Origin: Candidatus Blautia merdipullorum
Lineage (GTDB): Bacteria > Bacillota > Clostridia > Lachnospirales > Lachnospiraceae
Assembly (NCBI GenBank): GCA_019118685.1
Contig: DWYL01000096.1
Coordinates: 1-49,395 of the forward strand
DNA: 49,395 nt
Reading direction: 5' to 3'
Shown: positions 1 through 49,395 of the stretch, piece by piece
Numbering within the stretch: position 1 is the stretch's first letter
How the letters are laid out: the number at the start of each line of letters is the position of its first letter
Program-made: the position numbers and the translations under genes
The notes under the pieces: generated by a model
The model's input: the letters and a program-made list of their open reading frames with translations, nothing else
What the model was told of the DNA's origin: nothing
Databases searched by the model: none

Positions 1-1505
1 TCAACTGGTTTTGTGATTGTCTCTTTGTAAGCAACCTGAGGAGCACCTACGTTAGCTTCTACTTTGAACTCACGAAGAAGACGGTCAACGATGATCTCCA
101 GGTGAAGCTCACCCATACCGGCGATAATCGTCTGTCCAGTTTCCTGATCTGTATGAGCACGGAAAGTTGGGTCTTCCTCTGCAAGTTTTGCAAGAGCTTC
201 GCCCAGTTTGCCCTGACCTGCTTTTGTCTTAGGCTCAATAGCCAGCTCGATAACAGGATCCGGGAATTCCATGGACTCCAGGATTACAGGATGCTGCTCG
301 TCGCAGAGTGTATCACCTGTAGTAGTAAATTTGAAACCGATAGCGGCTGCAATATCACCAGAGTAAACTTTATCCAGTTCATGACGTTTGTTGGCGTGCA
401 TCTGCAGGATACGTCCAACACGTTCTTTTTTGCCTTTTGTAGCGTTCAGTACATAAGAACCAGAGTTCATAGTACCTGAATAAACTCTGAAGTATGCCAG
501 CTTACCAACGAATGGGTCTGTCATGATCTTGAATGCCAGAGCTGCGAAAGGCTCGTCATCAGAAGCATGTTTCTCGATTTCATTTCCGTCAAGGTCTGTA
601 CCTTTGATAGCAGGAATATCTGTAGGCGCAGGCATGTACTCCAGGATCGCATCCAGAAGTTTCTGAACACCTTTGTTTCTGTAAGCAGAACCGCAGCATA
701 CAGGAACAGCAGCACACTCACAGGTAGCTTTTCTCAGAACCTTTTTCAGTTCCTCAATGCTTGGCTCCTCACCTTCCAGATATGCCATCATCAGGTCGTC
801 ATCCAGTTCACAGATTTTTTCAATTAATTCTGTGTGGTACAGCTCAGCTTCTTCCTGCATATCCTCAGGGATATCGGTAAGAGAAATGTCATCGCCCTTC
901 TCGTCATTGTAGATATAAGCCTGCATTTCAAACAGGTCGATGATTCCTTTGAATTCATCTTCCTTGCCGATAGGAAGCTGTACACAGATAGCATTCTTTC
1001 CTAAACGGGTTTTGATCTGATCTACAGCATTATAGAAGTTTGCACCTAAAATGTCCATCTTATTGATGAAAGCCATACGAGGTACATTATAAGTGTCAGC
1101 CTGACGCCATACGTTTTCTGACTGGGGTTCAACACCGCCCTTAGCACAGAACACACCGACAGCGCCGTCCAGAACACGCAGAGAACGCTCAACCTCTACA
1201 GTAAAGTCTACGTGTCCAGGTGTATCAATGATGTTGATACGATGCTCCAAAGCGCCTGGCTTTGGTTTGGTCTTCTCTTCCAGTGTCCAGTGACATGTTG
1301 TGGCAGCGGAAGTAATTGTGATACCTCTTTCCTGTTCCTGCTCCATCCAGTCCATGGTAGCAGTACCTTCATGAGTATCACCAATCTTATAGTTTACACC
1401 GGTATAGTATAAGATACGCTCTGTCAGAGTTGTCTTACCGGCATCGATGTGTGCCATAATACCAATGTTTCTGGTTCTCTCTAATGGATATTCTCTTCCA
1501 GCCAA
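1..1505 (-). CDS. fusA: Translation elongation factor G, C-terminal part cut by window edge; TTG start
   Basis: Reverse strand translates to (L/M)[69 protein letters not shown]..., classic EF-G G-domain; GAGGAGG upstream of TTG at 1505-1503. Not in the ORF track because there is no ATG start and it runs off the edge. Confidence 0.97.
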
Positions 1506-1520
1506 TTGGATTTCCTCCTC

Positions 1521-2018
<498 letters not shown>

Positions 2019-2201
2019 TTAAATCATAGGTACTCACACAAACTATTCTGCATGTTCGCACTCGGTAGCTTCTCTATATAAACCCGCAGCCACTTATGGG
2101 CTTATGGAATCCCGGTACAATTTAATAGTTCTCTGTGACTTCTATGAATTCATCATAACAGCCTGGGCTGTTATTCTGGATTTATAAATTTAGTCGCTTA
2201 A

Positions 2202-2615
2202 TTATTTTTTCGGTCTCTTAGCGCCGTATTTAGAACGGGCCTGACGTCTGTTAGCAACGCCTGCGGTATCTAATGTACCACGGATGATGTGGTATCTGGT
2301 ACCTGGTAAGTCTTTTACCCTGCCGCCACGGATCAGAACAACGCTGTGCTCCTGTAAGTTGTGACCTTCTCCCGGAATGTAGCTTGTTACTTCGATTCCA
2401 TTGGAAAGACGAACTCTGGCGATCTTTCTAAGAGCTGAGTTAGGCTTCTTAGGTGTAGCAGTCTTAACAGCAGTACATACACCTCTCTTCTGTGGAGAAG
2501 ACATATCGGAAGTTTTTTTCCGTAAAGAGTTGTAGCTCTTCTGAAGTGCAGGTGCTGTAGACTTCTTGGTTGTAGTCTGGCGTCCTTTTCTTACTAACTG
2601 ATTAAATGTTGGCAT
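2202..2615 (-). CDS. rpsL: 30S ribosomal protein S12
   Basis: [19 protein letters not shown]...[56 protein letters not shown]; includes the Gram-positive N-terminal insertion. Confidence 0.98.
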
Positions 2616-2745
2616 TCCTTTTCACCTCCTGTAGAATTTGCGGGTCCTTCTATATATAGAAGGAATAGTGGCTGCCAGTTATTCATCTTTATGAATAAAC
2701 TTTTTCGCACACAAAAAAAACTTGCGTATTTTTGCACGCTCTCTC

Positions 2746-2774
2746 ATTATATCCACCAGGATTTTTCCTGTCAA
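2746..2774 (-). promoter_or_regulatory. Consensus sigma-A promoter for rpsL-rpsG-fusA
   Basis: Minus strand TTGACA-N17-TATAAT (-35 = 2774-2769, -10 = 2751-2746); the -35 overlaps the stop codon of the upstream GH3 gene. Confidence 0.8.
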
Positions 2775-4006
2775 GGATTTTTTTCAAAATTTTCTAGTTT
2801 TGTTTCTAAAATGCGCACAACAGACTGGTTCAGCCTTTCTTCTGAGATGGTTCCGCTGCTGACTGCCTGCAGGATCCCCTGATAAGCAGCCTGAAAATCC
2901 GCTGGCATCAGGATCATATCCGCTCCTGCCTGAAAAGACATAACCGCTGCCTGGGCAGAATCGTAATTCTCGGCAATAGCCCCCATATTCATGGCATCTG
3001 TAATAATAATCCCTTCATATCCCATTTCTCCCCTGAGGAGATCTGTGATAATTTCTGAGGATAAAGATGCCGGCAGATCCTGAGAAAGAGCATTCGGTGC
3101 AGAAATATGGGATACCATCACAAAATCTGTTCCGGCTTTGATGCCCTCCTGAAAAGGGATCAAATCACTGTTTTTCATCTCTTCCAGCGTTTTCTCTGTA
3201 TAAGCATACCCTTCATGAGTATCTCCTTCTGTCTGTCCATGTCCGGGAAAATGCTTTATACAGGCAGATATCCCCTGATCCTGGAAGCCGGCCACCGCAT
3301 CGGCAGTCATCTCCCCTACCAGGGCGGGATCCGTTCCAAAAGACCGATCGCCGATCACCGTATTCTGAGGATTTGTGATAACATCCGCATCCGGCGCAAA
3401 ATCCATATTAAATCCCAGGTCTTTTAAATAAGCAGCAATCGTTTCCCCTGCCTGATATGCCTGATCCGGATCTTTTGTGTCTCCTATACTCCTCATGCTC
3501 TCATATCTGCTCACCTGGAACATAGGGTTTTCCGCCACTCTGGCTACCTGTCCGCCTTCCTCATCTACTCCCAGCCAAACCGGGATCTTCATCACTTCCT
3601 GAGAATAATTCCAGGTATTTTCAAGCATTGACCTGATCTGTTCTGGCTCCAGGATATTTTGGGAAAAATATACGATGCCTCCTACCGGATAGGTTTCCAG
3701 AGCCTGCCGGGTAGCATCCCCTGCCACAGTAGCCGTATTTACCCCGGTAATATCTTCCGGTGTAACAAAAAATATCTGTGCGGCCTTTTCCTCCAGAGTC
3801 ATGGTCTCTAATATTTTTTCGGCCTCTGTTTTTTTCTCTTCCCGGGCGTTTTCTTCAGAATCTGCTGTCTGTACTTCCTGGATCGCCGCTACTGCATTCT
3901 GCGCTTTTTTATTTCTTATAGTAAGCATTGCCAATATTGCTGAAAGTACTACAATGATCCCAAACATAATCCCTAAAATTATTTTTCCGGCATTTCCCTT
4001 CTTCAT
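2771..4006 (-). CDS. GH3 beta-N-acetylhexosaminidase (NagZ-like), N-terminal membrane anchor
   Basis: N-terminal MKKGNAGKIILGIMFGIIVVLSAILAM signal anchor, then KHFPGHGQTEGDTHEGYAYTEKTLEEM (NagZ KHFPGHG/DTH signature) and IIITDAMNMGAI (nucleophile Asp region). Start at internal Met (4006) preferred over 4042. Confidence 0.88.
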   Translation of the reverse strand: MKKGNAGKIILGIMFGIIVVLSAILAMLTIRNKKAQNAVAAIQEVQTADSEENAREEKKTEAEKILETMTLEEKAAQIFFVTPEDITGVNTATVAGDATRQALETYPVGGIVYFSQNILEPEQIRSMLENTWNYSQEVMKIPVWLGVDEEGGQVARVAENPMFQVSRYESMRSIGDTKDPDQAYQAGETIAAYLKDLGFNMDFAPDADVITNPQNTVIGDRSFGTDPALVGEMTADAVAGFQDQGISACIKHFPGHGQTEGDTHEGYAYTEKTLEEMKNSDLIPFQEGIKAGTDFVMVSHISAPNALSQDLPASLSSEIITDLLRGEMGYEGIIITDAMNMGAIAENYDSAQAAVMSFQAGADMILMPADFQAAYQGILQAVSSGTISEERLNQSVVRILETKLENFEKNP

Positions 4007-4025
4007 GCAATCTCTCCTCACTGCG

Positions 4026-4075
4026 AAAAAAGGCTGCCGCATGAAACCTGTATCAGGAATCTTTAGTGCGGCAGC
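4026..4075 (-). terminator. Intrinsic terminator downstream of rpoC
   Basis: Minus strand GCTGCCGCA...TGCGGCAGCCTTTTTT, with nested CCTGATACAGG. Confidence 0.8.
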
Positions 4076-4084
4076 TCCTTATAT

Positions 4085-7000
4085 TTAGTCTTCGATTAAT
4101 TCAGCTTCTTCTTCATCTTCAGAAAGCTCAGCTTCTTCCAGAATACTTTCGTCCAGCAGAAGCTCCTGGTTTTCTTCCGGCTCTTCCTGGATATCATCTT
4201 CCAGATCCAGAGTATCTTCTTCCTCCGGGATAACATCTGTATCCAGATGGATATTTGCGTATTTCTTCATACCGGTTCCTGCAGGGATCAGCTTACCAAT
4301 CAGTACATTTTCCTTCAGGCCGATAAGTGGATCGATCTTTCCTTTGATCGCCGCTTCTGTAAGAACTTTCGTTGTCTCCTGGAAGGATGCCGCTGACAGG
4401 AAGGAGTTAGTTGCCAGGGACGCCTTTGTAATACCAAGCATTACCTGTTTTCCTTCTGCCGGTTCCTTTCCTTCTGCAATAAGTTCCTGGTTCTTTTCCT
4501 CAAAATCCAGAACATCGACCAGAGTTCCCGGCAGGAAGTCCGCATCTCCGTTATCCTCCACACGGATCTTCTTCAGCATCTGACGGACAATAACCTCGAT
4601 ATGCTTGTCGTTGATCTCAACACCCTGGAGACGGTAAACTCTCTGTACCTCACGGAGCATGTAATCCTGTACTGCACGAACACCCTTGATACGAAGGATA
4701 TCGTGAGGATTTACGGAACCTTCGGTCAGTTCGTCTCCGGCTTCCAGATAATCTCCGTCCTGAACTTTGATACGGGAACCGTATGGAATCAGGTAAGTCT
4801 TAGATTCTCCGCTCTCATTGTCTGTCACAATGATCTCCCGTTTCTTCTTGGTATCCTTTAATGTAGCAACACCCTTGATCTCTGTGATGATGGCAAGACC
4901 CTTAGGCTTTCTTGCCTCAAAAAGCTCCTCAACACGAGGAAGACCCTGGGTGATATCACCGCCGGCCACACCGCCGGTATGGAAGGTACGCATGGTCAGC
5001 TGTGTACCTGGCTCACCGATGGACTGCGCTGCGATAATACCGATCGATTCACCTACCTGCACCGGCTCGCCGGTAGCCATGTTAGCGCCGTAGCATTTTG
5101 CGCAGACACCGATCTTACACTTACATGTAAGAATCGTACGGATCTTCACTGCATCGTAAGGTTTCCCATCTTCTCTTACACCGTCTTTCACCACACGGGC
5201 AGCACGTTTCGGAGTGATCATATGATTTGCTTTAACGATCACATTGCCATCTTTATCTTTAATGGTTTCGCAGGAGAAACGTCCTGTAATACGTTCCTGA
5301 AGACTTTCAATTTCCTCTTTGCCATCAGCAAAGGCTTTTACCCACATACCTGGAATCTCATCTTTGCCTTCGCAGCAGTCTACTTCCCGGACAATCATTT
5401 CCTGAGATACATCAACCAGACGTCTGGTCAGGTAACCAGAGTCAGCGGTACGAAGAGCCGTGTCGGACAGACCTTTACGTGCTCCATGGGCGGACATGAA
5501 ATATTCCAGTACGTCCAGACCTTCACGGAAGTTTGACTTAATAGGCAGCTCGATAGTGTGACCGGTTGTATCGGCCATCAGACCACGCATACCAGCCAGC
5601 TGTTTGATCTGCTTATCAGATCCACGGGCACCGGAGTCAGCCATCATGTAGATGTTGTTATACTTATCCAGTCCGTCAAGCAAAGCCTTTGTCAGGGCAT
5701 CGTCAGTCTTCTTCCAGGTATCTACAACTTCTTTGTAACGCTCTTCTTCTGTGATCAGACCACGCTTAAAGTTCTTGGTGATCAGATCAACGGTATCCTG
5801 AGCCTGTTTGATCATCTCTGGCTTCTGAGGCGGCACGGTCATATCAGAAATAGATACCGTCATAGCCGCTCTTGTGGAATATTTATATCCCATAGCTTTA
5901 ATGTCATCCAGAACCTCTGCGGTCTTGGTAGCGCCATGAGTATTGATAACTTTTTCCAGGATCTGTTTCAGCTGCTTCTTTCCTACCAGGAAATCAATCT
6001 CCGGAAGAAGTTCGTTTCCAGGAACAGATCTGTCTACAAATCCCAGATCCTGAGGGAGAATCTCGTTGAAGAGCAGACGTCCTAATGTTGAATGGACATT
6101 GCCCTGAAGCACAGTCCCGTCAGGCATAGTCTTCTGTTGTCTTACAACGATCTTTGTCTGAAGGGTGATCGCCTGGTTCTCGTAAGCCAGGATCGCCTCA
6201 TTCACACTCTTAAAAGCTTTTCCTTCTCCCTTGCTTCCAGGTCTTTCCTGCGTCAGGTAATAGATACCCAGGACCATATCCTGTGACGGAACGGCCACCG
6301 GGCCTCCATCGGAAGGTTTCAGCAGGTTGTTGGGTGACAGCAGAAGGAAACGGCATTCTGCCTGAGCTTCCACGGACAGAGGAAGATGGACCGCCATCTG
6401 GTCACCGTCAAAGTCCGCGTTAAATGCTGTACAAACCAGTGGATGAAGCTTAATAGCCTTACCTTCGACCAGGATAGGCTCGAAAGCCTGGATACCAAGT
6501 CTGTGAAGAGTAGGAGCACGGTTCAGCATTACCGGATGTTCCTTAATAACGTCTTCCAGCACATCCCATACCGCCGGCTCCAGCTTCTCTACCATCTTTT
6601 TGGCGTTCTTGATATTATGAGCAGTGCCGTTTGACACCAGTTCTTTCATAACAAATGGCTTAAACAGCTCAATGGCCATTTCCTTTGGCAGACCGCACTG
6701 ATAGATCTTCAGTTCCGGTCCTACTACGATAACGGAACGTCCTGAGTAGTCTACACGTTTACCCAGCAGGTTCTGGCGGAAACGTCCGGATTTACCTTTC
6801 AGCATATCGGAAAGGGATTTCAGAGCTCTGTTACCGGGACCTGTCACAGGGCGTCCCCGGCGTCCGTTATCGATAAGAGCATCCACTGCTTCCTGAAGCA
6901 TTCTCTTTTCGTTTCGGACAATGATATCCGGAGCTCCCAGCTCCAACAGTCTTTTCAGACGATTGTTTCTGTTAATGATCCTTCTGTACAGATCATTTAA

Positions 7001-7783
7001 ATCGGAAGTGGCAAAACGGCCGCCGTCCAGCTGTACCATAGGACGCAGATCCGGAGGGATTACCGGAACTACTGTCATAATCATCCATTCCGGTCTGTTT
7101 CCGGATTCCCGGAAAGCTTCCACAACTTCCAGACGTTTAATAATACGGGCTCTCTTCTGGCCTGTGGAATCTTTCAGTCCTGCTTTCAGTTCTGCAGATT
7201 CTTTTTCCAGATCAATAGCCTCCAGCAGCTCTTTGATAGACTCAGCGCCCATTCCCACACGGAAATCCTCGCCGTACTTCTCTCTGGCGTCCTGATATTC
7301 TTTTTCTGTAAGGACCTGTTTGTACTGGAGATCCGTAGTACCCGGATCCAGTACAATATAGCTGGCAAAATACAGGACCTTCTCCAATGTTCTGGGCGAC
7401 AGGTCCAGGATCAGACCCATTCTGGAAGGAATTCCCTTAAAATACCAGATGTGGGAAACCGGCGCTGCCAGTTCAATATGTCCCATGCGCTCTCTGCGGA
7501 CAGAAGACTTGGTAACTTCTACCCCGCATCTGTCACAGATAACGCCTTTATAACGGATCTTCTTATATTTGCCGCAGTGGCATTCCCAGTCTTTACTGGG
7601 TCCGAAAATCCTCTCGCAGAAAAGGCCGTCCTTTTCTGGTTTCAACGTTCTATAATTAATGGTTTCTGGTTTCTTTACTTCACCGTGAGACCATTCCCGG
7701 ATCTTCTCCGGAGATGCCAGTCCAATCTTGATGGCATCAAAAGTCAATGGCTGATATACCTCTTTATTTGCTGTTTCTGGCAT
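4085..7783 (-). CDS. rpoC: DNA-directed RNA polymerase subunit beta'
   Basis: 1232 aa; [16 protein letters not shown] catalytic motif, [24 protein letters not shown] zinc site. Confidence 0.99.
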
Positions 7784-7800
7784 TGCGGACTCCTTTCCTA

Positions 7801-10800
7801 TTACTCTTCGTCAAGAATATCATCTAAGCCTAAGAATGCATCATCATCCTCCGGCTCTTCTTCAACATCTACCAGCTCTTCGCCTTCAAACTCCTGCTTT
7901 GTGAAGCCATGTTCTCCATAATCTTCATTGTCTCTTCCTCTGGAGTCTCCCTCAATGATATGACGCATGTCTGTATCACCATAGTCTACATTTTCCATGA
8001 TCTCCACTTCCGTCATATCCTCTCTCAGGACTCTTACATCCAGGCCCAGAGACTGGAGTTCTTTCAGAAGTACCTTAAAGGATTCCGGCACTCCCGGTTC
8101 AGGAATATTGTCACCCTTGATAATCGCTTCATAAGTTTTCACACGCCCGATCACATCATCGGATTTCACTGTCAGTATCTCCTGAAGGGTATAGGATGCG
8201 CCATATGCCTCCAGCGCCCAAACCTCCATCTCTCCGAAACGCTGTCCGCCGAACTGGGCTTTACCGCCCAGAGGCTGCTGTGTCACCAGAGAGTATGGGC
8301 CTGTAGAACGGGCATGTATCTTATCGTCTACCAGGTGATGAAGTTTCAGGTAATGCATGTGTCCGATGGTTACAGGGCTGTCAAAGTACTCTCCTGTACG
8401 TCCGTCTCTCAGTCTTACCTTTCCGTCTCTGGAGATGGGGACCCCTTTCCAGAGAGCTCTGTGATCTTTATTCTCGTCCAGAAACTGCATAACTTCCGGA
8501 CGGAGGACATCCTGGTATTTTGCCCGGAATTCTTCAAAGTCTTCTATATTTACATAGTCGTTGGCCAATTCCAGAGTATCCTGGATATCTGCCTCGTTAG
8601 CGCCGTCAAATACCGGAGTGGCAATGTTGAATCCCAGGGCCTTTGCGGCAAGGCTCAGATGGATCTCCAGCACCTGTCCGATGTTCATACGGGAAGGCAC
8701 GCCCAGCGGGTTCAGCACAATATCCAGAGGACGGCCGTTAGGCAGGAAGGGCATATCTTCTACCGGAAGAACACGGGAAACAACACCCTTATTTCCATGA
8801 CGTCCGGCCATTTTATCACCTACAGAGATCTTTCTCTTCTGGGCAATGTAGATACGCACCGCCTCGTTTACGCCTGGAGAAAGCTCATCTCCGTTTTCTC
8901 TTGTGAACACTTTGGCATCCACTACGATACCATATTCTCCATGAGGAACCTTCAGAGAAGTATCTCTTACTTCTCTGGCTTTCTCACCAAAGATGGCGCG
9001 GAGCAGACGCTCCTCCGCCGTAAGTTCTGTTTCTCCCTTAGGAGTAACCTTACCTACCAGGATATCTCCCGCACGGACCTCCGCGCCGATACGGATAATT
9101 CCTCTCTCATCCAGATCTTTCAATGCATCATCGCCCACGCCGGGAACATCTCTTGTAATCTCCTCAGGTCCCAGTTTGGTGTCTCTGGCTTCTGCCTCAT
9201 ACTCTTCTATATGGATAGATGTATAAACATCCTCCATAACCAGTCTTTCGCTTAAAAGAACCGCATCCTCATAGTTATAACCTTCCCAGGTCATAAATCC
9301 GATCAAAGGATTCTTTCCAAGAGCCAGCTCTCCCTTTGAAGTGGAAGGGCCGTCGGCGATCACATCTCCCGCCTCCACATGCTCTCCCTTGGATACGATC
9401 GGTCTCTGGTTATAGCAGTTGCTCTGGTTGCTTCGCATAAATTTTGTCAGATGATACACATCTCTCGTCCCATCATCATTTTTGATGGTGATCTCTTTGG
9501 AAGCCGCGCACTCTACTGTACCGGATTTTTTCGCAACCACACATACTCCGGAATCTACTGCAGCCTTTGCTTCCATACCGGTTCCCACAACAGGAGCCTC
9601 TGTAGTCAGAAGAGGCACTGCCTGACGCTGCATGTTAGATCCCATAAGGGCACGGTTGGCATCGTCGTTCTGAAGGAAGGGGATCAGGGCTGTAGCTACA
9701 GAGAACACCATCTTAGGAGATACGTCCATGTAATCAAACATCTGACGCTCATATTCCTGAGTTTCTTCTCTGTAACGTCCGGATACATTCTTACGGATAA
9801 AATGTCCTTCTTCATCCAGAGGCTCATTAGCCTGAGCCACATGGTAGTTATCCTCTTCATCAGCAGTCATATATACTACTTCATCTGTCACCCTCGGATT
9901 TTTGGGATCAGACTTGTCGATCTTTCTGTACGGAGCTTCAACGAATCCATACTCGTTGATCCTTGCATAGGATGCAAGAGAGTTGATCAGACCGATGTTC
10001 GGTCCCTCAGGAGTCTCAATCGGGCACATTCTTCCGTAGTGAGAATAGTGAACATCTCGAACCTCGAATCCGGCACGGTCACGGGACAGACCGCCGGGTC
10101 CCAGAGCAGACAGACGTCTCTTGTGGGTCAGCTCGCCCAGAGGATTATTCTGATCCATGAACTGAGACAGCTGGGAAGATCCAAAGAACTCCTTCACAGC
10201 AGCCGTCACAGGTTTAATGTTGATCAGAGACTGAGGTGAGATTCCCTCGATATCCTGAGTAGTCATTCTCTCACGGACCACTCTTTCCAGTCTGGAAAGA
10301 CCGATCCTGTACTGGTTCTGGAGAAGTTCTCCTACAGAGCGGATACGGCGGTTGCCCAGGTGGTCGATATCGTCATCGGTTCCCAGGCCGTACTCCAAAT
10401 GCATATTATAATTGATAGAAGCCAAAATATCTTCCTTTGTGATATGCTTGGGGATCAGCTCATGAATTTCCTGATGGATCGCAGCCTTGATGTCATCAAT
10501 ATCTTCATTTTCTTCCAGAATCTTTGCCAGAACCGGATAATATACTAATTCTGTAACATTCAGTTTCTTTAATTCTTCTTCACTGAGATCCACATAATTT
10601 TTTATATCAACCACCATACTGGAGAGAACCTTGATATTCCGTTCTTCTCCCTGGATCCATACATAAGGAACTGCCGCGTTCTGGATCTGGTCTGCCAGTT
10701 CCTTGGTCACAGTGGTTCCTGCCTCTGCGATGATCTCTCCTGTGGTGATGTCCACCACTTCTTCTGCCAGTTTATGTCCGGCAATACGGTTGCGGAGCAT

Positions 10801-11649
10801 TAACTTCTTATTGAATTTATAGCGTCCTACCTTGGCCAGATCATAACGGCGGGGGTCAAAAAACATACTGGTGATCAGGCTCTCTGCGCTTTCTACTGCC
10901 AGAGGTTCTCCCGGACGGATCTTCTTATATAATTCCAGCAGGCCTTCCTGGTAATTCTCAGAAGTATCCTTTGTAAAGCTGGCTAAGATCTTTGGTTCTT
11001 CTCCGAATAAATCTATAATCTCTGCATTAGTGCCGATGCCCAGAGCACGGATCAATACAGTAATAGGGACTTTTCTGGTTCTGTCTACACGTACATAGAA
11101 TACGTCATTGGAGTCGGTTTCATATTCCAGCCATGCGCCTCTGTTGGGGATCACAGTGCAGGAATACAGGGTTTTTCCCAGTTTATCATGTGCAATTGAA
11201 TAATAAATACCCGGAGAACGCACTAACTGACTGACGATTACACGTTCAGCCCCGTTAATCACAAACGTACCAGTTTCTGTCATCAGCGGAAGATCACCCA
11301 TAAAAATCTCATGTGTGGTAATTTCGCCGTTTTCCTTGTTGTGCAATCTCACCTTTACCTTCAGCGGCGCGGCATAGGTGGCATCTCTCTCCTTACATTC
11401 TTCGATGGAATACTTTCTTTCTTCCACACACAAAGTAAAGCCAACAAACTCTAAGCTTAATTTACCGCTATAGTCAGCGATAGGAGATATGTCTTCAAAA
11501 ACTTCATTCAGTCCTTCGTCCAGAAACCACTGGTAAGAATCTTTCTGTACCTCGATCAGATTGGGCATCTCCAGAACTTCCTTCTGGCGCTGGTATGTCA
11601 TTCTCATGCTCTTACCACTAGTTATGGAACGGATTCTGTTTTTCTCCAT
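7801..11649 (-). CDS. rpoB: DNA-directed RNA polymerase subunit beta
   Basis: 1282 aa; [72 protein letters not shown]. Confidence 0.99.
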
Positions 11650-11744
11650 TGACGTTTCACCCCTTGTATGTTTTAATTTATTTATGCGGAAGTCCTTTTC
11701 ATTTCAGACTTCCAGGCATAACTTGCCATAATAGTGCATTTCTC

Positions 11745-11773
11745 ACTATATCATAAATTGTCAAGCCTGTCAA
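11745..11773 (-). promoter_or_regulatory. Promoter upstream of rpoB
   Basis: Minus strand TTGACA-N17-TATAGT (-35 = 11773-11768; -10 = 11750-11745). Confidence 0.7.
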
Positions 11774-11819
11774 CAACTTTTTTCCCAAAGTTTTACAAGC
11801 ATAAAAACAAACAAGAGTT

Positions 11820-11855
11820 ACCCGGCAAATGCCTGCCGGCACAGACATTTACCGG
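11820..11855 (-). terminator. Second of two tandem terminator-like hairpins after the CstA-family gene
   Basis: Minus strand CCCGGTAAATGTCTG-tgccgg-CAGGCATTTGCCGGG (15-bp stem with two G-U pairs) followed by T-rich TAACTCTTGTTTGTTTTT. Confidence 0.6.
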
Positions 11856-11865
11856 GCGTATTGCG

Positions 11866-11914
11866 AAAAAACTGCCTGAAGACTGTTTTTCCAACAGCCT
11901 CCAGGCAGTTTTTT
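11866..11914. terminator. Bidirectional intrinsic terminator downstream of the CstA-family gene
   Basis: AAAAAACTGCCTG...CAGGCAGTTTTTT perfect 13-bp inverted repeat. Confidence 0.85.
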
Positions 11915-11946
11915 CACTTTCTCTGCAGAGCAGCACTGATGCTGTA

Positions 11947-13416
11947 CTACATTTTCTTCTTTAATGCTTTTCTCTTATTTGCATACCAGATGATCACGCC
12001 TACATAAACAGCTGCTGCGCAGATACCGATAATGTAAGCGCCTGTCCACGGAATATTGAAGCCGATCTGTGCGTTAGCGATATATGTAATAGTAACAAAT
12101 GCATACCAGGCTCCCGGGATCAGAGGCATCCAAGCGAATTTTGCTTTTCCGTTCTCAAACATCCATACAGAGATGGCCAGGAACGCGAACAGAGACAAGG
12201 TCTGGTTGGACCATGCGAAGTAACGCCACAGGATATTGAAGCCGTTGGCATTCATCTTAGCAAATACCAGGATCACTGCTACTAAAGCAAAAATCACTGC
12301 AGACAGTCCCAGACGTTTTGCTTTGGAAGTCTGGTCAATATGGAAAGACTCCGCAATTGCAAGACGCAGAGAACGAAGAGCCGTATCTCCTGAAGTAATC
12401 GGAAGAACGATAACGCCCAGAAGAGCGATAATACCTCCCACAGATCCCAAGATGTTTTTACATACAACACCGATGGTAGCTGTAGCCAGTGAAGCATTTG
12501 CCTCCTGAAGTCCCAGATTGTAAACGCCCATAGCCCCTGCTGCCCATACCATAGCGATGAAACCTTCCAGAACCATCATGTTGTAGAATGTCATGCGGCC
12601 CTGTTTCTCGCTCTTCATAGTACGGGAAATAATAGCAGTCTGTGTGGAATGGAATCCGGAAAGGATACCGCAGGCAACTGTGATGAAGAAAATCGGAATA
12701 AAATGATTTCCGTTGAAGTAATCACCATACGCCACAGCACCGTTCCAGTTGCCCCAAAGCTCAACAAGGGGATATCCCTTTACAAACAAACCGATAAATA
12801 CACCTAATGCTGAGAACAGCAGGATAGCTCCGAAAATAGGATAAATACGGCCAATGATCTTATCAATAGGGAATACAGTAGCAATCAGATAATAAGCAAA
12901 AATCACACCGTAAATCACCCATGTAGAAACAGATGTGGCAGCTCCATCAAAGCCAAATACCTGTGTAGCGGCAATATCCCCAGGTGTATAGATAAACACT
13001 GCACCCACTAACAGAAGCAGCAGGCTGCAGAAAATCTGGTATACCGTATATACGCCTTTGTTGCTGTACTTACGGATTGTCTCAGGCATCTGAGAACCGC
13101 CGTCTCTCAAGCAGATCATACCGGAAAAATAGTCATGCATGGCGCCGCCGATGATATTTCCGATCGGTATTGTAATGAAGGCAATAGGTCCGAATAGGAT
13201 ACCCTGGATAGGTCCAAGGATAGGACCGGTACCTGCAATGTTTAATAAATTGATCAGACTGTTTTTCCACTCTTTCATAGGAACAAAGTCCACACCGTCC
13301 TGTTTGGTGTAAGCCGGTGTCTTTCTGTCGTCAGGTCCGAATACTTTCTCGCAGAATTTACCGTAAAGAGCTGCGCCTCCGAACAGAATGACGAGACCGA
13401 TGATAAAGGTAATCAT
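11947..13416 (-). CDS. CstA-family carbon starvation/peptide-pyruvate transporter
   Basis: 489 aa multi-TM; LLNIAGTGPILGPIQGILFGPIAFITIPIGNIIGGAMHDYFSGMICLRDGG matches the CstA signature region. Confidence 0.92.
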   Translation of the reverse strand: MITFIIGLVILFGGAALYGKFCEKVFGPDDRKTPAYTKQDGVDFVPMKEWKNSLINLLNIAGTGPILGPIQGILFGPIAFITIPIGNIIGGAMHDYFSGMICLRDGGSQMPETIRKYSNKGVYTVYQIFCSLLLLLVGAVFIYTPGDIAATQVFGFDGAATSVSTWVIYGVIFAYYLIATVFPIDKIIGRIYPIFGAILLFSALGVFIGLFVKGYPLVELWGNWNGAVAYGDYFNGNHFIPIFFITVACGILSGFHSTQTAIISRTMKSEKQGRMTFYNMMVLEGFIAMVWAAGAMGVYNLGLQEANASLATATIGVVCKNILGSVGGIIALLGVIVLPITSGDTALRSLRLAIAESFHIDQTSKAKRLGLSAVIFALVAVILVFAKMNANGFNILWRYFAWSNQTLSLFAFLAISVWMFENGKAKFAWMPLIPGAWYAFVTITYIANAQIGFNIPWTGAYIIGICAAAVYVGVIIWYANKRKALKKKM

Positions 13417-13467
13417 GTCAATTCCTCCCTCTCGTAGAATTTTAGTAGAATTTTATTACACTAAAAT

Positions 13468-13496
13468 AGTATATCAGCAAAGCCTCCAATTGTAAA
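13468..13496 (-). promoter_or_regulatory. Promoter upstream of CstA-family gene
   Basis: Minus strand TTTACA-N17-TATACT. Confidence 0.6.
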
Positions 13497-13648
13497 GTTT
13501 TTATGATAAAAAAATTGGTTATACTTCATATAATTTTTAGGAATATTTATTTTTTTATAATATTTTTTATCCAGTATCTACAATCTCTTCCCTTCGGAAT
13601 CCGGATTTTCTGTGAATAACCCCCACTGCCGCCCGACCGGTGCACTGC

Positions 13649-13680
13649 AAAAAGGCCGGACAGATAAATCTGCCCGGCCT
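13649..13680 (-). terminator. Intrinsic terminator downstream of rplL
   Basis: Minus strand AGGCCGGGCAGATTTATCTGTCCGGCCTTTTT. Confidence 0.85.
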
Positions 13681-13708
13681 CTGCATATGCAAAAGTCTTT
13701 TCTCTGAA

Positions 13709-14083
13709 TTATTTAAGAGTAACTTTAGCGCCTTCGCCTTCCAGTTTTGTCTTAATTTCTTCAGCTTCAGCTTTAGAAGCGCCTTCTTTCACTACCTTAG
13801 GAGCTCCGTCTACAACTTCTTTAGCTTCTTTCAGTCCTAAGCCTGTTACTTCACGAACAACTTTGATAACTTTAACTTTGTTTGGTCCAACTTCTGTCAG
13901 TTCAACATCAAACTCGTCTTTCTCTTCTGCTGCTTCTCCAGCTCCGCCTGCTGCTGCTACTACAACGCCTGCTGCTGCAGATACACCAAATTCTTCTTCA
14001 CATGCTTTTACTAACTCATTTAACTCTAATACAGATAACTCTTTGATAGCTTCAATAAATTCAGCTGTTGTTAACTTTGCCAT
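13709..14083 (-). CDS. rplL: 50S ribosomal protein L7/L12
   Basis: [47 protein letters not shown]...[54 protein letters not shown]. Confidence 0.99.
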
Positions 14084-14165
14084 TCTTTTTTACCTCCGAT
14101 TAAATTTTCTTTTTCTCTTGCCCCTTGTTTTTCGGGCTGTTCACGTAATTAAAAACTTCCTTCGG

Positions 14166-14651
14166 TTATGCCTGCTGCTCAGCGATCTGATTAAGCACAC
14201 GAGCGAAGTTTGTGATAGGAGACTGGATGCTTCCAAGAAGTTTTCCAAGAAGTTCTTCTCTTGAAGGGATCTTGGACAGTGCTTCCATTCCTGTCTGATC
14301 ATAGTAGGCACCTTCTACGATACCTGCAACTAATTCCAGAGTAGGAACTGTTTTTGCATATTTAGCAAGGATTCTTGCAGGAGCTGTGGCGTCTTCCGCA
14401 CATACAGCCAGAGCGTTTGTTCCCTCTAAATGCTGGCACAGTTCTTCACATGGTGTTCCTTTAAATGCAAAGTTCATCATTGTGTTTTTGTAAACTTTGT
14501 AAACAACACCAGCTTCTCTTAATTCCTTACGCATCTGAGTATCCTGCTCAACATTGATGCCCTTGTAATTTACCAGCACTACAGAAGCCGCATCTTTAAT
14601 GCTGTTGGAAATCTCTTCTACGACAGGTTTCTTAAGTTCTACTTTTGCCAT
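14166..14651 (-). CDS. rplJ: 50S ribosomal protein L10
   Basis: MAKVELKKPVVEEISNSIKDAASVVLVNYKGINVEQDTQMRKELREAGVVYKVYKNTMMNFAFKGT. Confidence 0.98.
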   Translation of the reverse strand: MAKVELKKPVVEEISNSIKDAASVVLVNYKGINVEQDTQMRKELREAGVVYKVYKNTMMNFAFKGTPCEELCQHLEGTNALAVCAEDATAPARILAKYAKTVPTLELVAGIVEGAYYDQTGMEALSKIPSREELLGKLLGSIQSPITNFARVLNQIAEQQA

Positions 14652-14669
14652 GAATCGTGCACCTCCTTA

Positions 14670-14882
14670 TATTTTTAGGCTGCGCTGCTTCGGCTTCGGA
14701 GGATTCCTCCTCTGCCTCGAATAAGAAAAACCTCTTTGCCTGAAAGACAAAGAGGTACTGATCAATCTTAGAATCTGCAAAGATACTTCATCTCTGCTTC
14801 TGTAATTAAGAATGAAACTTTCCTCGGCAGGCGTTTTCATCATTATACCTTACGGCACCTGCTGTCTTCGGCAGCTAATCCT
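14670..14882 (-). ncRNA. L10 leader (cis-regulatory leader of rplJL), boundaries approximate
   Basis: About 200-nt structured leader between a promoter (14888-14916) and rplJ, containing an internal terminator/attenuator hairpin CCTCTTTG-tctttcagg-CAAAGAGGTTTTT (14726-14755); position and architecture match Firmicutes L10 leaders. Not tested with a covariance model. Confidence 0.7.
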
Positions 14883-14887
14883 TTGAT

Positions 14888-14916
14888 AACATAGCATACT
14901 TAAAAATGCTTGTCAA
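14888..14916 (-). promoter_or_regulatory. Promoter for rplJL
   Basis: Minus strand TTGACA-N17-TATGTT. Confidence 0.65.
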
Positions 14917-15006
14917 CTGTTTTTTGCAGAAATTTCGGAATTTCTTGTCTTTTTCAGGGCTCTCTGCTACAATTTTTTTAAATATTTGCATATCAGGAGG
15001 AGAAAC

Positions 15007-17496
15007 ATGGTAAAACAAACCCTAAACGCTGGCTGGAGCCTGAAAAGAAGAAATTCATCAGAAACTTTTCCTGCCTCTGTGCCTACCAGCGTATACACAG
15101 TTCTGGCCGCTAACGGCCAGATACCCGAGCCTTACTGGAAAGGAAATGAAGATCTGGTAAGGGATGTGATCAACGATGATTTTCTTTACACCTGCACCTT
15201 TGACGCAGATCCGGAGCTGTTCGGCCAGGATCAGATACTTCTGCGCTTTGACGGCATTGATACCATTGCTGACATTTATCTCAACGATGTCCTGATGGGA
15301 CATACTTTTAATATGCACCGGATCTGGGAATTTTCTCCGGGCTCCTGCCTGAAGCCAGGATCCAACAAGCTGGAAGTCCTTCTCCACTCCCCTTTAAAAG
15401 CGGCAGACCAGGCCTTTGCCGACTGTCCCACCCGGGGCACAGAGGATGCCTGGGAAGGCTTCAGCCATATCCGGAAAGCCCATTATATGTATGGCTGGGA
15501 CTGGGGCGCTCATCTTCCGGACGCCGGAATCTTCCGCAGCGTTTCCCTTCTGGGCATTTCCAAAGCCAGGATCGACTCCGTATATATACGCCAGGTACAT
15601 GAAGAAGATAAGGTAACCCTTTATTTTTCTCCTTCTCTGTGTACCGCCGGAGACTGGGACAGAGAACAGACCCTTCAGGAGCTCCGCAAACAGGAGGGGG
15701 ATCTTTCTTATACCTATCGGGTAACCGTCACCGGTCCTGAGGGCAGTTCCTTCACCCTGGAAGATGCTCCGGAATCTGTGCAGATCTCAGACCCTCAGCT
15801 TTGGTGGCCTAACGGCCTGGGCCGGCAGCCTCTGTACCAGATCTCTGTAGATCTGCTTTATAACGAAAAGGTTCTGGACACCTGGACCCGGAAAATCGGC
15901 CTGCGCACTTTGACCATGTGTGTGGAAAAAGATCAGTGGGGCGCTTCCTTTGCCCATATGGTAAACGGTGTCAGATTTTTTGCCATGGGCGGCGACTATA
16001 TCCCTGAAGAGCATCTCCTTGGAAGGATTTCTTCTGAAAAACGGCAGCGGCTTCTGGAGGATGCAAAGCTGGCTAATTTTAACACCATCCGCGTCTGGGG
16101 CGGGGGATATTATCCTGATGATGAATTTTTCGACCTCTGTGACCAGCTGGGGCTGGTTGTCTGGGAGGACTTTATGTTCGCCTGCTCAGTCTATGAACTG
16201 ACCCCGGAATTTGAAGACAACATTGTCCATGAATTTGCAGACAACATTAAACGGATCCGTCATCATGCCAGCCTAGGCCTGTGGTGCGGGAATAATGAGA
16301 TGGAGTCCTTTGTAAAAGAAGGGGAGTGGGTTTCCAAGCCTTCCGAAGTCCGGGATTATCTTTTTATGTATGAACGGATCATTCCTCAGGTGCTGGAAAA
16401 GTATGATCCGGAAACCTTCTACTGGCCCTCCAGCCCTTCCTCAGGCGGTTCTTTTGATGATCCTCAGGACCCGGACCGGGGAGACGTACATTTCTGGCAG
16501 GTATGGCACGGGAACAAGCCCTTCTCGGAGTATCGGAAATATGGCTTCCGCTATCTTTCCGAATTTGGTTTCCAGTCCTTCCCTTCTGCAAAAACAGTAG
16601 AGGAAGGGATCAGCGACGACCCTCAGGACTGGAATATTTTCTCCTATGTAATGGAAAAACATCAGAGAAATAACGCAGCAAACGGAAAGATCTTGAATTA
16701 CCTCCAGCAGACCTACAAATACCCTTACGATTTTTCTTCCCTGGTATATGCTTCTCAGCTTCTTCAGGCTGATGCCATCCGTTATGGAGTAGAGCATTTC
16801 CGCAGAAACCGTGGAAGATGTATGGGGGCTGTATACTGGCAGCTCAATGACTGCTGGCCGGTGACCTCCTGGTCCTCTATTGACTATTATGGCCGGTGGA
16901 AGGCTCTCCATTACTATGCGAAACGCTTCTTTTCCCCAGTCATGATCTCCTGCGAAGAACAAAGCTGGATGACTGCCGCCAAAGATATGAACCGGCAGCA
17001 TTTTGCATTTGAAAAATCCATCCGTCTGAACGTGACCAACGAAACTATGGAAGAAAAACATCTCACTGTAAGATGGGCATTAAGAAAGGCAGATGCATCT
17101 GTGATCCGGGAGGAATCCCAGGAAATCACTGCAGCTCCTCTTTCTGCTTACTGGCTGGATAAGGTGCTCCTTCCCGACGCAGAGCTCTTTGATGAGTATG
17201 TCAGCTATCAGGTGGAAGAAAATGGAGAAAGTCTTTCTTCCGGAACTGTGATCTTCTCCTATCCGAAATACTTCCACTATGTGGATCCCAGGCTTCAGGC
17301 AGAAGTGGAAGAGGATGAACTGGTAGTCAAGGCTTCCGCCTACGCCAAAAGCGTAGAGATCCTTAACGAAAAAGAAGACCTGGTCCTGGAAGACAACTAC
17401 TTTGACATGAACGGCGGCGAAAAAAGAATCCGTATTCTGAGAGGCACTCCGGAAGGCCTGAAACTCCGCAGCGTATATGATATTGGAAGGAGCTAA
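15007..17496 (+). CDS. GH2 beta-mannosidase
   Basis: 829 aa from ATG 15007 (AGGAGG upstream); KAHYMYGWDWGAHLPDAGIFRSVSL, LWCGNNEMES (acid/base Glu), SEFGFQSFPS (nucleophile Glu). Confidence 0.92.
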   Translation: MVKQTLNAGWSLKRRNSSETFPASVPTSVYTVLAANGQIPEPYWKGNEDLVRDVINDDFLYTCTFDADPELFGQDQILLRFDGIDTIADIYLNDVLMGHTFNMHRIWEFSPGSCLKPGSNKLEVLLHSPLKAADQAFADCPTRGTEDAWEGFSHIRKAHYMYGWDWGAHLPDAGIFRSVSLLGISKARIDSVYIRQVHEEDKVTLYFSPSLCTAGDWDREQTLQELRKQEGDLSYTYRVTVTGPEGSSFTLEDAPESVQISDPQLWWPNGLGRQPLYQISVDLLYNEKVLDTWTRKIGLRTLTMCVEKDQWGASFAHMVNGVRFFAMGGDYIPEEHLLGRISSEKRQRLLEDAKLANFNTIRVWGGGYYPDDEFFDLCDQLGLVVWEDFMFACSVYELTPEFEDNIVHEFADNIKRIRHHASLGLWCGNNEMESFVKEGEWVSKPSEVRDYLFMYERIIPQVLEKYDPETFYWPSSPSSGGSFDDPQDPDRGDVHFWQVWHGNKPFSEYRKYGFRYLSEFGFQSFPSAKTVEEGISDDPQDWNIFSYVMEKHQRNNAANGKILNYLQQTYKYPYDFSSLVYASQLLQADAIRYGVEHFRRNRGRCMGAVYWQLNDCWPVTSWSSIDYYGRWKALHYYAKRFFSPVMISCEEQSWMTAAKDMNRQHFAFEKSIRLNVTNETMEEKHLTVRWALRKADASVIREESQEITAAPLSAYWLDKVLLPDAELFDEYVSYQVEENGESLSSGTVIFSYPKYFHYVDPRLQAEVEEDELVVKASAYAKSVEILNEKEDLVLEDNYFDMNGGEKRIRILRGTPEGLKLRSVYDIGRS

Positions 17497-17512
17497 AGAA
17501 AACACACAACTT

Positions 17513-17552
17513 AAAAAGAGCCGGGAAATCAGAAAATTTCCCGGCTCTTTTT
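17513..17552. terminator. Bidirectional terminator between convergent GH2 and GH3 genes
   Basis: AAAAAGAGCCGGGAAAT-cagaaa-ATTTCCCGGCTCTTTTT. Confidence 0.9.
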
Positions 17553-17580
17553 AATCATTTTTTTCAAAAAAGCCAAAATC

Positions 17581-19863
17581 TTATCTGCGGTCTGCGGCTT
17601 CCTGCAGTTTCTGGATGAATTCCTGGATTTCTTCTGTGGTCATTCCCATAAAGCTTCTCAGAGAACGAAGAGGAGAGTTCTCCATCATTTTCAGAGACAT
17701 TTCTTTTGTAATGGCCTCAGAAGCCGCGCTGTTTTCTTCCTCGGAGGATCCTCCCATATGCTGGATAAGGCTGTCTGTCATGCCTTCGACCACAGCTTTT
17801 GTCTTTGGATTTTCCAGGAGTTCTCCAATGGTTGTATTCATATGGATATGCATAGGCAGCTCTGTAGTGCTTTCTACATAGACGGTTTTCTTTAACCGGA
17901 TATCTCTGGAAGAAGCAGCCGCCAGGATCTCGTATTCACCGGAAGCGGCGTACCAGTCATGGATATCTGTGTTATACCAGGCAAAGCTTCTCTTATCCAG
18001 TTCCATTTCCACTGTTTTCTCTTCCTGAGGCTGAAGTTCTACCTTCACAAAATTTTTCAGTTCCTTCACAGGACGGCTGGCAGCTCCGGTCTTGTCTGCC
18101 ACATAGAGCTGAACGATTTCTTTTCCTGCTCTGTTTCCTGTATTTTTCACCTTCAGCGTTACTTTTAGCTTATCCGTATCTTTGATCTTATCAGAGGAGA
18201 GCTGAAGGTCACTATATTCAAAAGTCGTGTAGCTCAGTCCGTATCCAAATGGGTAGCGTACCGGCATTTCCTTAGTGTCATAGTAGCGGTATCCCACAAA
18301 GACTCCCTCTTTGTATTCTACCTTCTGTCCGTCTCCAGGGAAGTTCAGGTAAGATGGATTGTCGGAAAGTTTATAGGGAATGGTCTCAGCCAGTTTACCG
18401 CTTGGGTTTACTTTTCCAAACAGGATATCTACTTCCGCCTGTCCTACAGCCTGTCCGCAGAGGTATGCTTCCAGGATTCCCTTTACCTGGTCCGCCCAGG
18501 GCATTTCCACCGGTGAACCGTTATGGAGGACAACCACTACATTTTCCTGGACCTTTGCGATCTCAGAGATCAGAGTATTCTGGCAGTCCGGCATCCTCAT
18601 GTGGGTTCTGTCGTATCCTTCAGACTCAAAAGCATCGGGAAGTCCTGCAAAGATCACTGCCACGTCAGCTTCCTTTGCAGTCTCTACTGCCTGGTTCAGC
18701 ATAGCCTGGTCTATAACATCTTCTTTCACATCATATCCCTGAGCGTAAGTCACCTCTGCCACCTCTTTCACAGCTTCCAGAGCGCTGGTGATCTTAAAGG
18801 AATTGATGTGAGAGCTTCCGCCTCCCTGGAACCTGGGTGTTTCTGCAAATTTTCCGATAAAGGCGATCTTCTTTCCCTGAGCCGGCAGAGGAAGAACTCC
18901 TTCGTTTTTCAGAAGCACCATAGACTCCCCTGCAATTTTGGCAGCCAGTTTGTGATCTTCCTCCGGGTCAAATTTTCCTTCCTGACGGTTATCTGTAAAT
19001 TTAAAGACAATATTCAGGATTCTTTCCACTGCCCTGTCCAGCACAGACTCTTCAAGTTCCCCGTTCTTTACTGCTTCTACGATTTCTTTGTCTGTGTTTC
19101 CGCCGCTTCCCGGCATTTCCAGTTCCAGTCCGGCTTTTAAGCCCTTCACACGGTCGTTGACTGCGCCCCAATCAGACATCACATAGCCTTCAAATCCCCA
19201 CTGGTCTCTCAGGACCTCTGTGAGCAGCCAGTGGTTTTCAGAAGCAAACTCTCCGTTGATCCGGTTATAAGAACACATGACGGTATCCGGCTTTGCTTCT
19301 TTTATGGCCGTTTCAAATGCAGCCAGGTAGATTTCTCTTAACGTCCTTTCATCAATCTCAGAGGAGCAGGACATTCTTCTGTGTTCCTGGTTATTTGCGG
19401 CAAAATGCTTAATAGAGGTTCCTACATTTTTAGACTGCACACCTTTGATATGGGCTGCGGCCATCTGGGAAGCCAGATACGGATCCTCTGAAAAATACTC
19501 AAAGTTTCTTCCGCAGAGAGGGGAACGTTTGATGTTCACTGCAGGTCCCAGGATCACAGAAAGATCCTCTGCCTGACACTCATCCCCGATCCTTTCTCCC
19601 ATTTCTTCCAGCAGATCTCTGTCAAATGAGCAGGCAGTGGCGCAGGCAGTGGGGAAGCATACCGCCTTGATACTCTCGTTCAGGCCCAGATGGTCTGCCT
19701 CTTCCGCCTGTTTCCGCAGTCCATGAGGTCCGTCGCTGACCATTACCTCAGGGATTCCCAGTCTTTCTACCCCTTTTAAATGCCAGAAGTCCTTTCCGGA
19801 GCACATACCGGCTTTTTCTTCCAGAGTCATTTCTCTGATTATGGCTTTTACATCACGTTTCAT
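17581..19863 (-). CDS. GH3 beta-glucosidase-type glycosidase with FnIII-like domain and extra C-terminal helical module
   Basis: 760 aa; MVSDGPHGLRKQ, GRNFEYFSEDPYLASQMA, KHFAANNQEHRR, GYVMSDWGAVND; C-terminal fibronectin-like segment then about 85-aa tail. Confidence 0.93.
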   Translation of the reverse strand: MKRDVKAIIREMTLEEKAGMCSGKDFWHLKGVERLGIPEVMVSDGPHGLRKQAEEADHLGLNESIKAVCFPTACATACSFDRDLLEEMGERIGDECQAEDLSVILGPAVNIKRSPLCGRNFEYFSEDPYLASQMAAAHIKGVQSKNVGTSIKHFAANNQEHRRMSCSSEIDERTLREIYLAAFETAIKEAKPDTVMCSYNRINGEFASENHWLLTEVLRDQWGFEGYVMSDWGAVNDRVKGLKAGLELEMPGSGGNTDKEIVEAVKNGELEESVLDRAVERILNIVFKFTDNRQEGKFDPEEDHKLAAKIAGESMVLLKNEGVLPLPAQGKKIAFIGKFAETPRFQGGGSSHINSFKITSALEAVKEVAEVTYAQGYDVKEDVIDQAMLNQAVETAKEADVAVIFAGLPDAFESEGYDRTHMRMPDCQNTLISEIAKVQENVVVVLHNGSPVEMPWADQVKGILEAYLCGQAVGQAEVDILFGKVNPSGKLAETIPYKLSDNPSYLNFPGDGQKVEYKEGVFVGYRYYDTKEMPVRYPFGYGLSYTTFEYSDLQLSSDKIKDTDKLKVTLKVKNTGNRAGKEIVQLYVADKTGAASRPVKELKNFVKVELQPQEEKTVEMELDKRSFAWYNTDIHDWYAASGEYEILAAASSRDIRLKKTVYVESTTELPMHIHMNTTIGELLENPKTKAVVEGMTDSLIQHMGGSSEEENSAASEAITKEMSLKMMENSPLRSLRSFMGMTTEEIQEFIQKLQEAADRR

Positions 19864-20002
19864 TTTCTTCGCTCCTTTATCACCTTTTTATAGGATAAAC
19901 CTATCACAAATCATCCGGAAAAAATATCACATTTCTGCTGTTTTTATTATTTTCACGCTGACAATTTTCCGATATAATAAGGGGTATAAAGGAGGCTGGT
20001 TT

Positions 20003-20752
20003 ATGACGATTTTTGAAAAGGATAATTTCGATTTTTTAGATAAAAAGACCCGGCAGATCCTTCTGGCTTCCAGGGAATCCTTTGTCCCTCACACCCCTTA
20101 CCGCTATGAAAAAGATATGCTGGAAGCAGTGCGCATAGGAGATATGGATCTGGCCAAACAATGTATGGAAGCCCTGGAAAAGACCGGACAGGCAGGCAGG
20201 CTCAGCTCCAGTCCCCTTCGCCAGGCCCAGATCATCTTTATTTCCTATATCACCCAGATCACCAGAGCAGCCATGGACGCCGGCGTGGCCGAAGATCTGG
20301 CCTATGCCATGAGCGACAGCTACATCCAGACCTCGGAAGAGTGTACTTCTCCTTCCCAGATCCAGGCCTTAAGAGAGCGGGCCCTCCGGGATTTTGTCAG
20401 CGCAGTCAGGCACAAAAAAGAGTCTCCGCCCTATTCCAAGGCGGTCCGCAAAGCCATCCACTATATCCACAGCCATCTCCAGGAAAAGATCTCTCTTCCC
20501 CAGTTAGCCCGGGCCTCGGGGCTGAGCAGAGGAAGATTTTCCCACCTTTTCAAAGAAGAAACCGGGATGAGTCCTATGGCTTATCTACAGAAGGAGCGTC
20601 TGGAAACAGCCTGTTCCATGCTCCTGTATACAGATTATCCCCTTTCAGAGATCAGCGCCGCCCTGTGCTTTTCCAGTGAAAGCCACTTTATCAAGATTTT
20701 CCGGGAATATACAGGAAGGACTCCCGGCAGATACCGGAAGTCCCAAAGCTGA
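20003..20752 (+). CDS. AraC-family transcriptional regulator
   Basis: C-terminal HTH: IHYIHSHLQEKISLPQLARASGLSRGRFSHLFKEETGMSPMAYLQKERLETACSMLLYTDYPLSEISAALCFSSESHFIKIFREYTGRTPGRYR. Start ATG 20003 with AGGAGG; ORF-track start 19841 is upstream. Confidence 0.93.
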   Translation: MTIFEKDNFDFLDKKTRQILLASRESFVPHTPYRYEKDMLEAVRIGDMDLAKQCMEALEKTGQAGRLSSSPLRQAQIIFISYITQITRAAMDAGVAEDLAYAMSDSYIQTSEECTSPSQIQALRERALRDFVSAVRHKKESPPYSKAVRKAIHYIHSHLQEKISLPQLARASGLSRGRFSHLFKEETGMSPMAYLQKERLETACSMLLYTDYPLSEISAALCFSSESHFIKIFREYTGRTPGRYRKSQS

Positions 20753-20781
20753 CCCATAGAAATAAATTTCTCCTGGGGATC

Positions 20782-21852
20782 TTAAACCTGATTTTCAATT
20801 TTTTCCAAAGCCTCTTTCAGCTTTGCCTGTTCTTCCCGGGAAAGATCCGTATTGCCCAGGACTTCCCGAAGGGTCCGGTTATCTGCCATAAGGAAGAAAC
20901 CTTCCATCCCTTCTCTTCTGGTGATCTCTCCCGCCGCAGGCCCTATGCTGTCTGCCACCTGCTGCCGGTGACAAGTAAGCCAGTCCAGGAAAGATCCCAT
21001 AACATCCGCCCCTTTTTCATGCCGCCGCAGATAGCCCAGGGTGCATTCCAGAGAAAGATAGTCCTCATAATCTCCTGTCACATGTCTGGGGCAGGCAGGG
21101 GCTGTCATTGTTTTTTCCCCGAAATCTCCCAGAATATCTCTCAGCCATGCAATGCAGTCATCTGTCCACCGGGGAACCCGGCTGCACAGATGAGAATCCC
21201 TATACTGTACAGAGGTATCTCCTGTAGAAAATCCATGGGGCCCGTAGGCATAGATATGACTTTCAAAAGAAACTCCGTTTTTCGCCAGAGCCGTGACAAA
21301 AGACAGAGAGTTCTGTATGGGAACCACACTGTCATCCCTGGTAGCAAAGACAAAGCAGGGGCAGGTACGCCTGTCCACAGCCGCCACCGCATCCGGCGCC
21401 GTCTTTTCACATTTTTCCACAGTTTCTTTTTCTGTCACCGCATACCCCAGAACCGCTGCCGCAGGTCTGTGTTCTGCCATAGTGGCCGCACAAGCCGCCA
21501 GATGACCTCCTGCAGAAAAGCCCAGCACTGCAACCTTGTCTTCATATACCTTCCATTCTTCCGCTCTGGCATGGATCAGTTCCATTGCCTTTTCATAATC
21601 TTCCAGAGGGTTTGGCCATCTGGCGTCTTTCCCTATGGAGTAGTTAAGGATAAACACCTGAAAACCGGCTTTCAAAAAAGCCATAGCCGGAGGATCCGCC
21701 TCCCGTTCAGAGCAGTACTGGTAGCCTCCTCCGGGAATGATCAGCATTCCCGGCCGCGCTGAAATATAGTCAAATCTTCCCCCTGTCTCCTGAAGATAAG
21801 CAGTAAGGGTTACATTTCTCTCTTCGTTTAACGTGATCTTTTCTGTCCTCAT
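20782..21852 (-). CDS. Alpha/beta hydrolase (carbohydrate esterase/lipase type) with extra C-terminal module
   Basis: LIIPGGGYQYCSEREADPPAMAFLKAGFQVFILNYS; VLGFSAGGHLAA (GxSxG); downstream D and H (DDSVVP, YGPHGFS). Confidence 0.85.
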   Translation of the reverse strand: MRTEKITLNEERNVTLTAYLQETGGRFDYISARPGMLIIPGGGYQYCSEREADPPAMAFLKAGFQVFILNYSIGKDARWPNPLEDYEKAMELIHARAEEWKVYEDKVAVLGFSAGGHLAACAATMAEHRPAAAVLGYAVTEKETVEKCEKTAPDAVAAVDRRTCPCFVFATRDDSVVPIQNSLSFVTALAKNGVSFESHIYAYGPHGFSTGDTSVQYRDSHLCSRVPRWTDDCIAWLRDILGDFGEKTMTAPACPRHVTGDYEDYLSLECTLGYLRRHEKGADVMGSFLDWLTCHRQQVADSIGPAAGEITRREGMEGFFLMADNRTLREVLGNTDLSREEQAKLKEALEKIENQV

Positions 21853-21862
21853 TTCCGTCCTC

Positions 21863-23470
21863 TTATCGTCCCTTCAAATGGTCCACAGCCGCTCTCTCTA
21901 TAGCCAGTCCTTCTTTATATCTCACCATAAATTCGTCAAAGCCTTTTACATCTTTTTCATCCGGCTGTACTTCTACGCCTTCCTCTCCTGCAAAGACCTT
22001 GTTGTCCAGATATTCTTCCAGAGTCTCTCCCTCTTCCTTATGGATAAGGTAAGACGCCAGCACTGCAATTCCCCAGGCGCCTCCTTCTCCTGCGGTCTCC
22101 ATAACCGTCACAGGAGTGTCGATAGCGGCAGCCAGGATATTCTGTCCCACTCCCTTTGTTTTGAAAAGACCTCCATGGCCCAGGATCTTATCCAGTTTCA
22201 CTCCTTCTTCTTTCAAAAGGATGTCCATACCTGTCTTTAAAGCTCCAAGGGAGGTAAAAAGGTTGACTCTCATGAAGTTCGCCAGATTAAATCTGCTCTC
22301 CGGAGTACGGACAAAGAGAGGACGTCCCTCTTCGAATCCGGTGATATGCTCTCCTGAGAAATAATTGTAAGCCAGCAGTCCGCCGCAGTCTGCATCCCCT
22401 TCCATTGCTTTTCTGTAAAGGGTTCCGAAAAGCTGATTCATATCTACCTGAATGCCCATGGCTTCGGAATATTCTTTGAAGATGCCCACCCAGGCATTTA
22501 AGTCTGAAGTACAGTTATTGCAGTGTACCATAGCCACCAGATTTCCTGTAGGCGTAGTTACCAGATCGATCTCCGGATAAACTTTGGACAGTTCTTTTTC
22601 CAGAACGACATTAGCGAATACAGAAGTTCCTGCGGATACATTTCCTGTTCTCTGGGCTACACTGTTGGTAGCCACCATTCCTGTCTCTGCATCTCCTTCC
22701 GGAGGGCAGAAAGGAACTCCCGCTTCCAGTTTGCCGGTGGTATCCAGCATTTTTGCCCCTTCCTCTGTAAGGCGGCCGGCTTCTTCTCCTGCCAGGAGTA
22801 CCTTTGGAAGGATCTCATGAAGCTTCCAGGGATAGCCGTAAGGAGCGGCCAGGTCTTCGAACTGCTCCATTCTCTTCTGGTCATAATCTTTAAGATTCAT
22901 ATCCACCGGGAACATACCGGAAGCTTCTCCTACTCCCAGCACCTTTTCCCCTGTCAGTTTCCAGTGTACATAACCCTCCAGAGTGGTCATAAAGGCAATG
23001 TCCTTTACATGCTCTTCTTTGTTCAGCATAGCCTGATACAGATGGGCAATGCTCCACCGCTGGGGAATATGGTAGGCAAACAGTTCTGTCAGCTCCTCAC
23101 TGGCTTTTTCTGTCATGGTATTTCTCCATGTACGGAAAGGCACCAGCAGATTTCCCTCCTTATCAAAAGGCATATAGCCATGCATCATGGCGCTGAATCC
23201 CACAGCTCCCAGTTTCGTGATCTCTGCTCCGTACTTTTCCTTCACGTCTCTCGCCATATCCTGATAGCTGTCCTGAATGCCTGTCCAGATAGCCTCCTCG
23301 CTGTAGGTCCAGATATTGTTTACATACTGGTTCTCCCACTCATGACTTCCTGATGCGATAGGCTGGTTCTCCTCGTTTACCAGCACGGCCTTGATCCTGG
23401 TGGAACCCAGTTCAATCCCCAGTACGGCTCTGCCTTCCTCAATTACTTGTTTGTTCTTCTCTGCGCTCAT
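21863..23470 (-). CDS. FGGY-family carbohydrate kinase
   Basis: 535 aa; [57 protein letters not shown]; pentulose/hexulose kinase fold. Substrate not assignable. Confidence 0.88.
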
Positions 23471-23559
23471 GTAAAAACCTCCTGTTTTCCCTTTTACGTC
23501 TGGTTAAGACTTACTACTTTACATTATAGTGCTTGTATGCTTGTCAATCTACTTGTTTT

Positions 23560-25089
23560 TTATGACTCCAGCAAACTCTCTTCCTTCCTGCATTCTTCCA
23601 GAAGCTTTTCCTCCTCCTTCCGGTACAAAAGTTTCCCGCTCCACTTCAGATACAGAGGACTTTCGTGGATGCTGAGAAAGTCCATAGCCTTGTCGTCCTG
23701 AGTCAGACCCGATACAAAAAGCACCATTTCCTGGCTGTCCCCAAAGGCAGTCTCCACAAAAGAGAACCCTCTCTGTGTCTGTTTCAGGAGCTTCTCGATC
23801 TCCCGTCCTCTTTTCTCCCTTTCTCCGGCGAAATAGCCCTTTATTTTCTCGAAGCCTTCTGTCCCGTTCTGCACATGTTCCTTTTTCAGGTTCAGATAAT
23901 ATCCTTCCAGCTTTCCGATCACCCAGTTTTCTTTCCGGATCTCTTTTTCCCTCATCAGCCCGGCCTCTGTCTTTACTTCCAGACTGTTTTTCCGGTTCCT
24001 GATAAAAGCTTTAATATCCTCAGTCTCTTTATGATCCCGGATATAGCCTTTCAGATATCCCAGGGCTTCATGAAGGGCTGTAAGGTTTTCTTCTTTTTTG
24101 GCAAAACCCGTGAACTCTGTATGAAGGGCTCCCAGGAGCAGATTCACCACTGTAAACCGCTCTTCAAAACCGCCTTTTCCGGCCATATCCCCTTTTTCCC
24201 GGTATTCCTCATCGGAAAGCCTTCCTTCCAGCATCTCTGAGATCCCATAGTCTGTGCCGTACTTCCGGTACAGCTGGTAGTAAGCGGCAAAATCTCTGGC
24301 TGTCTCTTCTTTCTGAAGGTACTGGCTCACCAGAGATTCTGTCACCGGGATCTGAAACTCTTCATAGCTTTTCAGAATTTCCGACAGATCTTCCCAGCCC
24401 CTGGCAGTGACGAAAAATTTCCCGTCTACTGTATTTTCCACAGTATAAAAATTTTCCTTCTTTATCCTCAGGTAAGACAGCACTGCCTCGTGGACTTCCT
24501 GACGGCAGGCATATTCCATCCATACGTCACAGTCTGCCTCCACATCGATCTTCCGCACCCGGTCCAGAGTCACAATGTCAAACTCCCGTACAGACTTATT
24601 ATACTGAGGAGGATTTCCCGCAGCTACGATCACCCAGCCCCGGGGCACCTTATGGCTTCCGAAAGTTTTATTCTGAAGAAACTGGAGCATAGTAGGCGCC
24701 AATGTTTCTGACACGCAGTTGATCTCATCAATAAAAAGGATCCCCTCCTTTTTTCCGGTTTCTTCCATGCACTGATATACTGATGCGATGATCTCACTCA
24801 GGGTATACTCCGTCACACTGACCTCTTTTCCCTGATACACCTTTGATTCAATATGGGGAAGGCCGATAGCGCTCTGCCGGGTATGGTGGGTGATGGTATA
24901 GGCCACCAGGCCCACTCCGCATTCTGCAGCCGCCTGCTCCATAATGGCGGTCTTTCCGATTCCCGGAGGCCCCATAAGGAGGATGGGTCTCTGCCTTACC
25001 AGAGGAAAGGTATAGCATCCCTGGTCATCCTTTTTGTTGTATGCGCGGATCGTATTGATAATCTCTGTTTTTGCCTCTTTTATATTCAT
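23560..25089 (-). CDS. MoxR-type AAA+ ATPase
   Basis: Walker A LLMGPPGIGKTAIMEQ, Walker B GILFIDEINCV, sensor VIVAAGNPPQYN. Confidence 0.9.
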   Translation of the reverse strand: MNIKEAKTEIINTIRAYNKKDDQGCYTFPLVRQRPILLMGPPGIGKTAIMEQAAAECGVGLVAYTITHHTRQSAIGLPHIESKVYQGKEVSVTEYTLSEIIASVYQCMEETGKKEGILFIDEINCVSETLAPTMLQFLQNKTFGSHKVPRGWVIVAAGNPPQYNKSVREFDIVTLDRVRKIDVEADCDVWMEYACRQEVHEAVLSYLRIKKENFYTVENTVDGKFFVTARGWEDLSEILKSYEEFQIPVTESLVSQYLQKEETARDFAAYYQLYRKYGTDYGISEMLEGRLSDEEYREKGDMAGKGGFEERFTVVNLLLGALHTEFTGFAKKEENLTALHEALGYLKGYIRDHKETEDIKAFIRNRKNSLEVKTEAGLMREKEIRKENWVIGKLEGYYLNLKKEHVQNGTEGFEKIKGYFAGEREKRGREIEKLLKQTQRGFSFVETAFGDSQEMVLFVSGLTQDDKAMDFLSIHESPLYLKWSGKLLYRKEEEKLLEECRKEESLLES

Positions 25090-26414
25090 AACTCTTCCTC
25101 TTGTTTCCCTGTCTTTGCCGGTACGATCAATTTATAGGCCCAGTCCGGCACCCGGTCCATTCTGGCGTTGTTCTCCAGAAATACAAAAGCCGTCTCATAT
25201 TCCGGCCTGCTCTGGGGATAGATGCCGTCTCCGTCTGTAAAATAAATAAGGGCTTTCAGGTTCCTGATTTCTTTCTTTTCCTGCTGCCGGCTGATATACT
25301 GGAATACCGGCCGGAAATCCGTGCCTCCTCTGCCATGGATTTTAATGTTTTTGCTGTAAGCCTTCCACTCTTCCTCAGAATGGATCACCTTCACATCCTG
25401 GATGCAGCTGTCGCACTGGATCAGGTATACCTTCATTTTTCTGAAAAAATTTTCCTTCTCCTCCAATATCCGGTAGGTCTCTCCCAGAAATCCCCGGACT
25501 GTTTCCTCTGAACAGGAGCTGGAAGTATCAATAGCAATGACCAGCTCTTCCAGGCGGTTGACTTCTTTGTATTCCAAAGGCTCGATAAGGGGCGTATTTC
25601 CATACCGCTCCATGCCCAGGTTATAAAAAATATAGTCAAAGCTTTCCGTATCCAGTTCCACCTCTTCTCTGGGCACTGCAAAGCGTTTCAGAAATTTCCG
25701 GTAATCAAACTTTCCCTGGGGCCGGGCTTCCATTTCTTCCACCCCAGAGCCTTTCTGGGTGCCTGCCCGTTTCTTTCTCTGCTGCTTTTTCTGTCCTGTC
25801 AGAGAACGGAGCTCCTCCCATTTTTTCCGGGTCCCCGCTCCTTTTTTCTCTCTTTTTTCCTTTACCCAGAATCTGTGATCGTCAAAGGAAAAAGACAGGC
25901 AGAGTTCTTGAGAGCTATAAGGAAACCGCCCTCCTGCCAGCATATAGTAAAGTTTCTCTGCAGAAAGCTTCTGCTCCCGCAGGATCCAGAAGCACCGCTC
26001 CCGTACAGGATCTCTTCCGGCAGAGAGTCCCGGTATCTGTTCTCTTTCTATGATCTCTTCCACCCACATATCACAGGCCAGGTTCCACAGTCCCCGGTCT
26101 CCCTTTCCTCCTCCGGGAATGGTCTCTCCGTAAAAAGGGTGGAGATACAGGCAGTGGAGAAGGATATGGAGGTATCCTCTCAGGATAGTCCGGGGATTTT
26201 CCCCATATGTCCGGATCAGATAAGCAGGAGAGAAATAAAGGAATTCTCCGTCCGTTCCTATGGTTCCGGCCTTTTCATCCGGACAATATCTCAGACCGGC
26301 AAAAGCTCCGTCCAGATAAGGAAAATAAGAATACAGCTCATTCCGGCAGTTCTGGAGGATCCGGATTCCCAGGTCCTCCCGGCGTTTTTGTTTTTCCCTG
26401 TCCATGTGGCTCAC
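25086..26414 (-). CDS. VWA-like (DUF2201-type) protein, partner of MoxR ATPase
   Basis: MIDAS-like VIAIDTSSSCSEETVRGFL, GRGGTDFRPVF; start/stop overlap with the AAA+ gene (25086-25089). Confidence 0.85.
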   Translation of the reverse strand: MSHMDREKQKRREDLGIRILQNCRNELYSYFPYLDGAFAGLRYCPDEKAGTIGTDGEFLYFSPAYLIRTYGENPRTILRGYLHILLHCLYLHPFYGETIPGGGKGDRGLWNLACDMWVEEIIEREQIPGLSAGRDPVRERCFWILREQKLSAEKLYYMLAGGRFPYSSQELCLSFSFDDHRFWVKEKREKKGAGTRKKWEELRSLTGQKKQQRKKRAGTQKGSGVEEMEARPQGKFDYRKFLKRFAVPREEVELDTESFDYIFYNLGMERYGNTPLIEPLEYKEVNRLEELVIAIDTSSSCSEETVRGFLGETYRILEEKENFFRKMKVYLIQCDSCIQDVKVIHSEEEWKAYSKNIKIHGRGGTDFRPVFQYISRQQEKKEIRNLKALIYFTDGDGIYPQSRPEYETAFVFLENNARMDRVPDWAYKLIVPAKTGKQEEEL

Positions 26415-26420
26415 CTGCTT

Positions 26421-26849
26421 TCAAAGGGAAAAATCCCTGTCCTTAAATCCCTTTTTCTCTTTTTTCAAGTGAAGAAGCCATACCAGAGAGGCGGTTTTCC
26501 CTTTCTGTCTGGCGATCCGGATAAAATTATCCAGATTTTTTTCTTCCAGCCACCCCAGTTTCTCCAGTTTCTCCAGTTTTTCCACGCCGTCTTCCTCTAT
26601 GACCGCCTCTACAGCCGGGCGGATCCTGCCTTTCAGATATTTTCCGTAGGCCTCCCTTTCTTCCGGCTCTGCCTGAGGGAGAAAAAAACCCCGGAGGGCC
26701 ACTGCCAGGCGTACAGGCTCCTGTCTGGTTGCAGTAAATTTTTTATAAAGCTTCCTGGCCTCCTCCTCCGGTTCTCTGGTCTGAGCCTGTTCCTGGAGGG
26801 CTTTGGAGACTACCTCAACATTCATCTGGAACTTTTCACTGTCCTTCAT
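26421..26849 (-). CDS. Hypothetical protein, first coupled gene of MoxR/VWA operon
   Basis: 142-aa charged, helical ORF with AAAGGAGGAGAAGA upstream of ATG; 6 nt from the VWA gene. Confidence 0.65.
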   Translation of the reverse strand: MKDSEKFQMNVEVVSKALQEQAQTREPEEEARKLYKKFTATRQEPVRLAVALRGFFLPQAEPEEREAYGKYLKGRIRPAVEAVIEEDGVEKLEKLEKLGWLEEKNLDNFIRIARQKGKTASLVWLLHLKKEKKGFKDRDFSL

Positions 26850-26891
26850 TCTTCTCCTCCTTTAAGATATCAAAACAGTCTACATCTTCAT

Positions 26892-27077
26892 CTACCAGAA
26901 ATACATGTTTCTGTTCACTAAAAGCAGAAAGGCCAGAAGAGCCGCCTGTCTCTGTCTTCCCTCATCAGAAGGAGAAGACTTTTTAAACTGGAGCACTGCC
27001 ACTCTTTTCCTGTTGGCCAAAAGGCCGATGGCTACTTTCGCTCCCACATGATGGTATATCCCTGCCAGTTCTGCCAT
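26892..27077 (-). CDS. Small hypothetical ORF, frame uncertain
   Basis: 61 aa MAELAGIYHHVGAKVAIGLLANRKRVAVLQFKKSSPSDEG...; the -1 frame downstream (SAFSEQKHVFLVDEDVDCFDILKEEKNEGQ*) also looks coding. Confidence 0.4.
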   Translation of the reverse strand: MAELAGIYHHVGAKVAIGLLANRKRVAVLQFKKSSPSDEGRQRQAALLAFLLLVNRNMYFW

Positions 27078-27097
27078 AGGATCGACTTCTACCTTAT

Positions 27098-27126
27098 AGT
27101 TTAACTTCTTTCCCCGGCATAATCAA
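27098..27126 (-). promoter_or_regulatory. Promoter-like sequence for the MoxR/VWA operon
   Basis: Minus strand TTGATT-N17-TAAACT, directly after repeat copy 1. Confidence 0.4.
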
Positions 27127-27149
27127 TTTAAAAAAACAGGAAACGCCAT

Positions 27150-27275
27150 ATTAAACAATATCGAGAATATTTATATATTTTATGCGAATTTGTCGAGCAC
27201 AGCTTTGAGACCATAGGCTCAAAGTGGCGCAGACTGAGCAATAAAATATATAAATATTCCTGACATATGTTTAAT
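27150..27275 (+). repeat. 126-bp dispersed palindromic element, copy 1 (core in orientation A)
   Basis: ATTAAACAATATCGAGAATATTTATATATTTT - core ATGCGAATTTGTCGAGCACAGCTTTGAGACCATAGGCTCAAAGTGGCGCAGACTGAGCAAT - AAAATATATAAATATTCCTGACATATGTTTAAT; enclosed by stem AAAAACAGGAAACGCCAT/ATGGCGTTCCCTGTTTTT (27132-27149 / 27276-27293). Confidence 0.9.
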
Positions 27276-27299
27276 ATGGCGTTCCCTGTTTTTGTTTAT

Positions 27300-28355
27300 T
27301 TAGGCTGCGCTCCCTCTCCCGGAGCTTCGCCTTCCGCAGGCCCGGTCGAATTCTTTCAGCTTTTCTTTTGCCTCCTGGCTTACATGCTGAGGAACCTGAA
27401 TTTCGATCTGGGCATATTGATCTCCCTTTACAGAAGGATCCTTCATAGAAACGATACCTTTTCCTTTCAGGCGGATCTTCATTCCTGACTGGATTCCTTC
27501 TCTGATCTTACATACAACATTGCCATAAATGGTAGGCACTACCGCTTCTCCCCCCAGCACCGCGGTGCTGAAAGGAATCTTTACTGTAGTGTAGATATCC
27601 AGTCCTTTCCTCTCATATCCCGGCTTTTCTTCCACAGTTACCTGAAGGAGCAGATCTCCTGCCGCTCCGCCGTTGGCTCCAGGCATTCCCTTTCCTCTCA
27701 GACGGATACTCTTTCCTGTTTCGATTCCTGCCGGAATGTGGACTTCCAGTGACTGTACAGCGCCGGTAGACGGATCCTTCAGGCTGAGGACTTTCTTGCA
27801 GCCAAAGGCAGCCTCTTCAAAACTGATGATCACAGAGGCTGTCATATCTGCTCCCTTCTGAGAACGGCGGCCTCCATAGCTTCTTCCAAAGCCCCCGAAA
27901 TCTCCGCCAAAGTCCTGGCCGCCGAAGCCGCCAAAACCGCCTTTATCAAAACCGCTTCCTGAAAAGCCGCCGCTGCCCTGGCCATGGAACATGTCTCCGA
28001 ATATGTTCTTAAAAATATCGTCCATATCTCCCGGATCTCCCTGGAAATGATATTCCCGGTATCCCCCGCCAGGTCCTCCATAGCTGTAACTGCCTGAAGT
28101 CCCCGGACCGCCCTGGGAAGCGCCTCCGTCAAACGCCCCGCGACCGAACTGATCGTAAAGTTTTCTCTTTTTATCATCACTTAATACATTATAGGCTTCT
28201 GTAACTTCCTTAAACATCTCCTCGGCCTTAGGATTTCCGGCATTTGTATCCGGATGATATTTCTTTGCCAGTTTTCTGTAAGCCTTTTTAATGGCATTGG
28301 CGTCTGCATTCCTGTCAACACCTAAAACCTCATAATAATCTCTCTTTTTCTCCAT
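27300..28355 (-). CDS. DnaJ-domain co-chaperone lacking the zinc-finger domain (CbpA-like)
   Basis: [38 protein letters not shown] (J domain with HPD), G/F-rich linker, DnaJ C-terminal domain; no CxxCxGxG repeats. Confidence 0.93.
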
Positions 28356-28492
28356 TATAACCACCCTCTGCTATATACCTGCTATATGAAGCGCCTCCAT
28401 TCTGGACCAAAGATCCAAAGGGAGGCGCTGTACTGAAATTTCCTTGTTTCGAAAAAGCCTCTCTGACAGACTATTTTCTTTGTTCTATTTGT

Positions 28493-28521
28493 AATATAAC
28501 ACTGCACTTTTCTTGTGTCAA
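28493..28521 (-). promoter_or_regulatory. Promoter upstream of DnaJ-domain gene
   Basis: Minus strand TTGACA-N17-TATATT. Confidence 0.65.
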
Positions 28522-28645
28522 GGTCTATTTATGATCACAGACATGATTTTATGGATTTTTAACATAAATAGCAAAAAAAGTATTGTACCGTCAAAAACAG
28601 TAATGCTATAATCTTTACATAATAATCAAAAAGGAGGGTTACACT

Positions 28646-29827
28646 ATGAGCAGATTTTGTCTACCCAGAGATATCTATCATGGAAAAGGCTGTCTAGAAG
28701 AATTGAAGAATTTAAAGGGCAGCAGAGCAATGCTGGTAGTCGGCGGCGGCTCTATGAAACGGCAGGGCTTTCTGGATAAAGCTGTTGACTATCTGAAAGA
28801 AGGTGGAATGGAGGTCCAGGTATTTGAAGGCGTAGAACCAGATCCTTCTGTGGAAACTGTTATGAAAGGTGCGGAAGCTATGAAGGCCTTCCAGCCGGAC
28901 TGGATCGTTGCCATGGGCGGCGGCTCCCCCATTGACGCGGCCAAAGCAATGTGGGCATTCTACGAATACCCGGATGTGACCTTTGAAGCTTTATGCACAC
29001 CCTTTAATTTCCCTGAACTGAGACAAAAGGCAAAATTTGCCGCTATTCCTTCAACTTCAGGAACTGCCACAGAAGTCACCGCCTTCTCTGTTATTACCGA
29101 TTATCAGACTGGAGTGAAATATCCTCTGGCAGACTTTAACATCACCCCTGATGTAGCCATCGTTGATCCGGATCTGGTTGCAGGTCTTCCGGTAAAGCAG
29201 GTTGCCTACACAGGAATGGACGCCCTGACCCACGCTATTGAAGCCTATGTATCTACCCTTCATGGACCATTTACAGATCCTCTGGCTCTTCAGGCCATTG
29301 AAATGGTCCTGGACTATCTGCCGGCATCCTACAATATGAACATGGACGCAAGAGAGCAGATGCATTACGCTCAGTGCCTGGCAGGAATGGCATTTTCCAA
29401 CGCCCTTCTCGGAATTGTCCACTCTATGGCTCATAAAACCGGAGCTGCTTTCTCCACAGGACATATTCCCCATGGCTGCGCCAACGCTATTTATTTACCC
29501 TATGTGATCCAGTACAATGCAAAAAATAAAGAAGCCGCGGAAAGATATGCAGAAATCGCCAGAAGAATGGGACTGGATGGAAACTCCCAGCAGGCCTTGA
29601 TCAACAGCCTGAGAAAGAAAATCCAGAAATTCAATAAACTGATGAACATCCCTCTTACACTGAAAGACTTTGGCATTCAGGAAGAAGAATTCAAAGAAAA
29701 ACTGCCTAAGATTGCAGAACTGGCCGTAGGAGATGCCTGCACCGGCTCCAATCCAAGAGAGATCACACCGGCTCAGATGGAAAAACTGCTGACCTGTACC
29801 TATTACGGAACAGAAGTAGATTTTTAA
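28646..29827 (+). CDS. Iron-containing alcohol dehydrogenase
   Basis: 393 aa; MGGGSPIDAAKAMW, STSGTATEVTAFSVITD, GMDALTHAIEAYVS, HSMAHKTGAAFSTGHIPHGCANAI. Confidence 0.94.
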   Translation: MSRFCLPRDIYHGKGCLEELKNLKGSRAMLVVGGGSMKRQGFLDKAVDYLKEGGMEVQVFEGVEPDPSVETVMKGAEAMKAFQPDWIVAMGGGSPIDAAKAMWAFYEYPDVTFEALCTPFNFPELRQKAKFAAIPSTSGTATEVTAFSVITDYQTGVKYPLADFNITPDVAIVDPDLVAGLPVKQVAYTGMDALTHAIEAYVSTLHGPFTDPLALQAIEMVLDYLPASYNMNMDAREQMHYAQCLAGMAFSNALLGIVHSMAHKTGAAFSTGHIPHGCANAIYLPYVIQYNAKNKEAAERYAEIARRMGLDGNSQQALINSLRKKIQKFNKLMNIPLTLKDFGIQEEEFKEKLPKIAELAVGDACTGSNPREITPAQMEKLLTCTYYGTEVDF

Positions 29828-29914
29828 AATATATGGTTGAAACCGGTTTGCTAATGGAAAAGGGAGAGAGAAAAAGCCGAAAATACACCCGAAGGTAACT
29901 CCTCTGTGAATACC

Positions 29915-29967
29915 AAAAGCCAGTCTGTCCGGAGCTCTCATATGCTCCTGTCTCAGACTGGCTTTTT
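29915..29967. terminator. Bidirectional terminator between ADH and lipoprotein gene
   Basis: AAAAGCCAGTCTG...CAGACTGGCTTTTT. Confidence 0.85.
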
Positions 29968-29985
29968 CATTCTGTTTCTGATTTT

Positions 29986-30507
29986 TTATTCTTCTGTCAC
30001 AGCGCTGATCTCCAGAGAAGATACGCTGTCTCCGTCGAGGCCGATGGTCATTTCTGTATCGCCTTTTTCATATACCAGGCTGGTATCGGATTCCTCTGCC
30101 GGATCTCCGTAAGCTTCTGTGACCTGGTCTTTTGTGCTTCCGATGGCGATGCCTTCTTCTGTCTCTACTGTGTCGTCCATGAATACTACGGACAATACAT
30201 AATCTTTATCTTCCTCCGGATATGTATTCAATTTAAATCCAGGATATGTATAGACCTTGTCAAGTCCTTCAAAAGCGCAGCTTTCTGACTCAAAATAGTC
30301 CAGCGGCTCTCCCAGCTTTTCCACAACTGCCGCTGCGTCAGAATTCATCTCAATGGTTACACTGCCGTTTGTATAGGTAAATCCAGGCTCTGATGAAGAA
30401 CCTCCGCCGTTTCCTGAACCATCTCCTGAGCCTGAGCAGGCAGCCAGGCTTCCAAGGCTGAGTATCATAACCGCAGCTGCGATTCCCTTAATCTTATTCA
30501 TTTCCAA
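29986..30507 (-). CDS. Putative lipoprotein
   Basis: Signal peptide with lipobox LGSLAAC, Gly/Ser linker, then small acidic domain. Confidence 0.8.
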   Translation of the reverse strand: MEMNKIKGIAAAVMILSLGSLAACSGSGDGSGNGGGSSSEPGFTYTNGSVTIEMNSDAAAVVEKLGEPLDYFESESCAFEGLDKVYTYPGFKLNTYPEEDKDYVLSVVFMDDTVETEEGIAIGSTKDQVTEAYGDPAEESDTSLVYEKGDTEMTIGLDGDSVSSLEISAVTEE

Positions 30508-30590
30508 TTCCTCCTAAAACCATTCTCTGAAACCCAGTTTAGCCTTATCTATGCCATAAGTCAAACCTTATTTGCATATTTCTTGTCTTC

Positions 30591-31658
30591 TCAATAACTG
30601 ATGATCTCTCCATATTTTTCCAGCTCCTCATACTGAGCTTCTTTCATATTCTCATAGAACTGGATCTTTTCCTCATAAACCTGCTCATATTCCGGATCTT
30701 CCCGGTAATCTGTCAGGTCATAGGTTTCTGTTAAATATTCTCCGAAATACTTCGACAGCTTCTCTGCCCCGCTTAAATTCAAATGGAGTCCGGCGTCATA
30801 GGTATCTGTGCTGTAGTCAATGCCGATCTCATCTGCCAGCTTTTCATAGTTAAAGTAATCCAGGCCATACTTCTCTGCGTAATCCACAATCTGCTGATCC
30901 CATTCCTCATACCAATGAGGATAGAGGCTGGGGGATTTTACCAGGACAAATTCAATGCCATTATCCTCACAGAGCCGGCGCATCTTATCCAGATAGCCCA
31001 TGGCATTGCTGCCCAGCGTATAGTCCGCCAGGATATCCGGCTCCGGAAATCCTTCTGCCGGTCTTACATCTACTCTCATATAATAGCCATTATGAAAAAG
31101 CTTATCCTTGTGGAACATATACTGGAAATCTTCCGCAGACAGTTCCGACCATCTGGAATGGTAGCGGAGGATGGGGAAAATATAGTCCAGCATATTTTCT
31201 TCTTCTGTCATAGAAGACTGGATGGCTCCGATCTTTGATTTCGACCACTTCATTCCGTCTATGCTCATCCGGTTGTAGGCTTCGCTCTGAGGCTCATTAT
31301 ATTTCAATGCCAGGACATTGAACACTACCACTTTCGGTGTTTCATACCGGAGAGTATCCTCCAGCAGATAATACGACTGCCAGGCCAGCTGCTGGGCAGA
31401 ACCCCGGATATAACTGGTGATACCATAATCCCGGTACATCTCAATAGGAGAAAAGTTCTCATAAACCTCACAGTCCCCCACAAAGATCACTTCATGATCC
31501 GTGGTTTCCTGGTAATATTCTTCTACCAGATTTCCCTCTACAATATCCGACATATATTTAGGCATCAGCAGTTTCTGCAGGAAGAACAGTACCAGGATCA
31601 GCACCGCTGCCAGCAACGCCACAGCGGCAGGCCACTTAGGAAATTTTTTTGCTTTCAT
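30591..31658 (-). CDS. Membrane-anchored SGNH/DltD-like protein with Cys at the nucleophile position
   Basis: N-terminal TM; VIFVGDCEVYENFSP (GDS-like block with C), YDAGLHLNLSGAEKLS (DxxH-like block); downstream of MBOAT gene. Confidence 0.75.
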   Translation of the reverse strand: MKAKKFPKWPAAVALLAAVLILVLFFLQKLLMPKYMSDIVEGNLVEEYYQETTDHEVIFVGDCEVYENFSPIEMYRDYGITSYIRGSAQQLAWQSYYLLEDTLRYETPKVVVFNVLALKYNEPQSEAYNRMSIDGMKWSKSKIGAIQSSMTEEENMLDYIFPILRYHSRWSELSAEDFQYMFHKDKLFHNGYYMRVDVRPAEGFPEPDILADYTLGSNAMGYLDKMRRLCEDNGIEFVLVKSPSLYPHWYEEWDQQIVDYAEKYGLDYFNYEKLADEIGIDYSTDTYDAGLHLNLSGAEKLSKYFGEYLTETYDLTDYREDPEYEQVYEEKIQFYENMKEAQYEELEKYGEIISY

Positions 31659-31673
31659 GATAAGTCCTTCCTC

Positions 31674-33269
31674 CTAAAACTGATTATAGATAAACTGGCT
31701 CTGGTCATAACCAATGCCGTAAGCGCCGAATACGATCACTACCAGAGTCATAATACCGAAGATAATGTACTTCCAGACCGCCGGGGAAGCATAGATCAGA
31801 TCTCTCACACTGCCCTTCCGTTCCTCGGTAAGACTTACCGCCACTACAATGACCAGGCAGATAAAAAGCAGAAGATAGTCCGCACCTGTAAGCCCCAGTC
31901 CCAGGAAAGCTTCTCCTGTAAGAGCTGTGATGTCAAAGTGAGTAAACATATTCCCAAACATCTTAAAGGTCAGAGGCACATCCCGGTAGCAGTCAAACAT
32001 ACGGATAGCGCTCATCAGCAGGATCGTCCGGATGATCTCAAAGGCTCCGTACCATTTCTTATCCTTTACCTGGAACCTGTGATGGAACTTTCTGTACAGA
32101 GGCTCCAGTTCCTGGGAGATCATGATCACCACAAAGTTCATAAGACCCCAGACAATAAAGTTCCAGCTTGCGCCGTGCCAGATACCGGTAGTAAACCATA
32201 CTACAAAGGAAGACAGATACACCGGCACCCTTTTTCCCACTGCGTCACCGAATTTTGCCCGTGAAAATTTGGAGATCTTCAGCATAGGTTTACACACGGA
32301 GATGGGATAAAAAATATAGTCTGTAAACCAGGTACCCATGGTGATATGCCATCTCTTCCAGTATTCCTTAATGTTCTTAGAAAGATAAGGCCTGCGGAAG
32401 TTCTCTGTCACAGTAATTCCCATGGTCTGGGCAATACCTATGGTAATGTCAATGCCTCCGGTAAAGTCTGCGTACAGCTCAAAGGCATAGAACATCATAC
32501 CTACAAATACGAATCCCCCCTGATAAACATCAGGGTTCTGGATGATCTCATTAACCGCCACCAGAATCCGGTCAGCAATGACCACCTTCTTAAAATATCC
32601 CCACAGGATACGGTACAGTCCGTAGGATACCACCTTTGTGTCAAAAGCATGCTCCTCAAAAAGAGACTTGGCCAGGTCATTAAACCGGCTGATGGGTCCC
32701 TGGACAAGCTGGGGGAAGAAGGATACAAAGAGGGCCAGCTTAAACAGATTCCTCTCTGCCTTGCAGGTTCCTCTGTAAACATCAATAATATATCCCATAG
32801 TCTGGAAGGTATAGAAAGAAATCCCCATGGGCAGGATCAGGTTCACAAAGGAAAGTTCATTTGTGCTGTGGAAAGCCTCCAGGATCCCGTTGATATTGGC
32901 AATGACAAAATTGGTGTATTTCAGCACCGCCAGTATTCCCAGGTTAAAAATAAGGCAGACCAGCAGCCATTTCCACTGCTTTCCCTTCATCTTTGCCTTA
33001 TAGGTTTTCTTCTCGTCTTTGGTGATGTTCCCTTTGTTTGCTTTTATGTAGGCGTCCTGCTCTGTCTTAATGCTCTCCAGCTTCCGGCTCACCAGATAGG
33101 TGGATACCGTGGTTGCCGCGATAAAGATCAGATAAGAAGGGCTGGCGATAAAGTAAAAGATGTAGCTGGCCATCAGCAGCAAAGGCCACTGGCACTTCTT
33201 GGGCAGCACATAATACAGGATGAACACCACCGAAATAAACCCGATGAAACTATATGATGTAAAAAGCAT
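31674..33269 (-). CDS. MBOAT-family O-acyltransferase (DltB-like)
   Basis: 531 aa multi-TM; WHGASWNFIVWGLMNF active-site His region; ENFRRPYLSKNIKEYWKRWHITMGTWFTDYIFYP. Confidence 0.93.
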   Translation of the reverse strand: MLFTSYSFIGFISVVFILYYVLPKKCQWPLLLMASYIFYFIASPSYLIFIAATTVSTYLVSRKLESIKTEQDAYIKANKGNITKDEKKTYKAKMKGKQWKWLLVCLIFNLGILAVLKYTNFVIANINGILEAFHSTNELSFVNLILPMGISFYTFQTMGYIIDVYRGTCKAERNLFKLALFVSFFPQLVQGPISRFNDLAKSLFEEHAFDTKVVSYGLYRILWGYFKKVVIADRILVAVNEIIQNPDVYQGGFVFVGMMFYAFELYADFTGGIDITIGIAQTMGITVTENFRRPYLSKNIKEYWKRWHITMGTWFTDYIFYPISVCKPMLKISKFSRAKFGDAVGKRVPVYLSSFVVWFTTGIWHGASWNFIVWGLMNFVVIMISQELEPLYRKFHHRFQVKDKKWYGAFEIIRTILLMSAIRMFDCYRDVPLTFKMFGNMFTHFDITALTGEAFLGLGLTGADYLLLFICLVIVVAVSLTEERKGSVRDLIYASPAVWKYIIFGIMTLVVIVFGAYGIGYDQSQFIYNQF

Positions 33270-33280
33270 GACGTCCTCTC

Positions 33281-33514
33281 TTATTCGTCTTCATCTTCCA
33301 GGCGCTGGATCAGCTCATAAAGAGCCTTGGCTGAGTTAAAGTTCTCCGGCACGATATCCTCAGCGGGGATCACTACGTCATACTCATCATTGATCTCTGA
33401 GATAATCGTGACAATATCAAAAGAATCAATGATCCTGTCGTCTACCAGTGTAGTGCAGGTTTCAAAATCAACATCCGGGTGAAGGTTCTTTAAGATTTCC
33501 ATTAATGGTTCCAT
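33281..33514 (-). CDS. Acyl carrier protein (DltC-like)
   Basis: 77 aa; DDRIIDSFDIVTIISEINDEYDVVI with phosphopantetheine Ser. Confidence 0.9.
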   Translation of the reverse strand: MEPLMEILKNLHPDVDFETCTTLVDDRIIDSFDIVTIISEINDEYDVVIPAEDIVPENFNSAKALYELIQRLEDEDE

Positions 33515-33516
33515 AA

Positions 33517-35043
33517 TTATTTTCTCCTTTTCTTTTCCTCATAGATTTGTTTAAGTTTGTTTCTGTCAGTTTTTCCATTTGCTGTCAGAGGCATCTGTTC
33601 CAGCGCATATACATGGTTGGGGATCATATATCTGGGAAGCTTCTTTTTCAGCTGGGTGATCAGCGCCCCGCTCTCCACATCTCCAACATAAAACAGTATG
33701 ATCTTTTCTTTTTCTTTATCATAAATGCAGCATGCGCTGCCAATGCCCCCGATCATATTTACATGAACCTCGATCTCGCCAAGCTCGATCCTGTGGCCCA
33801 TATGTTTGATCTGAAAATCTTTCCGGGAGATAAAGACCAGTTCTCCTCTTTCATTGAGCTTTCCAATATCTCCTGTCCGGTAGATCAGTTCATGATAGCT
33901 GTGGTTTAAAGGATTCTGGACAAAGACCTCATCGGTCTTTTCCGGATTGTTGTAATATCCCAGGGTAAGGGCAGTTCCCCGGATACATATCTCTCCCGGA
34001 TCTCCCTGTCTTGGCACCTGGTTTTTTTCATCTAAAAGGATCACTTCTGTGTTTCTGAAAGGCCTTCCGATAGGGATCGGCTCCCCTTCCTGAAAATCTC
34101 TGTCCACCTCATAGTAACAGCTCATTCCGGTAGCCTCTGTGGGACCATAGAGATTTATAAATCTGGCATTGGGAAGGGCCTTTCTCCAGAGGTTAAACTG
34201 TCTAATAGGGAAGACCTCGCTTCCAAAAGCAATGGTATGAAGGTATTTTGGCACCACCTTGTCAAAGGTCTTCATTGAAGAGATCATAGTAAGGGCCGAT
34301 ACCACCCAGCATACCGTATTGATCTTATATTCATTTAAAAATTCCACCAGCTTAATGGGGAACATAAATAAAGCCTTGGGTACCAGATAGGTGGTAGCCC
34401 CGCATTTCAGGCTGGAAAACAGTTCCTTTAAGCAGGCGTCAAAATAAAGAGGGGTCTGATTTGCCAATACTGAATCTTCATTTACCCCCAGCACTTCCGT
34501 CAGACTTTCCACATAATCAATCACAGACCGGTGACAGGCCGCGACTCCTTTAGGGATCCCTGTAGAGCCTGAGGTAAATACTATATAGATAGGATCTGTG
34601 TCGATGGCTCTTCGCCGGATAGCCAAAAGAGCCTGGTCATTCGCCGGATAGCCGGCAATGTCATCATAGAGAAGAATCTCTCCGGTAAAGTCCTCAAACT
34701 CCCGGATCTGTCTGCTGGTCACTTCATCACAGATCACTGCTCTGGGTTTCAGATTCTGGAAGATCAGTTCGATCCGGAACCTGGGCATTTCCTCATCAAT
34801 GGGAACATAAAAGCAGCTGCTGTAAACAACGCCCCAGAACGCCGCGATCATATGAGGATGCTTCTGCATATAGATCACAACCGGTTCTTTTTCATATCCC
34901 TTCTCATAAAGGCAGGAACCAATGCTTCTGGAAACCTGATATACCTCCTGAAAAGACATCTCCATCTTCTCATTGGCAAAGGCTGTCTTATCCGGATACT
35001 TCTGTACAGTATCTTCCAGATATTCCAAAATATTTCTTTTCAT
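33517..35043 (-). CDS. Amino acid adenylation enzyme (DltA-like AMP-binding)
   Basis: IVFTSGSTGIPKGV, NLYGPTEATGMSCYY, YRTGDIGKLNERGELVFISRKDFQIKHMGHRIELGEIE, PLTANGKTDRNKL; Asp in YFDACLKE consistent with alpha-amino acid binding. Confidence 0.9.
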   Translation of the reverse strand: MKRNILEYLEDTVQKYPDKTAFANEKMEMSFQEVYQVSRSIGSCLYEKGYEKEPVVIYMQKHPHMIAAFWGVVYSSCFYVPIDEEMPRFRIELIFQNLKPRAVICDEVTSRQIREFEDFTGEILLYDDIAGYPANDQALLAIRRRAIDTDPIYIVFTSGSTGIPKGVAACHRSVIDYVESLTEVLGVNEDSVLANQTPLYFDACLKELFSSLKCGATTYLVPKALFMFPIKLVEFLNEYKINTVCWVVSALTMISSMKTFDKVVPKYLHTIAFGSEVFPIRQFNLWRKALPNARFINLYGPTEATGMSCYYEVDRDFQEGEPIPIGRPFRNTEVILLDEKNQVPRQGDPGEICIRGTALTLGYYNNPEKTDEVFVQNPLNHSYHELIYRTGDIGKLNERGELVFISRKDFQIKHMGHRIELGEIEVHVNMIGGIGSACCIYDKEKEKIILFYVGDVESGALITQLKKKLPRYMIPNHVYALEQMPLTANGKTDRNKLKQIYEEKKRRK

Positions 35044-35089
35044 CTTTTTTCTCCTACTGTTTATATATCTTTCTAATGCCGGAACAGTT

Positions 35090-35809
35090 TCACTCTTCCG
35101 GCATCAGCAGATTTTCATATTCTTTTTTTAATTTCTTGCCGCATCGGACTACACACCTCTGAGCAAGGACTTCCAGGGCGTCCAGATATTCTTTTCCCAG
35201 GGGAACATCTTTCTTTATCAGGGAAAGCTCTGTACAGCCTAAAAGGATTACCTGAGCGCCCTGGTCCTTCAGCTGTAGGGAAACCTTCTGAAATTTTTCC
35301 ATGTCTGCCGGAAGACCGGCCTTCAGGTTTTTATATATAACATCCATGATATCCTGCTGGCGGCGTTCGTCCGGGAGCAGGACCTCTATCCCCATTTTCT
35401 CCAGCTGATCCTGGAAGATCCTGCTCTCTATGGTGCCGTCTGTAGCCATCAGCCCTGCTCTTTTGATCCCATTCTTCTGGAGTTCCAGGCCGGTCTCATA
35501 AATCCCATGGATGATAGGCACCGGAATATTCTCCGATAATTCCCGGTAGAAATAGTGGGCCGTTATACAGGGAATGGCTATGCAGGATACCTCTTTGGCC
35601 AGTTTTTTCCCGATTTTCAGCATAGGCTCTACCGGGCTGTCCTTGGATCTTCCCAGGATAAAGGCTGTCCTGTCCGGAATATAAGGGGCGCTGTGGATCA
35701 GGATCTCAAGGTGATCCTGATCGCACTGTGCCTCTGTCATTTTCGTTATCATTTCTAAAAAGCAGGCTGTAGCCATAGGCCCCAAGCCTCCGATCACTCC
35801 TAATTTCAT
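35090..35809 (-). CDS. Aspartate/glutamate racemase family protein
   Basis: MKLGVIGGLGPMATACFLEMI; catalytic Cys blocks IPCITAHYF and LLGCTELSL. Confidence 0.9.
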   Translation of the reverse strand: MKLGVIGGLGPMATACFLEMITKMTEAQCDQDHLEILIHSAPYIPDRTAFILGRSKDSPVEPMLKIGKKLAKEVSCIAIPCITAHYFYRELSENIPVPIIHGIYETGLELQKNGIKRAGLMATDGTIESRIFQDQLEKMGIEVLLPDERRQQDIMDVIYKNLKAGLPADMEKFQKVSLQLKDQGAQVILLGCTELSLIKKDVPLGKEYLDALEVLAQRCVVRCGKKLKKEYENLLMPEE

Positions 35810-35821
35810 AGACGCCTCCTG

Positions 35822-37441
35822 CTATTCTATGGTGGAATCTGTGGTCGGGGTTGCCGGATACAGACTCTGGTCAAAGATGTGGCTGTTGTCATGGGATTCT
35901 GAATATTCCAGCAGCTCTTCATCTGTCAGCATAAAAAATTCTCCTCCTCCTGATCTTGGAGTCGTATCAAAATGGTACCATCCGTCGCCGCAGTCGATCA
36001 GGCTCCAGTAATGGCTGGAATGGCTGGTATCGCTTTTTACCACATCAATATTAGGGATACCCGCCTCTGTCAGCAGCGCCTTAGCTGTAGAAAAGAAAAC
36101 AAAGCAGTCTCCCTGGCCCTGGGTAAAGCCCTGATGGGCGCCGTTGGTCCAGCTGTCCTTATCCGATGTGCTGATGTAGCCGATATTATTTCTGCACCAG
36201 TCATAGATAGCTCTTGCCTTTTCTTTCAGTGTCATATCATCTGTGGTAATCTCTGCAAGAACTTCATCTGCTTCTGCGTAAACTTCTTCCGGCTCCACAT
36301 AGTCCTGCGGTTTTTCCTTCATTGTAATGGTAGTCTCCGCCTGGGCTGTGTTTCCGGCCCGGTCTGTAGCCGTATAGATCACATCATAGGTTCCCTCAGT
36401 CTCTGTATCCACATCGCTGGTATCTACCTCCAGCTCCACTTCTTTGTCGCAGTTATCTGTAACCGTGATCTCTGATTTATAGGAAATCGGTTCCCCGATA
36501 AATCCTTCCAAAGGCGCCACACCGTCGATCACCGGCTCCTCTGTATCCTCGATCACCTCTGCCTCTGATTCAATTTCTGTGGTATTTCCCCCTTCATCTG
36601 TAAGGACTATGGTGACCGGTACGGTTCCCACGCCGGAGAGATCCGGTTCCTCTTTAAAACTGCATGTCACATCTGTGTTGTCCTCAATATTCGTCACCAG
36701 CTCATCCGGTGACAACTCACCGCCCACGTTTACCGTAGCGGTTTCCGCCTCTCCTTTAGGAGCTTCTGTATCCTGGACCGATAAAGTGCTGGTCCTTTCC
36801 TTTCCGTTCACATTCAGCTGGATTTCCTGCTCCCCCACATGGCTGGTATCGACCTGGGTCATATCTGTGACAAATTCTGCGTCTCCATCCTTCCGCAGGA
36901 AATTAGACGTCTGAAAATCCTGGGTCCCCGCTTCCACTGTCACGGTCCTCAAAACCGGATTCGAAAAGAAAATGCCATAGATCAGCAGGATCACTATCAC
37001 ACCCGCAAGAACTCCCCCTGCTCCCCGGACAGCAATCTTTCTTTTACGCTGCCGGATTTCTTCCTCTCTTCTTTTTCGTTCCCGTCTCTTTCTTTTCTGC
37101 GCTAAATATTCCTGATAGTCTCTTTCATTCTCCTGTTCTAAGATCTCCCATTCTCTCAGATTGTTCTCCGCCCCGGACCTTCTGCGGCGGTTCTCCCCAT
37201 AGGCAGACTGGAACCTTCTTCTGCCTGGCTGTCCCGGAGTTCCACTTTGGCGGCCCGTACTCCTTCTTCCGGTGCTGATCCTGGTATAAACCCCCTCTTT
37301 ATAATGATTGTCCTTACTCTGCTGTGGAATAATATCTCCCGAATGGATTTTCTGGGAGCGGTGGGATGAATTCCTCTTCTGATATGTTTTTCTCTGCGAA
37401 TAAACTGTATTGCTTTCCTTTTTCTCCTGGTAACCGTCCAT
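35822..37441 (-). CDS. Membrane-anchored transglutaminase-like protein with Ig-like domains
   Basis: Cytoplasmic basic N-terminus, TM GGVLAGVIVILLIYGIFF, DUF5011-like Ig repeats (DTEEPVIDGVAPLEGFIGEPI...), C-terminal GQGDCFVFFSTAKALL...SHYWSLIDCGDGWYHFDTTP (Cys-His-Asp). Start MDGYQEKK at 37441 preferred. Confidence 0.85.
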   Translation of the reverse strand: MDGYQEKKESNTVYSQRKTYQKRNSSHRSQKIHSGDIIPQQSKDNHYKEGVYTRISTGRRSTGRQSGTPGQPGRRRFQSAYGENRRRRSGAENNLREWEILEQENERDYQEYLAQKRKRRERKRREEEIRQRKRKIAVRGAGGVLAGVIVILLIYGIFFSNPVLRTVTVEAGTQDFQTSNFLRKDGDAEFVTDMTQVDTSHVGEQEIQLNVNGKERTSTLSVQDTEAPKGEAETATVNVGGELSPDELVTNIEDNTDVTCSFKEEPDLSGVGTVPVTIVLTDEGGNTTEIESEAEVIEDTEEPVIDGVAPLEGFIGEPISYKSEITVTDNCDKEVELEVDTSDVDTETEGTYDVIYTATDRAGNTAQAETTITMKEKPQDYVEPEEVYAEADEVLAEITTDDMTLKEKARAIYDWCRNNIGYISTSDKDSWTNGAHQGFTQGQGDCFVFFSTAKALLTEAGIPNIDVVKSDTSHSSHYWSLIDCGDGWYHFDTTPRSGGGEFFMLTDEELLEYSESHDNSHIFDQSLYPATPTTDSTIE

Positions 37442-37493
37442 GATTCCTACCTTATATCTATAGAATTTTTCGTAGTTTTTCGACTTATCCTTA

Positions 37494-37522
37494 ATTCTAA
37501 CCTTGCGTGGTATATTTGTCAA
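37494..37522 (-). promoter_or_regulatory. Promoter for the transglutaminase/dlt-like operon
   Basis: Minus strand TTGACA-N17-TAGAAT, directly after repeat copy 2. Confidence 0.7.
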
Positions 37523-37539
37523 TAAACATGGAGCTGACG

Positions 37540-37665
37540 ATTAAGCAAAATCAAGAATATTTATACATTTAATTACTCAGTCTGCGTAGCTTTGAGCCTA
37601 TATCTCAAAGCTATACTCGCCAAATTTGCATAAAGTGTATAATTATTCCTGATATATGTCTTAAT
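37540..37665 (-). repeat. 126-bp dispersed palindromic element, copy 2 (core inverted relative to arms compared with copy 1)
   Basis: ATTAAGCAAAATCAAGAATATTTATACATTTA - core that is the reverse complement of the copy 1 core - AAAGTGTATAATTATTCCTGATATATGTCTTAAT; enclosed by stem GGAGCTGacg/gctaCAGCTCC (37530-37539 / 37666-37676). Strand refers to the core. Confidence 0.88.
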
Positions 37666-37682
37666 GCTACAGCTCCTGTCTT

Positions 37683-38111
37683 CTATAGATCTGTTAAATT
37701 TTTTTCTATTTTTTCAAGAATCCTATATACTGTCTCCAGTTCGTCCTTTGTGATTCCTTTCTGGAGTATTTCATCCAGCCAGTTAAACTCTTCTCTTACC
37801 AGCTTTCCCTTCTCTTTTCCTATCTCTGTCAGACTGATAAGATGAGATCTTCTGCTTGCGGGATTTCTGTTCCGCTGTATCAGGCCTGCCTGTTCCATTT
37901 TGTCCAGCGTACGGGACATTGTGGTCGCGTCAAACATACACAGATCCGCCAGTTCCCTCTGGGTCAGCTCTCCCCGGTCCAGCAGACAGTCCAGGATTCT
38001 GGGCTGCCCTTCTCCCACTGTAAGTCCGAGTGCCAGAAATTTCGGCCGCATCAGCTGTCTTCTCTCCAGATCCAGCCGGTGAAGGATTTTTCTTATACTG
38101 TTTCTTTCCAT
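37683..38111 (-). CDS. MarR-family transcriptional regulator
   Basis: MERNSIRKILHRLDLERRQLMRPKFLALGLTVGEGQPRILDCLLDRGELTQRELADLCMFDATTMSRTLDKMEQAGLIQRNRNPASRRSHLISLTEIG; start set by 5-nt spacing to upstream ABC gene stop. Confidence 0.92.
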   Translation of the reverse strand: MERNSIRKILHRLDLERRQLMRPKFLALGLTVGEGQPRILDCLLDRGELTQRELADLCMFDATTMSRTLDKMEQAGLIQRNRNPASRRSHLISLTEIGKEKGKLVREEFNWLDEILQKGITKDELETVYRILEKIEKNLTDL

Positions 38112-38115
38112 CTTC

Positions 38116-39963
38116 TCACTCCAATTCAAATTGTCCGGTATACAGCTGGTAATACCGGCCTTTCTGTTCCAGAAGCTCCTCATGGCTGCCTCTTTCGATG
38201 ATCTCTCCTTTTTCCAGGACCATAATAGCCTTTGCGTTCCGGACGGTAGACAGCCTGTGAGCAATGACAAATACCGTCCTTCCCTCCATGATCCCATCCA
38301 TTCCTTTTTCAATCATCCTTTCTGTCCTGGTATCAATGGAGCTGGTGGCCTCATCCAATACCAGCACCGGAGGCTTTGCCACCGCTGCTCTGGCAATAGC
38401 CAGCAGCTGCCGCTGTCCCTGGGAAAGATTGCTGCCGTCGCTGTAGAGCATGGTGTCATACCCCTGGGGCAGACGCCGGATAAAGGAATCTGCATTGGCG
38501 ATCTCTGCCGCCGCCCTTATCTCTTTTTCTGAGGCATCCAGTTTTCCATAACGGATATTATCCGCGATAGTTCCGGTGAACAAATGGGTCTCCTGGATGA
38601 CCATTGCCAGAGAACGGCGCAGATCATCCTTTCGTATATCCCGGATGTCAATTCCGTCATAAGTAATGGTTCCGGACTGGATCTCGTAGAAGCGGTTAAC
38701 CAGATTAATGATGGTGGTCTTTCCCGCTCCTGTAGATCCTACAAAAGCAATCTTCTGTCCCGGCTTGGCGTAAAGGGAAATACCGTTGAGGATCTTTTTT
38801 CCCGGCACATAGCCGAAGACCACCTCATGGAAACGCACATCTCCCTTTAAAGGCACCAGTTCCCCTGTTTCCGGTAGCTTCCATGCAAATTTTCCGGTAT
38901 ACGTTTCGGACTCCTTAAATCTTCCTTCATCTTCTGCCGCATTACATAAGGTAACTCTTCCTTCATCTGGTTCCGGTTCTTCTTCCATCATTTCAAAGAT
39001 CCTCTCCGCTCCGGAAAGGGCTGCCAGAAGGAAGTTTACCTGCTGGGTAAATTGGTTAAGAGGCATGGCGCTCTGGCGCACATATACCAGATAGGAAGCC
39101 AGGCTTCCAAGATCCAGAAGCCCCGTAAGAGTAAACAGGCCTCCTACACAGGCAGACACTGCATAGTTTACATAAGACAGGCTTACAATGGTAGGGACCA
39201 TCATTCCTGAAAACGTCAGTGCGTTGGTAGATTCCCGGCGGAGGTCTTCATTTATCCTGCGGAAGGTTTCAAAATCTTTTTTCTCATGATTAAAGACTTT
39301 TTCCACCTTCAGTCCTGCCGTCATCTCCTCTACAAAACCATTGATCTTTCCCAGTTCTTCCTGCTGCCTCTGAAAATATTTTTTGCTTCTTTTCCCGTTG
39401 AACTTAATAAAGGCAAACATGAGCAAAAGAAAGATCACAACGATCAAAGACAGACGGATGCTCAGGACCATCATCATGACTACGGTTCCGAAGAGCATCA
39501 TAAAGCTTTGTATGATCATGGCAAAGCTGTTGTTCATTGCCTCCTGTACCGTGTCCACATCATTGGTAAACCGGCTCATCAGCTCTCCATGAGTATGAGC
39601 GTCGAAATATTTTAGCGGCAGCTTCTGCACATGGGCGAAAAGATCTGCTCTTATTTCTTTCACTACTTTCTGAGCCGAACAGATCATCAGCTGATTATAG
39701 CCAAGAGTGGCAAGGGCCCCGCAGGCATACATAGCTCCCATACCGGCCACTGCCAGGAGAAGGCCCTTCTTGTCTCCCGGCAGAATGAACTGATTGATCA
39801 CCGGCTTCAGGAGATAGGTCCCCATAATATTAGCTCCTGCGCTGATCAGCACCAGAAGGGCCACCAGCATAAACATCCACTTATGCATCCCCAGATATTT
39901 CATAAGATGCAAAATGGTTTTTTTCGTATCTTTCGGTCTTTTATATCCCACATATCTTGCCAT
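38116..39963 (-). CDS. ABC exporter half-transporter (TMD-NBD), canonical Walker B Glu
   Basis: GSTGAGKTTIINLVNRFYE, LSQGQRQLLAIARAA, VLVLDEATSSID. Confidence 0.95.
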   Translation of the reverse strand: MARYVGYKRPKDTKKTILHLMKYLGMHKWMFMLVALLVLISAGANIMGTYLLKPVINQFILPGDKKGLLLAVAGMGAMYACGALATLGYNQLMICSAQKVVKEIRADLFAHVQKLPLKYFDAHTHGELMSRFTNDVDTVQEAMNNSFAMIIQSFMMLFGTVVMMMVLSIRLSLIVVIFLLLMFAFIKFNGKRSKKYFQRQQEELGKINGFVEEMTAGLKVEKVFNHEKKDFETFRRINEDLRRESTNALTFSGMMVPTIVSLSYVNYAVSACVGGLFTLTGLLDLGSLASYLVYVRQSAMPLNQFTQQVNFLLAALSGAERIFEMMEEEPEPDEGRVTLCNAAEDEGRFKESETYTGKFAWKLPETGELVPLKGDVRFHEVVFGYVPGKKILNGISLYAKPGQKIAFVGSTGAGKTTIINLVNRFYEIQSGTITYDGIDIRDIRKDDLRRSLAMVIQETHLFTGTIADNIRYGKLDASEKEIRAAAEIANADSFIRRLPQGYDTMLYSDGSNLSQGQRQLLAIARAAVAKPPVLVLDEATSSIDTRTERMIEKGMDGIMEGRTVFVIAHRLSTVRNAKAIMVLEKGEIIERGSHEELLEQKGRYYQLYTGQFELE

Positions 39964-41690
39964 TACAGTTCTGCCCCCTCCTTCTGCGAATCATAGATCT
40001 GCCGGTATATCTCATTGCCTTTCAGCAGTTCCTCATGAGTTCCGATGCCATTTACCTTTCCGTCATCCAGGATAAGGATCTGATCTGCATGACGGACAGA
40101 GGAAATACGCTGAGCAATGATGATCTTGGTCATATCCGGCAGATATTCCTTCATCCTCTGGCGGATCCTGCCTTCTGTAGCAGTATCCACAGCGCTGGTG
40201 GAGTCATCCAGGATCAAGACTTTCGGCTTTTTTAAAAGCGCCCTGGCAATACACAGCCTCTGTTTCTGTCCTCCGGAAACATTAACCCCTCCCTGTCCCA
40301 TTTCTGTTTCATAGCCTTTGGGAAGGTTCTGGATAAATTCATCTGCGCAGGCGATCCGGCAGGCCTCTTCCACTTCCTCCATAGACGCATTTTCCTTTCC
40401 CCATTTCAGATTTGAGAGAAGAGTGCCGGAAAAGAGGGTATTTTTCTGAAGGACCATAGCTACCGCATCTCTCAGATGCTCCATAGGATATTCTTCCACA
40501 GGCACTCCGTCTACCCGGACTGTTCCCTTTACTGCTTCGTAAAGTCTTGGGATCAGCTGTACCAAAGTGGTCTTTGCGGCTCCTGTCTGGCCGATAATCC
40601 CTACGGTCTGCCCCGGAGCTATATGAAAGGAAATATCAGAAAGGACATATTCCTTTGCCTCTTTTTTGTATTTGAACCAGACATGCTGAAATTCGATTTC
40701 TCCTCTTTCCACCTGGATATCTCTGGCTTTTTCGTCGGTAATATCAATTTTCTCATCGATCACTTCCATAATCCTGACTCCTGAGGCAATGGAACGGGTC
40801 ATCATCAGAAAGACATTGGATATCATCATCAGAGAATTCAGGATCTGGAGCACATAGCTGAGAAAACCGGTCAGTTCTCCTACCTCCATGCCTCCTGTGT
40901 TGATCAGCTCCCCTCCGAACCAGAGGATGCTTAATATCGTTCCATACATTACAAACTGCATGGCAGGCATATTCAAGGCAGCCAGACGGAAAGCCCTCTC
41001 TGACTGCTGTTTCAGATTCTCATTTCCCTGTTCAAACTTTGCGATCTCATAGTCCCCTCTTACATAGGCCTTTACCACCCGGATGGCTGTAAGATTCTCC
41101 TGGATGATCCTGTTTACCCTGTCAATCGCCCCCTGCATGGTCCCGTAAAGAGGCCGGACTTTCATGGTAATGCAGAACAGCAGGCAGGCCAGCACCGGCA
41201 GGGCCACCAGAAATACTACCGCCAGCTCTTTGTTGATGGAAAAAGCTACTCCTGTGGCTGCCACCAGCATTACCGGTCCTCTGCAGAAAGGCCGCATGCC
41301 TGTGGAAACTGTATTCTGGATATTGGTCACATCACTGGTAAGCCTGGTCACAAGAGAGGATACCCGAAAGTGGTCAATATTGGAAAAAGAATATTTCTGC
41401 AGCTTTTCATATTCCGCCAGACGGAGCTCTGCCCCCAGTCCCTGTCCTGCCAGAGCAGCAAATCTGGCGCTGCCCACGCCCAGGATCAAGGCGATCAGAC
41501 CGCAGATCACCATCTGAGCCCCTTTCCTGAAAATATACGCCCGGTCTCCTGACGCAACCCCGATATCCACCAGATCTGCCATGATCAGGGGGACAATAAG
41601 TTCAAAAACAGACTCTGCAGCAATACACAGTAAGGCCAGGAAAGCATATTTCTTGTAGTGATGCATATAGGAAAACAATCTGCGAAGCAT
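39963..41690 (-). CDS. ABC exporter half-transporter (TMD-NBD), Walker B Asp (degenerate site)
   Basis: GQTGAAKTTLVQLIPRLYE, VSGGQKQRLCIARALL, VLILDDSTSAVD. Start MLRRLFSYM at 41690. Confidence 0.94.
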   Translation of the reverse strand: MLRRLFSYMHHYKKYAFLALLCIAAESVFELIVPLIMADLVDIGVASGDRAYIFRKGAQMVICGLIALILGVGSARFAALAGQGLGAELRLAEYEKLQKYSFSNIDHFRVSSLVTRLTSDVTNIQNTVSTGMRPFCRGPVMLVAATGVAFSINKELAVVFLVALPVLACLLFCITMKVRPLYGTMQGAIDRVNRIIQENLTAIRVVKAYVRGDYEIAKFEQGNENLKQQSERAFRLAALNMPAMQFVMYGTILSILWFGGELINTGGMEVGELTGFLSYVLQILNSLMMISNVFLMMTRSIASGVRIMEVIDEKIDITDEKARDIQVERGEIEFQHVWFKYKKEAKEYVLSDISFHIAPGQTVGIIGQTGAAKTTLVQLIPRLYEAVKGTVRVDGVPVEEYPMEHLRDAVAMVLQKNTLFSGTLLSNLKWGKENASMEEVEEACRIACADEFIQNLPKGYETEMGQGGVNVSGGQKQRLCIARALLKKPKVLILDDSTSAVDTATEGRIRQRMKEYLPDMTKIIIAQRISSVRHADQILILDDGKVNGIGTHEELLKGNEIYRQIYDSQKEGAEL

Positions 41691-41705
41691 AGTTGCACCT
41701 CCAAT

Positions 41706-41750
41706 TATTGTATCTACAACTATTGTATTCTCTAAGAATTTCACTGTCAA
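41706..41750 (-). promoter_or_regulatory. Promoter plus candidate MarR operator for the ABC/MarR operon
   Basis: Minus strand TTGACA-N17-TACAAT (41750-41722), with TACAATAGTTGTAGATACAATA covering the -10 and start region. Confidence 0.65.
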
Positions 41751-41765
41751 TCTTTTCTCTCTGTC

Positions 41766-41794
41766 TTGAAGAATTTACGCTCTTCCTGTACAAT
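41766..41794 (+). promoter_or_regulatory. Promoter for arylamine N-acetyltransferase gene
   Basis: TTGAAG-N17-TACAAT. Confidence 0.5.
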
Positions 41795-41821
41795 AAAAAT
41801 ATCAAAAAAGGAGGAACTGTC

Positions 41822-42655
41822 ATGTATACTGTTGAATACGACCTGTTATCAGAAGAACAGACAAAAAAGTATCTGGAAAGGATTGGACTTTCCTATCCCC
41901 AGCCCCTTGTTCCGGAGACTCTGGACACACTGATCTATGCCCATCAGTGCACTGTGCCCTTTGAGAATATCGACACCCGGATTCTCCACTGTCCCGTCTC
42001 CCTCTCCTCTCAGGATCTGTACCGGAAAATCGTAGAAGAAAGACACGGCGGATTTTGTTTTGAGCTGAACGGCCTGTTCCTCCTGCTTCTGCGCAGCCTG
42101 GGTTTTGATGCCTATGCCTGCGTATGCCGGGTAGCGGCAGGCTTTACTACCCTCCGGGCTCTGACCCACCGGGCGTCCATCGTCCGTCTCAATGGAAAAG
42201 AATATCTCTGTGATGTAGGACTGGGCGGACCTATGGCACCCTTTGCCGTGGAGATTTCTCCTCTCCCTCAGACAAAAAAAGGAGAGACCTACCGTGTAAC
42301 AGACACCGGAGACGGATGGAAGATGCTGCTCCGGCAGGAAACCTCCCAAACAGAAAAACCTGTGATCATTTTTGCCCTCCTTCCTTTCCTGGCGGAAGAT
42401 TTCACCCCCCTTATGGATGCCCTTCTGGAACGGCCGGACAACCTCTTTTCCAACCATCTGGTGATCAATCTCCGGACCTCTGAGGGCTACAAAAACTTCC
42501 GGGATGACATCCTGATCTGGCGTACCGGCGAAGGACGAAAAGAAATCCGGTATGCCCCCAGGGACATCCCGGACATGATCCGGGATATTTTCGGTCTGGA
42601 TTATGATACAGACCTGCTTTTTCAGAATACCACAGCTCTTGGCTCCTCAGTATAA
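41822..42655 (+). CDS. Arylamine N-acetyltransferase
   Basis: 277 aa; HGGFCFELNGLF (Cys), LTHRASIVRL (His), YLCDVGLGGP (Asp) triad; AAAGGAGG upstream of ATG. Confidence 0.92.
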   Translation: MYTVEYDLLSEEQTKKYLERIGLSYPQPLVPETLDTLIYAHQCTVPFENIDTRILHCPVSLSSQDLYRKIVEERHGGFCFELNGLFLLLLRSLGFDAYACVCRVAAGFTTLRALTHRASIVRLNGKEYLCDVGLGGPMAPFAVEISPLPQTKKGETYRVTDTGDGWKMLLRQETSQTEKPVIIFALLPFLAEDFTPLMDALLERPDNLFSNHLVINLRTSEGYKNFRDDILIWRTGEGRKEIRYAPRDIPDMIRDIFGLDYDTDLLFQNTTALGSSV

Positions 42656-42759
42656 GAAGAGAATACAGCCTTACAGTCTTCCAAGGCGAAAACCTGAGTG
42701 TTTCCGTCATCCTCCTGTAGAATAAGTTTCCTGCCCTCATAAAGTAAAACGATTTCCAT
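42622..42759 (-). CDS. Possible 45-aa small protein (below ORF-track cutoff)
   Basis: MEIVLLYEGRKLILQEDDGNTQVFALEDCKAVFSSYTEEPRAVVF*; overlaps the 3' end of the NAT gene convergently. No good SD seen. Confidence 0.3.
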   Translation of the reverse strand: MEIVLLYEGRKLILQEDDGNTQVFALEDCKAVFSSYTEEPRAVVF

Positions 42760-42802
42760 ATTATAATATTCAGAATTTGTAAGTCAATCCTGTTTTTTTA
42801 CT

Positions 42803-44056
42803 TTATTTTTTGCCTCTCTTTACTGCGGCTGCAATGGAAACTGCCGGAGAATAATAGGGGATCAGCGTTGCCTGGAAAGCATGGTAGAGATCTGATTTGC
42901 CCGGCCATACAGTTCCTATGACCTGATTGTGTTCATCCAGCTGGTGGAACCAGGAGCCCTTCTCATGATCCAGCACCGTTTCATCCAGATATTCCATAAA
43001 CTCTGCATAATAGTCCCCATACCGGACTTTTCCTGTGACATGATGCAGGATAGCGGAGGTATTCAAAGCCTCTGCCAAAGTCCAGTGCATCCTGTCATGG
43101 ACAACCGGTCTCCCTTCCCAGTCTGTGGTATAGACGATTCCAGGAGCTCCGTCTGCGTTCCAGCCGTCTTCCACTGCCCGGTTAAAGAGATTCTCTGCCG
43201 CTTCAATATATTTTGCTCCTCCTTTGGCGTCTTCTTTATAGGTGGACAGAGCCCACTGGGTAATCAGTCTTGCCCACTCGATCCCATGTCCCGGAGTGGC
43301 TCCATAAGGTTTAAACTGGTCTGCCGGCTGATCCTTATTACATTCCAGGTCAGGAATCCAGTCTTTTGTAAAGTGTTCCGGGATCCTCCATTGATTCTGG
43401 GAAGCCCAGGAAATTACATGAGCAATGATCCTTCCGGCCCTTTCCCGGTACTCCTCCTTTCCCAGGGCATCTGCAGCAGCCAGAAAAGCTTCTACTGTAT
43501 GCATGTTGGCATTTACTCCCCGGTAATCATCCAGGACAGTAAACTCCGTATTCCAGGTATCGCAGGCAAGCCCCTCTTCCTCGTTCCAGAACCGGAGGTC
43601 ATAAAGCTTTAAGGCTTCCTCCAGTAGTTCTTTTGCCCCTTCTCTTCCTGCCAGAAAAGCAGATGAAGAAGCTAGGATTACAAAGGCATGGGCATAGCAC
43701 TGTTTATTGGGAAGGGGCTTTCCCTCAGTGGTAAGGCCTGCGTACCATCCTCCGTGTGCTCTGTCCCTAAGTTCTCCTTTCAGGCCTTTCAGGCCCGCAT
43801 CTGCCAGTTCTTCGCTGCCCTCATGTCCTAAAAATGTGCCGATGCTGTACACATGGGTCATTCGAGATGTGATCCAGGTTTCCCGGTTTCTGTCCTTCCA
43901 GGGAGTGCCGTCGTCTCCCAGATAATAAGAACTGCCTCCCGGAGAAGGAAATTGATGTCCGAAGTTCAGCAGATCCTCCCGGAGTTCCCTTAAAAATTCT
44001 TTATTCTCTTTTGTATCAATCTGGTATTTTCTTTGTTTTTCCCTCATATCAGTCAC
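42803..44056 (-). CDS. AGE-family (N-acylglucosamine 2-epimerase / YihS-like) sugar epimerase-isomerase
   Basis: 417 aa; ITSRMTHVYSIGTFLG, RAHGGWYAGL, ATPGHGIEWARLITQWA, WPGKSDLYHAFQATLIP. Confidence 0.88.
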   Translation of the reverse strand: MTDMREKQRKYQIDTKENKEFLRELREDLLNFGHQFPSPGGSSYYLGDDGTPWKDRNRETWITSRMTHVYSIGTFLGHEGSEELADAGLKGLKGELRDRAHGGWYAGLTTEGKPLPNKQCYAHAFVILASSSAFLAGREGAKELLEEALKLYDLRFWNEEEGLACDTWNTEFTVLDDYRGVNANMHTVEAFLAAADALGKEEYRERAGRIIAHVISWASQNQWRIPEHFTKDWIPDLECNKDQPADQFKPYGATPGHGIEWARLITQWALSTYKEDAKGGAKYIEAAENLFNRAVEDGWNADGAPGIVYTTDWEGRPVVHDRMHWTLAEALNTSAILHHVTGKVRYGDYYAEFMEYLDETVLDHEKGSWFHQLDEHNQVIGTVWPGKSDLYHAFQATLIPYYSPAVSIAAAVKRGKK

Positions 44057-44131
44057 CTCAAAATTTTTTTCGTTCTTTTATTATACAATGAGGCCTTAAC
44101 CCCTTCAATTGGATTCTTTCTTGAAACAGTG

Positions 44132-44161
44132 AAAAAAGAGCGGATGTTTTCACATCCACTC
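44132..44161 (-). terminator. Terminator overlapping the stop codon of the HAD gene
   Basis: Minus strand GAGTGGATG-tgaaaa-CATCCGCTCTTTTTT; TGA stop lies in the loop. Confidence 0.75.
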
Positions 44162-44959
44162 TCTGTACAATTCCTCGATAGAAGAAAAAATATAATCCGG
44201 ACCATAGCCGCATTTTTCGGCTTCTTCTCTGGTAGCCTCTCCGGTAAGGACCAATGCAGTCTCCACCCCCGCCTTATGTCCGCAGAGGATGTCTGTGTAA
44301 AGCCGGTCTCCCACTACCAGAGTTTCTTCCCGGGAAAAATGGTTCAGTTTCAGGGCATAGTCTACCATAGCTGTCCCGGGCTTTCCCATATAGATGGGTT
44401 TTCTCTTTACCGCGTGTTCCAGCATCTCACAAATCGCTCCGCAGTCCGGCACATATCCGAACTCGATAGGGCACACATAATCCAGATTAGTAGCCAGATA
44501 ATCCACCTGCCGGGTGCTCAAAACCTGGCAGGTATCCTGGATTTTCTCGTAGGTCAGCTGGTTGTCATAGGAAACCAGGACGCAGGCAATATCTTCATCC
44601 ATGCAGTCTGTAGTCACCTGGATCTTATTCCTTTTCAGCTCCCGGATCAGGGACTTGGTCCCCATTACATAGATCAGCTTTCCTTCATAATGTTTTTTCA
44701 GATATTGTACTGTGGCAAAAGAAGCAGTAATAAAGTTGGTGTAGTCCGTCATCACTCCCAGCTTCTGGAAAGACAGGATATAATCTTCAATGCTTCTTGT
44801 AGAATTATTGGTAATAAAGACAAACTGTCCCCCGCTGTTTTTCACTGCTTTCAGGAATTCCCTGGTACCGTCGATCAGTCTCTGGCCAATACATACCGTA
44901 CCGTCAATATCCAGGAGGAAGAGGCGCTTATCTTTTATAAATCCATTATCCTGCAGCAT
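44150..44959 (-). CDS. HAD-IIA family phosphatase (NagD/glycerol-phosphate phosphatase type)
   Basis: LFLLDIDGTVCIGQRLIDGT, FITNNSTRS, GKPGTAMVDYAL, VVGDRLYTDILCGHKAGVET. Confidence 0.93.
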   Translation of the reverse strand: MLQDNGFIKDKRLFLLDIDGTVCIGQRLIDGTREFLKAVKNSGGQFVFITNNSTRSIEDYILSFQKLGVMTDYTNFITASFATVQYLKKHYEGKLIYVMGTKSLIRELKRNKIQVTTDCMDEDIACVLVSYDNQLTYEKIQDTCQVLSTRQVDYLATNLDYVCPIEFGYVPDCGAICEMLEHAVKRKPIYMGKPGTAMVDYALKLNHFSREETLVVGDRLYTDILCGHKAGVETALVLTGEATREEAEKCGYGPDYIFSSIEELYREWM

Positions 44960-45686
44960 TTTCCACCTGCCTTCTCACAGTAAGGGCAGTATCCGGATAA
45001 TTGGTGATCACGGCTTCCAGATCTTCCTCTATGAATTTTTTCATATCCTTTTCCCGGTTTACCGTCCATACCCGGACTTTCAGGCCGCTTGCCTTATATT
45101 TTTCCAGAAAGTCTGCCATATACAGATGAAAAACTGCCGGGTGTAATCCACATACCCCTGTATTTTGGGCATACTTTTCCACATCCAGCATCACATCGCT
45201 GTATAAATAAGCGGTTTCCGCTTTCTCGTCCAGACTCCGTACCTTCTGCACGCTGTAGTGGTTAAAAGAAGAATAGATCACCCGGTCTTCCATGCCTGCT
45301 TCCTCTACGATCTTCATAGTCTTTTCTTCAATATCCGGATACCAGAAGATCCCCGTCTTCAGCTCAATATTCACTTCCATCTTTCCTGGCTTTACCAGTT
45401 CCAGCACTTCCCTTAAAGTAGGGATCTTTACCCCTTTATATTTTTCCATATGATTATGGAAAGAAAATTTTTTCAGCTCTTCCAGGGTATAATCTCTCAC
45501 ATAGCCTTTGCCAGTGCTGGTCCGGTCAATGGTCTCATCGTGGATCACCACCACTTCCCCGTCTTTTGTAAGCTGTACATCCAGTTCGATCCCGTCTGCT
45601 CCCTGCTCCTGGGCCAGATGAAAGGCCTGAAGCGTATTTTCCGGCGCATATCCGCTGGCGCCTCTGTGTGCAAATACTTTTGTCAT
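44946..45686 (-). CDS. ugpQ: Glycerophosphodiester phosphodiesterase
   Basis: MTKVFAHRGASGYAPENTLQAFHLAQEQGADGIELDVQLTKDGEVVVIHDETIDRTSTGKG. Confidence 0.93.
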   Translation of the reverse strand: MTKVFAHRGASGYAPENTLQAFHLAQEQGADGIELDVQLTKDGEVVVIHDETIDRTSTGKGYVRDYTLEELKKFSFHNHMEKYKGVKIPTLREVLELVKPGKMEVNIELKTGIFWYPDIEEKTMKIVEEAGMEDRVIYSSFNHYSVQKVRSLDEKAETAYLYSDVMLDVEKYAQNTGVCGLHPAVFHLYMADFLEKYKASGLKVRVWTVNREKDMKKFIEEDLEAVITNYPDTALTVRRQVENAAG

Positions 45687-45878
45687 AATTCCTTTTCCTT
45701 CTTTCCGATATTTTGTCTGACTGCTTATCCTTCCAAGTCTGAGGTACAAAGAAGACCGCCCGTAAAGGGGCGGCCCTCATTTACCTGTCTACGGCTATTA
45801 TAACATGATGTTTCCAATGTGCAAGGTTGGGAAATTCTTTATAAAGATCCCCCGTCACTGCCCAGCGGCTTCTCTGTC

Positions 45879-47294
45879 TCAGCCATTTACCAGATTGTAT
45901 TCCTCAATGGACTTGTTAATGGTATCGGCCATGTTGGATACAGCTTCATCTACATCCACCTCGCCGTTTAACATACTCTCAATCTCAGATTCTACAGTAT
46001 CTCTTGCCTCAGAGAAGACGCTTAACAGTGCGCCTACATACTCCGGTGAAGAATCATGGAGCTGATCGATCGCTGTCTGGAACTGAGGATACTGAGCGAT
46101 GTTATCTTTGAATACCTGCTCTTCCTGAGCTGCAACAGTTACAGGGAAGTATCCGGTCTGTGCGTTCCAGTAAGCCTGAGATTCCGGAGAGATCAGGAAT
46201 TTTACAAACTCCCAGGTAGCTCTTAACTTCTTAGGATCGTTGTTGTTCAGGGCCCACAGAGAAGCGCCTCCGATGGATACGCCGCCCTGGTCCTCATCTG
46301 TAATAGATGGGAAGTAAGCAGTTCCCACTTCAAATCTTCCGTTTACGTCCTGAAGGATCTGTTTCAGAGAAGCTGTAGATCCAAGTGTAATTGCAGATGC
46401 TCCTGATGAGAAGTCTGCCAGACCTGCATCTCCGCCTCTTCCTACGATAGGAGCATATCCTTTATCGGAAAGAGATTTCCATGCATTCAGGATATTTGCT
46501 GCACCGCCGTTTTCATCAAATGCTACCGCTGTTGCAGCTGCTTCTCTTCCGTTGCCGTTGTTTGCATAGTCAAGACCCTGTTTGCCAAGGAACTGCTCGA
46601 AGAACCATCCGTAGATACCCAGAGAAATAACTTCGCTTGCGCCGCCTTCATTTAACAGTTGATCGCCGATAGCCTCAATGCCTTCCAGGCTGGTAGGAAT
46701 TTCTGTGATCCCTGCCTTCTCAAACATATCTACATTGTAGTACATCAGAGGAGTAGAGGAGTTAAAAGGCATGGAATAAAGCTGATCGTCAATGGTATAG
46801 TAAGCTGCCAGGTTTGGCTCGATCTGGGAAACATCATAATTATCCTGGTCGATCATCTCCTGCATGGGAATGATCCAGCCGGAATCGATCATGAATCTTG
46901 TACCGATCTCATATACCTGTACCAGATCTGCACCCATGTTTCCGATCTGGGCACTTCTCAGCTTGTTCAGGGCGTCATCATATTCCCCCTGATACTCAGA
47001 TACAACGGTGATTCCCAGTTCATTCTCTTCATTGAACCGGTTTACCAGCTCATCAATAGCCTGGCCGTTTACACCGCCCATAGAATGCCAGAAGGTGATC
47101 TCTGTACCGTCTACCTCATCGGCTGCTGCCATAGTCGCAGTACTGCTTTCTGCAGAATCTCCTCCTTCTGTAGACTCTGCGGCAGTATCGCTTGCTGCCT
47201 GCTGATCGGCAATGCTCTGTCCGCCGCCGCAGCCGGCAAGGACACCTACTGCCATAACGCCTGTCAATAATAATGAAACGATTTTTTTCTTCAT
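45879..47294 (-). CDS. ugpB: ABC transporter solute-binding lipoprotein (UgpB-like, glycerol-3-phosphate/glycerophosphodiester)
   Basis: Lipobox AVGVLAGC; ITFWHSMGGVNGQAIDELVNRFNEEN, MPFNSSTPLMYYNVDMFEKAGI, GGASLWALNN, TGYFPVTVAA. Start at 47294, not 47519. Confidence 0.88.
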   Translation of the reverse strand: MKKKIVSLLLTGVMAVGVLAGCGGGQSIADQQAASDTAAESTEGGDSAESSTATMAAADEVDGTEITFWHSMGGVNGQAIDELVNRFNEENELGITVVSEYQGEYDDALNKLRSAQIGNMGADLVQVYEIGTRFMIDSGWIIPMQEMIDQDNYDVSQIEPNLAAYYTIDDQLYSMPFNSSTPLMYYNVDMFEKAGITEIPTSLEGIEAIGDQLLNEGGASEVISLGIYGWFFEQFLGKQGLDYANNGNGREAAATAVAFDENGGAANILNAWKSLSDKGYAPIVGRGGDAGLADFSSGASAITLGSTASLKQILQDVNGRFEVGTAYFPSITDEDQGGVSIGGASLWALNNNDPKKLRATWEFVKFLISPESQAYWNAQTGYFPVTVAAQEEQVFKDNIAQYPQFQTAIDQLHDSSPEYVGALLSVFSEARDTVESEIESMLNGEVDVDEAVSNMADTINKSIEEYNLVNG

Positions 47295-47320
47295 TCTTAC
47301 TCTCCTTTTCCTTTTATCAC

Positions 47321-48241
47321 TTAACCTTTTACCGCGCCGGAGAACATACCCCGGATCAGCTGTTTCTGTCCCACAATAAAGATTGCGATTGAGGGAATGA
47401 TAACCATTACCACACCTGCGATCATCATAGTGATGGACTGGGAATCCACACTGTTCAGCATACTGATACCGATCTGAACGGTTCTCATGTTGTTGGAACC
47501 GGTTACCAGCAGAGGCCACATGTACATATTCCAGGAATTAATGAAAGTATATACAGCCATGGCTCCGATGGCAGACTTTGTCAGAGGGATCAGGATCTTT
47601 GCAATAAATCTCAGATTGCTGCATCCGTCCAGCTTCGCTGATTCATACAGAGAAATGGGGAAGGACATATAAAACTGACGGAACAGGAAAATTCCCATTG
47701 CGGATGTCAGGTAAGGTACGATCAATACCGGATAAGTATCCAGCATTCCCAGATTACCTACTGTCAAATAGTTGGAAACTATGGTTGCCTCTCCGGGAAC
47801 CATCATAGTTGCCAGAACAATCATGAACAGCACATTTCTTCCTTTAAACTCCAGGAAGGAAAATGCAAATGCCGCCAGAGAGCAGGTAATGATCTGGGCT
47901 ATGGTAATACTGCCCGCCATAATAAAAGAGTTCAATACAAAGCGGAACAGCGGAATGGTGGTGAAAGCATCAATAAAGTTCTGTAAAGTGGGGTTCTTTG
48001 GAAACAGATTCAGCTCTGTTGTAAACAGTTCCCCGGAAGGCATAAACGCAATGCTGACAGCGTACAGCAGAGGCAGCAGGATCAGGATTGCAAACACGAT
48101 GTTGACAACCAAACGGCTCCCTGTGCGGATCCGCCTTTTGGTCAGCGCTTTTGCATTCATTTCCTGCTTCAGCGCCAGAAGCTGTTCTTTGCTGATGGTT
48201 TTCTGGCCCCTTAAGGCCATATTGCTTGACTGACTCATCAA
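47321..48241 (-). CDS. ugpE: ABC transporter permease (UgpE-like)
   Basis: MalG/UgpE-type TMs, EAA loop PISLYESAKLDGCSNLRFIAKILIPLTKSAI. Confidence 0.88.
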   Translation of the reverse strand: MMSQSSNMALRGQKTISKEQLLALKQEMNAKALTKRRIRTGSRLVVNIVFAILILLPLLYAVSIAFMPSGELFTTELNLFPKNPTLQNFIDAFTTIPLFRFVLNSFIMAGSITIAQIITCSLAAFAFSFLEFKGRNVLFMIVLATMMVPGEATIVSNYLTVGNLGMLDTYPVLIVPYLTSAMGIFLFRQFYMSFPISLYESAKLDGCSNLRFIAKILIPLTKSAIGAMAVYTFINSWNMYMWPLLVTGSNNMRTVQIGISMLNSVDSQSITMMIAGVVMVIIPSIAIFIVGQKQLIRGMFSGAVKG

Positions 48242-49107
48242 TAGCTTACTCCTTTCTTCTCAAGTCGGAACATTACCAGTGTAACCAGCATGATAATGAT
48301 AAACAGGATTACAGACTGAGCTGCGGCGCTTCCGAAACGGTAGTTAAAGAAAGCGTCACGGTAAATGGAATACACGATAACATTGGTAGCTCCGTCCGGT
48401 CCTCCCTGGGTCAGGATATTGATCTGGCCAAAGGACTGGAATGCCTGGATAATATTTACAACCAGTGTATAGAACATGATGGGAGAAAGTCCCGGCAGAG
48501 TCAGGCTGAAGAATTGCTGTACACTGCTGGCTCCGTCTACGGAAGCTCTCTCGTAGATGGTCTCGTCAATGTTGCCCAGTCCTGCTGAGAAATACAGGAA
48601 GTTAATGCCGCTGTTCAGCCAGGCGGTCAGGATCGCCACACAGATCAGGGCGGTGTCGGGATCGTTCAGCCAGTTAATGTCCAGCCCCGTAAGTTTGTTC
48701 ACGATACCAACTGTGGGGTGGAGCATGATCTGGAAGATCATGGCTGCTGAGGTAGATGCGATGGCCATCGGCAGGGCATATGCAGTACTGAAAGCCCGGA
48801 TTCCCGGGAAAGCCTTGTTGCACAGAACCGCTGCGATCAGGCCCAGGAGCATGCCCCCGATAACTACGATCACAACAAAGATCAGAGTTACCTGTAAACT
48901 TTGTCTGAATGATTCAGAAGTAAGAAGGTCTATATAGTTCTGCATCCCCACAAAAATCTTAGCCTGTCCCATTCTGTCTGTCAGGAAAAGGCTGAGATAA
49001 ATGGTCTTGAAAAAGGGATAGAACAGGAATATGGCGAACACCAGCATACATGGGATCAGGTAGCAGTATGGGGTCCAGTTTATTTTTTTCTTTTTCCCTG
49101 TGTTCAT
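48238..49107 (-). CDS. ugpA: ABC transporter permease (UgpA-like)
   Basis: EAA loop IDETIYERASVDGASSVQQFFSLTLPGLSPI; ATG overlap with downstream permease. Confidence 0.88.
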   Translation of the reverse strand: MNTGKKKKINWTPYCYLIPCMLVFAIFLFYPFFKTIYLSLFLTDRMGQAKIFVGMQNYIDLLTSESFRQSLQVTLIFVVIVVIGGMLLGLIAAVLCNKAFPGIRAFSTAYALPMAIASTSAAMIFQIMLHPTVGIVNKLTGLDINWLNDPDTALICVAILTAWLNSGINFLYFSAGLGNIDETIYERASVDGASSVQQFFSLTLPGLSPIMFYTLVVNIIQAFQSFGQINILTQGGPDGATNVIVYSIYRDAFFNYRFGSAAAQSVILFIIIMLVTLVMFRLEKKGVSY

Positions 49108-49394
49108 TACCGAATCTCCTCTCTGTAATAAATGTTTTCTTCTGTATCTTTATCAAAGATGTGGATCCTGTCCGTGTCAAAGTAAAAGTCCGCTTTCTCG
49201 CCGGTCTGGGTCTGATTCTCCGGGCTCAGTCTTACTGCATGGGTTTTGCCCTGGGCGTCAAAGTAAAGAATCACTTCAGCTCCCAGCATTTCTCTGGCGG
49301 AAACAGTTTCTTCCAGCCCCTGGGTGTCCATGTGGATGCCCCTTTCCTTTGCCTCTTTGTAATCATAGACGTCTTCCGGACGGATTCCCAGGAC
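49107..49394 (-). CDS. ugpC: ABC transporter ATP-binding protein (UgpC/MsmK-like), C-terminal TOBE portion only
   Basis: ...LGIRPEDVYDYKEAKERGIHMDTQGLEETVSAREMLGAEVILYFDAQGKTHAVRL...; cut by window edge. Confidence 0.8.
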   Translation of the reverse strand, partial: VLGIRPEDVYDYKEAKERGIHMDTQGLEETVSAREMLGAEVILYFDAQGKTHAVRLSPENQTQTGEKADFYFDTDRIHIFDKDTEENIYYREEIR

Positions 49395-49395
49395 T

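Follow-up and report, generated by a model that had tools for sequence, protein, structure and literature searches.

A mobile hairpin of Blautia with IS1182-type ends that probably inserts into intrinsic terminators and then serves as one

Two copies of a repeat in a 49,395-nucleotide stretch of Candidatus Blautia merdipullorum DNA (the whole stretch analyzed, hereafter the window) each lie between the stop codon of one gene and a promoter-like motif facing the next, raising the question of what the repeat does there and how it came to occupy these gaps. Copy 1 (27132–27293, plus strand) is an imperfect palindrome between the stop codon (TAA, 27302–27300, minus strand) of a dnaJ-type gene (27300–28364, minus strand; DnaJ and DnaJ_C domains) and the promoter of a downstream VWA/AAA+ operon (TTGATT-N17-TAAACT, 27098–27126, minus strand). 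Its outer stem P1 pairs CAGGAAACGCCATATTAAACA (27137–27157, plus strand), the arm in which the family carries an IS1182-like terminal repeat, with TGTTTAATATGGCGTTCCCTG (27268–27288, plus strand); the AT-rich stem P2 pairs 27165–27182 with 27242–27259 (both plus strand), and the conserved tip, or core (27183–27241, plus strand), consists of TGCGAATTTGTCGAGCA, the hairpin P3, and GCGCAGACTGAGCA. This core has plus orientation, antisense to dnaJ. A T7 tract (27130–27136, minus strand) follows the hairpin as U7 on the 3′ side of dnaJ transcripts and directly precedes the conserved −35 box. Copy 2 (37530–37676, minus strand) lies between the stop codon (TAG, 37685–37683, minus strand) of a MarR-family gene (37683–38111, minus strand) and the promoter of a transglutaminase-domain gene (TTGACA-N17-TAGAAT, 37494–37522, minus strand); its tip (37566–37634, minus strand) is diverged and sense to marR, and its T-tract is weak. 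The positions and spacings of both copies, the stop codons, and the promoter-like boxes given in the preliminary description are correct on direct reading. Both copies fold far beyond chance when compared with shuffled controls (z is −14/−15 for copy 1 and −7 for copy 2). With a core-less deletion derivative (GGCTGCCGCATGAAAC..GTGCGGCAGCTCC; 4026–4079, plus strand), the window contains three members of the family. This derivative (GGCTGCCGCATGAAACCTGTATCAGGAATCTTTAGTGCGGCAGCTCC) is located just 3′ of the stop codon of a gene at 4085–7783.

The element is an imperfect palindrome of ∼150–160 bp, a size without transposase coding capacity, in which P1 is followed by an asymmetric internal loop, P2, and a tip of ∼55–70 nt with its own hairpin P3. 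A whole-genome search located ∼33 core-bearing copies, plus core-less derivatives, in the window's Blautia genome (G000). The element is also present in sister species and, overall, in 13 of 20 Blautia genomes; a first sample of 41 genomes from other genera returned none. A covariance model of the tip, used in a family scan of 397 genomes, matched two other Lachnospiraceae genera (at least 10 copies in G358 and three each in G144 and G435), and an order-wide search of 392 genomes returned Blautia alone plus one weak match. The G358 copies have Blautia-like outer ends of the GGGGCTGCCGCA type, and the G144 and G435 copies have long stems unrelated to the Blautia ends. No match was obtained among viral contigs, plasmids, and phages, which we searched as possible vectors, and pattern matches outside the family, in Methylacidiphilum, Rhodobiaceae, Alphaproteobacteria, and Anaerohalosphaeraceae, look like chance. 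Relative to the core, the asymmetric internal loop of copy 1 (27137–27288; CGAG to the left and CCTGACATATG to the right) is turned around when compared with most copies, as are those of L002, L003, and L054, and arms and core can thus invert independently.

We next consider how copies are placed relative to genes, which were located with a simple codon-usage gene caller. Of the copies in the collection, 118 lie between two genes (44 convergent, 65 tandem, and 9 divergent), two are inside called ORFs, and 29 are at contig or locus ends. Ordinary gaps in the window's genome comprise 24 convergent, 114 tandem, and 23 divergent cases. Convergent gaps are thus enriched among the copies (44/118 versus 24/161, p = 2e-5, an approximate value because the copies, some of them orthologous, were drawn from several Blautia genomes and the baseline from one). 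The median distance to the hairpin base is 19 nt from the stop codon (129 copies) and 90 nt from the start codon, and the stop-to-base distance is 10 nt or less in 56 of 155 cases. Across the hairpin base we count 5.65 T per 12 nt on the sides facing away from an upstream gene, versus 3.11 in controls. The random placement relative to genes that would have spoken against the earlier proposal is not seen; copies tend to lie shortly 3′ of stop codons and are enriched in convergent gaps. The exact fit between stop codon and −35 box, as originally described, holds at both window copies and does not generalize: few copies adjoin a promoter, and the same stop-element-promoter spacing recurs perfectly at a third site, L009, without being general among genomic copies. 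The proposal that the element acts as a terminator for the upstream gene fares better. A stable hairpin with a U-tract just 3′ of the coding region (weak in copy 2), the T-rich run, the convergent enrichment, and plain hairpins occupying the same slot in relatives all support a terminator function as judged from sequence.

Comparison of orthologous sites revealed what occupies these slots elsewhere. The slot 3′ of dnaJ is occupied in G018 by a plain hairpin (GGCTGTCGCATTAATTAATGCGGCAGTC-T7) and in G001, G002, and G011 by one that lacks the core (AAGGGGACTGxCGCAT..ATGCGGCAG); the promoter (TTGATT-N17-TAAACTATA) is found in all four and directly follows the hairpin in G001, G002, and G011. In the marR slot, G018 has a decayed copy 2 that has lost most of the tip and retained the hairpin, and in G017, G011, and G001 the conserved TTGACA promoter is immediately preceded by a plain, unrelated hairpin. 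The plain or core-less hairpins of relatives at both slots indicate that the stop-hairpin-promoter layout is independent of the element. Its adjacency to promoters thus appears to be inherited from an older terminator-promoter arrangement.

Two nested sites are informative about insertion. At L004, the G018 terminator ACAGGACCGGGAA..TTCCCGGTCCTGT is retained in G000, with the element located in its upper part, and the basal stem in G000 is that of G018 and G014. At L021, plain terminators with a AAAAGGACTTTCC-type basal stem are found in G001, G014, G017, and G018, and the element sits inside a matching stem (AAAAGGACTCTT..AAGAGTCC) in G000, G002, G011, G016, and G019. The gene upstream of the L021 slot (L328–L331) shares 95–99% identity among the five element-bearing Blautia species, versus ∼80% at other loci, and the locus may therefore have moved between species. 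At a further eight sites (copy 1, L002, L006, L009, L014/L016, L017, L025, and L027), a plain hairpin, either unrelated or TIR-like, occupies the same slot in G018, and these hairpins fold with z values of −4 to −9. For the replaced sites, the direction of change falls short of site-by-site proof, and L004 and L021 are the firm ones. No target duplication was seen at L004, at L021, or at the eight replaced hairpin sites, and no pair of near-identical strains captured a complete insertion event. Six copies are eroded in G018, where the core is gone and the hairpin is kept (copy 2, L010, L011, L019, L028, and L029), L007 is inverted in place, and L021 is inverted between species. The tip is therefore dispensable at individual sites, being lost while hairpins persist.

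The ends of the element point to a family of insertion sequences. Arms match GGGGCTGTCGC with at most three mismatches in 63% of cases, versus 1.2% of shuffled arms. Blautia insertion sequences with NF033551 (IS1182) transposases above the cut-off have ends GGGGCTGTCGG or GGGGCTGTCGCTTTAA, as read in G007, G008, and G013. These IS1182 elements are flanked by inverted A-rich/T-rich sequence, in one case AAAAGTAA..TTACTTTT. A Blautia IS1182 element has a right end, at the 3′ end of L268, that itself forms a terminator-like hairpin (GGAAGCTGCCGCTTCACGATTTACTAATCGTTAAAGCGACAGCCCC), from which the outer stem could plausibly have descended. Within the IS1182 family, IS1272 is reported to insert into inverted repeats and replace them without target duplication (PMC5678879), and to prefer terminator hairpins, which it partly deletes, in both orientations (PMC4923244). 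Hairpins of the GGCTGTCG type without a core occur also in element-free species, and part of the stem resemblance could hence reflect shared terminator usage.

Taken together, we consider it probable that the element is a non-autonomous, MITE-like hairpin with IS1182-family (IS1272-like) ends, which inserts into intrinsic-terminator hairpins and then serves as the terminator. An IS1182 transposase would move it in trans, and insertion would replace the old stem-loop either wholly or in its upper part. The ends of the element would pair with each other and come to lie between the A- and T-tracts of the former terminator, so that the terminator would be rebuilt; the inserted element would then terminate transcription in that slot in either direction, with the conserved tip carried along. 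The element has several features expected of a MITE derived from IS1182-family transposons: terminal repeats resembling those of insertion sequences in its own lineage, no transposase coding sequence, and sites at which inverted repeats were entered or replaced with no duplicated target. The IS1182 transposase domain (PF13751) is present in 12 of 20 congeners and was not found in G000, whose fragmented 362-contig assembly may have lost it. Filing the element as an IS1182-type MITE is provisional because no autonomous partner was found in G000; this weakens the MITE account to a small degree and is compatible with it. We found no core inside full-length IS1182 elements.

An effect on the downstream operon, exerted through the AT-rich arm as an UP-element or through orientation, had also been suggested, and the two window copies and L009 (TTGACA-17-TATAAT at +7) indeed sit 5–7 nt upstream of −35-like boxes. 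The promoter at copy 2 scores 11/12 and is kept in G018, and G017, G011, and G001 have promoters that match it; that at copy 1 scores 8/12, below the scan threshold, and is probably real because it is kept in five species, the four others being G018, G001, G002, and G011. Both window promoters are however conserved in species that lack the core. Of 60 tandem copies, 4 have a promoter-like sequence scoring 10/12 or better no more than 20 nt from the hairpin base (∼1.2 expected, from 2% of control windows), and consistent placement beside −35 boxes, as expected of an UP-element, is thus not observed. The 44 convergent copies have no promoter to regulate, and the core orientation is random in tandem settings (27 sense and 38 antisense) and flips between species at L021. 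We therefore regard regulation of the downstream operon as highly improbable.

The tip raises a question of its own, as its sequence is nearly invariant yet its helices covary. In an alignment of 39 diverse copies, 20 of 32 pairs are changed on both sides, with 86 double-changed cells versus 17.5 in shuffles, and across three genera 8 of 14 tip pairs covary. Exchanges in the tip include T-A to C-G in the GUC/GAC helix and C-G to T-A in the next helix, P3 has several base-pair exchanges, and an internal loop and the tetraloop region are nearly invariant between genera. Six loci from another Lachnospiraceae genus (L280, L281, L282, L283, L284, and L285) have the same tip on near-perfect 20–30-bp stems without IS1182-like TIR or T-tract, and the orthologous copies L281 and L283 display strong stem covariation. 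Searches against Rfam 15 gave no covariance-model match at the gathering score; weak matches to eukaryotic miRNAs reflect the long hairpin, and in the window itself the ribosomal protein L10 leader (RF00557) was found at 14716–14889 on the minus strand.

The tip could be a ssDNA structure recognized by a transposase, a remnant module, or an RNA motif. If it were a protein- or ligand-binding RNA motif on 3′-UTR hairpins, selected at each site with dispersal being secondary, the covariation, the invariant loops, and the compensatory changes at orthologous L018 and L164 would be accounted for; palindrome correction rather than selection could be an alternative source of such changes. Orientation to the upstream gene is however random, cores are inverted at orthologous sites, and the sister species deletes or decays cores where the hairpin stays. 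The Rfam search gave no match, and G-U does not exceed A-C in the core (13 versus 10), so that the tip shows no strand bias; the stems have a slight transcript-strand excess (111 versus 81), which shared consensus mismatches may inflate. We hence judge an RNA family selected site by site to be decidedly unlikely. That the same tip is found on different outer stems, in genus g126, where copies lack a GGGGCTGTCGC-like TIR, and in L146/L166, would fit an independent mini-element whose targets are hairpin loops, IS1182-type MITE loops included, and which uses an enzyme of its own. This is also unlikely, since the TIR is common to most Blautia and G358 copies, the stems of L164 and L165 still resemble shortened TIRs, and we found no empty hairpin that lacks just the tip at a precise boundary, losses rather resembling ragged deletions. 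A bolder, and in our view doubtful, proposal takes the tip to be a new structured nucleic-acid module, folded as ssDNA or RNA and recognized by an unknown protein, that moves between genera on different carrier hairpins; what lands in host terminators would then be a modular hairpin parasite and not an ordinary MITE derived from an IS.

Compared with known systems, the IS1182-type MITE that we favor resembles IS1182-family transposons (IS1272, TnSha1) in several respects: the terminal repeats of Blautia members begin GGGGCTGTC, the targets are inverted repeats, often terminators, whose hairpin is partly or wholly deleted, and both orientations occur in one target without duplication. It differs in being ∼150 bp long without transposase, in having ends that pair into a new terminator, and in carrying a structured tip. 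SPRITE of Streptococcus pneumoniae has ∼30 copies, a terminator-like hairpin, 3′-end placement, and enrichment between convergent genes, and is thought to represent co-opted terminators (PMC3049150). We provisionally consider it the nearest functional analogue, by likeness in form and placement, although it is set apart by its published description (a duplex of 18 bp with AAAA/TTTT ends, for which neither related IS ends nor empty sites were found; PMC3049150), whereas the Blautia hairpin is longer, carries a TIR of the IS1182 type, and has nested sites that are empty in relatives. BOX, RUP, and ERIC-type MITEs are likewise short, dispersed, imperfect palindromes, intergenic and lineage-specific, but BOX and RUP make target duplications and none of the three types targets terminator hairpins. 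REP elements with RAYT transposases are extragenic palindromes near gene ends as well, but are 20–40 bp long, have a GTAG/CGTC tag, and depend on a Y1 transposase, whereas the Blautia element is linked to a DDE enzyme of the IS1182 type.

The element thus adds a covarying tip that is absent from Rfam and has no known match, and would extend the hairpin-replacement mechanism of IS1272 to a MITE that rebuilds its target. Orthologous empty sites suggest that a small mobile hairpin occupies terminators and becomes a terminator itself, later losing its core, inverting, or acquiring compensatory changes. The turnover of terminators in gut Firmicutes thereby becomes directly traceable.

Follow-up and report, generated by a model that had tools for sequence, protein, structure and literature searches.

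A probable IS1182-like, hairpin-replacing MITE family with a structured core in Blautia

The window analysed here is a 49,395-nucleotide stretch of DNA from Candidatus Blautia merdipullorum, a chicken-gut Blautia. It carries two copies of a palindromic repeat, each lying against the 3' end of a minus-strand gene. Copy 1 (27139–27285, plus strand, where strand is defined by the core reading GCGAATTTG..GACTGAGCA) abuts a dnaJ-type gene (27303–28364), and copy 2 (37530–37676, minus strand) abuts a gene for a MarR-type regulator (37686–38312) that an ABC transporter gene precedes. An ordinary ribosomal protein L10 leader (RF00557, 68 bits) lies elsewhere in the window, at 14716–14889 on the minus strand. 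The first-pass annotation located the repeat correctly and took it for a 126-bp unit; its true length is 147 bp, with GG..CC ends, in both copies. Across the family, the element spans about 125–150 bp and consists of AT-rich inverted arms around a 57-bp asymmetric hairpin core. In copy 1, the left arm (27150–27183), the core (27184–27240, 57 bp) and the right arm (27241–27275) are all given on the plus strand, and full imperfect pairing extends over about 27125–27300, with an A run on the left and a T run on the right. The inner arm ends form a perfect 19-bp inverted repeat flanking the core, as had been annotated. The core of copy 2 reads GCAAATTTG..GACTGAGTA on the minus strand (37574–37629). 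Folding as single-stranded DNA gave z = -11.9 for copy 1 and z = -5.6 for copy 2.

The segments at 27150–27275 and 37540–37665 had been proposed to share the same arms around oppositely oriented cores, and the alignments bear this out. In direct orientation, the left arms are identical at 29/34 positions and the right arms at 30/36; the cores match at 47/58 positions after reverse-complementing and at 35/61 directly, with an alignment score of 32, where none of 500 shuffles exceeded -4. The arms remain fairly alike when reverse-complemented (28/36 and 28/35), a consequence of the palindromic nature of every element, and the call of direct or inverted arms depends on a few tip letters. Two palindromic copies alone are therefore no proof of a flipped core, and it is the family-wide arm-tip signatures that supply it.

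BLASTN of the unit yielded about 40 dispersed loci in the genome of Ca. B. merdipullorum itself and hit 12 of the 19 other Blautia genomes searched, which confirms the suspected repeat family; there were no matches in 21 genomes outside Blautia, and none in phages or plasmids. We therefore set aside phages and plasmids as observed carriers of the repeat. The exact core pattern occurs mostly in chicken-gut Blautia (Ca. B. avicola, pullistercoris, stercorigallinarum and stercoripullorum, and Blautia sp. An81), with one further match each in a Mediterraneibacter MAG (L204) and a Merdivicinus MAG (L201). Both of these copies may be contaminants. The Merdivicinus copy in particular probably reflects contamination or a binning error, since its nested locus is the same as L188 and L349 of Blautia. 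At 147 bp and about 40 copies in its own genome, the repeat is short, non-coding, dispersed and multi-copy, as MITEs are.

In nearly all copies, an arm tip of type CATATGTCAGGAATA lies beside the GCGAATTTG core end and a tip of type TCAAAATCGAGAATA beside the GACTGAGCA core end. Scripted scoring placed 114 of the 150 distinct copies in this canonical arrangement, the remainder being mostly truncated or diverged. Copy 2 is canonical. In copy 1, the left arm bears the tip type ATCGAGAATA, normally the neighbour of the GACTGAGCA core end, and the right arm bears CATATGTCAGGAATA on the minus strand, normally the neighbour of the GCGAATTTG core end, so that its core is flipped relative to its own arm tips. 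Copy 1 is thus the rearranged one, and not copy 2, which the first-pass annotation had named as the possible exception. Four loci are flipped: copy 1, L002 in the same genome, L031 in genome G001, and one orthologous locus shared by several genomes (L003, L032, L036 and L055). L070 (G019) appears to be a fifth, in degraded form. Part of this set was assigned by inspection, since diverged tips are mis-scored by the script. In G007 and G013, which are more distant, the copies (L041, L042, L051 and L053) apparently have an arm order opposite to that of the main clade; canonical here means commonest, and not necessarily ancestral. An assembly artefact at copy 1 is unlikely, as a private TATATA variant sits in both of its arms and other genomes also contain copies of the flipped type.

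Comparison of orthologues shows that the element does invert at its site. Private stem variants (GAGCCGCT[T/C]CATTAG and CATACTACAG) are common to G000 and G018 at the L019 locus, with the arm tips in reversed order, and G018 has lost the core. At the L031 locus, G001 has its arm tips swapped with respect to G002 and G014 and its core in unchanged direction, an outcome that takes either two inversions, one nested in the other, or re-insertion of the element. Internal deletion has reduced many orthologues to short palindromes. Both in-place inversion, which is occasional, and internal deletion, which is frequent, are expected of elements that are long inverted repeats; the inversion would come about by strand-switching between the 19–27-bp arms. 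Recombination between copies was rejected as the source of the flips; it predicts R/R and L/L arm pairs, and the one R/R and four L/L pairs called by the script proved mis-scored, truncated or ambiguous.

The perfect 19-bp inverted arms around the core of copy 1 would also suit a programmed invertible segment, with a recombinase turning the core over between the two arms to give two expression states. The real inversions between orthologues fit such a segment as well; the annotated invertible segment is supported to the extent of a rare evolutionary event, with inverted orthologues at two loci. A phase switch is nevertheless very improbable: only four loci and one degraded one are flipped against 114 canonical copies, so the two orientations are not both common across copies or strains; arm sequence is not conserved between genera, unlike that of a recombinase site; and the copies lie downstream of genes and not upstream. 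With so few flipped loci, the flipped core of copy 1 is a rare in-place inversion and not an on/off switch. More generally, the case warns that in palindromic repeats the same arms around a flipped core need not mean a programmed switch.

Simple ORF calling gave callable neighbours for 96 loci, of which 36 lie between convergent genes, 51 between co-directional genes and 9 between divergent genes. The co-directional copies show no strand preference relative to the genes (27 versus 24), and we accordingly rejected a strand-specific 3' RNA as an explanation. A/T runs occur outside 39% and 44% of the element ends, compared with 10.6% in the control. A simple terminator scan restricted to loops of 3–8 called none at either window copy, while the 3' position and the A/T runs are enriched. 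Since terminator hairpins lie just 3' of genes, where the copies are found, hairpin-targeted insertion fits this distribution.

Orthologous sites offer a view of what the element displaced. At L004, 13 bp of each native terminator stem arm are kept (ACAGGACCGGGAA/TTCCCGGTCCTGT), and the 22-nt apex is gone, with the element in its stead. At L015, where the native sequence is AAAGAATCTGCCTAAGCAGATTCTTT, the upper native stem-loop is gone. In G014, the element has taken over the position of the apical hairpin in a core that stands by itself, a hairpin retained in four other genomes, and in L201, L188, L191 and An81 (L349/L417) an element running exactly from GGAG to CTCC splits another core into two halves. 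Relatives also carry unrelated terminator-like hairpins at the L002 and L031 sites, and three genomes have a different native terminator-like hairpin at the L027 site. Two members of the IS1182 family, IS1272 and TnSha1, are published to target hairpins, commonly terminators, and to delete part of the hairpin, without target duplication and with insertion in both orientations (PMC5678879, PMC4923244). The IS1272-type pattern of hairpin insertion, partial hairpin loss and no target duplication was found at L004, L015, the G014 site and the L201 nested insertions. By sequence comparison, the element thus appears to have taken the place of a hairpin apex at four comparable loci.

The ends of the element, GG[A/G]GCTGTCGCATTA, point to the same family. 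Within 4 mismatches of GGAGCTGTCGCATTA, we recognised 98/136 left ends and 104/136 right ends, compared with 3/136 after shuffling; about a quarter of the ends are too diverged for recognition. Blautia genomes contain IS1182 transposases (NF033551, E 1e-98 and 8e-92), whose elements are bounded by GGGGCTGTCGCACTAAAT / GGGGCTGTCGCTTTAACG or GGGGCTGTCGG. The element has terminal inverted repeats in common with an autonomous IS, as in the IS1182 ends GGGGCTGTCGCACTAA of G007, although the similarity spans only about 12–16 bp. No IS1182 with matching ends was found in the draft genome of the window, nor did a PF13751 search of G002, G014 and G018 return one; these are draft assemblies, in which IS copies collapse. 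The mobiliser may be gone, or may be another IS. The core is absent from the Blautia IS1182 elements, so it was not borrowed from them. With no such IS in the window's own draft genome and no core in the IS elements, mobilisation in trans is an inference only. The annotated alternative of a non-autonomous mobile palindrome mobilised in trans is nonetheless supported by the dispersed copies, the IS1182-like ends, the native terminators at orthologous sites and the hairpin-replacing insertions.

A Y1 (TnpA-REP) transposase had been suggested as a co-occurring mobiliser, which would make the family REP/REPIN-like. Short intergenic palindromes in many copies are compatible with this, but Y1_Tnp (PF01797) does not track the repeat: several genomes rich in the repeat lack it (G002, G011, G014 and G013), and genomes free of the repeat have it (G004, G005, G010 and G015). 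The IS1182-like ends are also ill-suited to REP, and we regard this explanation as hardly credible.

Taken together, the repeat is most plausibly, from its sequence features, a MITE of the IS1182/IS1272 type. We give a probability of about 0.7 to the full reading of a hairpin-replacing IS1182-like MITE family with a structured core, in which copy 1 has undergone a rare in-place inversion and copy 2 is canonical. An IS1182-family transposase recognising the element ends would mobilise it in trans, the candidate being an IS1182 with GGGGCTGTCGCA[C/T]TAA ends. Like IS1272, the element would enter DNA hairpins and delete part of them without making a target duplication, and its long stem and flanking A/T runs could then stand in for the lost terminator.

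The asymmetric 57-bp hairpin core was, unexpectedly, the most conserved part of the element, and it also occurs outside it. In the window's own genome, three loci carry the core in unrelated, near-perfect stems that lack the element arms. The solo-core locus L058 is inherited in eight genomes (G000, G001, G002, G011, G014, G017, G018 and G019) and duplicated in three, and L059 and L060 are each inherited in at least four. Copies of the L058 locus in G014, G001 and G019 (L317, L318 and L320) consist of two tandem solo cores whose stems are diverged and internally compensated. A covariance-model search sampling 334 genera recovered the core in a second genus (G136 and G427, three copies in each) and a third (G350, with 11 copies or more, part of which have ends resembling GGGGCTGCCGCATTAA and inner arms that differ), along with a weak match in G334. 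In these two further Lachnospiraceae genera, unrelated stems carry the core. One G136 locus (L341) has a half core (CTCAAACCGAGCGCAGACC) about 50 bp past a full one. Solo cores with private stems lack the element ends, and the MITE model therefore leaves the core unexplained.

One explanation would make the core a regulatory RNA with defined structure, a motif embedded in terminators and outside Rfam; the palindromes would be its helices, and the mobile form would merely have spread it. Covariation is strong: among 32 sequences, double changes occur in 22/33 pairs (0/500 shuffles) and 96% of cells pair, versus 83% in shuffles, and with another genus added double changes occur in 18/27 pairs. 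Loops at the solo loci are 97–100% identical, compared with 78–91% for their flanks, and the housing of the core in unrelated stems in the two further genera likewise agrees with an RNA. Core helices have an excess of sense-strand G-T over A-C mismatches (41 versus 19, counts uncorrected for descent), but 15 of 27 internal-helix wobbles come from one pair, so that the excess is largely that of a single pair. In the outer stems the two mismatches are about equally frequent (G-T 12, A-C 14), as palindrome correction at the DNA level predicts, and the even strand distribution relative to genes also speaks against an RNA. Rfam gave no match at the gathering threshold and no credible one at E up to 10, and a known Rfam family was rejected as the identity of the core. 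We consider the regulatory RNA unlikely. With loops conserved and helix sequence free, the core is a candidate new structured element, and we tentatively raise another possibility for it: an undescribed structured nucleic-acid module, conserved in three or more Lachnospiraceae genera, with selection on the letters of its loops independently of helix sequence, which might have been captured by, or be the source of, a hairpin-replacing mobile element that keeps rewriting terminators and installing the module 3' of many genes.

If the hairpin-replacing MITE reading is true, a tiny non-coding element that takes the place of native terminators is reshaping dozens of gene 3' ends in common gut bacteria, and the orthologous sites provide many natural before/after pairs for testing hairpin choice by IS1182-type transposases. 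The insertion mode is already known from IS1272. The literature searched, coverage of which was incomplete, described no non-coding family that replaces terminators and has such a core. The element resembles IS1272 and TnSha1 in its insertion into hairpins, often terminators, in either orientation, with partial hairpin deletion and no target duplication, and it is comparable to them in that Blautia has transposases of the IS1182 family whose element ends match its own. It differs in that IS1272 and TnSha1 are transposase-bearing IS, whereas the Blautia element is non-coding, about 147 bp long and putatively mobile; it also carries a conserved asymmetric core, a part missing from the Blautia IS1182 elements. 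In phase-variable inversions such as invertible promoters, a segment between inverted repeats occurs in both orientations, as is seen here; in Blautia, the inversion is rare and evolutionary, lies 3' of genes and involves arms whose sequence is unconserved between genera. Bacterial MITEs and interspersed palindromes such as RUP, BOX and ERIC are short, non-coding and palindromic, with dozens of intergenic copies and IS-like ends. The Blautia element shares their size class, their form, their intergenic copies and their IS-like ends, while it is set apart by replacing hairpins instead of duplicating its target and by having as its most conserved unit a core that is also housed in unrelated stems.
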